NCBI GenBank assembly: GCA_030602615.1
Contig: JAUVZM010000001.1
Span: 1-64,000 of the forward strand
DNA length: 64,000 nucleotides
Source: a bacterium
GTDB lineage: Bacteria > Armatimonadota > Zipacnadia > Zipacnadales > Zipacnadaceae
Reading direction: 5' to 3'
Both the position numbers and the translations under genes were made by a program. This document shows, one piece after another, positions 1-64,000 of this stretch. Below the pieces are notes generated by a model. It was not told the DNA's origin, ran no database searches, and saw nothing but the letters and a program-made list of their open reading frames with translations. Each line of letters begins with the position of its first letter. Within the stretch, counting starts at the first letter, position 1.

Positions 1-1
1 C

Positions 2-67
2 AAGCGCGAAGATCAAGATACTCAGCAAGCCCAGCAGAGGATAGGAGAAGACGAAGAAGCCGTCTAA
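2..67 (+). CDS. C-terminal tail of an unidentified protein (5' truncated)
   Basis: The frame entering from the left edge gives 21 residues (KREDQDTQQA then QQRIGEDEEAV) and a TAA. The charged, Gln/Glu-rich tail is followed directly by an intrinsic terminator, which supports a real gene end. The family cannot be named from so short a piece. Confidence 0.5.
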   Translation, partial: KREDQDTQQAQQRIGEDEEAV

Positions 68-101
68 CCAACAGACCACTTAGAAGATAGATGCTATTGC
101 A

Positions 102-136
102 ACGGAGCCAGTGCCCCAAGCTGGCTCCGTTTTTCT
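102..136 (+). terminator. Intrinsic terminator after the left-edge gene
   Basis: The stem acggagccag / ctggctccgt is 10 bp with a 9-nt loop and is followed by tttttctt. It ends the plus-strand transcript entering from the left. Confidence 0.85.
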
Positions 137-211
137 TAATATGTCACTATCTCTCCAGTGACAGGGAGGATTGCACCAAACGGCCAGCGCACATTTGGGC
201 AAGGTCTTAAC

Positions 212-240
212 TTGGACACCCCAAGCGCCGATTATATCAT
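212..240 (+). promoter_or_regulatory. Sigma70-type promoter for the OmpR-type regulator
   Basis: TTGGAC (212-217), a 17-nt spacer and TATCAT (235-240) lie about 65 nt upstream of the regulator ATG. Assigned from consensus match only. Confidence 0.45.
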
Positions 241-310
241 CACAGAGAACTCATCTATCCTGCAATACCTTTACAACCGGGGGGTTGAGCAGTAATGAAC
301 GGTGGTATAA

Positions 311-1015
311 ATGCCCACCCGGATTCTGTTGTGCGACGATGACAGGCAATTCGGCCAGTCAGTACGTTCGACCCTGGCCGACCACAACTACATTGTGGCA
401 GTGACGTACACTGCTGCCCAGGCTCGCCGCTATCTGACAGAACGCAGCTTCAGTCTGCTACTGTTAGATCTTATGCTACCAGATACCGATGGCCTTGACC
501 TGCTGGCCGAGCTTCGCCGCAACAGCATGATTCCTATATTGGTGACCTCGGCACGAACCGAGCAGGGCGACCGCATGGCGGCGCTGGAGCTGGGTGCTGA
601 CGGATATCTGCCGAAGCCGTTTGACCTGCGGGAGCTGCGCGCTAGAATGGATGCCTGTTTGCGCCGGGCGGGACAGCCCTGGGTAGAGCAGTACGGTGCG
701 AATATCCTCGAGACCGACGGGGTACGCCTCGATGCCCGCCAACGCCGGGTGTGGGTCAACGACGACTCGCTAGACCTGACACCCAAGGAATTCGATCTGC
801 TTCAGACACTGATGACCAAGGCCGGAGAGGTCTGCCGCTCCGAGGAGCTGCTCTGGCAAGTGTGGGGCTACGACGAGGACATTCGGACACGCACTCTGAG
901 CGTGCACATTGGTCGGCTCCGTCAAAAGATCGAGGACGACCGCAGCAACCCTCAGCGCATTGTCACAGTCCCCGGCGTAGGATATATGTTCAGGGAACCC
1001 CAGCGAGCTGCCTAG
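311..1015 (+). CDS. OmpR/PhoB-family response regulator
   Basis: This 234-residue DNA-binding response regulator has an N-terminal receiver domain (about 1-115) with the acidic pocket D9-D11, phospho-acceptor D53 in the LLLLDLMLPDTDG context, the T79/S80 switch position and K102 in PKPF. A winged-helix effector domain follows (about 135-230), with the typical DLTPKEFDLL and the C-terminal GVGYMF hairpin. Length is normal for OmpR/PhoB proteins. No histidine kinase is directly adjacent; a PAS kinase on the same strand starts about 2.2 kb downstream, so partnership is uncertain. A GGTGG ribosome-binding site precedes the ATG. The signal sensed is unknown. Confidence 0.92.
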   Translation: MPTRILLCDDDRQFGQSVRSTLADHNYIVAVTYTAAQARRYLTERSFSLLLLDLMLPDTDGLDLLAELRRNSMIPILVTSARTEQGDRMAALELGADGYLPKPFDLRELRARMDACLRRAGQPWVEQYGANILETDGVRLDARQRRVWVNDDSLDLTPKEFDLLQTLMTKAGEVCRSEELLWQVWGYDEDIRTRTLSVHIGRLRQKIEDDRSNPQRIVTVPGVGYMFREPQRAA

Positions 1016-1054
1016 CCCGGTCTGCGAGTCATACGCTGCGCCACAACGCCCGGC

Positions 1055-2494
1055 CTAGCCGGCGACCCCAACGCTATCTATCAGGCTGAGCCGGCGCAGA
1101 TCAACTACATCCAGAAGTTCGGGAACATAGACTGAGGCAGTCAATCTCTGGCGGAGCTGCTGGGCCAAAGCTGTGGCCGCCGGCTCCTCGCCGTGGGTGC
1201 AGAATATCGCCTCGGCCTCAGCACCCACTGCTGTTATCCAGTCCACCAGCTCAGCGCTGTCGGCGTGAGCCGAGAACCCGTCTATCTGCTCCACCCGGCA
1301 GCGCACGTCGTGGTATTCGTGCGGGAAAACCTGCACACGCCGGGCCCCGTCAACTATGGCCCGACCCAGTGTGCCGGCAGCCTGGTAGCCAACGAATAGC
1401 AGCATATCCTGGGGTCGCTCCAGATGGTGGCGCAGATGATGACGGATGCGACCGCCCGTGCACATACCACTGGCTGAAATGATAATACACGGGTCGCGAA
1501 AGTCGTTGATAGCTATCGAAGCATCCCGGCTGCGACAGATCTCCAGTTGCGGCAACTGGAAGGGCGACTGGTCAGCCTGGATAAGCTGGTTCATCTCTTC
1601 GTCAAAACACTCCGGATGCCGCCGCAGTATGCCCGTAGCCTCAATTGCCATAGGGCTGTCTATGAAGACGGGAATTGCGGGAATTTGGCCGCTGCGGATG
1701 AGTTCGGCCAGCTCATAGAACACCGTCTGCGTCCGGCCCACGGCAAAGGATGGAATGATCACCTGCCCACCATCAGCCAGCGTCGCTGCTACGGCCTCAG
1801 CAAACTGGGCTACTGTTTGCTCATACGATTCGCACTGGCGGTCGCCGTAGGTTGACTCAGTCACCACAACATCTGCTGGCCCCGGCAGGTGCGGATCGCG
1901 CAGGATAGGGCGCCCGGAACTGCCCAGATCACCGGAGAAGACCACGCTGCGCTCTGCGCCGCCCTCCTTGATCCAGATTTCCACAGAAGCGGCGCCCAGG
2001 ATGTGACCGGCATCGCGGAAGCGCACCGCCAGCCCGGGCGCAAGCTCCTCTACCTGGTCATAAGACACGTCCCGGAACGTCTGAAGACAGTTGTGGGCAT
2101 CCTCAACCGTGTATAACGGCAGTGGCGGTGGGCCCTGGCGGCCGTGCCGGCGCCATCTCTTCATATCGAATTCGGCATCTTCCTGCTGGATGTGAGCGCT
2201 ATCCAACAGTATCAGCTCGCTGAGGTCAGCGGTTCCCGAAGTGCAGATGACCTCGCCCTGAAAGCCCATCGCCGCCAGCCGCGGCAGCAGGCCACAGTGA
2301 TCCAGATGAGCGTGAGTGAGCAATACCCAGTCCAGCTTCCTAACGTCAAACCCGAAGTCCCGCCGATTCTGCTGCCGCGGGTGGTCGGGGCCCTGATAGA
2401 AGCCGCAATCAACCAGAAACTTACCTGCCTTAGTTTGCAGATAGTACATCGAACCGGTAACCTGGCGGGCGGCACCCAGAAACTGCAATCTCAT
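1055..2494 (-). CDS. Beta-CASP metallo-beta-lactamase-fold RNase (CPSF/YSH1-like)
   Basis: This is a predicted two-zinc RNA-processing nuclease of the bacterial group resembling eukaryotic CPSF73/YSH1. The N-terminal lactamase domain has motif 2 HAHLDH at residues 61-66, followed by the beta-CASP region (IPSFAVGRTQT) and a C-terminal FSAHADSAEL motif. Length is about 479 residues, normal for the family (about 450-480). I start at the ATG of MRLQFLGAA because AAGGAGG lies 5 nt upstream of it. A longer frame with five more residues exists but has no ribosome-binding site. It lies 11 bp downstream of the LOG-like gene on the same strand, so the two are probably co-transcribed. Exact RNA substrates cannot be inferred. 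Confidence 0.9.
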   Translation of the reverse strand: MRLQFLGAARQVTGSMYYLQTKAGKFLVDCGFYQGPDHPRQQNRRDFGFDVRKLDWVLLTHAHLDHCGLLPRLAAMGFQGEVICTSGTADLSELILLDSAHIQQEDAEFDMKRWRRHGRQGPPPLPLYTVEDAHNCLQTFRDVSYDQVEELAPGLAVRFRDAGHILGAASVEIWIKEGGAERSVVFSGDLGSSGRPILRDPHLPGPADVVVTESTYGDRQCESYEQTVAQFAEAVAATLADGGQVIIPSFAVGRTQTVFYELAELIRSGQIPAIPVFIDSPMAIEATGILRRHPECFDEEMNQLIQADQSPFQLPQLEICRSRDASIAINDFRDPCIIISASGMCTGGRIRHHLRHHLERPQDMLLFVGYQAAGTLGRAIVDGARRVQVFPHEYHDVRCRVEQIDGFSAHADSAELVDWITAVGAEAEAIFCTHGEEPAATALAQQLRQRLTASVYVPELLDVVDLRRLSLIDSVGVAG

Positions 2495-2505
2495 ACAGGC
2501 CTCCT

Positions 2506-3084
2506 TCATACCTTGGTACGCGGACCGAGATAGGCAACTCCCGCCTCCACACGCCGCTGATGACAGGCGACGGCCGCTTCCACCAATGCTGCCGGGTCGC
2601 TGTCGTAGACAATCTCCACACCGGTTTCCTTATCAATGACTCCGACGACTTCGTCAACGTGGTCGGCTATCCCGCCGGTGCCCTCCAACACAGCGATGAC
2701 CTTACCCTCGTCATAGGCGATGGCAAACTCACCCAGCGTCCCCGAACGACCGCCAATGATGGCAACAATATCGCAGCTTCGGATGGTTGTTATCTCCCGC
2801 CCCATCAAGCCGCTGCCCGTAAATATGATAACGGTATAGCCCTCGTGGGGAGATCTATAGCGGTTTTCGTGTTCGTCGAGTCCCAGGGCCGGAGAGATCC
2901 CTACCACCAGCCCACCGTGCTGCTGGGCGCCCAAAACGGCCTGGTGGGGTAGACCCGGGCAAGCACCCGTCAGGATGATACAGTCGTGTTTGGCAATCTC
3001 CTCGCCCAACTGAAAAGCTTTGTCCATAACCTCAGCAGCGAATTCCCCCCCTGCTGAACCCATTACGCCAAATTTGGTCTTAAT
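2506..3084 (-). CDS. LOG-like Rossmann (SLOG/TIGR00725-type) protein, probable ATT start
   Basis: The protein has the nucleotide-binding fold of lysine-decarboxylase-like/LOG proteins: an N-terminal FGVMGSAGG glycine loop, TGACPGLP, and the signature GGRSGTLGEF in the second half. Relatives include cytokinin riboside monophosphate phosphoribohydrolases, but the TIGR00725-like subgroup has no firmly assigned substrate, so the function is inferred only as nucleotide or nucleoside-phosphate handling. The first ATG (3063) falls inside the glycine loop and has no ribosome-binding site. An ATT codon at 3084 lies 8 nt after GGGGAGG and restores the conserved IKTKFGVMGS start. I therefore annotate ATT as the initiator. 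No ATG, GTG or TTG is in frame between the ribosome-binding site and 3063. Confidence 0.8.
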   Translation of the reverse strand: MKTKFGVMGSAGGEFAAEVMDKAFQLGEEIAKHDCIILTGACPGLPHQAVLGAQQHGGLVVGISPALGLDEHENRYRSPHEGYTVIIFTGSGLMGREITTIRSCDIVAIIGGRSGTLGEFAIAYDEGKVIAVLEGTGGIADHVDEVVGVIDKETGVEIVYDSDPAALVEAAVACHQRRVEAGVAYLGPRTKV

Positions 3085-3122
3085 ATCAGCTACCTCCCCA
3101 ATGAACGTGGAATGTCACGGTG

Positions 3123-3150
3123 AGAATAAAGACGCTGCACACTGCTTCAA
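3123..3150 (-). promoter_or_regulatory. Promoter for the LOG-like/RNase operon
   Basis: On the minus strand, TTGAAG (3150-3145), a 16-nt spacer and TATTCT (3128-3123) lie about 35 nt upstream of the proposed start. Consensus match only. Confidence 0.4.
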
Positions 3151-3216
3151 TACTACCAGCCGTAGGACCTCTGTGAGGATTCTTCCCCCTGTCAAAGGGG
3201 ATGAGGGTAAACTTTA

Positions 3217-4824
3217 TTGCCAAAATGCCGATATAGGTTAAGGTGGCCGCGCTACTCGCCTCAGCATCGTTTCCCAGAGGGGATTCCGCTGGCGCAACAG
3301 CCTGCCAAAACTGGTGCAGTGTCAACAGCAAGCACAGCCCCGGCAGTAGCCCACAGCAAAGATACTACCACAGCATACAGGCTACTGGCAAGCTGTCCTG
3401 ATCCGCTTGTGGTTGCTGGGCAGGACGGCACCATCCAGTACGCCAACCGCGCTGCTATTCAGATGACGGGCTGTGATCCCTCTGACCTGGTAGGTCGGCC
3501 GGTTGGTGACCTGGTGCCCGGGCATATGCACAAGTGGCTGGCTGAAACCAAAGAAGAGGTTGAGCAACTCGGCAAGGTGTGCTGCAAGTCCGGTCAGATT
3601 CAGCGTGAGGACGGAACGATATTACCAGTAGAGGTCTCCATCAGCAAGGTGCAGACTGGCCAGGCAGATAGGTATCTAATCATTGCCCGGGCTACACCTG
3701 ACCGGATTGATCTAACCGAAGAGGCGTTGCAGGCCGAGCGTCTGCGAGCGCTGGGGGAAATTGCCAGCGGCGTTGCTCATGACTTTCGCAATACACTAGG
3801 TGCTATCCTCGGACGCGCCCAGTTGCTGCTGATGAAGACGTCTGATCCGCACATGCAGGAGGCTCTCAAGACCATCGAGAAAGCTGCGCTTGACGGGGGG
3901 GAGACCGTCAAGCGAATCATGCGCTATTCTAAGGGTGAGCAGAGCGGGGGAGAATTCGTGTCAGTTGATATGAACGAACTGCTACAGGAAGTCATCGCCA
4001 ACACCCGCTATCACTGGCACGAACAGCCCCACCGGGACGGTAAGCACATCGAAATGGAGACGCACCTAAGCTCATTGCCCAAATGCCAGGGCAACCCAGC
4101 AGAGCTGCGCCAGTTCTTCACCAATCTTATCACCAACGCCTGCGACGCCATGCCCGACGGCGGCCGCCTGGTCATCTCCACCCGATCCACGCCCACTACC
4201 ATAACCGTGACCTTCGAAGATACTGGACACGGTATGCCCCCGGAGGTCCAAGAACGCATATTTGACTCGTTTTTCACCACCAAAAGCGGCGGCAGCCTAG
4301 GGCTGGGCCTGGCCCTGGGCAAACAAGCGGTCCACCGCCACGGCGGGAGAATCACTGTTGACAGCAATGTTGGTGAGGGCACTATCTTTACCGTTACCCT
4401 CCCTCGCCCAGACCAACCTACTGAGGCCATCGAGGAGGCACAGACTGTGCGGTCCACTACTCATACCCAGGGCGCACGTATCCTGGTCGTTGACGACGAA
4501 CCCGCTCTCTGCGAGGTTCTGTGCGAATCCGTCATCGCCCTGGGACATCAGGTCACGGGCTCGTCCTCAGGCCAGCACGCCTTTCGCATGCTCAATACCC
4601 AGCACTTCGATGTGGTGATAACCGACCTGGGCATGCCCGATATCCCTGGCTCCAAGGTGGCAGAGGCTGCCAAGCAGATCTCACCTGCGCCTCACGTAAT
4701 CCTGCTGACCGGATGGGACAATCCGCTCGACTACACACAGAGCAAGCATGTAGATCAGGTACTTACCAAGCCGGTATCAATTGCCCGGCTAAGCGCAGCC
4801 ATTGAAACAGGCCTGGCAGCTTAG
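3217..4824 (+). CDS. Hybrid PAS histidine kinase with C-terminal receiver
   Basis: This is a soluble-looking hybrid sensor kinase of about 535 residues. A PAS domain (about 55-160, SCPDPLVVAG...) is followed by a HisKA domain with H188 in GVAHDFRN, and a HATPase domain with the N-box (NLITNACDAM, about 303-312), G1 (DTGHGM, about 335-340) and G2 (GLGLAL, about 362-367). A receiver domain follows (about 420-535) with D470 in VITDLGMP and K518. No transmembrane segment is visible, so it probably senses a cytoplasmic signal through PAS. The start is uncertain: the open frame begins at a TTG with only GAGG about 10 nt upstream, and the first 50 residues are low-complexity and not conserved-looking. 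Its output target is unknown. Confidence 0.9.
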   Translation: MPKCRYRLRWPRYSPQHRFPEGIPLAQQPAKTGAVSTASTAPAVAHSKDTTTAYRLLASCPDPLVVAGQDGTIQYANRAAIQMTGCDPSDLVGRPVGDLVPGHMHKWLAETKEEVEQLGKVCCKSGQIQREDGTILPVEVSISKVQTGQADRYLIIARATPDRIDLTEEALQAERLRALGEIASGVAHDFRNTLGAILGRAQLLLMKTSDPHMQEALKTIEKAALDGGETVKRIMRYSKGEQSGGEFVSVDMNELLQEVIANTRYHWHEQPHRDGKHIEMETHLSSLPKCQGNPAELRQFFTNLITNACDAMPDGGRLVISTRSTPTTITVTFEDTGHGMPPEVQERIFDSFFTTKSGGSLGLGLALGKQAVHRHGGRITVDSNVGEGTIFTVTLPRPDQPTEAIEEAQTVRSTTHTQGARILVVDDEPALCEVLCESVIALGHQVTGSSSGQHAFRMLNTQHFDVVITDLGMPDIPGSKVAEAAKQISPAPHVILLTGWDNPLDYTQSKHVDQVLTKPVSIARLSAAIETGLAA

Positions 4825-4865
4825 AAGCTATTGCCCCTCGGTCTAATCCTGCCAATCGCATAGCA

Positions 4866-4903
4866 CAAAAAAAGGAGCTATCCAGTCGATCAGGATAGCT
4901 CCT
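4866..4903 (-). terminator. Intrinsic terminator of the cold-shock gene
   Basis: On the minus strand the 11-bp stem aggagctatcc / ggatagctcct with a 9-nt loop is followed by a run of seven T. It lies about 100 bp after the cold-shock stop codon and converges with the plus-strand kinase gene. Confidence 0.85.
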
Positions 4904-5004
4904 CAACATCTCCGGTAGCACTGACACGTCCCACGCCAACAACTCACAACGCCATCAAGTGAGTGTTAACACAGCAATGGTCCGCGCAGACGCCCTCTCG
5001 GCCA

Positions 5005-5241
5005 CTACCACATGGTGTCTTCTGGTTCGGAGTCGCCCGACTCAGTTATCACCACATTGGCGGCCCGGGGACCTTTGGCGTCTTCTTCGATGTCAAACTC
5101 GACTACGGCACCTTCGGACAGAGAGCGGTAGCCTTCGCCCGCTATTGCAGAATAGTGTACGAAGACGTCCTCACCCCCGTCGCGCTCGATAAAGCCGTAG
5201 CCCTTAGCGTCATTGAACCACTTGACACGTCCAGTTGCCAT
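5005..5241 (-). CDS. csp: Cold-shock domain protein (CspA family)
   Basis: This 78-residue single-domain RNA/DNA chaperone has RNP1 KGYGFI and RNP2 VFVHY, and the usual [11 protein letters not shown] start. The C-terminal extension [12 protein letters not shown] is acidic and a little longer than in E. coli CspA (70 residues). I start at MATGRVKWF because GGAGG is 8 nt upstream; longer in-frame extensions lack conservation. A promoter about 120 nt upstream leaves a long 5' leader, as is common for cold-shock genes whose leader RNA changes structure with temperature. A strong terminator follows, so the gene is monocistronic. Confidence 0.95.
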
Positions 5242-5367
5242 ATGAACAACCTCCGTCTGAATTGAGATCAAGCCAGTCCGCCGTACCACCGAAAGGCCCA
5301 TGGAGGACGTCCATACGGCACCTCGGAACAGCACGCGCCTATCCTGGCAAGTACTACTTCACAGCGC

Positions 5368-5396
5368 AGTATACAAGAAATCGTAGAACAATGCAA
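5368..5396 (-). promoter_or_regulatory. Promoter and long leader of the cold-shock gene
   Basis: On the minus strand, TTGCAT (5396-5391), a 17-nt spacer and TATACT (5373-5368) give a predicted transcript start near 5361, about 120 nt before the csp ATG. The -10 hexamer is a near-perfect match. Confidence 0.6.
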
Positions 5397-5502
5397 GAGG
5401 CTTAGTCCGAAACCAAAGATGAATGCCTCCACAATCCCCAACAACTCCGCGAGCAACGACATCTGGGCGACACCTCTGATCAGCACCACACCGCCCTTGA
5501 CC

Positions 5503-5531
5503 TTGACCACTTGGCCAGTCTCTGCTATAGT
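5503..5531 (+). promoter_or_regulatory. Promoter for rpsR
   Basis: TTGACC (5503-5508), a 17-nt spacer and TATAGT (5526-5531) lie about 85 nt upstream of the rpsR start. The csp promoter (minus strand) lies to its left and fires the other way, so 5242-5615 is a divergent regulatory region. I see no further gene in that stretch. Confidence 0.6.
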
Positions 5532-5615
5532 AGGAGCCTAGCTTCGTGCCTGCAACGACTGAAATGACGTTGCTTGCTAAGTACCGCCCGTCAATACACA
5601 AGGAGGAACTTGTCA

Positions 5616-5849
5616 GTGCGTAGGAACTATCGACAAGAAAAACGGCGACCCGGTTGCCGGTTCTGTGCTAATCCGCAGCGATATGTGATCGACTACAAGA
5701 ACGTGAGACTGCTGGAGCGATTCGTGGACGAGGACGGCAGCATGCTCAAGGCCAGTAGGACCAAGAACTGTCGGCTTCACCAAAGCCAGATTGCCCAACA
5801 GATAAAGCGAGCCCGAGAGATGGCTCTGCTACCCTATACCGTGGACTGA
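5616..5849 (+). CDS. rpsR: Ribosomal protein bS18
   Basis: This 77-residue small-subunit protein binds 16S rRNA next to bS6. Diagnostic segments are RPGCRFC, IDYKNVRLLERFV, the HQSQI helix and the C-terminal IKRAREMALLPYT. The CxxC (CRFC) and the later CRLH could together form a zinc site, as in the Cys-rich version of S18 (inference). The start is the GTG at 5616, with AAGGAGG 9 nt upstream; a 14-codon-longer reading has no support. In most bacteria rpsR sits in rpsF-ssb-rpsR-rplI. Here it stands alone with its own promoter and is followed by a hairpin. Confidence 0.93.
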   Translation: MRRNYRQEKRRPGCRFCANPQRYVIDYKNVRLLERFVDEDGSMLKASRTKNCRLHQSQIAQQIKRAREMALLPYTVD

Positions 5850-5957
5850 GCAGCGCTGCACCTCCGACTGTCCCAGACCCGATCATCGTAAGAGAATTGG
5901 ACCCGTCGCCGGTTATAGCATAGGCTGATGAGGCATCAACCTTAGGTCAGACACAAG

Positions 5958-5987
5958 CGAGGCGTAACCCACACGGGTTACGCCTCG
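5958..5987. terminator. Bidirectional hairpin between rpsR and the aminotransferase gene
   Basis: A 13-bp perfect stem (cgaggcgtaaccc / gggttacgcctcg) with a 4-nt loop separates two convergent genes. The U-tract is poor on both sides, so termination efficiency is uncertain. Confidence 0.6.
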
Positions 5988-6032
5988 TATTGCTCGCACC
6001 GTACCTCACGCGAGGCAGCGAATCAGTTCGTC

Positions 6033-7364
6033 TCAGTAGCCTGGCTTGGCTATCGCCGCTTGCAGCGCCGCCTCAAATATCTCGAGGCTCTCGCCGACCT
6101 GCTCTTCGGTTATGACCAGTGGCGGCGCTACCCGAATGACGTTGCCGAACATTCCAATGGGGTGGATGCAGACCAGACCGCGCAGGTAGCATTGATGGAC
6201 GATCTCCGCCGCCAGCCCAGCAGCCGGCTGCTTGGAAGCCTCATCCTCCACGATTTCCAGGCCCAGCACAAGGCCCATCCCGCGCACATCGCCGAGTTGC
6301 TCGTATTCCTGCTGCATCTCAGCAAAGGCCTCCATCATAAGTTGCCCCATGCGCGCCGAATTTTCCACCAGCCTCTCCCGCTGGATAATCTCAATCGAAG
6401 CCAGCGCGGCCACACAGCTTAAGGGATTTCCCCCGAAGGTCGAGCCCACCGAGCCGGGCGGCAGGGCGTCCATGACTTCACTGGTACCAATTACCGCCGC
6501 GCAGGGCACGCCTGAGGCCAGGCCCTTGCCCAGCGTCACCAGGTCGGGCTGGATATCCCAGTGCTCCATTGCAAACATCTTCCCGGTGCGGCCGAATGAA
6601 GACTGCACCTCATCAAGAATGAAGAGCAGCCCTCGCTCCTGGCGCCACTGGTCAAGCCGCTCGAACCAGCCCGGAGGCGGGATGATACTGCCGGCTCCGC
6701 CCTGATACGGCTCGCTTATCACCGCACACAGCTCACCACAGCTCTCCTGAGAGACTACCCAGTCCAGGTACTCCAGACATTGAAGGCCGCAGCTCTCGGG
6801 GCCCTCACAGCCCAGCGGGCAGCGGTAGCAGTAGGGGAAGGGCGAATGTATGCAGCCAGGCACCAGCGGCCCGTAGCCTTCGTGGACACCGAGGCTTGCC
6901 CCTACTGAAGCTGCTCCCAGCGTCCGCCCGTGGAACGCCCCATGAAAACCGATGATCTCCCAGCCCTCGTGGGCGCGGCGCACCATGCGCAGGGCTGCTT
7001 CGATGGCATCACTGCCCGTGGTGACAATGAAGGCCTTGTCCAGGTGCGGAGCGCTGATTTCCACCAGCTTCTCAGCCAGATCCACACGGGGAGTGCTGAT
7101 GAAATCATAGCAGTTGAACAGCTTCTCGGCCTGGGCTTTGACCTGCTCAACGTAGTAGAGATGGCAGTGGCCGACGTTGGTCACCAGCACGCCGCTGCAC
7201 CAATCCAGAAACTCGTTGCCATCCACATCGGTGATCACGCAGCCGCTGGCCTTCTCCCAGACGAGAGGCTCCTGATAGCCTATCGAGCGGGGCTCATATT
7301 GCTGTGATTTCTCCAGATATTCACGTGCTCTGGGACCGGGCAGCTCTGTTGGCATCCTATTCAT
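6033..7364 (-). CDS. Class-III PLP aminotransferase (4-aminobutyrate/acetylornithine type)
   Basis: This 443-residue fold-type I aminotransferase has the PLP-phosphate loop TTGSDA (115-120), FHGAFHGRT (140-148), the cofactor Asp in FILDEVQSS (D251) and the Schiff-base lysine K280 in TLGKGLASG. A cysteine-rich loop at about 178-196 (YCYRCPLGC...CGLQC) is known from a subgroup of GabT-like enzymes. The likely reaction is transfer of an omega-amino group to 2-oxoglutarate; the true donor (GABA, ornithine or another diamine) cannot be set from sequence. Two in-frame ATGs lie at the start (residues 1 and 4). No pathway genes adjoin it. It has its own promoter and ends at the shared hairpin near 5970. 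Confidence 0.9.
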   Translation of the reverse strand: MNRMPTELPGPRAREYLEKSQQYEPRSIGYQEPLVWEKASGCVITDVDGNEFLDWCSGVLVTNVGHCHLYYVEQVKAQAEKLFNCYDFISTPRVDLAEKLVEISAPHLDKAFIVTTGSDAIEAALRMVRRAHEGWEIIGFHGAFHGRTLGAASVGASLGVHEGYGPLVPGCIHSPFPYCYRCPLGCEGPESCGLQCLEYLDWVVSQESCGELCAVISEPYQGGAGSIIPPPGWFERLDQWRQERGLLFILDEVQSSFGRTGKMFAMEHWDIQPDLVTLGKGLASGVPCAAVIGTSEVMDALPPGSVGSTFGGNPLSCVAALASIEIIQRERLVENSARMGQLMMEAFAEMQQEYEQLGDVRGMGLVLGLEIVEDEASKQPAAGLAAEIVHQCYLRGLVCIHPIGMFGNVIRVAPPLVITEEQVGESLEIFEAALQAAIAKPGY

Positions 7365-7436
7365 TGTCGCTGGATCACCTGTACTGACAATCAGAACTTA
7401 GTTGGGGAGGCCTCGCCAGCCACTGCGTCCGCGCTT

Positions 7437-7465
7437 ATAATATCAGTAACATTATTGCTGCGCAA
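7437..7465 (-). promoter_or_regulatory. Promoter for the aminotransferase gene
   Basis: On the minus strand, TTGCGC (7465-7460), a 17-nt spacer and TATTAT (7442-7437) lie about 75 nt upstream of the ATG. Consensus match only. Confidence 0.45.
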
Positions 7466-7681
7466 GTGCATCTTGTCCAAGGCAGCCACCTCTGCGAGCG
7501 GATGTCTCGCGCGAAACTCAATATTGGCATCCGGGAGGCGAACAATTGCCAGTCCATCTTTGTCTATACTATTGAGAGAAACGAAGGAGACATCCCACTG
7601 GCCGGTCCGATGTTCGCAGCGCCGATAGCCCTGGCGACCAGGACACTAAGGAGCGGCCAAACAAGTATTCTGAAAAAGTCC

Positions 7682-7710
7682 TTGACAGCGAAGTGGCTTT
7701 TAGGTATAAT
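7682..7710 (+). promoter_or_regulatory. rRNA operon promoter
   Basis: A consensus TTGACA (7682-7687), a 17-nt spacer and a consensus TATAAT (7705-7710) lie about 128 nt before 16S. This is the strongest promoter in the window. The stretch 7466-7681 upstream of it holds nothing else I can name. Confidence 0.85.
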
Positions 7711-7742
7711 ACATATTTGCCGATACAAAGGGCACATGTGAT

Positions 7743-7763
7743 CCTTGAAAACCGAATAGCGTG
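7743..7763 (+). other. 5' arm of the 16S processing stalk
   Basis: Bases 7743-7763 pair with 9437-9457 downstream of 16S. There is a perfect 11-bp block (cgaatagcgtg with cacgctattcg), one mismatch, then 9 more pairs including one G-U. Such stalks are cut by RNase III during 16S maturation. Confidence 0.75.
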
Positions 7764-7837
7764 TAGTCAAGCTTGGATCTTGGTATGCGAAGTATCCTCC
7801 GTCCCGGGTCATTGGCCCGGAAATGGAGATGTAGTTT

Positions 7838-9377
<1,540 letters not shown>

Positions 9378-9436
9378 CTAAGGAGTAGGTTGCCATCACA
9401 AGATGGCAGACTAGGTCGACCAAGATTCGCTAGACG

Positions 9437-9457
9437 CACGCTATTCGCTTTTCGAGG
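9437..9457 (+). other. 3' arm of the 16S processing stalk
   Basis: Pairs with 7743-7763 as described there. It lies 60 nt after the 16S 3' end and about 100 nt before the intrinsic terminator. Confidence 0.75.
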
Positions 9458-9558
9458 ATCGCCAGCAAAACATGCGAGGCGGACTGACACAACGAAATTC
9501 CTTGATGGCAAACAATTGAAGCCGTAAGGACACAGTCAGAGGATGGAGTCTGCCCACC

Positions 9559-9590
9559 ACGAGGGGGCTTGATCCCCCTCGTTTTTCTGT
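9559..9590 (+). terminator. Intrinsic terminator between 16S and tRNA-Ile
   Basis: The stem acgaggggg / ccccctcgt (9 bp, 6-nt loop) is followed by tttttctgt. It has the full form of a Rho-independent terminator but lies inside the rRNA operon, upstream of both tRNAs, 23S and 5S. Confidence 0.85.
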
Positions 9591-9673
9591 GTTACGTTAT
9601 ACGCGCACCTTGAAAGCAGTATAGTGCACATAGGCGACAGCTATAGTGGTGCTGGATTGTGCAAGGGACTGGG

Positions 9674-9750
9674 GGGCAATTAGCTCAGTTGGCTAGAGCG
9701 CGCCCCTGATAAGGGCGAGGTCCCTGGTTCGAATCCAGGATTGCCCACCA
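9674..9750 (+). tRNA. tRNA-Ile (GAT)
   Basis: The 77-nt cloverleaf has acceptor gggcaat / attgccc, anticodon loop ctgataa with GAT at 9708-9710, a TTCGAAT T-loop and an encoded CCA. Spacer position between 16S and 23S is typical for tRNA-Ile. Confidence 0.97.
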
Positions 9751-9846
9751 TTTAACACCAGACAACGGCAGAGGACGACGGAAAAGGGCAGACAACGACA
9801 GATAACGGCGGAACCTGTCCACTGGCCACTATCCACTGTCCGTTTT
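9751..9846. repeat. tRNA spacer with imperfect repeats and a CCACT-type element
   Basis: Two imperfect copies of a gacaacg-cagannacgnCGG motif lie at about 9762-9812. At 9817-9843 a run of ccact units (ccactggccactatccactg) follows; it resembles elements at 13381-13417 (inverted) and 13578-13612 in the other rRNA spacer. Confidence 0.55.
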
Positions 9847-9922
9847 GGGGACGTAGCTCAGTTGGGAGAGCGCCTCCCTTGCACGGAGGAGGTCACCGGT
9901 TCGAGCCCGGTCGTCTCCACCA
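9847..9922 (+). tRNA. tRNA-Ala (TGC)
   Basis: The 76-nt cloverleaf has acceptor ggggacg / cgtctcc with one G-U pair, anticodon TGC at 9880-9882, TTCGAGC in the T-loop and an encoded CCA. It is the second spacer tRNA of the rRNA operon. Confidence 0.97.
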
Positions 9923-10078
9923 GCCTTCGCTCAACTGCGTTGAGCTACGGCCGGCTTCGCCATAGATGTCGGCAAGCAAGCCGCGGCAGGCAGGCTGCTA
10001 TCGGTAATTAGTCATCAGCTATTCGGGGTATATTCTCTAATAGCTGATCAGTAGTTGCCGCAACCAGTGCACCTTGAC

Positions 10079-10115
10079 AACTGCATAGGACAAGTAAAGC
10101 CGTTTACAATGAGCC
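10079..10115 (+). other. 5' arm of the 23S processing stalk
   Basis: aactgcatagga (10079-10090) and acaatgagcc (10106-10115) are complementary to tcctatgcagtt (13348-13359) and ggctcattgt (13324-13333) downstream of 23S. An extra aaagccg / cggcttt pairing lies between them. This is the RNase III-type stalk for 23S maturation. Confidence 0.75.
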
Positions 10116-10129
10116 GAGGGATATTGTGT

Positions 10130-13308
<3,179 letters not shown>

Positions 13309-13323
13309 CTATTGCACTTATTA

Positions 13324-13359
13324 GGCTCATTGTCGGCTTTGCTTCGTTCCTATGCAGTT
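13324..13359 (+). other. 3' arm of the 23S processing stalk
   Basis: Pairs with 10079-10115. It begins about 15 nt after the 23S 3' end. Confidence 0.75.
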
Positions 13360-13380
13360 ATGAAGGTGTACTGTGACAGC

Positions 13381-13612
13381 AGTGGACAGTGGTTAGTGGC
13401 GAGTGGATAGTGAACGGCACGCATTCTGTGCTGAAGAACCTGCTCGCCGGATATTGGGGGCCGGGCACTCCTCAGGCATTGTGAGAGGGGAGCCCCGTAG
13501 ATTATAGATATTGTGGGAGAGGCACTCCCCAGGCATTGTGGGAGGGGCACCCTTGCCCCGATCAGCCGTAGCCGTAACTGACCACTAACCACTAGCCACT
13601 AACAACTGGCCG
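13381..13612. repeat. 23S-5S spacer filled with two kinds of short repeats
   Basis: The spacer between 23S and 5S is about 315 bp, much longer than usual. It holds agtgg/ccact-type elements at 13381-13417 and, in opposite orientation, 13578-13612. Between them are two copies of a ggcactcc-caggcattgtg-gagggg motif (13464-13496 and 13521-13552). No gene is visible in it. Confidence 0.6.
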
Positions 13613-13623
13613 TACCCCTTTTT

Positions 13624-13739
13624 CCCGGTGACGATAGCGGAGGGGCCACACCCGTTCCCATTCCGAACACGGCAGTTAAGCCCTCCTGCGCCGATGGTAC
13701 TATGGGGGCGACCCCATGGGAGAGTAGGTCGTCGCCGGG
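13624..13739 (+). rRNA. rrf: 5S ribosomal RNA
   Basis: The ends cccggtgac and gtcgccggg pair as helix I. The internal ccgttcccattccgaacacggcag and the gagagtagg near the 3' end are standard 5S landmarks. Length about 116 nt. Confidence 0.95.
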
Positions 13740-13762
13740 GTTTTGCTTTGCCTTTTTCCCAG

Positions 13763-13790
13763 CCCTTGGTGTAATACCAAGGGTTTCATT
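13763..13790 (+). terminator. rRNA operon terminator
   Basis: The 8-bp stem cccttggt / accaaggg with loop gtaat is followed by tttcattt, about 25 nt after 5S. Confidence 0.75.
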
Positions 13791-13821
13791 TGCTATTAGA
13801 TCAGCAAGTGGAGGCTAAGGC

Positions 13822-14136
13822 ATGGACGTTGAACCTATACTACAACAACTGAAGCAGCGGCTGCAGGAGTTATACGGCGAGCGGCTCAAGGGCCTGTATC
13901 TGTTCGGCTCGCACGCCCGCGGCGAGGCCAGCACCGACTCCGATATTGACGTGGCCGTCATCCTCGACGACTTCGAGTCCGTGGGTGCCGAGATTGACCG
14001 GACGAGCGAGATCGTCGCCGATCTGAGCCTGCAGCACGAGTGCGTTGTGGCCCTGGTGCACTTGCGGGAGGCTGACTGGCAACAGCGCCGCAGCTCGCTG
14101 CTCATAAACCTGCAGCGCGAAGGAGTGGCGGTGTGA
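13822..14136 (+). CDS. MNT-type minimal nucleotidyltransferase (HEPN/MNT antitoxin family)
   Basis: This 104-residue protein has the pol-beta-fold signature GSHARGEASTDSDIDV: G29-S30 and the metal-binding pair D41/D43, with a third carboxylate expected in the beta-strand near ECVVALV (about 73-79). In HEPN/MNT pairs this protein transfers AMP to the HEPN RNase toxin and silences it. Here the partner, starting in a GTGA overlap, is only a stub (next entry), so the antitoxin seems orphaned. The gene has its own start (GGAGG about 9 nt upstream at 13809) and lies just after the rRNA operon terminator. Confidence 0.85.
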   Translation: MDVEPILQQLKQRLQELYGERLKGLYLFGSHARGEASTDSDIDVAVILDDFESVGAEIDRTSEIVADLSLQHECVVALVHLREADWQQRRSSLLINLQREGVAV

Positions 14137-14192
14137 CCAATGACGAGATCGCCGGGTTGCTGGACAAGGCGCGAGACAGCATTGGCTCTTTC
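14133..14192 (+). pseudogene. Remnant of a HEPN-domain toxin gene
   Basis: A GTG overlapping the MNT stop (GTGA) opens a frame that begins TNDEIAGLLDKARDSIG, the usual first helix of HEPN proteins in MNT pairs. It then runs into sequence with no HEPN character and no RxxxxH motif. The frame ends after 62 codons inside the promoter region of the next gene. The most likely reading is a 3' deletion that removed the toxin core. Alternatively the stub may be translated only for coupling. Confidence 0.55.
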
Positions 14193-14229
14193 TCGCGCCA
14201 CTTTGCTCCCCTCGGATACCCCCTTTCAT

Positions 14230-14259
14230 TTGACTTTTTGCCCACAAATAGACTATACT
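14230..14259 (+). promoter_or_regulatory. Promoter upstream of the Cys-protein/presenilin-like pair
   Basis: TTGACT (14230-14235), an 18-nt spacer and TATACT (14254-14259) lie about 80 nt before the ATG at 14342. It begins right where HEPN similarity is lost. Confidence 0.6.
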
Positions 14260-14341
14260 TTTGGGGCTTGTACCGGACAAACTGCCGTCCAATGGGAGGC
14301 TCTCACACCCTCAGTTTATGAGCTGAGGAGTTAGCACCTAT

Positions 14342-14680
14342 ATGGCTACTTTGGTAGACAGGATCCGCGATCTGCTGCTGGGCCAGCCTGACGAGAATAA
14401 CAACAGCAACGCGCCAGCGCTGCGGATTACTGTACAATGTGATTGCGGCCAGAAGATAGCGACGCGCATCGAAAAAGCCTACGAACTCCAGGAACAATAC
14501 CTGCCCGCTGCAGATACAGATACACCACCCACCGTCGCCGGCTATGTGCTGAAGAAGGACCTGGTAGGGAGTTGCTGCCACGGTCCGGTGCGGGTGACCG
14601 TGCATTTCGACGCCGACAAGCGGCCCACCGACCATACTGTGGAAGGCGGCCAGTGGCTGTCGGCAACAGAATGTGCATAG
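14342..14680 (+). CDS. Small cysteine-containing protein of unknown function
   Basis: The 112-residue product is not recognised. A possible N-terminal amphipathic helix (MATLVDRIRDLLLG) is followed by a beta-rich segment with cysteines in CDCGQK (about 34-36) and SCCHGP (about 77-79). This spacing could form a metal site (Cys-x-Cys ... Cys-Cys-His) but that is inference. There is no signal peptide or membrane segment, so it should be cytoplasmic. It lies 40 bp upstream of the presenilin-like protease, on the same strand and behind the same promoter, which suggests they act together. It could be a substrate, adaptor or unrelated passenger. Confidence 0.65.
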   Translation: MATLVDRIRDLLLGQPDENNNSNAPALRITVQCDCGQKIATRIEKAYELQEQYLPAADTDTPPTVAGYVLKKDLVGSCCHGPVRVTVHFDADKRPTDHTVEGGQWLSATECA

Positions 14681-14720
14681 ACGCCGCCGCATCCGCGTCC
14701 GGTGAGCGGAGGCAACCGCA

Positions 14721-15614
14721 ATGAGTGAGGTCAGCGGGGCAGACGCCGCCCGTAGCTGGGTGTTTTTGCGCTCGCCAGTGGGGAAATTGGTCCTGCTGGC
14801 GATTTGCATATATGTCCTGTTTGTGGCCACCCCGCTGGTACCCATTCCCCCCGGATACGGGCCGATTGCCGTCTGGGCCGGATCACTTCTGGCCACATTG
14901 CTGCTGGCGGCGTTGTCGGTGATGCTGATTGTCAATGGCGCCCGCCTGCATCTATCAGTAGCCCGTGAAGTAGGTTTGGTGGCTGTCTCAGTGGGCCTGT
15001 GGCTGGGCCTGACCAGACTGGCCGGCCAAAGCCACCTTAATCGCCTGCTCATCGCGCCCGTTGCTACCGTAGTCTTCCTGCTGGCGTGCTTGTGGCTGGG
15101 ACGGGTGATATCACGGCTGTTCCGGACAAGCAGCATTCTGCTGCCAGCCTGCGCAGCCGTGGCGCTGGCCGACATCTTCACCGTCTACGCCGGACCTACC
15201 GGTATGATGCTGCAGAAGTACCCCGAATTCGTCCAGAGCGTCTCGGTGGCCATCCCTGAGATCGGTTCGGCGGTCGGGGCTGAGGGACTGGCCGGACTGG
15301 CAGTGTCCAACTTCATCGGCCTGGGCGACTTCATATTCCTGGCCGCGCTGCTCGGCGCAGCCGCCCGGTTCCGATTCGACCTGGTGCGCACTGCTTGGTT
15401 AGTGTTGACAGCGGCAGCGGTGGGCATGGCTATCCAGTGGCTGGTCCCCACGTTGATGGGCGTTCCGCTGCTGCCATTTATCGCCGGGGGGTTTGCGGTA
15501 GCCAACTGGGGCCAGTTCCGCCTGACTCGCCCGGAGAAGAAGGCCATGGGGCTGGCGGCCCTGATTATTGGCCTGCTTGTGGTGGTGGCCTGGATATTGG
15601 CCCAGGTGTTATGA
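14721..15614 (+). CDS. Presenilin/SPP-like intramembrane aspartyl protease (GxGD family)
   Basis: This 297-residue protein has about 8-9 hydrophobic segments. It carries GLGDFIF at residues 200-206, nearly identical to the presenilin GLGDFIF block that holds the second catalytic Asp (D203). The first catalytic Asp is likely D151 in ALADIFTVYAGPTG, which aligns with presenilin YDLVAVLCPKGP, with the Tyr replaced by Ala. A PxxP segment (PLLP, 249-252) sits where the PAL motif is expected but is not a clean PAL. Length fits archaeal presenilin homologues (about 300). The predicted role is cleavage of membrane-spanning helices. Prepilin peptidases also have GxGD, but their flanking residues and N-terminal cysteines differ. 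Bacterial members are little studied. Confidence 0.75.
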   Translation: MSEVSGADAARSWVFLRSPVGKLVLLAICIYVLFVATPLVPIPPGYGPIAVWAGSLLATLLLAALSVMLIVNGARLHLSVAREVGLVAVSVGLWLGLTRLAGQSHLNRLLIAPVATVVFLLACLWLGRVISRLFRTSSILLPACAAVALADIFTVYAGPTGMMLQKYPEFVQSVSVAIPEIGSAVGAEGLAGLAVSNFIGLGDFIFLAALLGAAARFRFDLVRTAWLVLTAAAVGMAIQWLVPTLMGVPLLPFIAGGFAVANWGQFRLTRPEKKAMGLAALIIGLLVVVAWILAQVL

Positions 15615-15622
15615 GTAGATGC

Positions 15623-16114
15623 TCACAGCTCGACGCGGCGCACCCGTGCGCCAGCGGCAGCAGCTTCGGCGGCCCGCCGTCCATCGGGGAGTACCAGGTC
15701 GGGGGCAATCTCGGCCAGGGGCACCAGCACAAACTGGCGGGCTAACATTTGCGGATGAGGGATCTGCAGGTCAGGTTTGTCTACCGTCTCGTCCCCGTAC
15801 AGCAGGATATCTATATCAATGATCCGCTCGCCCCAGCGTCGCGTGCGCACGCGGCCCATATCCTGCTCGATTCCCTGAACAAGCTTCAGCAATCGCCGCC
15901 CTGAACAGCTCACCTCTGCCTGCACCACCTGGTTAAAAAAATCCGACTGATCCTGGGGACCAACCGGAGCTGTTTCATATATTGATGATGTTCTAACAAT
16001 CTCAAGGGTCGGGATTTGTGCAAGACGTTGAACGACTTCATCCAGATTGGCCCGGCGGTCGCCGATATTGCTGCCCAGCCCCAGGTAGCAGGTAACCGCC
16101 TCTTTGGCGTTCAC
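15623..16114 (-). CDS. folK: HPPK, 2-amino-4-hydroxy-6-hydroxymethyldihydropteridine pyrophosphokinase
   Basis: The enzyme transfers pyrophosphate from ATP to the pterin alcohol in folate synthesis. At 163 residues it has the family landmarks: LGLGSNIGDRRANL near the start, SSIYETAPVG, FFNQVV, and the metal/ATP-binding RWGERIIDIDIL followed by IPHPQMLARQFVLVPL. It is the last gene of the run tilS-ftsH-folK, 14 bp after ftsH. folP and folB are not in the window. Its stop is 8 bp from the convergent presenilin-like gene. Confidence 0.95.
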   Translation of the reverse strand: MNAKEAVTCYLGLGSNIGDRRANLDEVVQRLAQIPTLEIVRTSSIYETAPVGPQDQSDFFNQVVQAEVSCSGRRLLKLVQGIEQDMGRVRTRRWGERIIDIDILLYGDETVDKPDLQIPHPQMLARQFVLVPLAEIAPDLVLPDGRRAAEAAAAGARVRRVEL

Positions 16115-16128
16115 AACACCACCAGGCC

Positions 16129-18087
<1,959 letters not shown>

Positions 18088-18091
18088 CTGG

Positions 18092-19567
18092 CTACTCCTT
18101 AACGTCTGTCGCGCTGGGCACCTTATCTGCCAGAGGCGCCGCCGACAGCTTCAAGAATTTCGTTGTATCTTCCGTTACCCGAAACTGCTCCCCCATCCGC
18201 AGCCCAACGGCCCAAATAATTCTGTCCTGGCTGTCAACCACCAGCGGAATGCAATCACGCCGCTGCTGCGGGATCTTCTCATCCACGAACAGGTCCTGCA
18301 ATTTCTTGTGACCGCCCATCCCCAGCGGCTGCATACAGTCGCCCGGCTGCCAGTTGCGCACGCAAAGTATTGAACCGGCGGCAGCCCCATTCACGATAAT
18401 ATGAGTGCCTGCCGCGTCCCCCAGTTCGCTGGGTCGTTCAGCAACAGGCCGCGCCACCAGCCTGCCGACTTCCGGTATCTCTACAGTGCCTGGTACTGAC
18501 AGCTCGTAACACCAGGACTCCTTGCCTTCAGGCTGGCGTTGCGCCCTTTCGCCATATATTAACTCAAGTTCAGTATACCCAACTCTGGCCAGAACTTTCC
18601 CCGGCAGGTGTAACTGCGCGCCGGTCGGTCCCTCATCTATCAGCTCACGCAGGGCGTCGTAATGGACCTCGCCCACATCAGTCGCCGCCCCGGACAGTTC
18701 CACTATCGCCCGCCGCAGCAACCGATGCTGCAGCCCCGCCGGCAGTTCGCTTAGTCTCTGGCGGTCAAAGCCCACCTTGTCTGCCCCGACGGATGCTACC
18801 TCCTCAAATTCCGTCTCCACCAGCGGCTTAGTCCAGGCCAGTTCCTCTTCGGCAGCCCGAATCACGCGCAACAGCGCCTCGTGCGGGTCCTCGCTGTATT
18901 CCTCGCCCAGTAGCGGCAGCAACTGAAGCCTGATCTTGTTGCGCAAGAAATCCGATGGATCCAAATTGCTCTCGTCACAGCGCGGGTCCAGGCTCTGTTG
19001 CTCGCAGTATTCGGCGATGGCCTCCCGACGGTTGGCAATCAATGGCCGTATGAATATGCCGCGCACCGGCGGGATGCTGCGCAGCCCGTGCAAGCCCGAT
19101 CCCCGCAGCAGGTTGATAAGCAAAGTCTCAACCCGGTCAGTGGCCGTATGGCCCAGCGCCACTCGATCGAAGCCGTGTTGGTCCGCCAGGGTCGAGAAGT
19201 ACTCATAGCGCGCGCAGCGTCCTGCCTCCTCCAGGGAAAGTCCCTTCCGACGCGCCTGTTCACCAACGTTCTCACCAGTCACATAACAGGGCAAGCCCCA
19301 ATCCGCACACAACCGCCGCACATACGCTTCGTCCTGGTCAGCTTGCTCGCCGCGCAGTTGGTGGTTGAGATGAGCCACCGCCAGCTCAATGCCCAACTCA
19401 TCGCTCAACGCGCACAGCAAATGCAGCAAGCCCACCGAGTCGGCGCCACCGGAGACTGCCACAAGCACCCTCTCGCCGGCCTGTAGCATCTGGTAGCGGC
19501 GGATCGTCTCCTGAACCTGTTGCCGCAGGCTGCCCCCGTCACCCGTCATTGCAACCAAGCTTCCCAT
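18092..19567 (-). CDS. tilS: tRNA(Ile)-lysidine synthetase
   Basis: The enzyme converts cytidine-34 of the CAT-anticodon tRNA-Ile to lysidine. It has the N-type ATP pyrophosphatase loop SGGADS at about 39-44, HLNHQLRGEQADQDEAYV, GHTATDRVETLLINLLRGSGLHGL, and a C-terminal TilS domain ending around QPGDCMQPLGMGGHKKLQDLF. Length (491) is usual for the full-length form. The GHHADDQ block is GHTATDR here, a little unusual. The start could be residue 1 or the ATG at residue 7; neither has a strong ribosome-binding site. It is followed at 4 bp by ftsH. Confidence 0.95.
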   Translation of the reverse strand: MGSLVAMTGDGGSLRQQVQETIRRYQMLQAGERVLVAVSGGADSVGLLHLLCALSDELGIELAVAHLNHQLRGEQADQDEAYVRRLCADWGLPCYVTGENVGEQARRKGLSLEEAGRCARYEYFSTLADQHGFDRVALGHTATDRVETLLINLLRGSGLHGLRSIPPVRGIFIRPLIANRREAIAEYCEQQSLDPRCDESNLDPSDFLRNKIRLQLLPLLGEEYSEDPHEALLRVIRAAEEELAWTKPLVETEFEEVASVGADKVGFDRQRLSELPAGLQHRLLRRAIVELSGAATDVGEVHYDALRELIDEGPTGAQLHLPGKVLARVGYTELELIYGERAQRQPEGKESWCYELSVPGTVEIPEVGRLVARPVAERPSELGDAAGTHIIVNGAAAGSILCVRNWQPGDCMQPLGMGGHKKLQDLFVDEKIPQQRRDCIPLVVDSQDRIIWAVGLRMGEQFRVTEDTTKFLKLSAAPLADKVPSATDVKE

Positions 19568-19665
19568 TAGCCATTATCCGTGAATATCGCTTCCGGCAGC
19601 ACAGGCCCGGGCAACAATCTGGCCAGCAGCAGGCCGAACAGTGGAGCTGGATTGGAAATGAGTAG

Positions 19666-20565
19666 CTATTCCGCCGGCTGCAACAGCCGCTGCATCGTCT
19701 CCTGATAGATTTCGCGAGTGCGTGCCACGACCTCAGCCGGAAGTTGCGGCGCAGGCGGCTCCTTATCCCAGTCCAGCGTCTCCAGGTAGTCGCGGACGTA
19801 CTGCTTATCGAACGACTCTTGAGGATGGCCGGGTTCCCACTTGTCCAGGTCCCAATATCGCGAGGCGTCGGGGGTGAAAATTTCGTCAACCAGAATCAAA
19901 TCGCCGTTGACCAGGCCAAATTCAAACTTGGCATCGGCCAGAATAAAGCCGCACTCCGCCGCATACTCGGCGCCGAACTCATAAAGCTTCAGCGATTCTC
20001 CCTCCAGATCCTCAGCCAGCCGCTGGCCAGTGATCTGGGGGATCTCGTCGCGGGTGATATTGACATCGTGCCCCGAGGTAGCCTTAGTGGCGGGCGTGAA
20101 AATCGGCTCAGGGAGCCTATCGGCCTCCACCAGGCCTGCGGGCAGCTCGTGGCCACAGCTCTGCCCGGTCTCCTGATAAGAGCTCCAGGCCGAGCCGGCC
20201 AGGTAGCCACGGACTACACACTCGATCGGCACAATCTTGGCCTTCCGCACCCACATCGAGCGCCCCTCGAGCAGTTCGTGATAGTCGGCCACTGCTTCGG
20301 GGAAGTCGCTTGCATCGGTGGAGATCAGATGATTGGGTACGATATGTTCGGTTTCCTCAAACCAGAATTTCGATATTCTGGTAAGGATTTTCCCCTTGCC
20401 GGGAATACCGTTGGGCATCACCACGTCAAAGCAAGATATGCGATCCGTGGCCACAATGAGAAGATTATTGCCGAATTCGTATATGTCTCGCACCTTTCCT
20501 GAGCGCCGACTGTCCGCTCCCGGTAGATGCGTAGTCAGAATTGTCTTTTCCACAGCTTCGGACAC
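19666..20565 (-). CDS. purC: SAICAR synthetase (purine biosynthesis)
   Basis: Phosphoribosylaminoimidazole-succinocarboxamide synthase joins CAIR and aspartate in purine synthesis. The 299-residue length is that of the longer yeast Ade1-like form rather than the 237-residue E. coli form. Landmarks are SGKVRDIYEF, DRISCFDVVMPNGIPGKG, VVRGYLAGSAW, DEIFTPDASRYWD and the C-terminal ETLDWDKEPPAP. It lies 28 bp downstream of thrC on the same strand. purB is also on this strand about 3.4 kb upstream, so two purine genes flank the threonine genes. Confidence 0.95.
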   Translation of the reverse strand: MSEAVEKTILTTHLPGADSRRSGKVRDIYEFGNNLLIVATDRISCFDVVMPNGIPGKGKILTRISKFWFEETEHIVPNHLISTDASDFPEAVADYHELLEGRSMWVRKAKIVPIECVVRGYLAGSAWSSYQETGQSCGHELPAGLVEADRLPEPIFTPATKATSGHDVNITRDEIPQITGQRLAEDLEGESLKLYEFGAEYAAECGFILADAKFEFGLVNGDLILVDEIFTPDASRYWDLDKWEPGHPQESFDKQYVRDYLETLDWDKEPPAPQLPAEVVARTREIYQETMQRLLQPAE

Positions 20566-20593
20566 AGTTAGAACCTCCGTCAGCTCTGTGATG

Positions 20594-21685
20594 TTATTTC
20601 GCCAGGCCCAGCATCTCGACGACTGCTTCGGTCCGGGCCAGGGCCTTCTCCGGCTCCTCGACCACTGCCACGGCCCGGTCCGGATCTTTCAGACCATGAC
20701 CAGTCAACGTACAGACCACCACTGCCGGCTCGTCGCCAAAGAAGCCCTCATCAGCCAGCTTGATCACTCCGGCCACACCGGCCACCGAAGCCGGCTCGAC
20801 GAATATTCCTTCGCTGCTGCCCAGTTTGCGGTAGGCCTGCAGTATTTCCTCGTCGGTAACAGTTCGCAACAGACCCTGAGATTCCTCCACCGCGGCGGCT
20901 GCTTCCCGCCAGCGGGCGGGGTTGCCGATGCGAATAGCGGTAGCAATCGTCTCGGGATTGGCAACCGGCGCGCCTCGTACCATCGGCGCAGCGCCCTCCG
21001 CCTGAAAGCCCAGCATGCGGGGCAAGCGGCTGGTCTTTCTCGCTTCCTGATATTGCTTATATCCCCACCAGTAGGCAGTAATATTGCCGGCATTGCCCAC
21101 GGGCAGGGCATGAAAATCAGGTGCCCCTCCCAACGCATCGCAAACTTCAAACGCTGCAGTCTTCTGACCCTCCAGGCGATACGGATTGAGCGAATTAACC
21201 AGCGCCACCGGATAGTTGTCGGTAATCTCACGGACAATATCCAGACAATCATCGAAATTCCCTGCAATCTGAATAACCCGCGCCCCATGGGCCAGGGCCT
21301 GGGACAGCTTGCCCAGCGCCACATAGCCGTCGGGGATGAGCACTACCGATTGCATCCCAGCTATTGCTGAATATGCCGCCGCCGATGCTGAGGTATTGCC
21401 CGTAGAAGCGCACATCGTCACCTGAGCGCCGTCTTCTTTGGCCTTGGAGACGGCCATGGTCATCCCGCGATCTTTGAACGAAGCAGTAGGATTGACCCCC
21501 TCATACTTGAAATACAGGTCAATACTGCCGGGTAACTGCGGCCCGATGACCCGCGAAGGAATCAGCGGGGTATCGCCTTCCAGCAAGGTAATCACCGGCG
21601 TCTGCTCAGTGACGGGAAGATACTGGCGGTACTCCTCGATCACTCCGCGCCAGTGCCCAGCAGGTCCGCCGCGAGTGTCAACCAC
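20594..21685 (-). CDS. thrC: Threonine synthase
   Basis: This PLP enzyme makes threonine from O-phosphohomoserine. It is fold-type II, with the Schiff-base lysine in [37 protein letters not shown] (phosphate loop) and [11 protein letters not shown]. Length is about 363 residues, the short bacterial/archaeal form without the long N-terminal domain. I start at the GTG whose first base is the last base of the hom stop codon (TAGTG), which places the conserved [13 protein letters not shown] near the N-terminus. An ATG 10 codons earlier lies inside hom. The tight overlap implies translational coupling with hom. Confidence 0.94.
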
Positions 21686-22977
21686 TATCCATCCACCACC
21701 CGAATCACACTGCATATCTGCTCGACGACGTCCAGCTTCTCGATGGCACTGAGCGCCGCCTGCAGGTGCCGCTCCGGCCCTTTGTGCATAACCCAGACGA
21801 TCTCGGCGACCTCATTACCCGATGATTTCTGGATAACTGACTCAATGCTGACGCTCTCACGCCCCAACAGCGTGGCAATCCGACCCAGAACACCTGGTTG
21901 ATCGGTCACGCGCATCCGCACATAAGCACTGCTCTCAATTTCACCCATCGGCCGCAGATTGGCCTCCCCCTCGCAACTGCATGGGGTTCGCCCCCTACTG
22001 CCATGGACGATGTTGCGCGCGCAGTCAATGACATCGCCCGCCACAGCCGTGCCGGTGGGCAGCGCACCTGCACCCCGCCCGTACAGCATTACCTCACCAC
22101 ACTCGGGGCCAGAGACAAATATCGCGTTGAACACCCCCCGCACCGCCGCCAGTGGGTGCTGGACAGGCAGCAGCGCTGGGTGAACACGCAGCTCCAGTTG
22201 GTCCCCGTCTCGCGTGCCGATTGCCAGCAGCTTGATTACATACCCCATCTGCCGGGCATAGTCAATATCCGTGGGTGTGATCTGGGATATGCCCTCCCGG
22301 TATATCTCTTCGACCGGCACGCGGGCGCCAAAAGCCAGCGCCGCCAGAATTGCCAGCTTGTTGACAGCATCAATACCCTCAATGTCAGCAGTGGGGTCAG
22401 CTTCTGCATAGCCTTCGCGCTGGGCGGCGGCCAGGACCTCCGCGAACTGCGTCCCTGCCTCGGTCATCTCGGTAAGAATATAGTTGGTCGTCCCATTGAC
22501 AATACCAATTACCTGGTCAAGCTGGGCCGATGCCAGACTCTCTTTGAGCGAGCGCAGCACCGGTATGACCCCGCCGACACTGCCCTCAAACTGGACATCT
22601 ACCCCATGCTGAGCAGCCAGCGGCAATATCTGTTCGCCGTGCTGGGCGATCATCTCCTTGTTGGGGGTGACTACACTCTTGCCCGCCTGAATTGCCGCGG
22701 TTACGTAGTCCAGCGCCGCCTCTGTGCCACCGATGGCCTCGACGATTATGTCAATGTCGGGATCGTTGATGACTTCATAAGCATCGGTGGTTCTGAGGTC
22801 CGGAGGCACCGAAAAGTCGCGAGGGCGCTCCCAGTCAATATCACAGACGGCGGCCACATCAATGCTCACTTCAGCCACCTGCTCTATGTGTTCGGCGTTT
22901 TTCTGCAATATCTGGTAAAGCCCGCCGCCGACCACTCCGGCTCCCAGTATCCCAATTTGTATGATTCCGTCGCGCAT
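21685..22977 (-). CDS. hom: Homoserine dehydrogenase
   Basis: This NAD(P)-dependent enzyme reduces aspartate semialdehyde to homoserine. It has the Rossmann start [32 protein letters not shown], the catalytic region [14 protein letters not shown] and [20 protein letters not shown], and a C-terminal ACT domain ([21 protein letters not shown]), normally a threonine feedback site. I use the ATG of MRDGIIQIG because GGTGAGG lies 7 nt upstream. An ATG 15 codons further upstream starts right after the accB stop but has no ribosome-binding site. No aspartokinase is fused or adjacent. Confidence 0.95.
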
Positions 22978-23026
22978 TTGATCCTCACCCGTCCCCAGCG
23001 CTTTGCCACCCAACTGTGTCATCTGG

Positions 23027-23455
23027 CTACGTTTCGATGATCATCAGCACTTCGTCCGCTGCAATTTGCTGACCATCTTCCGCCAAAATATTACCAATGA
23101 CACCCGTGGCGGGCGCGGGGACTTCGTTGAACAGCTTCATTGCCTCAATCACACCGATAGTGTCACCGTAGACCACCTCATCGCCAGTGGCCACAAAAGG
23201 CTCAACATCCGGAGAAGGGCCACGGTAGAAAACACCCGCCAGCGGGGAAAGGACTGGAATATGGTGCTCATCCAACTCTGGACCGTGCTGGGCCTGGTCC
23301 TCTGAGGCTTGGGGCCGCAGGGAGCTTGAAGCGAGAGTCTCAGAAGTTCTCACGATGACCTCTGACTCTCCTACATGCACCTCAATTTCGGCCAGTTCTT
23401 CCTGCTCAACAAGTTCAAGCAGCCAGCGCAGGTCCTCGTTGGATATGCCATTCAT
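23027..23455 (-). CDS. accB: Biotin carboxyl carrier protein of acetyl-CoA carboxylase
   Basis: The C-terminal biotinyl domain (last 75 residues) has the biotinylated lysine in IEAMKLFNEV. The N-terminal part begins NGISNEDLRWLLELVEQEEL, as in AccB, with a short linker between. About 142 residues with the start at MNGISNEDL (GGGAG 9 nt upstream); a longer reading adds 21 residues without homology. The usual partner accC is not adjacent. The biotin ligase gene birA, which modifies this protein, lies about 6 kb away. Confidence 0.92.
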   Translation of the reverse strand: MNGISNEDLRWLLELVEQEELAEIEVHVGESEVIVRTSETLASSSLRPQASEDQAQHGPELDEHHIPVLSPLAGVFYRGPSPDVEPFVATGDEVVYGDTIGVIEAMKLFNEVPAPATGVIGNILAEDGQQIAADEVLMIIET

Positions 23456-23579
23456 ACTTCGGGGCTCCCTGCCATCACACCCCAGCGGGAAGACAACCAG
23501 TGCGCCCCGGGCACCCACCTAGCCAGCAACCAGCGGGGCGCGAGGCGGTGTCGGGCAAAAACTAGACTATGAATACAAC

Positions 23580-23656
23580 TGGTAGCGGAGGAGGGATTCG
23601 AACCCCCGACTACGCGGGTATGAACCGCGCGCTCTAACCAACTGAGCTACTCCGCC
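23580..23656 (-). tRNA. tRNA with CAT anticodon (elongator Met or Ile2 type)
   Basis: The 77-nt cloverleaf on the minus strand has acceptor ggcggag / ctccgct with one G-U pair, anticodon CAT at 23622-23620, T-loop TTCGAAT and an encoded CCA. The anticodon stem CGCGG/CCGCG lacks the three consecutive G-C pairs of initiator tRNA, and position 1-72 is paired, so it is not tRNA-fMet. Met versus lysidine-modified Ile cannot be settled here. Confidence 0.93.
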
Positions 23657-23686
23657 ACCTGTCTCACTGCCACCGATGATCGCTAA

Positions 23687-23842
23687 CTAACTATGTCGCC
23701 GTCTGCCCCGGCCCTTCTTGCTAGACTCGCCGTTATCCTGGGCTTCGCGAGCTATCTTGCGCTTGAGTTCTTCTTCGAACTCAAGAAGTGCTTCCGTATC
23801 CAGCCTGTCTAATGCTTCGTAGTCTATCTCCAGCTTATTCAT
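23687..23842 (-). CDS. Small protein with acidic helix and basic tail, unknown
   Basis: A 51-residue frame begins MNKLEIDYEALDRLDTEALL and ends in a Lys/Arg-rich tail (SSKKGRGRRRHS). The acidic amphipathic helix followed by a basic tail looks like a real small protein that might bind nucleic acid, but the family is not recognised. No ribosome-binding site precedes the ATG. A good promoter places the transcript start close to the ATG, so the message may be nearly leaderless. A GTG eight to ten codons upstream is an alternative start. tRNA-Met follows 30 bp downstream on the same strand. Confidence 0.5.
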   Translation of the reverse strand: MNKLEIDYEALDRLDTEALLEFEEELKRKIAREAQDNGESSKKGRGRRRHS

Positions 23843-23851
23843 AACAGTCAA

Positions 23852-23880
23852 AGGATAGCGTTTCTCGGCCACTATGTCAA
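23852..23880 (-). promoter_or_regulatory. Promoter for the small ORF and tRNA-Met
   Basis: On the minus strand, TTGACA (23880-23875), a 17-nt spacer and TATCCT (23857-23852). The predicted start lies within a few bases of the small ORF ATG. Confidence 0.6.
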
Positions 23881-23948
23881 GTTCTCGAACCCCTTTGCGG
23901 CTAACATAGCTGCAACCTTCGCTCAACGAAGCGTATTTCGACCGCAGT

Positions 23949-25364
23949 TCAGGCCAGCCCCAGTCTCTCTTCCCACATCTCACAGACCTGGACGGTCTTT
24001 TGGGCCGCAATTCCAGTATAAAGGCTGGGGTCACGCAGCAGCGCCCGCTGCGACTCAGTAAACTCTTGCAGATATGGGGCCAACTCCTCCGAACTCTCCA
24101 GCAGCTCAACAAACAGCTGGCCCGTGCGCTGGGCCTCCAGAGTAAGCTTGCGAACGGCCTCGTGAGCGTCAGGATGACCGGCAGCCGCCAGTAGGATATA
24201 GGCTGGCTCCGCCGCAACCATCTCGGCGGTCATCGCGAAGTTCTTCTGCATTCGCTCGCTGTCAGTGACCAGCCGACTCATCACCCGATGCAGTCTCTTG
24301 ACTGTGCAAACCAGCGCCACCACAACCTCCGATAGAAATCTTCCCGATGCCGAATTGGTCAGATCGCGTTGGTGCTCGGAGAGCTGGTCGGCATAGACCG
24401 TCTGCATCCGGGGGGCAAACGCCTTCCACATACTCCTGACGTTCTCAAAATTCCACGGATTGCGCTTATGCGGCATCGTCGAGGAGCCAACCTGCTCACT
24501 TTCGAAGGCCTCGCCCACCTCGGCTATCTCGGTGCGCTGCAGATGGCGCATATCATCAGCCAGACTGGCCAAAACGCCAAACGTCGAGATGAGTGCATGA
24601 ATGTAGTCCGTCAGAAACTCGGCCTCGACAATCTGCGTGGAATACGGGGAAGGCTGCAAGCCTAACTGATCCAGGACCTCCCGCTCAAACTGCTGGGGAT
24701 CGTCTAGCAGTAGACTGCTGGCGTTGTAGGCACCCACCGCCCCACTGATCTTCCCGCGCAGGTTATCGGCGGCGGCCTGCACTGCCTCAATGCGGCCGCC
24801 CAGCCGGCTGACATATTCAGCCACCGCAAAGCCAAAAGTTATCGGCTCGGCGTGCTGACCGTGGGTGCGACCGATCTGCAGGGTGTCCTTCTCGCGGCGG
24901 GCCAGATTGATAAGAACTTGCTCCAAGTCCAGCAGCCACGGGACGATGACTTCTTCCGTCACTGTCTTGAAGCGCCAGGCCATGGCCGTATCAATGACAT
25001 CAAAGCTGGTCAGGCACAGATGGATGTAGGGCCGGGCCTCGACGCTGACCTCGGCGCGCATCACGTTGACCAGCGCCCGGATATTGTGGTGGATGCGCCG
25101 CTCCTCTTCGGCAACCACCTCGGGAGCTACCCGCTCAACGGCATCACGGACTTCCTGCGCAATCTGCGGCGAGCAGACCTCCAGATCAGCCAGCGCCTGA
25201 ACCGCCGCTGCTTCGACCAGCGCTTCCGACCTGACCCGGCCCCGCTCGCTCATATGCGGTGCCAGTTGCTCTTTGAGTTGGTCATCCGGCCCATAATACC
25301 GAAAATCCAGCGGGCTTACGCAATCAAAGATTGATATCTGGCTGTTGTCGCTATTCGGTGTCAT
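23949..25364 (-). CDS. purB: Adenylosuccinate lyase
   Basis: This enzyme catalyses two fumarate-releasing steps of purine synthesis. It has the fumarase/aspartase-superfamily signature GSSTMPHKRNP at 293-303 and the catalytic-histidine block RTHGQHAEP (166-174). Length 471 residues is normal. It lies 39 bp downstream of the glycoside hydrolase gene on the same strand, an unrelated function, and about 3.4 kb upstream of purC. The first ATG follows a GGGAAAG-like ribosome-binding site. Confidence 0.95.
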   Translation of the reverse strand: MTPNSDNSQISIFDCVSPLDFRYYGPDDQLKEQLAPHMSERGRVRSEALVEAAAVQALADLEVCSPQIAQEVRDAVERVAPEVVAEEERRIHHNIRALVNVMRAEVSVEARPYIHLCLTSFDVIDTAMAWRFKTVTEEVIVPWLLDLEQVLINLARREKDTLQIGRTHGQHAEPITFGFAVAEYVSRLGGRIEAVQAAADNLRGKISGAVGAYNASSLLLDDPQQFEREVLDQLGLQPSPYSTQIVEAEFLTDYIHALISTFGVLASLADDMRHLQRTEIAEVGEAFESEQVGSSTMPHKRNPWNFENVRSMWKAFAPRMQTVYADQLSEHQRDLTNSASGRFLSEVVVALVCTVKRLHRVMSRLVTDSERMQKNFAMTAEMVAAEPAYILLAAAGHPDAHEAVRKLTLEAQRTGQLFVELLESSEELAPYLQEFTESQRALLRDPSLYTGIAAQKTVQVCEMWEERLGLA

Positions 25365-25403
25365 CGCTTTCCCCTGCCCTCCTTGTTGCAGTGGCTGCCA
25401 CGG

Positions 25404-27707
25404 TCAGTCTTCGCTGCGCGCCGCACAAACCCTGACCACCAGTGCCTCCGGCGGGTAGGTCAGCGGCTGAGTCACTAGGCGCGTTTCCTGCTCCAGCTCA
25501 GTGAACGTAGTCACATCTACCCGCTGGGGCAGCGCTGGAATCTCCAGTCTAACTCCCGGTACATCAGAATAGAAGAACCACTCCCCGCCGTCGCGCACCA
25601 GCTCCCACACCCCGCCACTTTGATAGATGGTCAGCACATCCTGGCCAGCGACGACCACTGACAACGGCTGCTGGGTGCGCCGACCTCCGGTCAGTACGGG
25701 CGCAATTCCGTCTTCCAGCAGTGCATAGATGCTGCTGCCTGCCTTCACGAAGTGCCGGCGACTGCGCTGGCCGGTATTGCGACAGCGCCCGACGTGCTTT
25801 AGGATCCAAGCCTGCGCAGACTCCACCGCCGCTCCGTCCAGACTGCACCAGGCAAGCGTGCCGTCCAACTGCCCTGACCCTACCGAGAGTATTCCCAGCT
25901 CACTATCAGCTTTCGCCGAGTCAGTCCCCGACTCCTGCCCGCTGATGAAGCCGAACCGCTCATATAAACGGGGGGCGGGGATTTGACCGGGAAGGTGATC
26001 AATAACCTGCGGGCGGTTACCTGAGGTAATCTGAGCCAGGATCTCGGCCTTCCGCTCCCGGGCATCAGGCCGCAGATAGACGCGGTCCACAGCCACCGGC
26101 GGGCAGCCAGGGAGCCAGTTGACCACTTGGGCGCCGGCGGCCAGATCATAGACCTCATCAACCAGCGTCCCGTCACCGCTGTGCCACAGATCAGCCTCGC
26201 TGAAGACCACGCAGACTGTTGAGTCGTGCTTGATATTCGCAGTGCGAAACATCTCCCCGGCAAGCCCGGCCAGCCCCCAGCGGGCGGGATCAGCCGACAG
26301 ATCAAAATACGAAAGCTTACCTGAATCCTGCTGACAACCGTAGGAAAAAAGAATCATCCCATCAACATCCTGCTCAGCCGCACAGCGCGCCGTCTGCAGA
26401 AGGCCCTCGGCCCGATACGGACTGGGCCAGCAGACATTCCACTCGCGAATCACCAGGGGCTTGCCCGCCACTCGCGGCCCGCACAGCCGCCGTCGGGCCG
26501 TGTCTGGCCCGCGCGCCACCAAGGGATTGCCCGACTCAAAATAGGCCAGCACCTCGCTGGGACGATCTGGCTTGAACAAGGGATGGGCGAAGTAGTAATT
26601 TGAGGCCACAAAATCCAACTCCGAGGCCACCGCAAAAAGGTCAGCCGGATACTCAAAGTCAGTCACCGCACTTATCGGCACCTGCACGCCCATCCCGCGC
26701 AGCACCTGGCACATATGCTGAAAGTATTCGCGATGCACTCGCGCCGCAAAGCGCCGTGCATCGGCCCGGCGACCAGCGCTCATCGGAGCAGATAGCGCCA
26801 CACCCGGCAAACTCACCGTACCAGCCGCCAGACTCTCAAAGCCAGCCAGCGGCTGAGGGCATCCCGAACTGCGCCAGGCACTGACAAGCTGCTCAGTGGT
26901 ACCATATTTGTCCTGTAACCAGCCATTCCACCGTTGGATAAGCTCACGCCGATAGGGCGGCATTATCCGCCGCCACTCATCTTCACTGGCCAGCAGCCCG
27001 TTCTCATCGCACAGCTCAACCAGCGCAACAGTGGGATCCTCAGCATAACTCAAGCCCGTGTACGGATTTGTGTGCTCTACCAGCAACTGGCGGGCATACT
27101 GGACCTGCAACTCAATAAGCCGGTCAGAGAACACTGCATACGGCTTGGCACCTCGCCCCAGCAGGCTGCCGTTGGCAACCCCCTCTTCCTCCCAGAAGGT
27201 GCGATAGTCCAGCAGGTCCAGATAGACCCAAATTCCCCGCTCGCCCAGCGCAGCAACCCAGTAGTCAACCGCATCGAGCTTGTCAGGATCGATGCGCTGC
27301 GGCAGGCCGGCTCGCTCGCGCGGCAGCAGCCCGCCCACGTCGTCAATGTGGTGCAGCCTCACCAGATTGAAACCAGCTCTGGCGAACAGGTCAGCCATTG
27401 CCTCAATGCTGGCGTGAGATTGAAAAACAGCATCCTTGGCGACATTGATACCCCAAAAGCGGACTCGGGTGCCGTCAGGAGTACAAAAATGCCCATCTCG
27501 GTCCACGGACAGAATGCCGCCTGAAGCAGAGGATGGCGACAGGTGCCTGCTAAAATCCACCAGCGAGGAGTCCGCGAAGTGCGTGCTGTTTACGTCCAGA
27601 TGCGGCCGCGCCTCCAGATTGACCAGCTCTGCGCCGACTGGTAACGCGTGGGCGGCAAGCGCAACTGACACCGCCGCCAGCAACAGCCAATGCCTTCGAC
27701 GTCTCAT
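25404..27707 (-). CDS. Secreted TIM-barrel glycoside hydrolase (GH5-like clan A)
   Basis: A 767-residue exported protein: an Arg-rich start and hydrophobic stretch with AHA/VGA sites (signal peptide about 1-26), then a cellulase-like barrel. RVRFWGINVAKDAVF and FNLVRLHHIDD are typical of large GH5/GH42-like proteins. The acid/base is probably E235 in VELCDENGL; the residue before it is Asp rather than the Asn usual in clan A. The nucleophile is probably E422 in VIREWNVCWPSPYR. The C-terminal 200 residues form beta-rich domains. The substrate is unknown. Its ATG overlaps the stop of the upstream deacetylase gene (ATGA), so the two exported enzymes are probably made together. Confidence 0.75.
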   Translation of the reverse strand: MRRRRHWLLLAAVSVALAAHALPVGAELVNLEARPHLDVNSTHFADSSLVDFSRHLSPSSASGGILSVDRDGHFCTPDGTRVRFWGINVAKDAVFQSHASIEAMADLFARAGFNLVRLHHIDDVGGLLPRERAGLPQRIDPDKLDAVDYWVAALGERGIWVYLDLLDYRTFWEEEGVANGSLLGRGAKPYAVFSDRLIELQVQYARQLLVEHTNPYTGLSYAEDPTVALVELCDENGLLASEDEWRRIMPPYRRELIQRWNGWLQDKYGTTEQLVSAWRSSGCPQPLAGFESLAAGTVSLPGVALSAPMSAGRRADARRFAARVHREYFQHMCQVLRGMGVQVPISAVTDFEYPADLFAVASELDFVASNYYFAHPLFKPDRPSEVLAYFESGNPLVARGPDTARRRLCGPRVAGKPLVIREWNVCWPSPYRAEGLLQTARCAAEQDVDGMILFSYGCQQDSGKLSYFDLSADPARWGLAGLAGEMFRTANIKHDSTVCVVFSEADLWHSGDGTLVDEVYDLAAGAQVVNWLPGCPPVAVDRVYLRPDARERKAEILAQITSGNRPQVIDHLPGQIPAPRLYERFGFISGQESGTDSAKADSELGILSVGSGQLDGTLAWCSLDGAAVESAQAWILKHVGRCRNTGQRSRRHFVKAGSSIYALLEDGIAPVLTGGRRTQQPLSVVVAGQDVLTIYQSGGVWELVRDGGEWFFYSDVPGVRLEIPALPQRVDVTTFTELEQETRLVTQPLTYPPEALVVRVCAARSED

Positions 27708-29602
27708 AGCCCGCTGTCCTCCTGACTGGCTGCCAGTGTAGCGCCTGGGCGGCTGCTGGGCAGCGGTACCATCTTGAATCCGCGTTGCTTTAGTTCCTGC
27801 AGCAAATCCGGCAGAATCTGCACTGTCTCGTCCTCGCCATTGTGGAGCAGACAGACACCACCGGGTTGTATATCCCCGAGCAACCCGCTCTTCACATAGT
27901 GAGCCGGCTGCCCGGCGTAGTCGCTAATGTTAGCTGTCCAGAAGACTGTGGTGTAGCCCCAAAGCCCGCTAGCCTGGCGGACGGCCTCATCATAGTGGCC
28001 CCCCGGCGGTCGGAACAGAGTAACATTGACACCGGCAGCCCGGCGAATGGCCGCGCGGCTGCGCACCAGCTCGCGTTCAACCTCCAGAGCAGGCAACGGG
28101 CGCATGTCGCGGTGAGTATATGAATGTGACGCTACTGTGTGTCCTCTGGTCACAATCTCGCGTGCCAATGCAGGATACAAATCAACCTGCTTACCCACCA
28201 GAAAGAAGGTGGCTTTGGCCCCCACTCGATCCAGATGGTCAAGTATCCACGGCGTGATCTTAGGATGCGGTCCGTCATCGAAGGTAAGCGCAACCGCCTG
28301 CCCCACAGAACCCAACTGATGCAGTTCGCTGGGCGAACCCCTTGTAGGAACGCCCACCTGCTGGTAGGCCGCCAGCAAATCCCCGCGCAGTCGGGGCAAC
28401 TGCGGCGACTTGACGAAAGCCTGCTCGTAGTCATCTACAGCCCGCTCATATGCTCCCTGAGCCTGCCAGACGCACCCGCGCAGGTGCTCCCACAGCCCGG
28501 GATAGGGCTGCAGTAACAGATAGGGCCGCAGCACCTCAGTTGTCATCTGACGGGCATGCAACTCCTGAGGGGTCAGCGTGCGATTGCCCTTGGCCACGAC
28601 CACTCCCACCGCGGCCGTGCGCAGGATATTTCCATCTCTGTCATAAGCGTCAGCTCGCAACTGCTGCCAGCCATCCCCGATGCCCGCCGTTGTCACGGTC
28701 AATCCAAACGGCATTTGATTGCTCATGCCCACAAACTTCTCGCCCAGCAGCACCGCCACATAGTTGATTTCCAGCTTGCCTCTGACCTGCAAGCGTACCC
28801 GCACATTCTCCGATACGGTCGAGCCGTGGCGCGGCGAGGTAATCTCGAAATCCGGTTCCTGGTGCAGAAGCCCTTCTCCACCTTCGGGCAACGCAGCTAC
28901 AGTTGTAGGGGGGGGAACAACCTCGGCAAGCGGATGGCTTTGCGCGTAGTACGTTTGTGGAGCAAACAAGCAGTCACTTACCAGCAAACCACCGACCGAC
29001 GGACCCGCCAGTGGCTGCTCGGTGGCAGCGGCGGCCTCGGCAAACTGCTGCCTGGCCAGCAGAGCAGCAGCTTTCACATAGCGGGCCAGAGGGTGTGTCG
29101 GCTCAGCGGCCAGCACCCGCTCTGCTGCAGCCAGCGCGCTGTCATACAGACCCTGCCGGCACTGCAAATAGGCAAGTCCAGCAGTAACTTCAGCTTGCTC
29201 AGTACCGGACAGGTCGCCCTTCAGCAGCTCATCGCAGATCCTCAAGCCGGCCTGATCATCACCCAACTGGTAGTAAGCCGCCACCAGGCCCAGCCCTCCC
29301 AGGGACGAGGTGGGGGCCAGTGCCGCCACCGCCTGGAAGTCAGCTACTGCCTGCTGGCTATCGCCCTGCAGCAAGTGCACCGTACCGAGTCCCGCTCGCG
29401 CCTCGGCGCAGCGGCTGTCCTGCTGGTAAGCAGCCTCAAACTGCCCGGCAGCACCGACCAACTCACCCCGTCCTAGCAACTGGCAGCCGGCCAGCAACTT
29501 CGGCCCTACCGACCCCGTGGCCGGCCCCGGCCAGGTCAGGATGGCCAGCATCGCCAGCCACCGCAGTCCGCGCATCGTTTTGTCGCTTGGAGGTTGTGAC
29601 AT
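27704..29602 (-). CDS. TPR-containing polysaccharide deacetylase (NodB domain)
   Basis: This 632-residue exported or membrane-anchored protein has an N-terminal hydrophobic segment (about 10-30), several TPR-like repeats (about 35-200), an immunoglobulin-like segment (SPRHGSTVSENVRVRLQV, about 256-340), another TPR-like stretch and a C-terminal NodB deacetylase. The deacetylase motifs are TFDDGPHP (440-447), metal ligands in HSYTH (H493, H497) and RPPGGHYD. It should remove acetyl groups from N-acetylated glycans, such as peptidoglycan or an exopolysaccharide. The combination with TPRs suggests a place in an envelope complex. It is translationally coupled to the glycoside hydrolase downstream. 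Two in-frame ATGs (residues 1 and 10) are possible starts. Confidence 0.85.
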   Translation of the reverse strand: MSQPPSDKTMRGLRWLAMLAILTWPGPATGSVGPKLLAGCQLLGRGELVGAAGQFEAAYQQDSRCAEARAGLGTVHLLQGDSQQAVADFQAVAALAPTSSLGGLGLVAAYYQLGDDQAGLRICDELLKGDLSGTEQAEVTAGLAYLQCRQGLYDSALAAAERVLAAEPTHPLARYVKAAALLARQQFAEAAAATEQPLAGPSVGGLLVSDCLFAPQTYYAQSHPLAEVVPPPTTVAALPEGGEGLLHQEPDFEITSPRHGSTVSENVRVRLQVRGKLEINYVAVLLGEKFVGMSNQMPFGLTVTTAGIGDGWQQLRADAYDRDGNILRTAAVGVVVAKGNRTLTPQELHARQMTTEVLRPYLLLQPYPGLWEHLRGCVWQAQGAYERAVDDYEQAFVKSPQLPRLRGDLLAAYQQVGVPTRGSPSELHQLGSVGQAVALTFDDGPHPKITPWILDHLDRVGAKATFFLVGKQVDLYPALAREIVTRGHTVASHSYTHRDMRPLPALEVERELVRSRAAIRRAAGVNVTLFRPPGGHYDEAVRQASGLWGYTTVFWTANISDYAGQPAHYVKSGLLGDIQPGGVCLLHNGEDETVQILPDLLQELKQRGFKMVPLPSSRPGATLAASQEDSGL

Positions 29603-29716
29603 CAGAAGTGCCCGTCACCAACGACAGTCTTATCACGGCAGGCAGTGGTCGAACTGTCTCTTTACGGTGGTAGAGCCAGCTCGCAACTGACCGCCTGGGT
29701 CACGTCCCGCCCGTGC

Positions 29717-30505
29717 CTATTCGCCGTCCGTGACCAGCTCTACCTCGCCGGCAGTAATCTCGCGCTCGCCCTCAAGTGTATTAACCACCAGCGCCCCACT
29801 GTCCGTGAGGGCCGTCGCCGTTCCACAGATTCGTTCTTCCCCGAGATGAACACAGACACTGCGCCCCAACACGCCCTCAAATCTGCGATACCGACCGACC
29901 ACTTCTGCCGGCCCACCGCCCTGAAATTGCTGGTAGATATCATCAATCTTCTCAAGTATACCCACCAGCACCTCCTTGCGGGGCAGCGGCGCGCCATAAT
30001 GTTTCTCCAAAGTGGTCAGGGCAGCCCCGACTTGGGCCTGCAGCGACTCGGGTCGGCCGTTGACATTCAAGCCCACCCCCACCACAACCGCACCACCACG
30101 CTGCTCCAGCAGGATGCCGCCAACCTTATGGCCGGCGATGAGCAGATCATTGGGCCACTTGGTGTCAACGGGGAACGAATACTCAGAGGCGAGTGATTCT
30201 GCGCAGGCGGCGGCAGCCCCCAGCGATAGGATGGCCACCTGACTCTGCTCACAAGTCGGGCGCAGCAGCACGGAAAAAAGTAGAGCCTGGCCCGGCTCAT
30301 CCAGCCAGCGCCGTCCTCGGCGCCCCCGCCCGGCAGTCTGAGTGTCGGCGACGACTACCGTCCCTTCGGCCTGGCCCGCCTCAGCCAGACGCAGGGCCTG
30401 CTCGTTAGTGGAATCTATTCGAGGGTAGCATCGAATGCTGCGCCCCACTACTTCGGTGGCAAGCTCGCTCGGGCACCAGGAGGTATCCAGCGAGCTACTG
30501 GCCAT
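29717..30505 (-). CDS. birA: Biotin-[acetyl-CoA-carboxylase] ligase, monofunctional
   Basis: The enzyme attaches biotin to AccB. It has STNEQALRLAEAG, the biotinyl-AMP loop TAGRGRRGRRW, KWPNDLLIAGHKVGGILLE and GVGLNVN, plus a C-terminal SH3-like domain. There is no N-terminal helix-turn-helix, so it cannot act as the E. coli-type repressor. I start at MASSSLDTSW, whose ATG overlaps the end of the anti-sigma gene by 11 bp; the frame is open further upstream but only through that gene. About 262 residues. The overlap with an envelope-stress gene is probably incidental packing. Confidence 0.92.
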   Translation of the reverse strand: MASSSLDTSWCPSELATEVVGRSIRCYPRIDSTNEQALRLAEAGQAEGTVVVADTQTAGRGRRGRRWLDEPGQALLFSVLLRPTCEQSQVAILSLGAAAACAESLASEYSFPVDTKWPNDLLIAGHKVGGILLEQRGGAVVVGVGLNVNGRPESLQAQVGAALTTLEKHYGAPLPRKEVLVGILEKIDDIYQQFQGGGPAEVVGRYRRFEGVLGRSVCVHLGEERICGTATALTDSGALVVNTLEGEREITAGEVELVTDGE

Positions 30506-31826
30506 CGTCCCCAGCAGGGCAGCAGATGCGATAGGTTCCGTCCTCAACAACATCCAACTGGCAGCCACCGAGTTCAGCGAGAATGCGCAGTGCCGCTTCA
30601 CCCGGCACTCCCTCGCTGAAGTCGTGAGTGACCAGCTTCTGACCCAGGCCCTCGCCCACCGTCACTTTCATATCTGCCTCGCAGGCAACCGCCCGAATCG
30701 CCTCGTCAAGGGGAGTATCTTCAAAGACCTGCGTGGTGACATGCTTAGGTGGGGCCTCAAAGCCGGGAATAGCCACAGTGGTTGATGCCGCTACCCCGGG
30801 CAGTTCCGAGGACACTTCCACCAGGCACTGCTGTGTGCCGGTTTCGCTGGCGACGATGCCAAAGAAAAGCTGCTTGGGCTCGTCCGCCGGCAGCGCACCC
30901 TGGTAGATGATAGGCCGGTCGTCCACCAGCCGCAGGGTGCCCTGCGGCTGCACCCGGACCACCGCACTCTCTACGCTGGCCTGCGGCTGAATGCTCACTC
31001 CCACCTCCACTGGCTCGCCCACAATGCGCTTCTCCAGCGAGGGTGGCGTTATGACCACCCTGGCACCTGCCTCAACCTTGGCCACGGCCGGGGCCGCGCT
31101 TGACGGCCCATAAGGCCCACCCCCCAGCGGCACGCGCTCTCCAGCAGCCGGTCCCGTCATCCCGCTCGCTCCCCCGGGAGCCGCCGCATCTTCCTCCGAT
31201 GCTTCAATCTCGGGCACAGCGGCATGCTTGGCAGCGTCGGCACCGGGTAACCCTGGTCCCCCACCACCTGCGGGCGGTTCGCCGCCAGACGCCTCTTTCG
31301 TCTCCCTTCGCGTCTCGGTTGGGACACTCTCCTGTGGCTGCGGAGCCACAGCCGGCGCTTCGACAACTGCTTTTTCTTCGTCTAACGCAGCCGGTCCCGC
31401 CAGTTGAGCCGGGCTTTCTTCGTCAGGAACTGCCCGCTCGAGGGATCTCTGGACAATGTCAGCCGGCTGCCCACTGAGACGCTCTGAGACGGGTCCGATG
31501 CGCTGATACGAAAAGATCGCCACAAAGCCGACCACCAGCGCGGCAGCCGCGGCTGCTGCGCCCAGATGCTGCCAGGAAACTCTAAACCGAGGCGAGGCAG
31601 GCTGAGCTTGCGCTGTGACTGCTCGGTTGATGCGGGACAGCAGGTTTGCCGGCGGAGCTACTACCTCCAGGCCGTGCAAGGCAGCCACCGTGCGCCGAAA
31701 CGCCTCAAGCTCCCCGGCACAATCCGGGCACTGGCGCAGGTGCACAGCCATCTGCTCCTGCTGCGGAGTGGGCAGGCTTCCTTCCAGATAGTCAGTAAAT
31801 TGTCCCTGGCACCTATCACACTTCAT
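30495..31826 (-). CDS. Transmembrane zinc-finger anti-sigma factor with C-terminal STN-like domain
   Basis: N-terminal ZAS/zf-HC2 domain: MKCDRCQGQFTDYLEG and HLRQCPDC (Hx3Cx2C) within the first 45 residues, which normally bind a partner ECF sigma factor. One transmembrane helix follows (about 90-110, AAAAALVVGFVAIF). The external part has a long Pro/Gly/Ala linker (about 130-250), a beta-rich region and a final 70 residues (VFEDTPLDEAIRAVACEADM ... GCQLDVVEDGTYRI) resembling the STN domain of secretins and TonB-receptor transducers. About 442 residues from the ATG with GGGAG 9 nt upstream. The ECF gene lies 54 bp upstream. The STN-like end may sense an envelope partner (inference). Confidence 0.85.
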   Translation of the reverse strand: MKCDRCQGQFTDYLEGSLPTPQQEQMAVHLRQCPDCAGELEAFRRTVAALHGLEVVAPPANLLSRINRAVTAQAQPASPRFRVSWQHLGAAAAAAALVVGFVAIFSYQRIGPVSERLSGQPADIVQRSLERAVPDEESPAQLAGPAALDEEKAVVEAPAVAPQPQESVPTETRRETKEASGGEPPAGGGGPGLPGADAAKHAAVPEIEASEEDAAAPGGASGMTGPAAGERVPLGGGPYGPSSAAPAVAKVEAGARVVITPPSLEKRIVGEPVEVGVSIQPQASVESAVVRVQPQGTLRLVDDRPIIYQGALPADEPKQLFFGIVASETGTQQCLVEVSSELPGVAASTTVAIPGFEAPPKHVTTQVFEDTPLDEAIRAVACEADMKVTVGEGLGQKLVTHDFSEGVPGEAALRILAELGGCQLDVVEDGTYRICCPAGDDGQ

Positions 31827-31880
31827 AGTCAACTGCTCCCCGCCGAAAGACGGTGCGCCCGTGGTGCTAACCGTATGACT

Positions 31881-32465
31881 CTACTGCAGCTCAAAAAGTT
31901 CCAGGTTAGGTCGAAGCACTTCCTTCAGCGCACATCTAGCGCGATTCAGCCGCGATTTTACGGTGCCCACCGGGATTCTCAGAATCTGGGCAGTATCCTT
32001 ATAAGAGCAGCCCTCGAGATCGTAGAGCACCAGCACCACCCGGTGCTCGGCAGACAACTCCGCGATGGCCTGATGCACCACCCGCTGGCGCTCATTGCGA
32101 GCGACGCGGGCAGCCGGCTCGGTGCGGTCGTCCGGTATACTGCGCTCCTGGGGCTCTTCGTCCTCGTCACTGACAAAGGTCAGGCTAACTGGCTCCTGGG
32201 GTCGATTGCGCAGTTCATCCAGACACACATTCGCTGTGATTCGATACAGCCACGTGGAAAAGGAGGAATCACCGCGAAAGCTGCTCAGCGACCGGAACGC
32301 TCGTACGAAGGCCGCCTGGGTGGCATCGGCAGCGCCATCCGGGTCGCCGAGCATGCGCAAAGCAGTGTTATAGACACGGGTGTAGTGTTCTTCGACCAAC
32401 AGATCAAAGTTGCTGGTCTCACCCGCCTGACACTCACGAATTATTTCCGATTCGTTGGCCGGCAA
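31881..32465 (-). CDS. ECF-family RNA polymerase sigma factor
   Basis: A 194-residue RpoE-like sigma factor. Region 2 is FDLLVEEHYTRVYNTALRML through DATQAAFVRAFRSLSSFRGDSSFSTWLYRITANV; region 4 is AIAELSAEHRVVLVLYDLEGCSYKDTAQILRIPVGTVKSRLNRAR. The linker is acidic. The open frame begins at a TTG with a weak ribosome-binding site, which may keep expression low. The downstream anti-sigma factor is its obvious partner. Target promoters are unknown; the nearby PASTA, glycan-enzyme and secretin genes are plausible members of the regulon. Confidence 0.93.
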   Translation of the reverse strand: MPANESEIIRECQAGETSNFDLLVEEHYTRVYNTALRMLGDPDGAADATQAAFVRAFRSLSSFRGDSSFSTWLYRITANVCLDELRNRPQEPVSLTFVSDEDEEPQERSIPDDRTEPAARVARNERQRVVHQAIAELSAEHRVVLVLYDLEGCSYKDTAQILRIPVGTVKSRLNRARCALKEVLRPNLELFELQ

Positions 32466-32511
32466 TATAGTTTGCCTATACTCATGGTAAACAGCGGAGA
32501 AACAACTGTGG

Positions 32512-33297
32512 CTACAGCCTTATTCGCTCAACGCGCTGATCCTCAATATAGACATCCACACGATCCCCCGGCGCGCCAGTCAAATCCACCGCGATCTCGT
32601 CACCGGGGCGATGTATGCGATCGTAGATGGTTTTCACCTGCTGACCACCAGTGAGGGTGATGCGCACGCGCTGGACAATCGGGCCAACCGGCACCACCAC
32701 GCGCAGCTGGCGCAGCAGCAACACCTCTCCATCCGGCCCCACCAGTTGGCCGAAGTTGGGGCCGCCGCTGACAACCAAGCCGACCTTCTCGCCCCGGGCC
32801 AGCTTCCGGCCCGCAGCGGGTTTCTGACCGACAATCTGACCTGCGGGCTGATCGCTATGCCGACGGGTTACCTGCCCCCCCGTCAGTGCTGTATCTGTGA
32901 GGATACGCTTGGCCTCGGTCAATCCCAGCCCGACGAGATTGGGCACAGCGATCTTTCGCTTGCCGCTGCTGATCACCAGTGCCACTCGCCGTCCTGCCCG
33001 TACTCGAGCCAGCGCTCGAGGGGTGCTGCTGACCACCTGTCCCGGGGGAATTTCACCATGATAGTGGTGAGCCGACACATAGCCATCCAGGCCGGCCTTT
33101 GCCAGTCTCTGTATGGCCTCGGCCTCCGGCTGCCCGACCACCTCGGGCACCAGCACCTGCTTGCCCCCGGCCTGCAGCCCCACAATCGAGACCAGCACAA
33201 AGACGAGGGCAGATATTCCCACAACCGCCAGCATGGTGGCACAGCCACTAAGCCAGGCTCTCACTACCGGATTATTTAACGACAGCCTAGGGAGCAT
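32512..33297 (-). CDS. Membrane-anchored PASTA-domain protein
   Basis: The 261-residue protein has one N-terminal transmembrane segment (about 15-42, ATMLAVVGISALVFVLVSIVG) and two PASTA repeats (about 46-112, VLVPEVVGQPEAEAIQRLAKAG; about 113-178, KIAVPNLVGLGLTEAKRILTDT). A beta-rich C-terminal region of about 80 residues follows. PASTA domains bind peptidoglycan or muropeptides in Ser/Thr kinases and penicillin-binding proteins, but no kinase or transpeptidase domain is fused here. It sits directly upstream of the ECF sigma gene on the same strand (46 bp), so it may feed wall status to that system (inference). Confidence 0.85.
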   Translation of the reverse strand: MLPRLSLNNPVVRAWLSGCATMLAVVGISALVFVLVSIVGLQAGGKQVLVPEVVGQPEAEAIQRLAKAGLDGYVSAHHYHGEIPPGQVVSSTPRALARVRAGRRVALVISSGKRKIAVPNLVGLGLTEAKRILTDTALTGGQVTRRHSDQPAGQIVGQKPAAGRKLARGEKVGLVVSGGPNFGQLVGPDGEVLLLRQLRVVVPVGPIVQRVRITLTGGQQVKTIYDRIHRPGDEIAVDLTGAPGDRVDVYIEDQRVERIRL

Positions 33298-33436
33298 ACC
33301 CCAGCCCTTGGCTTAACCGTAGGATTGTGGACAGGCTACTATTGACGCGCCGCCACTTCATAGTAACGCCAACACCGCGCCGCTGGGACGGGCTTTTTTC
33401 TCTGCCGGCCAATACCAATCCCCAGGGTGATCCCAG

Positions 33437-35077
33437 TTAGCCCAGCAGTCGCTCTATCGCCTCTTGCAAATCAGTAAGCTGAATCTGGTCAGTCAGGATG
33501 ACCTGGCCAATTCGGGACACAACAGGCAGCCGCAGGCGACCGCCCCGCAACTTCTTATCGGCTGACATCGCCGTCCCCGCCTGCCGGGGATCTATCCCGC
33601 TCAGGTCCGGTTGCAAGCCGGCCTGCGTGATCAGTCGCTGCAATCTTTCCACCACATCCGGCTCGCTGAGCTTCTTTTCGACTGCCACTTCACTTTCGGC
33701 AACCATTCCCACCGCAATGGCCTCGCCGTGAGAAAGTTGCCACTGGGGCGCAGCTCGCTCCAGCGCGTGACCGACGGTGTGACCAAAATTCAGCACTGCC
33801 CGCTGGCCCTGCTCAAGGGGGTCAGCCGTCACCACTTCGGCCTTAATCTGACAGTTGCGAGCCAGCACATACTTCAAACAGACCGGATCGCGCTTCTCCA
33901 GCCTTTCGAGGTTCTCCTCCAAGTAACCGAACATGGCTTCGTCGGCAATAGCAGCGTGCTTGATGACCTCCGCCAGTCCCGACTGGAACTGGCTATCGGA
34001 GAGCGTGCTCAGTGTCTCAATATCAACGATGACAGCCTGCGGCTGGTGGAAGGCGCCGACCAGATTCTTAGCCCGTGGCAGATCTACCGCAACTTTGCCC
34101 CCAACGCTAGCGTCCACCTGTGCCAGCAAGGTGGTAGGCACCTGCACAAACTCCAGTCCCCGCATGAAGACGGCAGCAACAAAGCCGGCCAGATCCCCAA
34201 CCATCCCTCCGCCCACCGCGAATACCACGCTGCTGCGGTCGAGGCCCGCTTCGGCCAACTGCTCGCACAAACGCCCGGCAGTGGCAAGTGTCTTGCTGCC
34301 TTCACCGCTGGGCACCGCAAACAGATGGGCATCCCAGCCAGCTCGTTCCAGGCTTTCCGCTACCGCTGACGCATACAGCTCCTCCAGATTATCATCAGTA
34401 ATGACGGCTGCACGCTGACCCCGTTGATCAGGGGCAGCGATCTCTCCGACTGCCTCCAACAACCTCCTATTAACATAAATTGTATAGCTGTCATCCTCCA
34501 GCTCTACCGGTATCTCAACCGGCCCAGGGGCCAGCAGGCAGCCGCGCGGGTCAGCCCTCATTGCTTCTGCGACGGCCTCCGCAGCCTGCTCGACAGATAA
34601 CTCGTCAGTCGCAATATGGTAGTCAGCCTGCTGGTATGCCGCTTCGCGTTCAGCCAGCAATTGCTGGATCTCTGTCTGTGGATCTGGCTTGTTCAGCAGA
34701 GGGCGCTCACTGCTGGCTGCCGTCCGCTGCATAATCGTCTCCGGGCTCGCCTGCAAGCAGATAATCGGCCCCATCCGGCGCAGCAGCTCGACATTGTCCT
34801 CGCGCAACAGGATCCCCCCGCCTGTGCTGATGATCAGACCACGCTGCCCGGCCAGTTGAGTAAGAATTTCCGTCTCCAGGTCCCGAAAATGCTGTTCACC
34901 GCGGGTGGCGAATATTTCTGCTATGCTGGTGCCCACTTGCTCCTCGATCATTGCGTCGGTGTCTACGCTCCTCAGCCCCCAGCGTCGGCTCAGCAGCTCC
35001 GCCACTACACTTTTGCCCGTGCCCATAAAACCGGTCAGAATGATCGCCGCGGCGGGCGGTCGAAGGGCGGGAACCAA
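33437..35077 (-). CDS. aroKB: Bifunctional shikimate kinase / 3-dehydroquinate synthase (AroK-AroB fusion)
   Basis: A 546-residue fusion. The N-terminal half is shikimate kinase: P-loop GFMGTGKS, DTDAMIEEQVG, ISTGGGILL and RPLL. The second half, from about residue 185, is 3-dehydroquinate synthase: PSGEGSKTL, VGGGMVGDLAGFVAA, VPTTLLAQVDASVGGKVAVDLP, AEVIKHAAI and NFGHTVGHALE. It therefore does two non-consecutive shikimate-pathway steps. It starts at TTG with GGGGAGGTG upstream, 3 bp after the aroC stop, so the two are coupled. Similar fusions occur in a few bacterial lineages such as Thermotoga. Confidence 0.95.
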   Translation of the reverse strand: MVPALRPPAAAIILTGFMGTGKSVVAELLSRRWGLRSVDTDAMIEEQVGTSIAEIFATRGEQHFRDLETEILTQLAGQRGLIISTGGGILLREDNVELLRRMGPIICLQASPETIMQRTAASSERPLLNKPDPQTEIQQLLAEREAAYQQADYHIATDELSVEQAAEAVAEAMRADPRGCLLAPGPVEIPVELEDDSYTIYVNRRLLEAVGEIAAPDQRGQRAAVITDDNLEELYASAVAESLERAGWDAHLFAVPSGEGSKTLATAGRLCEQLAEAGLDRSSVVFAVGGGMVGDLAGFVAAVFMRGLEFVQVPTTLLAQVDASVGGKVAVDLPRAKNLVGAFHQPQAVIVDIETLSTLSDSQFQSGLAEVIKHAAIADEAMFGYLEENLERLEKRDPVCLKYVLARNCQIKAEVVTADPLEQGQRAVLNFGHTVGHALERAAPQWQLSHGEAIAVGMVAESEVAVEKKLSEPDVVERLQRLITQAGLQPDLSGIDPRQAGTAMSADKKLRGGRLRLPVVSRIGQVILTDQIQLTDLQEAIERLLG

Positions 35078-35080
35078 GGC

Positions 35081-36292
35081 CTACACCTCCCCGCCATCTG
35101 GTGGCTGCCACAACTGGCGCAGCCGCTGCCAATATGCCTGCCAGGCCGCCTGCATATCCTGGAGGCTGTCGCCGCCGAACTTCTCCCGCATCGCCTGGGC
35201 CAAAACAAAGCTCACCATCGCCTCTCCAACTACCGACGCAGCAGGCACCGCACAGACATCGGAGCGTTCGGCGTGGGCTGGTTGTGGTTCCAGGCTAGGC
35301 AGCTCAATTGAGGGCAGCGGCTGGGTGAGGGTAGGAATCGGCTTCATCGCCGCCCGCACTACAATCGGCTCACCATTGGAAATCCCACCCTCTGTGCCAC
35401 CAGCGTTATTACTCGTGCGCACGAACGGCCAGCGGCTGTCGACATCGCCAGTCTGGATAGGATCGTGGACCTCAGAGCCGGGTCGGTCGGCCGCAGCCTT
35501 GCCCAAGCCAATTTCCACGCTCTTGATGGCAGGAATGCTCATAACTGCTGCGGCCAGGCGACTGTCTATCCGCTCATGCCACATTGCCGTCGAACCCAGG
35601 CCCGGCGGGACGCCAACTGCACAAATTTCAAACTCCCCGCCCACTGTATCCCCATTCTGGGCGGCCTCGCCAATTGCCTCGCGCATTTGCTGGGCTGCCT
35701 TCTGGTCGCCACACCGTACATCGCTGTCCTCCACTCGCGCCCAGAACTGCTCGTCTGAGGGCAGCGCAGGCTCTGCCCGGATTCCTGCGATATTCACCAC
35801 GCAACTCAACACAGTAATGTCGAACTGTTCCAGGAGTTGCCGGCAGATGGCGCCGATGGCTACCCGCGCTGCCGTCTCGCGAGCACTGGCCCGCTCCAGC
35901 ACATTGCGCATATCGCGGTGCCCAAACTTGGCCGCACCGGCCAGGTCTGCGTGCCCCGGTCGCGGCACACTCACCGCCCGCTGGCTGGTGAACTCCCCCT
36001 CAGGTGGGGTGATCGCCATTTCCTGCTCCCAGTTAGGCCAATCGCGATTTTCGATTGTCAGGGCCAGCGGGCTACCCAGCGTCTTGCCGTGGCGCACGCC
36101 ACCAGTTATCAGCGCGCGGTCACTTTCGATCTGCATACGCCGGCCGCGTCCGTAACCACCCTGACGGCGGGCCAATTCACCATCTATCCGGCTGATATCT
36201 ACCGGCAGTCCCGCCGGCAAGCCCGTCAGTATCGCAGTAAGCTGACGTCCGTGCGACTCCCCGGCTGTACAGAAGTCAAGTCTGGTAGCCAT
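35081..36292 (-). CDS. aroC: Chorismate synthase
   Basis: It converts EPSP to chorismate using reduced flavin. At 403 residues it has FCTAGESHGRQL at the start, RRQGGYGRGRRMQIE, RPGHADLAGAAKFGHRDMRNVLERASARETAARVAIG, and a GGTEGGISNGEPIVVRAAMKPIPTL block. The N-terminal MATRLDFCTAGESHG fixes the start. It is followed after 3 bp by aroKB. A perfect 10-bp hairpin (36313-36341) lies between it and the upstream secretin gene. Confidence 0.96.
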   Translation of the reverse strand: MATRLDFCTAGESHGRQLTAILTGLPAGLPVDISRIDGELARRQGGYGRGRRMQIESDRALITGGVRHGKTLGSPLALTIENRDWPNWEQEMAITPPEGEFTSQRAVSVPRPGHADLAGAAKFGHRDMRNVLERASARETAARVAIGAICRQLLEQFDITVLSCVVNIAGIRAEPALPSDEQFWARVEDSDVRCGDQKAAQQMREAIGEAAQNGDTVGGEFEICAVGVPPGLGSTAMWHERIDSRLAAAVMSIPAIKSVEIGLGKAAADRPGSEVHDPIQTGDVDSRWPFVRTSNNAGGTEGGISNGEPIVVRAAMKPIPTLTQPLPSIELPSLEPQPAHAERSDVCAVPAASVVGEAMVSFVLAQAMREKFGGDSLQDMQAAWQAYWQRLRQLWQPPDGGEV

Positions 36293-36312
36293 GGTGATAC
36301 TCTCTTATGCAC

Positions 36313-36341
36313 GAACGGCACAACCCCGGGCTGTGCCGTTC
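36313..36341 (-). terminator. Hairpin between the secretin gene and aroC
   Basis: The perfect 10-bp inverted repeat gaacggcaca / tgtgccgttc has a GC-rich 9-nt loop and no T-run on the minus strand. It may attenuate or stabilise the message rather than end it. Confidence 0.45.
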
Positions 36342-36380
36342 ATAGCGATGTCCAACTGATTGTGGCCGCAGCAGCGAAGC

Positions 36381-38120
36381 CTATTGCCGCGGTATCTCCC
36401 GGAGGATGGTTGGGGTCACAAAGATTAGTAGCTCTGACCTCCGCCGGCTGACAGTGCGCGAGCGGAACAGATTGCCAATTATCGGAAGCGAGTGAAGCAG
36501 AGGTGTCTTGCGGACATTGACGTCCTCGTTGGTCCGGGTAAATCCACCGATAACAATAGTATCTCCATCGGCGACGCGAACCTGGGTGTAGGCCGTCTGT
36601 GTGCTCACGATGGGCAAGTGCTCCCCATTGGGGCCAATCACCGTGCCGACCTGGTCGTCAATTTCCGGCTCCAACCTCAGAACCACCGTATCGTCTTCCA
36701 GGATTCTGGGCGTGACGTATAGCGACTGAGTCACGCTCACCGTCTCTGTCTCAAAATCAACTGTCCGTTGACCGAATTCGTTGTAGCTGACCGTTGCGTA
36801 GAAGTAAGGAATCTCGGTAGTGAAATCAACTGAGGCTTCCATGTTATTCTGAGCCGTCACTCGTGGTGCGTTGATCAGCTCAGCGCGCCCCTCGGTCAGC
36901 AACGTGCGCAGTTCGGCTTCAAATCGCCCCCGGCGGATCCGACCAACGCTGGTGCCCTCTCCCGGGGCAAAGCCCAGATTGAAGAACTCGGCTGATCCAT
37001 CAGCCACGAACCAGTCAATACCAAAAGCCTTATCTCTGCTGGTCTGTACTTCGACGAATCTGGCCTCGATTTGGACTTGCTTCGTGGGCTTATCAAAGAA
37101 TGCCAGTATTTCGCGGAACTTGTCAATAGCCTCCTGAGTGCCATGAACCAGCAGCACATTCTGATCCAGAATAGCCAGAGGCGGTTCCATCCCTAATGGC
37201 AGACTTACCCCAGCCCCGCCGCCGTAGCCACCGTAGCCACCGCCACCGTAGCCACCGCGACCACCATATTGCCCTCCACCATATTGCCCTCCACGGCCAT
37301 ACTGGCTGCCTCCCCTTCCCCCACCATACATTCCGCCCAATCCAGTGCCCAATCCGCCACCGCCGTACCCGCCATACTGCGGCCACTGCCCAACCCCAAC
37401 GAAGGAAGCCCCCGGCAAGCTCAGGTCACCAGTAAAGGGAAGCGCTCTATCCCTCGGTTGGTCATAAGGACCAGGCCGCAAGGGTACAGTACCTCCCCCA
37501 GCAACCCCACCACCGAACATCCAGGCAGCTTCCGCGGGATCGTAGTACTCGAGCTTGATATGGTCCCAAATCCACTCACCCCCGCTGGTCTGCTGCGGCA
37601 CGGGGCTCGACCCTTCTATCTGCCAGGCAGGAATTATGGGGACTTCCGGGGCAACTGCCGGCACGACAGGCAAGTTAGGCAAAGGCGGGCGCACCACCGT
37701 GCGCTCACCGGGTGGTGCTGTACCGTAGGGGGCGAGCGGTATTCCCCCCGGCATCGCACTAGCACCAGAGGGCGATACCACGTAAGTCGTTGGGTCCAGC
37801 TTGTATACCTGGCAGCCGTGGGTCTGCGCGATTAGATACAAAGCTTCCTCGATTGTCTTATCGCGCAGATTCATACTGGCGACGGTGCCGCTGACACCTT
37901 CGTTGATCACTATATCAACGCCAGCAGCACGCCCCAACATGCGCAAGACCTCGCCAATCTCCCCACCTTTAATGTCTAGCTTAATGGGATGGGAGCTTTC
38001 TCCAGCCGTTGCCTGATCAGCCCACGCCAGACCCCCCACACCAAGTACTGACCAAAGAGCTGTCGCGGCGAGTAATAGTGCAAATGTTACCGTTGCGCGC
38101 CTCATTCTCAACTGTTGCAT
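36381..38120 (-). CDS. Secretin (PilQ/GspD family) with Gly/Tyr-rich insert
   Basis: A 579-residue outer-membrane channel protein. It has a signal peptide (about 1-35, LLLAATALWSVLGVGGLAWA), one STN/N0 domain (about 45-115, LDIKGGEIGEVLRMLGRAAG), a proline-rich stretch, a Gly-rich insert (about 240-305, many GGYGG units), an N1-like domain (ILDQNVLLVHGTQEAIDKFREIL) and the C-terminal secretin domain ending with LHSLPIIGNLFRSR and SELLIFVTPTIL. This is the outer-membrane pore for a type IV pilus or type II-like system whose inner-membrane parts (PilM/N/O-like) are encoded upstream in the same operon. No PilB/PilC-type motor is in the window. Confidence 0.93.
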   Translation of the reverse strand: MQQLRMRRATVTFALLLAATALWSVLGVGGLAWADQATAGESSHPIKLDIKGGEIGEVLRMLGRAAGVDIVINEGVSGTVASMNLRDKTIEEALYLIAQTHGCQVYKLDPTTYVVSPSGASAMPGGIPLAPYGTAPPGERTVVRPPLPNLPVVPAVAPEVPIIPAWQIEGSSPVPQQTSGGEWIWDHIKLEYYDPAEAAWMFGGGVAGGGTVPLRPGPYDQPRDRALPFTGDLSLPGASFVGVGQWPQYGGYGGGGLGTGLGGMYGGGRGGSQYGRGGQYGGGQYGGRGGYGGGGYGGYGGGAGVSLPLGMEPPLAILDQNVLLVHGTQEAIDKFREILAFFDKPTKQVQIEARFVEVQTSRDKAFGIDWFVADGSAEFFNLGFAPGEGTSVGRIRRGRFEAELRTLLTEGRAELINAPRVTAQNNMEASVDFTTEIPYFYATVSYNEFGQRTVDFETETVSVTQSLYVTPRILEDDTVVLRLEPEIDDQVGTVIGPNGEHLPIVSTQTAYTQVRVADGDTIVIGGFTRTNEDVNVRKTPLLHSLPIIGNLFRSRTVSRRRSELLIFVTPTILREIPRQ

Positions 38121-38235
38121 TGTACCCTCCCATGCTTGCAGCGGACCCGGTACATAGTAATCACGATGCTACGCCCCCATTGCTCCCACTTTCTATCCGT
38201 AGCCGAAGAGGTCTCAATCCGATGCCGCTTCGCTA

Positions 38236-39108
38236 CTAGTAACCATAACCGCCGTAACGGCTGCCGCCGCCATAGCCGCCACCACCATAACCACCACCGC
38301 CGTAACGACTGCCACCGCCATAGCCGCCACCACCATAACCACCACGGCCGCCACCACCATAACCACCACGGCCGCCACCACCATAACCACCACGGCCGCC
38401 ACGGCTACCATAGCCACCGCGGCCCCCACCACCATAGCCACCGTACCCGCCACCCCCACCACCCTGGCCGCCGCCCACAGTCCCACCACCGAACATTTGC
38501 GTCACGATGTACGGATCAACAAACCTCAGCGGTATGATGCGAAAAACCATGTCTTCAGGCGAGTAGGTCTGTAGGGCTTGTGTTCCAATCCCGGTTGTCA
38601 GACCCCCGCCCATAAGACCGGTAGCACCAATACCAGGTTGCCGCCCTATCGGCTGAGGCTGAGTGAGACCGAAACCGCTAGAAGCGCCGACATTGACGCC
38701 CGGCGGAGTCGGCCTATACGGCGCGGGTTGCACCATTGCCCCTCCCGTAGCTGTGGGGCGGTAGGTTCTGCCTCCTGCCGCGGTCTGGGCAACTTCCCGT
38801 ATGTGCCAGACACCATTTTCGTTGACGCCAGCAAGGTCGGCCGCCCTGAGTATCTGTTGCAGCGCTTCAACCGGCGTCACCTCGGTTAGCGCAAGCGTTA
38901 CCGGCCGCGAACCCAGCTCGCCGGGCAACGCGTACTGGATGCCAAACTGCCGCTGCAGCACACTCAGGACGTCGGCGACAGGAGCATCCTTCCACTGCAC
39001 CGAAAGCCGACCCTGATCCTGCTGAGCGTAGCCAATCGCAGGCAACCCCGCTATCATGGTTAGCACTACAACGCTGACTACTAGATAACCTGCCGCATGT
39101 CTGCTCAT
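38236..39108 (-). CDS. Exported STN-domain protein with Gly/Tyr/Arg-rich C-terminus
   Basis: The 290-residue product has a signal peptide (about 1-29), one STN domain (about 34-105: LSVQWKDAPVADVLSVLQRQFG, LALTEVTPVEALQQILRAADL) and no secretin pore. A middle region (about 110-215) contains TGIGTQALQTYSPEDMVFRIIPLRF, resembling the N1-type segment of secretins. The last 75 residues are GGYGG/GRGGYGG/SRYGG repeats. It looks like a secretin N-terminus joined to a low-complexity tail in place of the pore. It sits between the PilP-like and secretin genes. It could be an assembly partner of the secretin or a matrix protein; the family is not known to me. Confidence 0.75.
   Translation of the reverse strand: MSRHAAGYLVVSVVVLTMIAGLPAIGYAQQDQGRLSVQWKDAPVADVLSVLQRQFGIQYALPGELGSRPVTLALTEVTPVEALQQILRAADLAGVNENGVWHIREVAQTAAGGRTYRPTATGGAMVQPAPYRPTPPGVNVGASSGFGLTQPQPIGRQPGIGATGLMGGGLTTGIGTQALQTYSPEDMVFRIIPLRFVDPYIVTQMFGGGTVGGGQGGGGGGYGGYGGGGRGGYGSRGGRGGYGGGGRGGYGGGGRGGYGGGGYGGGSRYGGGGYGGGGYGGGSRYGGYGY
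38324..38395 (-). repeat. Tandem 24-bp repeat encoding Gly/Arg/Tyr units
   Basis: Three perfect, adjacent 24-bp copies (38324-38347, 38348-38371, 38372-38395) lie inside the STN-Gly gene, next to longer imperfect duplications of about 48 bp (38251-38346). The unit is a multiple of three, so copy-number changes keep the frame. Confidence 0.85.
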
Positions 39109-39213
39109 TCCGTTCGCCTCCTAAAACTGATCATCCCAATCGCACCATACATCCCCGTTCTTTCTACCAATATTGACGAGTTCGACGGATCAATTGTTTG
39201 CTTCGGTAACTCT

Positions 39214-39924
39214 TTACTTTGTCCTCAACAGGACACGGCGGACCTCGCCGCTAACCACGTTGCTGACCCTGACATAGTCCTGCCCGATTTGCTCGACCAG
39301 CCAGTCATCAACTATATCACCGGGTTGGATACTGCCGGTCTGGCCAGTCCTCATTTCGTAGATGGCCAGAGGCCGGTCGCCCGCCCACATGATACTGCTG
39401 ATGCGCATGAACTTGACTTCGCCGACCTCCGGCGCGGCCACTGGTTCAGGCTCAGGCCGCCGTTGGGCTGAGCCGATACCGACGCGACTCGCAAGTGGCA
39501 GCTGATCCCAGTTCGGTCCGTACTTGGTGCTTACCGTTGCTGCTGCAATACCCAGGCCACCAGAAAAAGGATTGGGCTGGGTACTTTCAAAGGGGTCCCC
39601 CTCGAAGATATTCTCTATGGGAGCTGGCGCTGCCTGCATACCCATCCCCATACCCATCATGCCCATCTGACTGGGCATGCCCCTTCCCGGTCCCATGGGA
39701 GCCCCACCTGGGCCTGGTGGGCGCACGCTGCCCGGTCCTATGGGAGCCCCACCTGGGCCTGGTGGGCGCACGCTGCCCGGTCCCGGTATCTGCGGCTGGG
39801 CTTCAGTGGCTACGCTGCCTAGTTGGGTTGCCGGCAACACAACCATCAATAGTAGTGCCAATGCTAGCATCAACGAGCCGAGTCCGCCCGCCACCATAAT
39901 CTTTGTTTTGCGCCTGGTAGACAC
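39214..39924 (-). CDS. PilP-like inner-membrane lipoprotein/assembly protein with PGPGG repeats
   Basis: The 236-residue protein has one N-terminal transmembrane segment (about 8-35), two copies of GPGSVRPPGPGGAP (about 48-76), a Met/Gly-rich stretch, and a C-terminal beta domain (VGEVKFMRISSIMWAGDRPLAIYEM...QPGDIVDDWLVEQIGQDYVRV) of the kind found in PilP/GspC. In type IV pilus systems that domain links PilN/PilO to the secretin. It lies 16 bp after the PilO-like gene. The repeats are shared at DNA level with pilO and pilN here. Confidence 0.75.
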   Translation of the reverse strand: MSTRRKTKIMVAGGLGSLMLALALLLMVVLPATQLGSVATEAQPQIPGPGSVRPPGPGGAPIGPGSVRPPGPGGAPMGPGRGMPSQMGMMGMGMGMQAAPAPIENIFEGDPFESTQPNPFSGGLGIAAATVSTKYGPNWDQLPLASRVGIGSAQRRPEPEPVAAPEVGEVKFMRISSIMWAGDRPLAIYEMRTGQTGSIQPGDIVDDWLVEQIGQDYVRVSNVVSGEVRRVLLRTK

Positions 39925-39940
39925 TTATAATCTCCCCCGA

Positions 39941-40834
39941 CTATTGTGATGGACGTATGCTGCCCGGTCCTGTATAGGCCTCTTGTCCGAGTCCGCCTGG
40001 CATCCCGCCTGCCCCACCTGGGCCTGGTGGACGTACGCTGCCCGGTCCTATAGGTCTCTGTCCCGGTCCGCCTGGCATACCGCCTACCCCACCTGGGCCT
40101 GGTGGACGTACGCTGCCCGGTCCTGTATAGGCCTCTTGTCCCAGTCCGCCCATTGCACCCCTGATCCCCGGGCCGCCCATTGCGCCCATCATCCCCGCTC
40201 CGGCCGCTCCGGCTGCCGCCAGACCTGGCGGGACTTCTACCAATAAGTAGATTGTCATGGGCAGAGTTGCACTTATTGTATTACCTTGGCCTGATAATGA
40301 CAAGCCCTCAATCGTAGCAATGCGTGGAAACTCAGGCAATGCTCGATATAGTCTCTCAATCTCGGACAGTGTCCCTTGTATGCCCAGATTGATCTGCGCC
40401 ACCCGGTAAAAGCCATTGGGCGGCGGAGCAGGGGGGAGATTAGGGGGAGCGGCGATGCTATCCCCAGAAGTGATCCTCACGCCCTGGTCTCCTACCCACT
40501 CCTCGATTGTGCCGGCTAGATTCTGTCGCATCTCCGGCCACAAAGAGGCAAACAGAGCCGGCAACGGATGACCAAAAGACAGCTTGATGCTTCGTCTGTC
40601 CATCAGCTTCTGCAGCTTGGTGTCCGCCCCCAGCCAACGTCCCTTCAGGATAGCCAGTTTTTTCTCGACCGAGTCTTTTTGGGCCGCCTTGTCCTGCTCC
40701 TGTTTCAGCTTGGCCTGCAGGTCACTGAGCTCAGCTTGTGCGGGCTTTATCAGCGTGAAAAAGGCGCCCGCAGCAATTCCAACGATCAGAACAAGCACGA
40801 TAGCAATTACAGCAACTGACGGTATTTTGTCCAT
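39941..40834 (-). CDS. pilO: PilO-like inner-membrane protein with C-terminal PGPGG repeats
   Basis: A 297-residue bitopic protein: one transmembrane helix (about 7-30, VAVIAIVLVLIVGIAAGAFF), a coiled coil (about 32-75), a ferredoxin-like PilO core (about 135-205, FYRVAQINLGIQGTLSEIERLYRALPEF), then about 85 residues of MGG/PGPGG repeats including GPGSVRPPGPGG twice. PilO pairs with PilN to form the alignment complex between motor and secretin. Genes for PilM, PilN, PilP and the secretin flank it, which supports the assignment. The repeat tail is not part of known PilO proteins. Confidence 0.8.
   Translation of the reverse strand: MDKIPSVAVIAIVLVLIVGIAAGAFFTLIKPAQAELSDLQAKLKQEQDKAAQKDSVEKKLAILKGRWLGADTKLQKLMDRRSIKLSFGHPLPALFASLWPEMRQNLAGTIEEWVGDQGVRITSGDSIAAPPNLPPAPPPNGFYRVAQINLGIQGTLSEIERLYRALPEFPRIATIEGLSLSGQGNTISATLPMTIYLLVEVPPGLAAAGAAGAGMMGAMGGPGIRGAMGGLGQEAYTGPGSVRPPGPGGVGGMPGGPGQRPIGPGSVRPPGPGGAGGMPGGLGQEAYTGPGSIRPSQ
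40069..40124 (-). repeat. 56-bp repeat, pilO copy
   Basis: Identical over 56 bp to 41074-41129 in the pilN-like gene, and nearly identical (two differences) to 39994-40049 just downstream. It encodes the GPGSVRPPGPGGVGGMPG unit. Confidence 0.9.
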
Positions 40835-41023
40835 AATCGCGTCTCCGAGAAATTCGACTATCGGTACTACATTTGTATTACTTGCTACCTATCAAATAAC
40901 CTCAATCGTTTGATCGACTCGGTCTATTCCACCACTACTGACGCTTATGACCCTCGGCCCACTTCGCTACCTCGTGGCGCAGGTCCCGGTCTACCTGCCG
41001 GGCCGCCTGGCATATCGCCTATC

Positions 41024-41959
41024 TCACCTGGGCGGAACTATGCTGCTCGGTCCTATAGGCCTCTGTCTCGGTTCGCCTGGCATACCGCCTACCCCACCTG
41101 GGCCTGGTGGACGTACGCTGCCCGGTCCTATAGGCATCTGTCCCGGTCCGCCCATTGCGCCCATCATCCCCGCTCCGACTGCCGCCATACCTCCACCCGG
41201 TGGCATCGGCGTCGTGATCGGCTTGGTCAGTGTCGCCGAGATTTGCAAGCTAATCGGTTCATTAGGGCTGCCGGGTTCAACACCCGCAGCCCCAGAAGTC
41301 GCAGCGGCTTGCGGCAAACCAGCCAGTCCTGGCCTGCCGCCGGGCCCCATCGTCCCTGGGCCTGGCATGCCTGGAGGTATACTGCCGGGCCCCATCGCCC
41401 CTGGCCCCGGCATCCTGGATACGACACCGGTTGTTACCGCGCCTGCGCCAGTAGCCGCAATGCTGCGACCGCCCGGCACCCCAGAATAGCTGATATTGGT
41501 CAAATCAGGACAGCGCAGAAGGTTGAGCAGAAAACGCCCGACCTCGACCGTTCCTTGCACCATCACCGTGAACTGTACCGAGCTACCCCCGGTGATACTA
41601 AAGCTAGACATCCTAGGCATCTGGGGCTCGGCCCAGATATACTTGTTAATGCTGTGGAAACGGTCAAAGTACTCCTCACCGGTTTTATCAGCTTTCTCCA
41701 CAAAGTCAATCTTAGCCTTTATGGGATCGAGCCAGCCCTGTTTCTCGCTGATCTCGTCCTCCAGCTGAACTACCTTCTCAGCAGTCGGCTTTACCTCGGC
41801 AATCGCTTGTTCGGTCTTGGCGATCTCGCCGCGGATATCCTTGTGCTTGAGCCCGAAGCCAACCCCGACTACAACCAGGAGTATGATCCCGATTGTCAGG
41901 ATCCGCTTATTGGTGCGAGCTATTGCAAAATGTCTGGGCAGCAGATCGATCTTAAGCAC
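41024..41959 (-). CDS. pilN: PilN-like inner-membrane protein with PGPGG repeats
   Basis: From the GTG at 41959 (GAGGAG upstream, 11 bp after pilM) the protein begins LKIDLLPRHFAIARTNKR, the hallmark PilN start. A transmembrane helix (about 18-38), coiled coil (about 42-90) and PilN core follow. Two glycine/proline-rich stretches occupy about 165-220 and the last 60 residues, the latter with GPGSVRPPGPGG. The N-terminal INLLP-like motif normally docks on PilM. About 311 residues, longer than typical PilN (about 190) because of the repeats. Its end is 189 bp from pilO. Confidence 0.85.
   Translation of the reverse strand: MLKIDLLPRHFAIARTNKRILTIGIILLVVVGVGFGLKHKDIRGEIAKTEQAIAEVKPTAEKVVQLEDEISEKQGWLDPIKAKIDFVEKADKTGEEYFDRFHSINKYIWAEPQMPRMSSFSITGGSSVQFTVMVQGTVEVGRFLLNLLRCPDLTNISYSGVPGGRSIAATGAGAVTTGVVSRMPGPGAMGPGSIPPGMPGPGTMGPGGRPGLAGLPQAAATSGAAGVEPGSPNEPISLQISATLTKPITTPMPPGGGMAAVGAGMMGAMGGPGQMPIGPGSVRPPGPGGVGGMPGEPRQRPIGPSSIVPPR
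41074..41129 (-). repeat. 56-bp repeat, pilN copy
   Basis: Identical to 40069-40124, about 1 kb away in direct orientation. Recombination between them would fuse pilN to pilO. Confidence 0.9.
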
Positions 41960-41970
41960 ACCGATCTCCT

Positions 41971-43080
41971 CTATTCGGACAGCATGTCGCGCATGGCCAA
42001 CCCAAGGGCTACACAAGTGGCCGGACCTACGTCTCGCAAATACGCTTCACTCAGTTCATCCGCATCCCAAAGCAAGTATTGATAGGGTTGAACCACCTCA
42101 GCATCTACTCCGGTCTCAGTCGCCAGAAAGTCAGCCAGCCCCGGAATGACCGCCGACCCTCCCGACAACAATAGTCGACTGATTTCCTGACCGCCGTGCT
42201 GGCGTCGGTAGAAGTCCACAGTACGCCCCAGCTCGGTTGCCAGCTCAAAAAGGGCCTCCGATATCATCTCCTGCATTGCCTGCTTGGCTTCCGCAATCTG
42301 CTCTGGCTGCTCACCCGGCAGGCTGGCCAGATCCCGGGCATCAGCGAATTGACGCTTGGCCTGTTCCGCCTCTTGCTGGTCGGTGCCTAACTCGCGACGA
42401 ATGGCTGTGGTGAAGGTTTCCCCCGCAGTCGGAATAGCTCGAACAAACTCCAGGACGCCATCACGTAGAATGCTGATTTCCGTCTGGCTGGCGCCGATAT
42501 GGGCAATGGCCACCGTCTGGTGGTTGTAGCCATTGGTGCTGACATTCACCAGTGCCCGACTCACCGCCAGCGGCTCAATGTCAATATGGATCGGGCGCAG
42601 CCCTGCCCCCCTAATCGCAGCTATGTGGGCGCCTACTGTGTCCTCCTGGGCCGCGGCCAGCAGTACGCTCATTTCGTCCCCTTCACCGCCGTCCGCTGAC
42701 TCGATAATCTGGTAGTCGTAGATGACCTGGTCAATGGGGAAGGGAACTTGCCGGTCCAGCTCATAGTCCATGGCGTCGCTTAGCTCTGCGCCTGACATCC
42801 GCGGCATAGTGACCACGCGGACAGTGACCGAGGTAGTCCCTCCCACCGAGGCCACGACGGCTTTGGTAGTAAAGCCGCAATCGGCAACCATCTGGCTGAT
42901 GGTGCCAGCAACGGCGTCCTCGTCAACCACTACTCCTCCCGAGACACTACCGGAAGGAGTCGGCACATACCCAGGGCGACCAACCACCCGCAGGCCTTCG
43001 CCAGTCTTACGAAGTTGTACTGCTTTGATTGCATCGGCCCCAATATCCAGTCCCACAACATTGGTTGCACCGCGTGCCAT
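41971..43080 (-). CDS. pilM: PilM-like actin-fold ATPase
   Basis: The 369-residue cytoplasmic protein has the FtsA/MreB-like fold: phosphate-1 loop VVGLDIGADAIKAVQL, TVAIAHIGASQTEISIL (phosphate 2), and the adenosine loop LLLSGGSAVIPGLADFL. In type IV pilus systems PilM binds the PilN N-terminus under the inner membrane. It is the first gene of the operon pilM-N-O-P-STN-secretin-aroC-aroKB, with a strong promoter about 60-90 bp upstream. Confidence 0.93.
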   Translation of the reverse strand: MARGATNVVGLDIGADAIKAVQLRKTGEGLRVVGRPGYVPTPSGSVSGGVVVDEDAVAGTISQMVADCGFTTKAVVASVGGTTSVTVRVVTMPRMSGAELSDAMDYELDRQVPFPIDQVIYDYQIIESADGGEGDEMSVLLAAAQEDTVGAHIAAIRGAGLRPIHIDIEPLAVSRALVNVSTNGYNHQTVAIAHIGASQTEISILRDGVLEFVRAIPTAGETFTTAIRRELGTDQQEAEQAKRQFADARDLASLPGEQPEQIAEAKQAMQEMISEALFELATELGRTVDFYRRQHGGQEISRLLLSGGSAVIPGLADFLATETGVDAEVVQPYQYLLWDADELSEAYLRDVGPATCVALGLAMRDMLSE

Positions 43081-43142
43081 CAGTAGCTCCTTCGCAATCA
43101 GGCACCACTAGTTATCGCAGCTTCTAGCTACAAGCGTTAAAC

Positions 43143-43171
43143 AGTTTAGCCTAGTAAAGCTCTTTTGTCAA
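43143..43171 (-). promoter_or_regulatory. Promoter of the pil/secretin operon
   Basis: On the minus strand, consensus TTGACA (43171-43166), a 17-nt spacer and TAAACT (43148-43143), about 60 nt upstream of pilM. Confidence 0.65.
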
Positions 43172-43357
43172 GGCTATCTTGCCCGCAGAAGACCGCTGCC
43201 AAACCCCAAACCGGCGCACAAACCGCTGATTAACCTGCTCAGTTGGCTCTGTACCGTCTCCGGTAAGCCCGTCCGTACGCCGCAGTCCCCCCGGGGTTCG
43301 TTGGCCTGGTTTAATAGTATTATGGAGCTCATCACTGCAAACTCGGCGATTTATGCT

Positions 43358-43386
43358 TTGACTTTTCATCTATTCCTGAATATAAT
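43358..43386 (+). promoter_or_regulatory. Promoter of the single-domain response regulator
   Basis: TTGACT (43358-43363), a 17-nt spacer and consensus TATAAT (43381-43386), about 70 nt upstream of the ATG. The divergent gap 43081-43458 holds this and the pil promoter and no gene that I can see. Confidence 0.7.
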
Positions 43387-43458
43387 AACACCTGATGAGA
43401 AAAGCCTGTGCGCTGCTAAGACCATCCCGACTAATCCATTGCCAGCTTATAGAAGAAA

Positions 43459-43833
43459 ATGGCCGAACATATTCTGCTCGTCGATGACAACGAGGGTTTT
43501 CTGGACGCTGCCCAAGAATTCTTTTCCAGCAAGGGATATCGGGTAAGTGCTGCCCAGGACGGGCAGGCCGCCCTGAAACTGGTAGCCCAGCAGCAGCCTG
43601 ACATTATTCTCCTGGACGTAATGATGCCCCGGATGGATGGTTGGGAAACGCTAAAGATATTGCAGGACAATGAGCAAACCGCAGATATCCCCGTGCTTAT
43701 GCTGACAGCAGTGCGCGGCTCCGAATCAGTCAAAAAGAGTTTCGATGGCGGCAGTGTGTGGTATTATAGCAAACCGATCACCGATCACCACGACTTACTG
43801 CTAGTCATCCGCCGCATCCTCGACCAGACCTAG
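43459..43833 (+). CDS. Single-domain response regulator (CheY-like)
   Basis: At 124 residues it is a receiver domain only: DD10-11 in LLVDDNEGF, phospho-acceptor D53 in IILLDVMMPRMDG, T83 in LMLTAVRG and K105 in YSKPI. There is no output domain, so it must act by protein contact. It is divergent from the pilus operon and could tune that machine, as CheY-like proteins do for twitching systems (inference). No kinase is adjacent. Confidence 0.92.
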   Translation: MAEHILLVDDNEGFLDAAQEFFSSKGYRVSAAQDGQAALKLVAQQQPDIILLDVMMPRMDGWETLKILQDNEQTADIPVLMLTAVRGSESVKKSFDGGSVWYYSKPITDHHDLLLVIRRILDQT

Positions 43834-44028
43834 CTCCAGCCCACTGCTGGGCCCGCCCGGGTGCGCTAATGTCCGGGCCAATGTAGCTAGCTTTCAGGCT
43901 CTCCCGGTTGTGATATAGCAAAAACTCGGGCAAAGGCCGATCAAAGCGATGTAGCAGCTTGTGTGGACCTGTGAGCGGGAGGCGACCTTCTCTTGGCAAG
44001 TTCTCGGCACCAGCGCTTGGACGTGGCA

Positions 44029-44859
44029 TTAACCCTCTGACACACACCCATGATAGAAAGCTTCTGGGTACTTATCTAAGTACTCAGCATATAGATCGAT
44101 CAGCTCGCGCAGTTCTATCAGTCTGATGATAGCCTCTCCGATCTTGTCCAACCTCATGATGCCACGTTGCTGGCAGGGTCCTTCCATGAGCAGGAAGTCC
44201 GGGTAAGGACCGAAGCCTATATGCCATTCTTGTTTCCAAGAACTTTCTTCCTTCCACGAACCGACCAACCAGCTAAGTGTCGCCACGGGGGATGGATATT
44301 TCTGCTGCAGCTCCTCAGAAGGTGTAAGCTTTTTCAGGATGAACTCTGGAAACTGAACACGCTCCTCGGCCAAGTGCATAGCGGTGCAACATCCTAGAGT
44401 AACGCCAAGTAGGAGGATGTGACCATTTGCTTCCATCACTTTATGCCAGCCCTGTACTAGTTCATTAGCCTGACGCCCAATGGCAGCCAACGAGTGGGTC
44501 GGGTGGGTGCTCCTTATTGCCTCTTCGCGCCGCCAGAAAGTATCAGGAATCCTGCCCGTCCAACAAGAATCTTTGTCGGGGGCAAAGGGGAGAAGTCTAT
44601 ATTCCCAAGTGACCCCCTCGGCCTCTTCGTCGGGCGTTAGAGGAACTTCCTCGCGGTTGGTAGAATAGGTAGGCATCACCACAGTCCCAGTTCGTCCTAC
44701 AGTCTCCAGCAGAGCATCTATTACAGCGTCCGCTCCGCCCTTCACCCAGCCAAAGCTGGAAAGCGAACTGTGGACACCGACTATATGTCCTTCGCCTAAC
44801 CCCAGCCTGCGCAGCCCCTGCTTTATGTCTTCTTTGGTGACGACGGTTTGCTCAGTCAT
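44029..44859 (-). CDS. AAC(3)-family acetyltransferase (aminoglycoside N3'-acetyltransferase-like)
   Basis: The 276-residue protein has family landmarks: GVHSSLSSFGWVKGGADAVIDALLETVGRTGTVVMPTYS, STHPTHSLAAIG, HILLLGVTLGCCTAMHLAEE. In some members this fold acetylates aminoglycosides with acetyl-CoA, but many chromosomal members have unknown substrates, so resistance should not be assumed. The gene is alone, between a receiver gene and the fix operon. The region 43834-44028 after it contains a short weak frame I do not accept. Confidence 0.85.
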   Translation of the reverse strand: MTEQTVVTKEDIKQGLRRLGLGEGHIVGVHSSLSSFGWVKGGADAVIDALLETVGRTGTVVMPTYSTNREEVPLTPDEEAEGVTWEYRLLPFAPDKDSCWTGRIPDTFWRREEAIRSTHPTHSLAAIGRQANELVQGWHKVMEANGHILLLGVTLGCCTAMHLAEERVQFPEFILKKLTPSEELQQKYPSPVATLSWLVGSWKEESSWKQEWHIGFGPYPDFLLMEGPCQQRGIMRLDKIGEAIIRLIELRELIDLYAEYLDKYPEAFYHGCVSEG

Positions 44860-45137
44860 TATGACTAACCTTTCTTAAACTTAATAGTTAGCACTGGGTA
44901 GACCAAATTGGCTACCTCTATCACGTGGAGGATGGTGGTAGCAGGGAGCATCGGGTAGCAGAGTTCGTAGGACCCCCGTAGTCTGGGAGGTGGGCTTGGG
45001 CTGAACTGTCACAGCGCTGCGTGGGTATCCATCGAACTCGGAGTTATGGCTATCGGGTAGCTGACGGACACCGCCGGCGGCAGGCAGTCTCCTGTACCCA
45101 ATTCGGCTCAGTCCGGTGTCAAGCCCCAGCTCACCTG

Positions 45138-45458
45138 CTAGCCAAACTTATACGCCACGCCGAAGCCGCCCCGCGGGTACTCCCACTCGAAGTTATCATA
45201 GGGGCAGACTACCCGGCAGGTCCCGCACTCCAGGCAGTTCTCGTAAGCAATCTCCAGAACCTGCTCGTCTTCCAGCCAGCGGTATACCTCAGCCGGGCAC
45301 TTGCTAATACACGGCTTCATCTCACAGCCGACGCAGGTCTCCGAATCAATGACTGCCAGATGTGAGTTTTCCTCATCCACCTCATACTTGACCGTATAGA
45401 GCCTATCGTCCAGGCCTTTGTTGGCGTCGGGCTTCATAATGACCGGGTCGTTGCTCAT
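45138..45458 (-). CDS. fixX: FixX-type ferredoxin-like protein
   Basis: The 106-residue protein has two Cys clusters, CVGCEMKPCISKCP (about 42-55) and CLECGTCRVVCPYDNFEWEYPRGGFGVAYKFG at the C-terminus. In FixX the second cluster holds a [4Fe-4S] centre that passes electrons to FixC. Its ATG overlaps the fixC stop (ATGA). The 278 bp after it (44860-45137) contain nothing I can identify. Confidence 0.93.
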   Translation of the reverse strand: MSNDPVIMKPDANKGLDDRLYTVKYEVDEENSHLAVIDSETCVGCEMKPCISKCPAEVYRWLEDEQVLEIAYENCLECGTCRVVCPYDNFEWEYPRGGFGVAYKFG

Positions 45459-46801
45459 ATAAATGACAGTCCTCCATCAATGGCATCCCACGCCATCCCC
45501 CAGGGCTTGCGCCGCCGCAGGGCTTCCTTGATTATCTCCCATTGCTTCTGCCGCTTGGTCTTATCGTCTACCGTCAGCATCTGTTCAAAGGCCCAGGCCG
45601 CCAGCGCCGGATAGACACTGAGAACCGGATGGTGCTCCATAAACTTGGTGGCCTTGCGATATTTGCGCAGATCGGCAATAGTCGGCGCGGTCTCTGCCAG
45701 GCGCTGGCGGTAGTGGCCGAGCACCTGCGCCGAGAAATTGCCCTTCTCGTGCGCGTCAATTGCCGTCTCAGCCGCCGTCTTCCCTGACAGGATAGCGTGA
45801 TTGCTGCCCTCCCGATGCAGACCGTTGACCAGTTGGGCGGCATCACCGGCGATCATCACTCCGTGACCGAACAGCGTCGGCATCTTGTTGTAGCCGCCCT
45901 CGGGAATAAGGTGCGCCATATACTCGGCCGGCTCCGCCCCCTCAATCAGGGGAGCGACCGCCGGATGGCGTTTTAGCTCCTGGAGCAAATCATGGGGCGT
46001 GTCGGGGATCTCGGCGAATTCCGATAGCAGCACCCCCAACCCCAGCGACAGCGAGTTCTGGTTGGTATACAAGAACGCCGTCCCCAGCATGCCCCTGGTT
46101 GGCGCGCCGAACATCTCAATAGTGGCCCCCTCCCCCTCGTTCAGCCCGAAGCGCTCCTCAATGATCTCGGGATCCAGGCGCAAGACCTCCTTGACCGTCA
46201 CCGCCGCAACATCGGGCTTCAGATCCTCCTGCATGCCCAGGGCGCACGTCAACTGGGGGTTGACACCCTCGGCCAGAATGACCACGGGCGCATACACGTC
46301 ACCATCCGCACGCCCGGTGCGCACGCCAACCACATGGCCGTCGTCCTGCAGCACCTCGTCCACCTTGGTCTCGTTGATGATCAGCGCGCCGGCGGCCTCG
46401 GCCTGTTCGGCAAAGTACTGGTCTATCTTCACTCGCAGGACCGTGAAACAGTTGGGCACCCCCTCGGCGAAATGGGGGCTGCGGTAGCCCATCTTGATGA
46501 CCGAATCCTCGGTCATAATCCACTGGTTCTGCTCGATCACGCAGCGCTCCAGCGGCGCCTCTTTCCAGAACTCCGGCCACACCTGAGCCGTCGGCCGTGT
46601 ATAGAGCACCCCACCCATCATATTCTTGGTGCCCGGCTTGCGCCCACGCTCGATGATAATGGTATCGAGGCCCGCCCGCGCGCAGACCGTCCCCGCCGCC
46701 AGCCCCGCCGGCCCGGCCCCGACCACAATCACATCAAACTCGAGCTTGTCCGGCATGCCCGTTTCGGCAGTACCAACTTCCGCGACTTGCGTTTCCGTCA
46801 T
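45455..46801 (-). CDS. fixC: FixC, ETF:quinone oxidoreductase-like flavoprotein
   Basis: This 448-residue FAD protein is of the ETF-QO/FixC family. It has the dinucleotide loop VIVVGAGPAGLAAGTVCARAG near the start, a GRKPGTKNMMGGVLYTRP segment and the second FAD block LFGHGVMIAGDAAQLVNGLHREGSNHAILSGKTAA. It takes electrons from the FixAB flavoprotein and hands them to quinone, together with FixX. A small membrane-protein gene lies between it and fixB, which is unusual. Confidence 0.94.
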   Translation of the reverse strand: MTETQVAEVGTAETGMPDKLEFDVIVVGAGPAGLAAGTVCARAGLDTIIIERGRKPGTKNMMGGVLYTRPTAQVWPEFWKEAPLERCVIEQNQWIMTEDSVIKMGYRSPHFAEGVPNCFTVLRVKIDQYFAEQAEAAGALIINETKVDEVLQDDGHVVGVRTGRADGDVYAPVVILAEGVNPQLTCALGMQEDLKPDVAAVTVKEVLRLDPEIIEERFGLNEGEGATIEMFGAPTRGMLGTAFLYTNQNSLSLGLGVLLSEFAEIPDTPHDLLQELKRHPAVAPLIEGAEPAEYMAHLIPEGGYNKMPTLFGHGVMIAGDAAQLVNGLHREGSNHAILSGKTAAETAIDAHEKGNFSAQVLGHYRQRLAETAPTIADLRKYRKATKFMEHHPVLSVYPALAAWAFEQMLTVDDKTKRQKQWEIIKEALRRRKPWGMAWDAIDGGLSFI

Positions 46802-46818
46802 TACTTATGTCTCCTCAA

Positions 46819-47286
46819 CTAATTCGGTACGACAGGCGTCCCGCCTGTCGCCTCCGCTGTTGTGTCCTTCAGTGGCACAGGCATCCTGCCTGTGTGTGGT
46901 GGCCGCCTTCTGCGAACGGTCCACAGATACCCTCCTGCGGCGAATGAAAGTATGATTAAGGCCGAATACGTGACAGGTACGTAAAGGGGTCCTGCTTCCG
47001 GCGAGGAAGCCGGGCTAAGCAACATATAAGCCACCACCGCTATCCCGACGGCTGTCGCGACCAAAACTCCTCCTTTTGCAGACCAGGCGACCGCGTACCC
47101 AACGAGAAAACCGAGAACTAAAGGTGAAGCCAGGAAACTATACCCTACCAAGAGACTGAGTAGGCGGCCATGTCGACCTTCCAAAACTGGGGTGTTAATA
47201 AATGCGAAAAACACCCCTACAGACAGGGCCATGTAGAGCACCACAAATAGTAACACCCAACCCGCACTCCTTAGAACGCGTGACAT
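46819..47286 (-). CDS. Small membrane protein inside the fix operon, repeat-extended C-terminus
   Basis: From the ATG at 47286 (GGAG 8 nt upstream) the 155-residue product has about four hydrophobic segments (VLLFVVLYMALSVGVFFAF; LLVGYSFLASPLVLGFLVGYAVAW; GVLVATAVGIAVVAYMLL; TYSALIILSFAAGGYLWTV) and an Arg-rich end. The last 24 residues (PPHTGRMPVPLKDT...TGGTPVVPN) are encoded by a repeat pair with hairpins, so the original stop has probably been displaced. The family is unknown. It sits 57 bp after fixB and 17 bp before fixC, so it is co-transcribed with them. Confidence 0.65.
   Translation of the reverse strand: MSRVLRSAGWVLLFVVLYMALSVGVFFAFINTPVLEGRHGRLLSLLVGYSFLASPLVLGFLVGYAVAWSAKGGVLVATAVGIAVVAYMLLSPASSPEAGPLYVPVTYSALIILSFAAGGYLWTVRRRRPPHTGRMPVPLKDTTAEATGGTPVVPN
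46831..46894. repeat. Two hairpin repeats (dispersed TGRMPVP/TGGTPVVP-type)
   Basis: gacaggcg-tcc-cgcctgtc (46831-46849) and cacaggca-tcc-tgcctgtg (46876-46894) are perfect 8-bp palindromes with the same loop. Similar repeats that read as MPVP or TPVVP are widespread between genes in several environmental phyla. Confidence 0.7.
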
Positions 47287-47343
47287 GTCCTCGTCTCCTT
47301 TCTCCACGCAACCGAGACAACCAGCGCGCAGCAGCCGACCTCT

Positions 47344-48633
47344 CTACGTACCCCCATCCCCCAGCAGCTTCTCTTTGAGATTTCCTGCTTTGGCCTGCTT
47401 GATCAGCTCCGGGACAACCTCATACAGATCGCCGACGATGCCAAAGTCGGCGATCTGGAAGATATTGGCCTCCGGGTCGCTGTTGATCGCCACGATAGTA
47501 TCGGCGGTCTGCATCCCGACGCGATGCTGAATAGCCCCAGAGATGCCTGCCGCAATGTACAGGCGGGGGCGGACGGTAAGACCAGTCTGCCCCACCTGAT
47601 AGTCGTGCGATATCCAGCCGGCATCCACCGTCGCCCGTGATGCACCCATCACCCCGCCTAGCGCATCCGCCAACTCCTTCATCAGCTCAAATCCCCTGGG
47701 GCTACCCAGCCCCCGGCCGCCGGCGCAGATGATCTCGGCATACTGCAAGTTGGGCTTGTCCAGGTCGGCGTCGGGCCGGAATTCCTCAACAGCCACACCG
47801 ATGTCCTCTTCGCTGACCTCCAGTGTCTCGCGGACAATCGCCACCTGGCGAGTCTCGTCCGGCGCCAGCGCCTCCATCACTCGCGGGCGCACCGTAGACA
47901 TCTGCGGGCGATGCTCCTTGCACAGGATCGTCGCCATAATATTGCCGCCAAAGGCCGGGCGCGTCTGGCGCAGCAGCCTGGCTTGCTCGTCAATCACCAG
48001 ACCGGTGCAATCCGCGGTCAGGCCGGTGTGCAAGTCGGTGGCAATCGCTCCCGCCAGGTCCCGCCCCAGCGTAGTTGCCCCAATCAGCACAATCTCTGGT
48101 CTATACTCACGAACGAGCTTTAGGCAGCCTTCGGCAAACGGATGCGTGCGGTAGTGAGCCAGCAGCGGGTCGTCAATCACGTAAGCTTTATCCGCCCCGT
48201 AGTACCCGGTGGCAACGGCAACATCGTCCACGTCTTCGCCTAGCACCATCGCCGCCAGCTCGCAGCCCAACGCATCGGCCAGCTCGCGGCCCTTGCCCAG
48301 AAGCTCCCAACTGACCGGATGCACCTGGCCGCCGCTCTGCTCAATGTAGATCCACACGCCCTGATATTCGGCCAGGCCGGCTTCCAGCTCGGGAGCGACT
48401 TCTTCAGCAACCTCAGGTTCCGCCGCTTCCTCGGCCTCTTCTTCGCCCTCAAAGTACAGGCAGTCAGTCGGGCAAACCTTGATGCACTTGCCGCAGCCCG
48501 TGCATAGCTCGTAGTCAATGACGGCCACATCGCCCTCCATGTGGATCGCATCAAACGGGCATTCGCCTTCGCAAAGCCCGCAGACAATGCACTGACCGGC
48601 AATGATTTGCAATTTGCGCTTAGCTTTTCGCAT
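47344..48633 (-). CDS. fixB: FixB/EtfA with N-terminal 2x[4Fe-4S] ferredoxin domain
   Basis: In 429 residues, the first 65 form a bacterial-type ferredoxin (CIVCGLCEGECP and CTGCGKCIKVCP), followed by an acidic linker (EEEAEEAAEPEVAEE) and the ETF-alpha body, ending in the FAD-binding block GQTGLTVRPRLYIAAGISGAIQHRVGM and VAINSDPEANIFQIADFGIVGDL. ETF-alpha with fixA forms an electron-transferring or electron-bifurcating flavoprotein. The fused ferredoxin gives a built-in route for low-potential electrons. It lies 6 bp after fixA. Confidence 0.94.
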   Translation of the reverse strand: MRKAKRKLQIIAGQCIVCGLCEGECPFDAIHMEGDVAVIDYELCTGCGKCIKVCPTDCLYFEGEEEAEEAAEPEVAEEVAPELEAGLAEYQGVWIYIEQSGGQVHPVSWELLGKGRELADALGCELAAMVLGEDVDDVAVATGYYGADKAYVIDDPLLAHYRTHPFAEGCLKLVREYRPEIVLIGATTLGRDLAGAIATDLHTGLTADCTGLVIDEQARLLRQTRPAFGGNIMATILCKEHRPQMSTVRPRVMEALAPDETRQVAIVRETLEVSEEDIGVAVEEFRPDADLDKPNLQYAEIICAGGRGLGSPRGFELMKELADALGGVMGASRATVDAGWISHDYQVGQTGLTVRPRLYIAAGISGAIQHRVGMQTADTIVAINSDPEANIFQIADFGIVGDLYEVVPELIKQAKAGNLKEKLLGDGGT

Positions 48634-48639
48634 CAGACC

Positions 48640-49467
48640 TCACTTCTCTGCTGTGCCCGCCTCGACACGTTGTATTAGCTTATCCACCAACTCTTGAACG
48701 GCAGCCGCGGAGTCGTCGCGCCCACCGGCGATGATCTCTCCTGCTTCGGGTTGCGGTGGCGGGAAGATCTCCGAGACGGTGGTCGGCGAGCCGTTCAGGC
48801 CCAGGAATTGCTCTTCGACATCGAGGTCATCACTGGTCCAGACCTCCGGCTCGTAGCGAGCTGCCCGAATCATCTCTGGCAGCGAAGCGTATTCCAGTTC
48901 GTTAATTTCTTCTACAACGGTAACCACCGCCGGCAGCCGGGCCTTGACGACCTCGACGCCATCTTCCAGCCGGCGCTCGACGGTGATCGTGCCTGCTTCC
49001 ACGTCAACGTCCGGAATGCCGATAGCGTAGGTAATCTGCGGCCAGCCCAGCCGCCGTGCTATTCCCGGGCCGACCTGGGCGGTATCACCGTCAATCGCCT
49101 GCTTGCCACACAGCACCAGGTCCATTCCCTGCTCGTCAGCAATTCGCCGCAGCCCAGCCGTCAGCGCATAGCTGGTCGCCCACGTATCGGCGCCCGCAAA
49201 GGCGCGATCCGACAGGAGAATCCCCCGGTCCGCCCCCATGCTCACGCACTTCTTAATTGCCTCAACCGCCTGGGGCGGGCCCATTGACAGCACCGTCAGA
49301 TGGGCGCCGTATTTCGCTTTCAAGTGTTGGGCCGCCTGGGTAGCATGAGCATCGAAGGGGTTGACAATGGCGGGGACGCCCTCGCGGATGAGGGTATTAG
49401 TCTCCGGATCAATGCGCACCTCGGTAGTATCCGGCACCTGCTTGACACATATCACAATCTTGAGCAT
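48640..49467 (-). CDS. fixA: FixA/EtfB, electron-transfer flavoprotein beta subunit
   Basis: About 275 residues from MLKIVICVKQVPDTTEVRIDPETN. Typical blocks are NPFDAHATQAAQHLK, LCGKQAIDGDTAQVGPGIARRLGWPQ and LPAVVTVVEEINELEYASLPEMIRAAR. Upstream in-frame codons exist (23 more) but the body start matches the family. It is the first gene of fixA-fixB-(membrane protein)-fixC-fixX. One copy of a 100-bp repeat lies 94 bp upstream. Confidence 0.94.
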   Translation of the reverse strand: MLKIVICVKQVPDTTEVRIDPETNTLIREGVPAIVNPFDAHATQAAQHLKAKYGAHLTVLSMGPPQAVEAIKKCVSMGADRGILLSDRAFAGADTWATSYALTAGLRRIADEQGMDLVLCGKQAIDGDTAQVGPGIARRLGWPQITYAIGIPDVDVEAGTITVERRLEDGVEVVKARLPAVVTVVEEINELEYASLPEMIRAARYEPEVWTSDDLDVEEQFLGLNGSPTTVSEIFPPPQPEAGEIIAGGRDDSAAAVQELVDKLIQRVEAGTAEK

Positions 49468-49560
49468 TGGTTCTTTCACTCTCTTATCATTCACACACAA
49501 TAAGCGGCCGGCATCGGCCGCGTCTGGCCTCGACAATGCCTATTCGCCACCAGACCCGCA

Positions 49561-49660
49561 TCTTCCTCTTCAAACCTGATGATGTGGTAGAATCAGGAAG
49601 CAGACCCGATCACAAACAGGCACATTTAGTTGATCACAAGATCGGCGGCTTGGCTATCGG
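49561..49660. repeat. 100-bp direct repeat, left copy
   Basis: Matches 51716-51815 over 100 positions with 14 differences and no gap (86% identity by hand count). The first 50 bp differ at only 4 positions. It lies 94 bp upstream of fixA. Confidence 0.88.
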
Positions 49661-49753
49661 TTGTGGCCAGAGAGGAGGCGGACTCGCCTGGCAGCCAAGG
49701 CCCACTGGTGAGCAAGCGAGCGTGCATTGGCAGAGGGAAACCATAAGGCATTC

Positions 49754-50359
49754 TCACCGCACCAAGTCCAGCAGTCCATCCCGAAACACCTGGAAGCTCC
49801 TGGAGCGATTTCGCTCCGGGTCCATATGCATACTGATCCTGGAGGCCGCCTCCAGTTTTGCCAGGCCGGTTGGATAGTAACCTGCCCGTTTCAGGACACG
49901 CTCCAGAGCCTCCCAAGTCCCCCCCGGGACGGCGTCTGGATCTCGGTAGTTGGCCCGATTCCCGAGCGTGGCGGGGACCGCCGGATAAGCCGCAACCAGC
50001 GCCTCAACATCCCCAAAGAACCAAGCCTCCAACTCCTCAACTGCGATACGGTTCAGGACTTGGAAATACTCCGTGCCGACCTGTGATCTCGTGACAAGTC
50101 CCGCCCGTTGCGCACAGTCCTCCAACTGGCTTTTGAGCCTCAAGCAGTCCTGACGGTCTTCGTCAATCAAGACCAGTATGCGCTGGTCGTCGGAGGGCGA
50201 TAATGCGTAACCGCTTAAGCGGTCCGGCAGCTTCGTCAACAAATCGTCCTTGCCTTGGAACGGGTGTATCTGGTAAGTGTGGTCCCCCAGGAGTCTCGGC
50301 AGCAGGTTCATCAGAGCGGCTTCTGCAGAGAGCTCTTCGACAAGGATTTCTACATGCAT
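49754..50359 (-). CDS. DUF4276-like protein paired with an AAA ATPase
   Basis: The 201-residue product begins [23 protein letters not shown] and has [12 protein letters not shown] (about 61-72), an acidic strand end reminiscent of the TOPRIM-like DUF4276 fold (E8/E9 and D66, E67, D68 as possible metal ligands), then [14 protein letters not shown], a family hallmark. DUF4276 proteins are commonly encoded beside AAA15/AAA21 ATPases in predicted defence loci, where they may supply the nuclease that OLD-family proteins carry in one chain. Its ATG overlaps the ATPase stop by 10 bp. Phage defence is inferred from gene pairing, not shown. Confidence 0.75.
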
Positions 50360-51630
50360 CCCTCGTCACTCCCATTCTCTATCTCTAGCCGGGGCGCTTG
50401 CGATAGCTCTGGCCCGACCGGGCCTCCCGAGTTCACTAACGGATCGCCGACCTCAAAATAGCCCTCGGCCCACAGATGGCCCAGGCTCGCGCCACATTTG
50501 ACGTGATCACGAATGCCCAGCATATCGTCAGCCCTGCGGGCACTGGTGTAGCCCTGCTCATCCCGATAAAGAACCCACAGCTCCTTCGGCGTCAGCCCAT
50601 TCACGAAGAAGGGCGAGTGAGTTGTCACCAACAGTTGTGTCTGGGCGGCTGCCTTGCGGCACTCTTCGGCGAGCTGCGGGAGCAGCCTTGGATGTAGATG
50701 GTTTTCCGGCTCCTCAATCCCAATCAATTGGGGAGGCTCTGGGTCGTAGAGAACGACCAGATAGGACAGCAGCTTCAGGGTACCGTCCGACGCGAACTTC
50801 GCCAGGATCGGTTGGTCGAAAGGAGCATCCTTAATCTGCAGCAAGAGTCGGCCATCAGGCATTAGCTGGGCGTCAACCTTCTCCAGTCGCGGCACTCGAG
50901 ACGACAGCGTCGCCAGTATCTGCGCCAGACGTTCCGGATGCCGTTCCCTCAGGTACTGGATCACATTGGGCAGGTTATCGCCGGTCGCCGTCAACCGCTC
51001 CGAGGGCCCGGCTTCCGGGACCCCGCGAGTGCTATCTGCCGTAAGATAAGACAGGTACCACCCCGTGATGAACCGACGGAGCGCACTGACGCGTGGGTGC
51101 TTTGTGAACTGGCCGAGCGTGTTGACCGCGAGCATGTCCGGGGAGGCAAGGTTCTCCTCCTGTCGGTTGTCCTTTTCGTCTGGCATGTCCCCCGTTATCA
51201 CTCCGCCGCTGCCGCGCTTGAAGTCTAGGAACCGAAAGGGCCTGCCATATGACCCACGCTTCCACTGTAGCCACTCCTCAGCCACGAAAGGCCCTTCAGA
51301 CTCCTCATTCACCGCTAGGTGATACGTGATAAGAGGGGTCTTGGGGCGTTCCCGGTACTTCAGTTCTACTACTATCGGTCCATCGGTACCTCGCGTCCTC
51401 AATTCCTTGAAACGCCCTCGCTTGTCCCACGCTCTTCTCAGTCCCACTGTGAATGCTTCCGAAAGGAACGCAAACACGTCGAAAACGGTGGACTTGCCGC
51501 TGCCGTTCGGACCCAGCAAGACCGTGAGAGGCGTGATGTTCTTCAGTTCCAGCAGGCGCAATGCCCGGTAGTTCTGCACCTTGAGGTACTCGATGCGCGG
51601 TACTGACTGTACTGGGCTGTCCAGTTGCAT
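50350..51630 (-). CDS. AAA15/AAA21-type ABC/SMC-like ATPase (OLD-like without TOPRIM)
   Basis: The 426-residue ATPase starts [20 protein letters not shown]. It has Walker A GPNGSGKS (about 39-46), a signature-like [20 protein letters not shown] (about 275-295), Walker [20 protein letters not shown] and the H-loop [14 protein letters not shown]. The architecture is the RecF/SMC-type head of OLD-family and related defence ATPases, with the C-terminal nuclease domain absent and apparently replaced by the separate DUF4276 partner. The pair lies between two copies of a 100-bp direct repeat. Confidence 0.85.
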
Positions 51631-51715
51631 AGCTGTCTCCCCACTGACGTCTCTCCGTTGGACGCGTGTGCAGCTCCTGGCTCACAGTCGCACGGCTTGG
51701 CCTTCGTGGCCTGCC

Positions 51716-51815
51716 TCTTCCTCTTCAACCCTGATGATGTGGTAGAATCGGGAAGCAGCCCGGATCGCAAACAGGCACCTTTAGTTTATCACAAAATCGC
51801 GGTTTTGACTATTGG
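51716..51815. repeat. 100-bp direct repeat, right copy
   Basis: Partner of 49561-49660 in the same orientation. It lies 86 bp upstream of the AAA ATPase start and 18 bp downstream of the metal-exporter stop. Confidence 0.88.
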
Positions 51816-51832
51816 CTACCGCCGAGCTGTTC

Positions 51833-52789
51833 TTACTGATGAGAGTGTCCTGCCTCGGTGTGCCCTGACTCCTCAGACAGCGGAAAGACCAGGGGAGCTT
51901 CCTGCTCAGCACTCGCCACTTCCATCTCGATGGTCGTCTCGCCAAATCCAAAACGCTCCCGCAACAACTCTTCGACTGCCAGGTGCACCTGCCGCTGCTC
52001 CTGCGGGTTACTTGCGGCGGTTACTATGTGCGCGCTGATCGCAGTATAGTTCGAGCACAGACTCCAGGCGTGGATGTGATGCACACTGACCACATTATCC
52101 AACGCAGTGATGGCCTCAGCAACCTGCTTCAGGTCAACGTCCCGCGGGACGCCTTCCAGCAAGATATGCACCGCCTCCCGGCCCAGACGCAGGCCACTGA
52201 ACAGTATCAGCAGCCCGATAGCCACGCTGATTATCGGGTCAAAGATGTACTGTCCGGTGAGCGCAATCAGTCCGGCGGCAATCACCACGCCCACCGATGC
52301 CAGCAGGTCGCCCAGCACGTGCAGGTAAGCCCCCCGCAGGTTGATGTCTCCGCCGTGCCCACTTAACCGTGTCAGCACGATGACGTTCACGAGCAGGCCG
52401 ACCAGTCCGATTACCAGCATCCAGCCGCTCTTGATTTCGGTGGGCGCGAAGAGCCGGTCGTATGCTCGGAAGAAGATCGTCAGGGCGATCAGCCCGAGCA
52501 GCAGGCTGTTAATCAGCGCCGCGAAGACTTCCGCCCGGTGCATCCCAAAGGTGTGCTCGCGCGTGGGCGCCCGCTGCGACAGGCGAAACGCCATCAGCGC
52601 CAGCACCAGCGCAAACACATCGCCGAAGACGTGCCCGGCATCGCTGAGCAGCGCCAGGCTCCCCGTCCACCAGCCACCAACTATCTCGCCAACCAGGATC
52701 ACCGAAGTCAGCGCAATCGCAAACTTCAGCTTCGGCTCCTTCACCTCATCAGGCGAAGTTAATTGTTCATCGTGGTTATGTTCGGACAG
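51833..52789 (-). CDS. Cation diffusion facilitator (Zn/Co/Cd efflux, CzcD/ZitB type), probable CTG start
   Basis: A six-helix CDF exporter: the TM2 site SLALLSDAGHVFGDVFAL (HxxxD), the TM5 site YLHVLGDLLASVGVV (HxxxD), and a cytoplasmic domain with VVSVHHIHAWSL. The C-terminal tail has His residues (GHTEAGHSHQ). The first conventional start is GTG at 52744 with a poor ribosome-binding site. In frame, 15 codons earlier, a CTG at 52789 lies 7 nt after GGAGGA and adds SEHNHDEQLTSPDE, the short His-rich head common in this family. I annotate CTG as the start. It proton-antiports divalent metals out of the cytoplasm. Confidence 0.9.
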   Translation of the reverse strand: MSEHNHDEQLTSPDEVKEPKLKFAIALTSVILVGEIVGGWWTGSLALLSDAGHVFGDVFALVLALMAFRLSQRAPTREHTFGMHRAEVFAALINSLLLGLIALTIFFRAYDRLFAPTEIKSGWMLVIGLVGLLVNVIVLTRLSGHGGDINLRGAYLHVLGDLLASVGVVIAAGLIALTGQYIFDPIISVAIGLLILFSGLRLGREAVHILLEGVPRDVDLKQVAEAITALDNVVSVHHIHAWSLCSNYTAISAHIVTAASNPQEQRQVHLAVEELLRERFGFGETTIEMEVASAEQEAPLVFPLSEESGHTEAGHSHQ

Positions 52790-52868
52790 AACAGATTCCT
52801 CCGTAGCAGGTAACCGCCTCGTCTTTCTACCCCGGTGGTTGCGTCAGCCACGACGGCGATTTCATCCC

Positions 52869-53501
52869 CTACAGCGACGGTTCCGGGCCCTCTTCCTGCT
52901 GTGCCTCAGGGTTTTCTCGATCGGTGTCCCACTGGCTAGGATTGAGGGCGACATATTCACGGATATGGGCCAGCTCCTGGTCGTCCCGGATGATGCGTTC
53001 ATAGTAATTGCGTTGCCAAAACGCCTGGCCCGGTGTGCCCAACATGCCATTGCCCTTTATCGCGGTAATGGATTTGACCGCCCGCACAACATCACCAACC
53101 GTAGGGGCGCTGCTTGCTGCGCCCTCTATGCTGCTTGCCGCGTCCCCTGTACCGCCCCTCGCCACCGTAGGGGCGCCGCTTGCTGCGTCCCCTGCGTTCT
53201 CAGACCTGGGCGCAGCAAGTAGCGCCCCTACAGGTTTGATGACAATAATCCCGTGCAAATGATTGGGCATAACGACGAACGCGTCCATTTCAACCGTGGC
53301 GAACCGCTCCGGCAGGGCGGCCCATTCCTGGCATACGTATTGCCCGACATCGCTCAACTCTACCCGCCCCGCCGAGACACTGCCGAGCAGGCACTCATGG
53401 TTCCGCGTGCAGATAGTCACGAAATAGGCACCTAGCTGGGAATAATCATGCCCAGGCACCCGAATGGATCGCCGCCGATGCCCGGCCGGATCGAATCTCA
53501 C
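52869..53501 (-). CDS. Y1/REP-associated tyrosine transposase (RAYT) with internal repeats
   Basis: The 210-residue Y1-transposase protein begins RRSIRVPGHDYSQLGAYFVTICTRNHECLLG. It has the HUH metal motif HLH in VVMPNHLHGIIV (about 78-89) and the catalytic Tyr in FWQRNYYERIIRD (about 160-172). Between them a Gly/Ala-rich insert of about 45 residues is encoded by several REP-like repeats (53101-53231). Such transposases act on REP hairpins as single-copy domesticated genes. No flanking IS ends were seen, so it does not look like a complete IS200/IS605 element. Confidence 0.85.
   Translation of the reverse strand: MRFDPAGHRRRSIRVPGHDYSQLGAYFVTICTRNHECLLGSVSAGRVELSDVGQYVCQEWAALPERFATVEMDAFVVMPNHLHGIIVIKPVGALLAAPRSENAGDAASGAPTVARGGTGDAASSIEGAASSAPTVGDVVRAVKSITAIKGNGMLGTPGQAFWQRNYYERIIRDDQELAHIREYVALNPSQWDTDRENPEAQQEEGPEPSL
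53101..53231. repeat. REP-like repeats within the transposase gene
   Basis: A gtaggggcg-tgcttgctgcgcc-type 24-bp element occurs at 53101-53124, 53167-53190 (two or three changes) and inverted at 53208-53231 (one change from the first). A more degenerate copy lies near 53129-53150. All are inside the coding frame. Confidence 0.8.
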
Positions 53502-53529
53502 TGAGTCACTGCCCCACTTCCCTACATCC

Positions 53530-55302
53530 CTACACCCTCACGTACACCGTGTACACATACGTCAGCGTCTTCTCCTCGCCCGCGCTCAGCTTGATGTCCC
53601 ACTTGATCTGCGAGGTCGGGTTAATCCCGAAGCTCTCCTCGCCCAGCTTGGTGAAGGCGCCCTCGGCCGTCGCCTCGCTGACCTCGCCCTCGATGCGCCG
53701 GGTGGCGATGAGCCGGATCTGCTCCTGCTTGTGATTGGTGATCTTAATCTCCCCGGTCACCGTCACCAGGTCGTAGTCATACCCGGAAACATGATACGCC
53801 TTTTGCTGCCGAGCGGTCTCGTTATCGGCCCTGCGGACGCCGATATCGGGTGCAATCGTCGTGCGCACGTCCACCTGCGCGCCGATCGCCGTGTAGGTCA
53901 ACATACTCTGGGCAATTGGCCGCCAGCCTTTGACCGTCATCGCCGCGCCGGTTGTCCAGGGCTGCTCGGTCTCGTTCTTGATGCGCAGCGCATGCCAGGC
54001 CTTGGGCCGAGCCAGCTCGCGGGCCAGCGCTTCGGCCTCTTCATCCAGCTGCCCGCCGCGCTCGCGGGTATAGCGCGGGGAGTAGCGCCGATAGGCTGTC
54101 CCCGGCTCGTCAATGATATTCAGCAGGTAGACATCTTCGTACTTGACCGCTTCGTCGAAGATGCCCACCGCGGCCCGGCCACCCCTGGCCAGCGTCATCT
54201 CCGGCACGTGGTAGAAGAACAGCTCCTCCGCGCCCAGGCCCGTCACCTGCGGCACCGGCATCGCTTCCCCACTTACCATTCCCGGCATCGCGGCGCCATA
54301 GCCATAGCTACCATAGCCACCACCGCCGTACCCCCCGTACCCAACGGCCACCTGCGACATTGCCGCGCGGGCGTAGACTTCTCGCTCCCGTCCCTGCAGC
54401 GGGGCAAAATAGCCCGAAAGCCGCGTCCAGGCCATCTGCAGCGACAGCGGGGAGATCTCGTCCTGCTGGATGAAATGGGGTACGCCCACGACCAGGTGCA
54501 GATTGCTGTTGTCCAGGTCCACCACATCGTTTATCACCGTCGCCTGCAACCGCAGGCGCGCGTCTCCCTTGGTCTCCCCCAACTCCAGCCGGTACGACGG
54601 TGTCCACTGGAGGCCCTTCGCCATATACGCCATGCCCACATTTGACTTGCTCACCACCGTCTTGCCGCCCTTCACCAGCCGCGCGGAGAGCACCTGCTGC
54701 GGGCGAGTGAGGGTAACGATGCGCACAGGGTTATCCGCGAAGGCAATCGTCCTAATCATACTCTTGGGTATGACCACCTGCTGGCCATTGCCCTGTTCCA
54801 GTACCGCGTGTGAGACCTGCTTGCGCCCGGGCCGTTCCCGTGGCGGCACCGCCGCCCAGATAGTCTCGTCGTCCCGATTGCCGGTCGGGCTGCCCTCGGT
54901 AGCCAGCGGCTCCCGCAGCTTCCCCACCCATCTCTGCTCGTCGGGCCCGGTGATAACTACCTCCTGGCCGACATTAGCCAGCAGTAGGTCATCAATGCTC
55001 TGCGCGTCGTCGGCTTCGCTAAGGTCTTTGACCTCCGCCACGGAGCGATCCACCGTGACTCCCTCGTCGGGGCTGTACAGCCACAGCGTGCCCAGACTGG
55101 CCTGCGGGACCTTGTCAAAGGTTACCCAGCCTGCGGTGGGCTGACCTTGCCCTTCGGCCATCACGAAGCCGTACCCGTGCTTGAACACCGCAACGTCAAT
55201 GACTCGCACCGACGTCTTCTCCGTCTCCGCGGCCCCGGCGCCTGCCGCGCACGTCACCGCCAGGACCAATCCGACCATCACGACTGCCTGCAATCTGTTC
55301 AC
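53530..55302 (-). CDS. Secreted DUF4139-domain protein
   Basis: From the GTG at 55302 (AGGAGG 8 nt upstream) the 590-residue protein has a signal peptide ([23 protein letters not shown]), an N-terminal DUF4140/DUF4139-like region ([40 protein letters not shown]), a [14 protein letters not shown] insert (about 322-336), and a C-terminal part ([20 protein letters not shown] ... [23 protein letters not shown]) typical of DUF4139. The family is beta-rich and exported; its role is unknown. The Gly/Tyr insert resembles those in the secretin and STN proteins 17 kb away. It has no partner gene; rtcB is upstream. Confidence 0.85.
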
Positions 55303-55402
55303 TGCTCCCGCCTCCTTAAGCCATAGTGGTACCACGGTCAGCCTGCGACGCATGACCTCATAATCTGACACCTGACCGTTTCCGAAAGTTCGGTCGCGAC
55401 GG

Positions 55403-56863
55403 CTAGCCTTTCATCACCGCTATTGGCACCAGGCGGGCGACTTTGCGCGAGATGCCCGCCTGGTGGCAGACCTCCACGACCCGGTCCACATCCTTGTACG
55501 CCTCGGGCATCTCCTCGGCGACGGTCTTTCTGCCGGCGGCGCGGATCACAATGCCCTGCGCCTCCAGTTCCCGGATGACCTGCTCGCCAGACTTGGTCTT
55601 ACGCGCCTGGGTCCGCGACATCTGCCGCCCCGCGCCGTGGCAGGTCGAACCCCAGGTCTGCTCCATAGCCGCCTCCGTGCCGACCAGCAGGTACGAGGCC
55701 GTCCCCATATCACCGGGCACCAGCACCGGCTGGCCGACCTGCCGGTATTGCCGAGGCACATCAGGATGACCCGGCCCAAAGGCGCGTGTGGCCCCCTTGC
55801 GATGGACGCACAGCCGCTTGCTGCCACCATCTACGCGGTGCTCTTCAAACTTGGCGATATTGTGGGCCACGTCCCAGATCTGCTCCAGCCCCAGCTTCTC
55901 ATCCCCCTGACCGAAGGCCTTACTGAAGGCCTCCCGCACCGAGTGGGTAATCGCCTGGCGATTGGCCCAGGCGTAATTAGCGGCACAGGCCATATTCTGG
56001 TAGTACCGCTGCCCTTCCGGCGAGCCAATCGGCGCGCAGGCCAGTTGCTTGTCGGGCAGCTCGATGTTGTACTTGCGCACTGCCTTCTGCATCACATCCA
56101 GCGCGTCGTCGCAGACCTGGTGGCCGAAGCCACGCGAGCCGGTATGAATCATCACCGTCACCTGGCCGGGCGCTTCGATGCCAAAGGCAGAAGCCACTTG
56201 CTCGTCATAGATCTGGTCAACGACCTGAATCTCGATGAAGTGGTTGCCGCTCCCCAAGGTGGCGAGCTGCGGCCGGGCGCGCTTAACCGCCCGCTCGCTG
56301 AGGCCGGCGGGATCGGCCCCGGGCAGGCAGCCGCGCTCTTCAGTGGCTTCCAAATCTTCAGCCCGCCCGTAGCCGCGCGCCACTGCTGCTTGGGCCCCCT
56401 TGACGAACACTTCATCTAGCTGGCTGCGGTTCATGCTAATGCGCCCCTTCTTGCCCACGCCAGCCGGAACCGCTGAGAATATCTGGTCAGCAACCTTCTC
56501 CAGGCGACCTTTGACATCGGCGTGCTCCAGGTCAGTGCGCAGCAGCCGCACGCCACAGTTGATATCGTACCCGACACCACCGGGCGAGATGACGCCCTCG
56601 TCGGTGTCGAATGCCGCCACGCCGCCGATGGGAAAGCCGTACCCGTAGTGGCAGTCGGGCATCGCCAGCGCCGGCCCGACAATCCCCGGCATACAGGCGA
56701 CGTTGGCAATCTGCCACAGCGCAGCATCCTCCTTGAGCGACTCGAACAAGACGTCGTCGGCATATAATATGCCATCAGTGTTCATACCCACGCTTTCTGC
56801 ACGGGGCAGTCGCCAGCGGTAGTCGTCAATCTTCTCAAGCTTACCTTCGTACTGCTTGGCCAT
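55403..56863 (-). CDS. rtcB: RNA-splicing ligase RtcB
   Basis: A GTP-dependent RNA ligase joining 3'-phosphate (2',3'-cyclic) and 5'-OH ends in tRNA splicing or RNA repair. About 486 residues from [13 protein letters not shown]. Metal and active-site segments: [19 protein letters not shown] (Cys ligand), [49 protein letters not shown], and [15 protein letters not shown] with the guanylated His. I use the ATG one base after the dciA-like stop (TAAGATG); a TTG-type start 11 codons earlier lies inside that gene. Its cluster with recF/dciA suggests co-transcription. No archease or RtcA is adjacent. Confidence 0.96.
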
Positions 56864-56864
56864 C

Positions 56865-57515
56865 TTATCCACCCCTATTGTTGTCGTAGGATTCATCGAA
56901 ATCGGGATTGCCCTGCTGGGGAATGCGTCCCGGATGGCAGACAGGACACCTCTGGTCGGGCGCGACCAAACGCCCGCACTCGGGACAGGGCCGGTAGCCC
57001 TCAGCCCGACGCCACTGCTGCAGGCGGCAGAAGTTGGTCATTGCCGCCGAAAATTGGCGCTGCAGCCCTTCATCGTCCATCTTCTCGGCCAGCGCCCTAA
57101 TAAAATCCGCATCCTGCTGCGGCACCTGTAGCTGCGCAAGCTCAGCAGGCGAGGGCAGCGGCTCTTCTTCGGTCTCTGCTATGGTTGGGGCAGGGCGCCC
57201 GCGGCCAACCCGACTACTGGTCGCCCGTATCTCCTTGATGAAGTTGCCGTCCAGCCGCTTGTTGAGCTTTTCCTTGATACGCTCAGAATCAAGCTGCAAC
57301 TGCTGAGCGCGGGGCGCTGAATCGCAGTGCACTATTAGCACACCGTCGCGGATCTGCGTCACCTGGGTATGCTGGGCATACCACTTGCCGACCACCTCCG
57401 CCCACACAAACGCGGCCAGCATCTCCCGACTCTTGGCCAGCAATCCGTGGTCGGCCATGTAGTCGGTGAGCATCTCGCCCACGTCGCTGGTTCGGGCGCT
57501 GCGCTTCTTAGCCAT
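56865..57515 (-). CDS. DciA-like (DUF721) protein with C-terminal zinc ribbon
   Basis: About 216 residues. The N-terminal DUF721 domain ([21 protein letters not shown]...[48 protein letters not shown]) corresponds to DciA, the loader of the DnaB helicase in bacteria lacking DnaC/DnaI. Its position right after recF in the dnaA-dnaN-recF cluster is the usual place. A proline-rich linker is followed by a zinc ribbon ([17 protein letters not shown]) not found in basic DciA. The ATG overlaps the recF stop (8 bp), so translation is coupled. A longer frame adds residues that lie inside recF. Confidence 0.88.
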
Positions 57516-58686
57516 CGATTGCCGCCACTCCCTGGGCTTGCCTGATCTCTCCGCCCGCCAGCCCATACCAGGCCGCCCAATCTGCCTTTCGCAAGCTGTC
57601 ACTGGGCGCTGCGCTGGTCACCAGCACCTGCTGGAAGCTGCCCAACAGTTCCAGCAGCCCGCCCGTCCGCCGGTTGTCCAATTCAGAAAAACAGTCATCC
57701 AGCAGCAGGATAGGCAGCTCCCCGCGCCGCCGGCCAATTACCTGGGCTTCAGCAAGCTTCAGGGCAAGCGCCGCCGTCCGCTGCTGGCCCTGTGACCCAA
57801 AGCGGCGCAGCGAGCGACCGTCAGCGGTGATTTCCACATCGTCGCGATGAGGCCCGACCTGCGTGGCACCCCGCTGCAGCTCGCGGTCAAACTGCCTGTC
57901 CAGTTGTTCCCGAAAAACCGCCTCACGCTGCTGGTCATCCCCTGCCCCGGCTAGAGAGCTACTGTAGCAGATGCCTATCTGCTCGGTGTCACCAGTCAGT
58001 TGACTCTGCAACTGTGCTGCCACAGGACTTAGTTGGTTGAGAAACTGTTCGCGGTCAGCGCTGATCCGCACACCCGCCTCGACAAGCTGACTTGTCCAGG
58101 GCGCCAGGCTGGCCCCGTCGGCCTTATCTTGCGCCACCTGCTTGAGCAACTCGTTGCGCTGTCGGAGGGCCCGCCGATAGCGGTGCAGGTCAGCGAGGTA
58201 GCGCGGGGTTATCTGGGCTATTGCCATGTTCAATAGCCGGCGGCGTACGCCGGCCGGGCCCTTGACTATCTCCAGATCGTCCGGCGTAAACAACACGGCC
58301 GGCGCCTCACCGACGACCCTTGCCACTGAACTCGCTACTTGTCCGTCAATCTGTACGCACTTGGCCCCGGTCAGATAGGAGGGCGGCGCCTCCCCTTCAG
58401 GCCTTGAGCTGCATTGGCCCTGTAAGGTCACCGCAATAGCTCGCGGCGGGCCGCTGTCAAACTCAAAGCGGCCGGCTGCCTGTCCCCAGGACCTGCCCCA
58501 CTGCACCAGCTCGCGATCGTAGGTGGTGCGGGGAGACTTGGTAGTCGCTAGCAGTAAGACTGCCTCCAGTAGGCTCGTCTTGCCACTGGCGTTAGGCCCG
58601 ACAAACAAATTCGGCCCCGGTGGCAAGTCCACGGCGAGCTGCTGGTAGCAGCGCAAGTATTGTAGTCGTAGCTTTGATATATACAA
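57508..58686 (-). CDS. recF: Recombination mediator RecF
   Basis: An SMC-like ATPase that loads RecA at gaps. 392 residues: [42 protein letters not shown] with the Walker [54 protein letters not shown], the signature-region [22 protein letters not shown] and Walker [17 protein letters not shown]. It is in the conserved order dnaA-dnaN-recF, with a hairpin terminator between dnaN and recF. Confidence 0.96.
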
Positions 58687-58729
58687 AGTCAGGGGTTCAG
58701 CTCAGCGTTTGCCAACTGTGTAAAAGTAA

Positions 58730-58754
58730 GCCCCGGTCCTACTCGGCCCGGGGC
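58730..58754 (-). terminator. Probable terminator between dnaN and recF
   Basis: On the minus strand a 7-bp GC stem gccccgg / ccggggc with an 11-nt loop is followed by ttactttt. The tract is imperfect, so readthrough into recF is possible. Confidence 0.5.
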
Positions 58755-58828
58755 CTGCTGTTAGTCATTGACTTGCGTCCTTCGCGCTCCGCACCAGCCA
58801 GCCACCGCCGCTGTGAGAGCATTCGGCC

Positions 58829-59941
58829 CTACATTATCTGCATGGGCATAACGACGTAGGTGTAGTCATCACGGTCGCTGGGTCGTATTACCCCAGGCTC
58901 CAGGGGACGGGACAGAGCAATTCGCACTTCCTCACTGCGGGCCGCGTCCAACATATCCAGAATGTAGCTAGCATTGAAGGCTGTCTCAATCGCCTCGCCC
59001 TCCAGCTTCGCCGGTATCTCCTCCTCAACGTGCCCGACATCCGGGCTGGCCGCAGTTATCCGCAGCCCTTCTTCACTGGTGTGAAAGACCACGCGATTGG
59101 CATCCTCGCGCGCTACGATCAGAGCACGTCGTAGGGCACTCTCTAGCTCTGCCGTACTCACTGTAATATACTTGTCCAACTGATCCTCATCGGGGATAAC
59201 CTTCTCGTAGTTAGGGAACTCCCCCTCAATCAGCCGAGATGCTATCGTGATCGAGCCGACTTCAAAGCTGACCAGATCACTGGAGATCGCGATCTCAACT
59301 AGCTCATCTGCCTCGTCATCCAGAATGCGCAACACCTCATTGAGCGCCTTCACGGACACGATAGCTTCCTCGGCCTGGTCAACCGCATTCTCACTGGTGC
59401 GCAGGGCTAGCCGATAGGTGTCGGTAGCAACCAGGCGCAGACCAGAATCCTCCAACGCAAACAACACCCCGGTCAGGATGGGGCGGGTCTCATCATCAGA
59501 GGCGGCAAAGGCAGTTTGCCGCAGCAACTCAGACAGTTGGCTTTGTGGCACGGAGAATTCTGTGGCATCAGCTATCTCCGGCAGCATCTGGAAATCATCA
59601 GCAGAAACCCCACGAATATCGTAGCTGGCGCTGCCACAGCTAATTGCCAGGTTATTAGCTTCATCAGCCACCAGCTCAACATCCCCGCCGGGCAGGCTAG
59701 TGGCAATTTGCGTGAAGTAGCGCGCCGGGACGGTCGTGGCTCCCTCATCGCTCACTGTCGCCAGGATGGTGGCGTCGATGCTCACATACTCCAGATCTGT
59801 CGCCACCAGCCGCAGGGCATCATCCTGCGATGAGAGGTAGATATTATTCTGCACCGGCTGGGTGCTGCGTCCCGACACACCGCGACCCACAGTTTGCACG
59901 ATATTATACAGCTCGTCCTGCGAGCACTTAGCATTTAGCAT
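58829..59941 (-). CDS. dnaN: DNA polymerase III beta clamp
   Basis: The sliding clamp of replication. 370 residues with the three-domain clamp pattern: LRLVATDLEYVSIDATI, PARYFTQIATSLPGGDVEL, a second domain from about 125 (FSVPQSQLSELLRQTAFAASDDETRPILTGVLF, LVATDTYRLALR), a third from about 250 (DKYITVSTAELESALRRALIVA), and the C-terminal YTYVVMPMQIM that closes the hydrophobic cleft. It is 346 bp downstream of dnaA. Confidence 0.97.
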   Translation of the reverse strand: MLNAKCSQDELYNIVQTVGRGVSGRSTQPVQNNIYLSSQDDALRLVATDLEYVSIDATILATVSDEGATTVPARYFTQIATSLPGGDVELVADEANNLAISCGSASYDIRGVSADDFQMLPEIADATEFSVPQSQLSELLRQTAFAASDDETRPILTGVLFALEDSGLRLVATDTYRLALRTSENAVDQAEEAIVSVKALNEVLRILDDEADELVEIAISSDLVSFEVGSITIASRLIEGEFPNYEKVIPDEDQLDKYITVSTAELESALRRALIVAREDANRVVFHTSEEGLRITAASPDVGHVEEEIPAKLEGEAIETAFNASYILDMLDAARSEEVRIALSRPLEPGVIRPSDRDDYTYVVMPMQIM

Positions 59942-60205
59942 CTACGTTCCTCCTCAGAACAATTGTGACAGTGTCGGCTCTCTAACAAAACAGTGTCGTA
60001 GGCTCTGCCCACTACAGAGTCGGACAGCAATTTTAGGCAGTTGTCCCCGGCTCTGCTGTTACGGCAATTCTCTTACTTATATATAGTCCTAGTAGTAGTA
60101 AGGCAGTGGATTGCGTGGAAAAGCCCGCTCGTGCCTATGAAACAAACAATATCGGTGTAGATAACGTTGGGAAAGCGCTGAGTAGAACTCAACTGGTTTT
60201 GCACA

Positions 60206-60276
60206 GTATCCACACCGGGATTAATTATGCCTAATCTTCCCCGTCTTGTCAACAGGCTATCTGCTAGTTGTCAACA
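60206..60276. other. DnaA-box-like sites in the dnaA-dnaN gap
   Basis: GTATCCACA (60206-60214, one change from TTATCCACA) and two TTGTCAACA sites (60246-60254, 60268-60276) lie in the 346-bp gap. They may belong to the origin or to dnaA/dnaN control. The rest of the gap (59942-60205) shows only an AT-rich stretch (near 60060-60110) and no gene. Confidence 0.5.
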
Positions 60277-60287
60277 GCGATAGCAAG

Positions 60288-61652
60288 TTAGGCCTGCAGA
60301 CCACTCTTCAGATCATTGATCAACCACAGCACTTCTTCATCGGTCTCCAGCAGTTCACTTACCTTGTTATATCCATGCAGGATAGTGCTGTGGTCCCGAC
60401 CGCCGAAGAAGTCGCCGATATTGGCCAGTGAATTGTTGGTCAGCTCTCGGCATAGGTATATGGCTACTTGCCGCGGCCAGACAATCTCCTGATTGCGCTT
60501 CGGTCCCAGCATGTCCTCCAGGGGACAGTCCATCTGGTCGGCCACATATTCAGCAATATCTCGTACTGAGACCGACCTGGGCGCGGCGGCGGTTGAGTAG
60601 TCGGAGATCAATTCCTCCACGGCCGACAGCGTTGGCTGCTCGTTGGTAAGAGAGATCTGAGCACATACCTTGAGCAGCGCCCCCTCGAGCACCCGGATAT
60701 TGGACTCGATCTTCTCGGCGATGTAAGTGAGTATTTCGCGAGGCAGGTCCAGACCTTCAGACTGGGCCTTCTTATCGAGAATAGCAATGCGGGTCTCGAC
60801 GTCGGGGCAGCGCAGGTCGGCAACTATACCCATCTCCAGACGACTGCGCAGCCGGTCGTTCATCAGTTGCAAGTGCCGGGGAGGCGCGTCGCTGGCAATC
60901 ACCACCTGCTTATTCGTCTCGTAAAGGGTATTGAAGGTGTGGAAGAATTCTTCCTCTGATGCTGGCCCCTTGATAGCAGCGATAAACTGAACATCGTCCA
61001 CCAGCCAGACATCTACATTGCGGTAACGGCGTCGGAACTGGGCAGTGCGGTTATCGCGTATTGACCCGATAAGCTGGTTCACGAAGCTTTCCGCCGAGAT
61101 GTATACCACCTGCAAGTTGGGATTGTGCTCAACAACTGCGTGCCCAATTGCCTGCAGTAGATGGGTCTTGCCCAGTCCGACCTTGCTATGAATGAAGAAC
61201 GGGTTGTAGCTCTTGCCCGGCGACTTAGAAACCTGCTGGCCAGCGGCGTGGGCAAAGCGATTGCAGTCGGCTACTACGAAGTTCTCAAATGTGTACTTCG
61301 GATTCAGGGGGACACTGCCAAAGCCCGTAGCGACGGGCGTGGCTGGCGCGGTGTGCACTGTCTGCGGCATTGGCTGATTGGCTTGGTGCTCTACGACCTG
61401 CATCTCCACGCGCACGGGCTTTTCCACCAGCTCGCTTAGGCACGAGCTTATTGCTGGCAGGTGCTTCTCCCTTAACCAGTCACGTGCGAACTCATTGGCA
61501 ACGCCTAACAGAAGCGTCTCGCCATCAAACTCCAGCACCTGCGCACTGCGTAGGAAACTGTCGCAAGCCGCGTGGCCCACGCTCTCAGCTAACTGGGGAA
61601 GAGCTGATTGCCAAAGCTGCGCAAGTCCCGACGATGAGATCGTTTCGGGCAT
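60288..61652 (-). CDS. dnaA: Chromosomal replication initiator DnaA
   Basis: 454 residues in the four-domain order: domain I (1-90), a short linker (about 90-115), an AAA+ domain with [19 protein letters not shown], Walker [12 protein letters not shown], Walker [11 protein letters not shown], and domain IV with the DNA-binding signature [16 protein letters not shown]. Walker A has Lys-Val (SKVGLGKT) where most DnaA have Gly-Gly/Gly-Val. The GLGKT core is intact. It is flanked on both sides by DnaA-box-like sites. Confidence 0.97.
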
Positions 61653-61854
61653 GCCAACACCTCTATGTGTATAAAAGTGAGCTATCCAGACATAAGACTG
61701 GCTATCCAGGCATTCGGCTCGAAAGGTGAGAGGATACCGCCAGGTTCGGCTGCTGAGGTGTGGTTATTGCGTCAAGTTCTAGTGCGTGGTAAGGATGCAG
61801 TGATGGTTGCTAAGTAGTGCTGCGAAAGATTACAACTAAACCGGCTTCCCCGAC

Positions 61855-62230
61855 TTTTCCACAATATTTATCCACAAATGTGGAAAACGTGGGCCCTCCC
61901 AGATGTAGAGTAAGTATAGCACAAATCAAAACCGATGTAAAGAGGAAAAACCAGCAATTTCCAAAATTATTACAAGTTTTTTCCAAGGTCCCCTATTTCA
62001 GTGGACTAATATGCCTAACCAGCCCCAAATCCTCACCGAATCGGCGGCATCCTCTCTCTATGCCCCATAATCTGCTGCCATAGCCAAGACGTTGCTCCTT
62101 ACAGAAGATAGCTGCCGGAAATCAGCGTCAGCAACACCTTAACTCTCCCTGTTGTGTCCTGGACAGATGCCTGCCCCAAATCCATAATTGTGGAAAACTC
62201 TGGGGAAAACTGGGCATAAATTGTGGACAA
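61855..62230. other. Putative chromosomal origin (oriC)
   Basis: Three DnaA boxes lie within 33 bp: TTTTCCACA (61855-61863), perfect TTATCCACA (61868-61876) and the reverse TGTGGAAAA (61879-61887). Further boxes are TGTGGAAAA (62189-62197) and TGTGGACAA (62222-62230). An AT-rich tract at about 61940-61985 could be the unwinding element. The region 61653-62414 between dnaA and the next gene holds no convincing ORF. Confidence 0.75.
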
Positions 62231-62414
62231 CTCAGAGTTTTTTGATGCCTTCTGAGTTATAACTGAGCCATAGCGGGGTAGTAGCAGCGCATACTTATTG
62301 TGTGTACTTGCGGCGTGTGACTACAGGATAGCCCCGGCGCGAGTCAAGACTGAATTGCGCAGAGCCGATATTTTATCGGAGGAGGAGAATTAGAGCCGAG
62401 GAGGAATATAACAA

Positions 62415-63221
62415 TTGCAGCGCAGTGGCCAGTTTGAGGAAAGATCATTTAGTACTATGGGAACATCAACCGCACACCGTTCGCCTGCCACCCCCCAGTG
62501 GGAGCGGGTAAGAGAGCTTTACAGGCAGCCGAATCCCCTGCCCGGTGAGGTAGTGGGACGGATCGTGGCGGCGCTGAGCTCCGAGACCCGCCAGCAGATG
62601 CGTGGGCCCAGCGTAGCCTACGACCTCGATGCCCTGCTGTCGGGCAGTTACCAGGTGGCTACGCAGGGCCTTTCCGAGCTGTTAGCCGGTGTACACGCCT
62701 TTGCCGCTGCCCCGGTTGTCTCTTTGGCTGCCCTGCTGCGTGATCAAGCCCAGCAGCGTATCATCGCAGCCCAGGTCAGTTCGCGCTTCGGCGAACTGGC
62801 TCTGGATGCCCTCAGCAACACCGTTATGGATGTCGCTGCTGGTGGGCGAGGCATCCTCCAGGCAGAGCCTGCCCAGGTCGAAGCCGACTTCGGACGTTAT
62901 TTCACCGAACGAAACCTCACCGCACTTGGCGAGCGGTTCTTGGGTCACGACTTTGACCAGGTCTTCCGTTACTTTGTGGCTCGTGATATTGGTGATTTTG
63001 TGGGGACGGAGGCCTTCCCCTCGGTCAGCCACAGTTCTCGACTGCTTGACGAGGTGGCCCGATATTGCCGTGATACCACTACCGCCGTAAGCCTGGCTGG
63101 CTTCGAGGATCAGCTCCAGGAATCGGTGCAGCTCACCACCGCCGAGCGCATCAAGCTGCTAGAGCCGATGGTTGCTGAAGGCATTACCGCAGGATTGGAT
63201 GTTCTGGCCGGAGGAGCATAA
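62415..63221 (+). CDS. qatB: QatB-like protein of a Qat-type defence module
   Basis: The 268-residue protein lies 3 bp upstream of the QatC-like gene. An inner start at residue 15 gives MGTSTAHRSPATPQW, which recalls the MGTS start of QatB proteins. The rest is helical (LPGEVVGRIVAALSSETRQQM; FGRYFTERNLTALGERFLGHDFDQVFRYFVARDIGDFVG) with no catalytic motif I can name. QatB is a required but uncharacterised part of the Qat anti-phage system. I annotate the TTG at 62415 because GAGGAGG is 10 nt upstream; the ATG at 62457 fits the family start but has no good ribosome-binding site. Family assignment rests on the neighbour and this weak similarity. Confidence 0.6.
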   Translation: MQRSGQFEERSFSTMGTSTAHRSPATPQWERVRELYRQPNPLPGEVVGRIVAALSSETRQQMRGPSVAYDLDALLSGSYQVATQGLSELLAGVHAFAAAPVVSLAALLRDQAQQRIIAAQVSSRFGELALDALSNTVMDVAAGGRGILQAEPAQVEADFGRYFTERNLTALGERFLGHDFDQVFRYFVARDIGDFVGTEAFPSVSHSSRLLDEVARYCRDTTTAVSLAGFEDQLQESVQLTTAERIKLLEPMVAEGITAGLDVLAGGA

Positions 63222-63224
63222 ACG

Positions 63225-64000
63225 GTGCCTGTACGGGTGCTGCAAATTGAGGGGGCAGATGACTCTGATCTGGTCGGGCTCTGCAATCCTGAGGGGGCTG
63301 ACTGGCTGCTGGACTGGCGCTCACCCCGCCGCAATGCCACCATTACCCTAACAGAGCTGCAGCAGCACCTGCCCGCTCCCCTCAGCCCGCTGGCCCGTGA
63401 CTTTGTTGATGTCGCCACTGGTATCTTCCTGGCTGATATTGCAGTTCCCCGCGGTCGCAACGAGCAGTGGGTCCGCGACATTGAGCTATGCCTGGTTGTG
63501 CGCGAACTTGATTTCTGGCAGGCCAACGCCGGCCTGCTCATTGGCCTCGTCCAGCGTCTAACCGGCGACAACTTCACGCTCGCTTTCTTGCCGCGCACCG
63601 ACGAGACAGATGAGCCTGCCGCAGATGAACGCCCTGCTAACTTTGAGGCGGATTGCGTGAGCCTGCTCTCCGGCGGGGTTGACTCGTTGGCTGGGGCAGC
63701 AATGTTGCTCGAGGCCAAGCGCCGACCGCATCTTGTCCTGCACTATTCGGGCAATCCCACGGTGCGCCAGGCCCAGGATAGCGTTGTCACAGTGCTGCGC
63801 AACAACTGGCCGGCAAGCCACGTGACCAGCGCGGTGCATGCCGCTCCTGAGACCAGCCGCGAGCAGGCTCTGCCCTACCCTCAACCAGAAGAGCGCGAAG
63901 ACTCCCGTCGGGCCCGCTCGCTACTGTTTATGGTGCTGGGTGCGGTCGCTGCCGCTACGACTGGCCTCGAAGAGGTCTACCTTCCCGAAAATGGCGTGCT
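63225..64000 (+). CDS. qatC: QatC-like (QueC-related) PP-loop protein, truncated by the window edge
   Basis: From the GTG at 63225 (GGAGGA 9 nt upstream) 258 residues are visible. An N-terminal domain of about 140 residues (VPVRVLQIEG ... LTGDNFTLAFLPR) precedes the ATP-pyrophosphatase loop SLLSGGVDSLAGA and, near the edge, SRRARSLLFMVLGAVAA and EEVYLPENGV. This order matches QatC of the Qat anti-phage system, which is built on the 7-cyano-7-deazaguanine synthase (QueC) fold with an extra N-terminal domain. Housekeeping QueC lacks that domain. The 3' half is outside the window. QatA (ATPase), usually upstream of QatB, is absent on the left, where the origin lies. Confidence 0.8.
   Translation, partial: MPVRVLQIEGADDSDLVGLCNPEGADWLLDWRSPRRNATITLTELQQHLPAPLSPLARDFVDVATGIFLADIAVPRGRNEQWVRDIELCLVVRELDFWQANAGLLIGLVQRLTGDNFTLAFLPRTDETDEPAADERPANFEADCVSLLSGGVDSLAGAAMLLEAKRRPHLVLHYSGNPTVRQAQDSVVTVLRNNWPASHVTSAVHAAPETSREQALPYPQPEEREDSRRARSLLFMVLGAVAAATTGLEEVYLPENGV

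Follow-up and report, generated by a model that had tools for sequence, protein, structure and literature searches.

The window analysed here, a stretch of 64,000 nucleotides, belongs to the draft genome (2.45 Mb, 83 contigs) of a bacterium of the class Zipacnadia, phylum Armatimonadota. It carries a two-gene unit, both open reading frames of which were found where the first-pass annotation had placed them, together with a promoter-like site ahead of them:

14230..14259, forward strand: sigma-70-like promoter ahead of the two genes, sequence TTGACT-18-TATACT, agreeing with the consensus at 10 of 12 positions
14342..14680, forward strand: small-protein gene, ATG start, 112 amino acids
14721..15614, forward strand: protease-homologue gene, ATG start, 297 amino acids, polytopic membrane protein with about nine transmembrane (TM) helices

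The two genes are separated by 40 nucleotides, and a GGAGG sequence precedes the second ATG. Among three aligned relatives of the same genus, the promoter-like site is present in L031 and L034 and differs in L032. The Ka/Ks ratio ranges from 0.14 to 0.20 for the protease gene (six pairs from four sequences) and from 0.18 to 0.24 for the small gene (three pairs from three sequences), values that suggest purifying selection on the two genes.

The distribution of the protease was surveyed with two profiles, namely A1, which comprises 39 members from the class (fragments L040, L041, L046 and L047 and the duplicates L031-L034 having been dropped), and A4, which comprises 85 phylum-wide members and from which 11 of the 39 class members were dropped. 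In the class Zipacnadia, the gene is present in 41 of 46 genomes, including all 22 of high quality, and the A1 profile detected it in 269 of the 291 Armatimonadota genomes (186/194 of the high-quality ones). Since eight high-quality genomes gave no match, some members of the phylum can probably live without the protease. No match was obtained in G178 and G179 (genus g99, 1.5-Mb genomes) or in G251-G253 (genus g131), all of which are 97% complete and may represent natural losses of the gene. With the A4 profile, 273 of 397 genomes matched; by subtraction, 106 of these genomes belong to other phyla, and four of the 106 were among the matches. A single one, G304, harbours a real homologue (262 residues, ADIWSV..FGLGD..PGIP), the other three being short matches in unrelated proteins that were judged to be due to chance. 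All three genomes of the small bacterial phylum of G304 possess a homologue, and these are the sole clear homologues found outside Armatimonadota; in one of the corresponding loci, L132, the gene is followed by a GAF-GGDEF gene. Neither the plasmid search nor the scan of viral contigs revealed a relative of the protease. The protease family is a core gene of Armatimonadota and is rare elsewhere in the genomes sampled. Two tandem copies, both with the Asp residues and a GPGD motif, were noticed in G066 (L112:3723-5618).

With regard to the surroundings of the unit, a complete 16S-tRNA-Ile-tRNA-Ala-23S-5S operon (7839-13740) is located directly upstream, and two open reading frames lie between this operon and the small gene:

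13822-14136: nucleotidyltransferase reading frame, matched by PF01909 (49.6 bits) and by NCBIfam MntA (49.2 bits, below the cut-off of 60)
14133-14321: reading frame of 62 residues, no Pfam match at E ≤ 10

A broken toxin-antitoxin locus had been proposed to adjoin the unit. This proposal is confirmed in part: the first of the two reading frames is a nucleotidyltransferase, and the identity of the 62-residue reading frame as a toxin is unproven. Downstream of the protease gene, the window carries folK, ftsH and tilS on the opposite strand. The same order is found in L031 and L034: as in the window, the unit is preceded by the 23S-5S genes and followed by the folK-ftsH region. L031 has a SNF2-Mrr gene after the 5S gene and ahead of the unit, in the place of the nucleotidyltransferase remnant of the window, and it is again similar to the window from about 140 bp upstream of the small gene onwards; the 13822-14321 stretch may be a site where defence-like genes are swapped. 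Because the flanking order is kept while the 5S-to-unit interval differs in L031, this interval is variable and the unit itself is old. The earlier suggestion of a recently arrived module had to be abandoned, given the occurrence of the protease in 269 of 291 genomes and the flanking order shared by L031 and L034, and we infer that the protease gene has descended vertically. The leucyl-tRNA synthetase gene (leuS) comes after the protease in 39 of the 101 loci whose neighbourhood was analysed, of which 96 have at least 600 nucleotides of downstream sequence; it is on the same strand in all 39 and adjacent in 38, and its identity was checked with Pfam on three of them.

The distribution of the small upstream gene is much narrower. 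A search with profile A5 (26 rows, two fragments and the duplicates having been dropped) found it in 28 of the 291 genomes of the phylum, all belonging to the class Zipacnadia and to the order of the window. In 28 out of 28 cases, it lies directly upstream of the protease gene on the same strand, at a distance of 44-234 nucleotides from match to match. A 29th match, in G068, fell inside a frame of 579 residues and was dropped as a chance match. Outside the genus, the small proteins share only 25-45% identity with that of the window; C33, C35, G36, I39, R42, L70, K72, G76, C79, G102 and G103 are invariant in all 26 rows. The Cys residues concerned are found at two sites:

14438..14449, forward strand: CDCG (C33, C35, G36), a Cys-x(1-2)-Cys-Gly knuckle conserved in 26/26 members, with weak Pfam zinc-ribbon matches
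14576..14578, forward strand: third invariant Cys, C79, 26/26

The best of these zinc-ribbon matches have E-values of 0.004-0.005, and the commonest type was obtained with 14 of the 26 members. The set of Cys consists of one CxxC or CxC and one further invariant Cys; zinc-ribbon proteins hold zinc by means of two Cys pairs. No TM segment was detected in the small protein, the best 19-residue Kyte-Doolittle mean being 0.62, and an AlphaFold2 model built from four rows had a low pLDDT of 50.7 and was set aside. On the basis of these sequence features, it is best read as a soluble, zinc-ribbon-like, lineage-specific accessory protein of the cytosol, which might equally act as an adaptor, a regulator or an inhibitor. 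The first-pass annotation had listed cofactor, inhibitor and substrate as its potential roles. Co-conservation with the protease was confirmed for part of the class, and a role as substrate is unlikely for a protein devoid of a TM segment, the soluble and zinc-ribbon-like character pointing instead to an accessory function.

It might also be argued that the protease is what we propose and that the small gene, far from encoding a partner, is unrelated to it and is maintained next to it by operon inertia. This explanation, which we regard as possible though doubtful, gains from the fact that the small gene is missing from 13 of the 41 protease-bearing genomes of the class and from the rest of the phylum. 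It accounts less easily for a gene that remains directly upstream in every case despite the low identity outside the genus, and that keeps this place while the downstream gene varies (folK versus leuS). Judging from this conserved arrangement, the small protein looks like a real partner of the protease.

The membrane protein itself was examined in an alignment of 167 sequences from 166 loci, 165 of them from Armatimonadota and two (L132 and L137) from the phylum of G304. This set consists of the homologues whose positions were listed and fetched, rather than of all matches, and one row shorter than 200 residues was dropped from it. The sites that stand out are as follows:

15171..15173, forward strand: D151, first proposed catalytic Asp, identical in 167/167 and situated in the hydrophobic segment at about 140-157
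15318..15329, forward strand: GLGD (200-203), which contains the second proposed catalytic Asp, D203; G200 and D203 in 167/167, segment at about 198-215
15465..15476, forward strand: PAL-like motif PLLP (residues 249-252), located where the eighth proposed helix begins, P249 in 159/167 and L251 in 156/167
15534..15536, forward strand: E272, Glu of the loop that precedes the final TM helix, 166/167 with one gap

The GLGDFIF block pointed out earlier is present at residues 200-206 of the window protein, as is the region of the first catalytic Asp (ADIFTVYAGPTG, residues 150-161). Among the 85 members of A4, only the D151, G200, D203 and E272 columns are invariant, and F206 (165/167), G127 (163) and N262 (159) are near-constant in the full alignment. 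The constancy of E272 equals that of the proposed catalytic Asp, and we know of no counterpart of this residue in presenilin or SPP. Residue 202 is Gly in 115 sequences and Ala in 52, giving GxGD and GxAD motifs, respectively. The latter represent natural GxAD active sites, at the residue equivalent to the disease site Gly384 of presenilin-1. An exact PAL motif occurs in 75 of the 167 sequences and PxL in 149, the version of the window being degenerate. A Tyr or Phe ahead of the first Asp is found in only 27 sequences; the window protein has A150 and thus departs from the usual (Y/F)D. Altogether, the traits of A22/GXGD enzymes that were found are two invariant Asp in consecutive hydrophobic segments, the GXGD motif and, in degenerate form, PAL.

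The first Asp is accompanied by both a GxGD/GxAD motif and P-x-[LMI] in 158 of the 167 sequences. The distance from D203 to P249 is 46 residues, as is the median over the alignment, compared with 48 between D385 and P433 of presenilin-1. The spaced motif alone was also present in 24 of 884 other stop-to-stop reading frames of at least 200 residues, a set that contains many shadow frames and, by the filter applied, no polytopic membrane protein, and is hence not a polytopic control. As a pattern, the spaced motif is loose rather than rare, and it is because the motifs are conserved that they represent more than chance.

The alignment-averaged hydropathy displays eight main segments, one of which (229-258) is long enough for two helices, TM7 and the PAL helix, bringing the number to about nine. 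The fifth of these segments contains D151 and the sixth D203, and an extra TM helix is suggested after the PAL helix. In the short loops that border the pair of Asp helices, the mean number of Lys and Arg is 2.0 (131-139) and 2.6 (216-223), and it is 2.6 in the 37-residue loop between these helices. When loops are summed and the terminal tails left out, the presumed cytosolic side is the richer in Lys and Arg in 159 of 167 sequences, with four ties. The flanking charges thus predict a position outside the cell for the loop that joins the Asp helices, as in the orientation of SPP, an assignment that is supported but not proven.

An AlphaFold2 model of the protease from five rows reached a pLDDT of only 49.8, and a Foldseek search with this low-confidence model returned noise (best E 0.72). 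The relative position of the helices was approached by a mean-field covariation analysis of the 167-sequence alignment (effective number 134), with a shuffle and variable-column control. After this control, the antiparallel Asp-helix registers 353-357 ranked 9, 16, 26, 27 and 30 of 2069, D151 and D203 summing to 354, and the residue pair 137-218 (sum 355) came second among single pairs. These ranks lend modest support to the prediction that the two Asp lie at equal depth and face each other. The PAL helix opposite D203 ranked 1 of 1864 in a first scan, a result that was distrusted because conserved columns inflate such bands; after the control, its ranks were 66 and 107 of 2069. The best rank of the PAL helix against the D151 helix after the control was 44.

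Turning to known families, the window protein alone matched the presenilin model PF01080 at E 0.45, below the cut-off, and had no match in NCBIfam or in the PDB. When the 39 class members were searched one by one at E up to 1, seven matched PF01080 (best E 0.024) and three matched PF04258 (best E 1.7e-5), the SPP/SPPL model; the numbers for the 85 members of A4 were likewise seven and three. Across the 291 Armatimonadota genomes, PF04258 gave 18 matches at E ≤ 1, of which the best two, and at least seven overall, fall on the protease gene. The only one above the cut-off is that of G023 (24.7 bits against 23.3, profile positions 138-248), which is on the protease gene; three archaeal controls also matched in this search, all under the cut-off. 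The archaeal SPP model PF06550 yielded 17 matches in 16 of the 291 genomes, none of them above the cut-off, and none of the ten matches that could be placed was on the protease gene. Searched against the PDB at E ≤ 10, the class profile gave a single match, human presenilin-1 (E 0.048), with the region from GLGDFIF to PALP aligned. The best of the seven matches of the phylum profile was presenilin-2 (E 0.077) and the last was presenilin-1 (0.83), the five others being unrelated proteins. Taken alone, these PDB E-values are not significant.

The motifs, their conservation and the PF04258 matches on the protease gene sustain the initial proposal of a presenilin/SPP-like GXGD protein. We consider it very probable that the family is a divergent bacterial branch of the presenilin/SPP (GXGD, MEROPS A22-type) intramembrane aspartyl proteases and that Armatimonadota retain it as a core gene; its proteolytic activity is predicted from sequence. 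Homology to the presenilin/SPP family and the helix register are each supported, short of proof. A less probable, indeed unlikely, explanation is that of an idle or transport-like membrane protein, which would have acquired a GXGD fold by descent or by convergence and would use its Asp for ion binding or structure. The replacement of the second Gly by Ala in 52 of 167 sequences, the frequent lack of Tyr or Phe before the first Asp and the weakness of the PDB profile matches are in keeping with it. However, both Asp, G200 and the Pro and Leu of the PAL-like motif belong to the positions that vary least, as an active site predicts, and the PF04258 matches on the protease gene also argue against such a protein. 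Type 4 prepilin peptidases and FlaK (A24) resemble the family in having GXGD and two Asp, and they are not known to carry a PAL motif. A relative of these prepilin/preflagellin peptidases, cutting at the membrane surface, is largely refuted and most improbable: although A24 enzymes are prokaryotic and also GXGD, their Asp are in soluble regions and the PAL-like motif is one described for presenilin and SPP (PMC2947513), and no better match to a prepilin peptidase or transporter family arose among all 16 families matched by the 39 class members or the best 25 of the 38 matched by the 85 phylum members, A24 being absent from both sets.

As a presumed presenilin/SPP-type protease, the Armatimonadota protein can be compared with the characterised representatives. 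It resembles PSH/MCMJR1 of Methanoculleus marisnigri in being a single-gene, prokaryotic, polytopic protein with two Asp in adjacent TM helices, GXGD and PAL (PMC2947513). PSH differs in being archaeal and in retaining YD, and its Asp are in TM6 and TM7 of the crystal structure, according to the review PMC12067869; furthermore, the archaeal model PF06550 has no above-cut-off match in Armatimonadota. With human presenilin-1 and presenilin-2, which gave the best PDB profile matches, the window protein shares GLGDFIF, identical over seven residues. The spacing between the two Asp is 52 residues, as opposed to 128 in presenilin (D257/D385), implying a much shorter loop, and this catalytic loop is predicted in the opposite orientation. 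In addition, the window protein has E272 and a predicted extra C-terminal TM helix, and hydropathy suggests that its Asp are in the fifth and sixth segments rather than in TM6 and TM7. SPP/SPPL is alike in terms of motif set, profile matches and predicted orientation, which goes with type II substrates (PMC7366577). Unlike the window protein, SPP has (Y/F)D and QPALLY (PMC7366577). The same source places the N-terminus of presenilin in the cytosol and that of SPP in the lumen, with opposite catalytic centres; the N-terminus of the Armatimonadota protease would be cytosolic by charge, with one N-terminal helix fewer predicted than in SPP.

With regard to mechanism, D151 and D203, located in neighbouring helices, would together activate a water molecule for the cleavage of a helical substrate positioned next to the PAL-like helix. 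Since the predicted orientation is SPP-like, type II (N-in) substrates are expected, such as signal peptides after their removal or membrane proteins of type II topology. In some members of Zipacnadia, the cytosolic zinc-ribbon-like protein would probably bind the cytosolic face of the enzyme as an adaptor or a regulator. From the orientation and the housekeeping distribution, we infer that the turnover of type II or signal-peptide segments is the likeliest role. SppA (PF01343) is also present in 43 of the 46 genomes of the class, including that of the window, so that signal peptide turnover need not depend on the protease.

The 2010 archaeal paper (PMC2947513) describes YD, GXGD, PAL and the archaeal enzymes, and reports the existence of such proteases outside eukaryotes as new; in its consulted parts, it claims no bacterial presenilin-type protease apart from prepilin peptidases. 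A 'bacterial' presenilin homologue is mentioned in passing in the review PMC8396450, and in our own reading this is the archaeal PSH. The main text of the paper naming Zipacnadia does not contain the word 'presenilin'. Among the open-access papers listed by the literature searches, no report of a presenilin-type enzyme in Armatimonadota was found.

We can tentatively propose a broader picture, in which this would be a housekeeping presenilin/SPP-type protease of a bacterial phylum and of a small candidate phylum, representing a line that diverged early within the presenilins and has an inverted topology, and to which one order would have added a dedicated cytosolic zinc-ribbon subunit in a gamma-secretase-like organisation. 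The distribution suggests a routine role in bacteria for a kind of enzyme otherwise described chiefly in eukaryotes and archaea, presenilin being the enzyme behind the amyloid peptides of Alzheimer's disease. Such a family would supply a natural GxGD/GxAD active-site series (115 and 52 of 167 sequences) and, being near-universal in its phylum, would offer genetic systems for the native role of these proteases, their substrates and a possible protein subunit.
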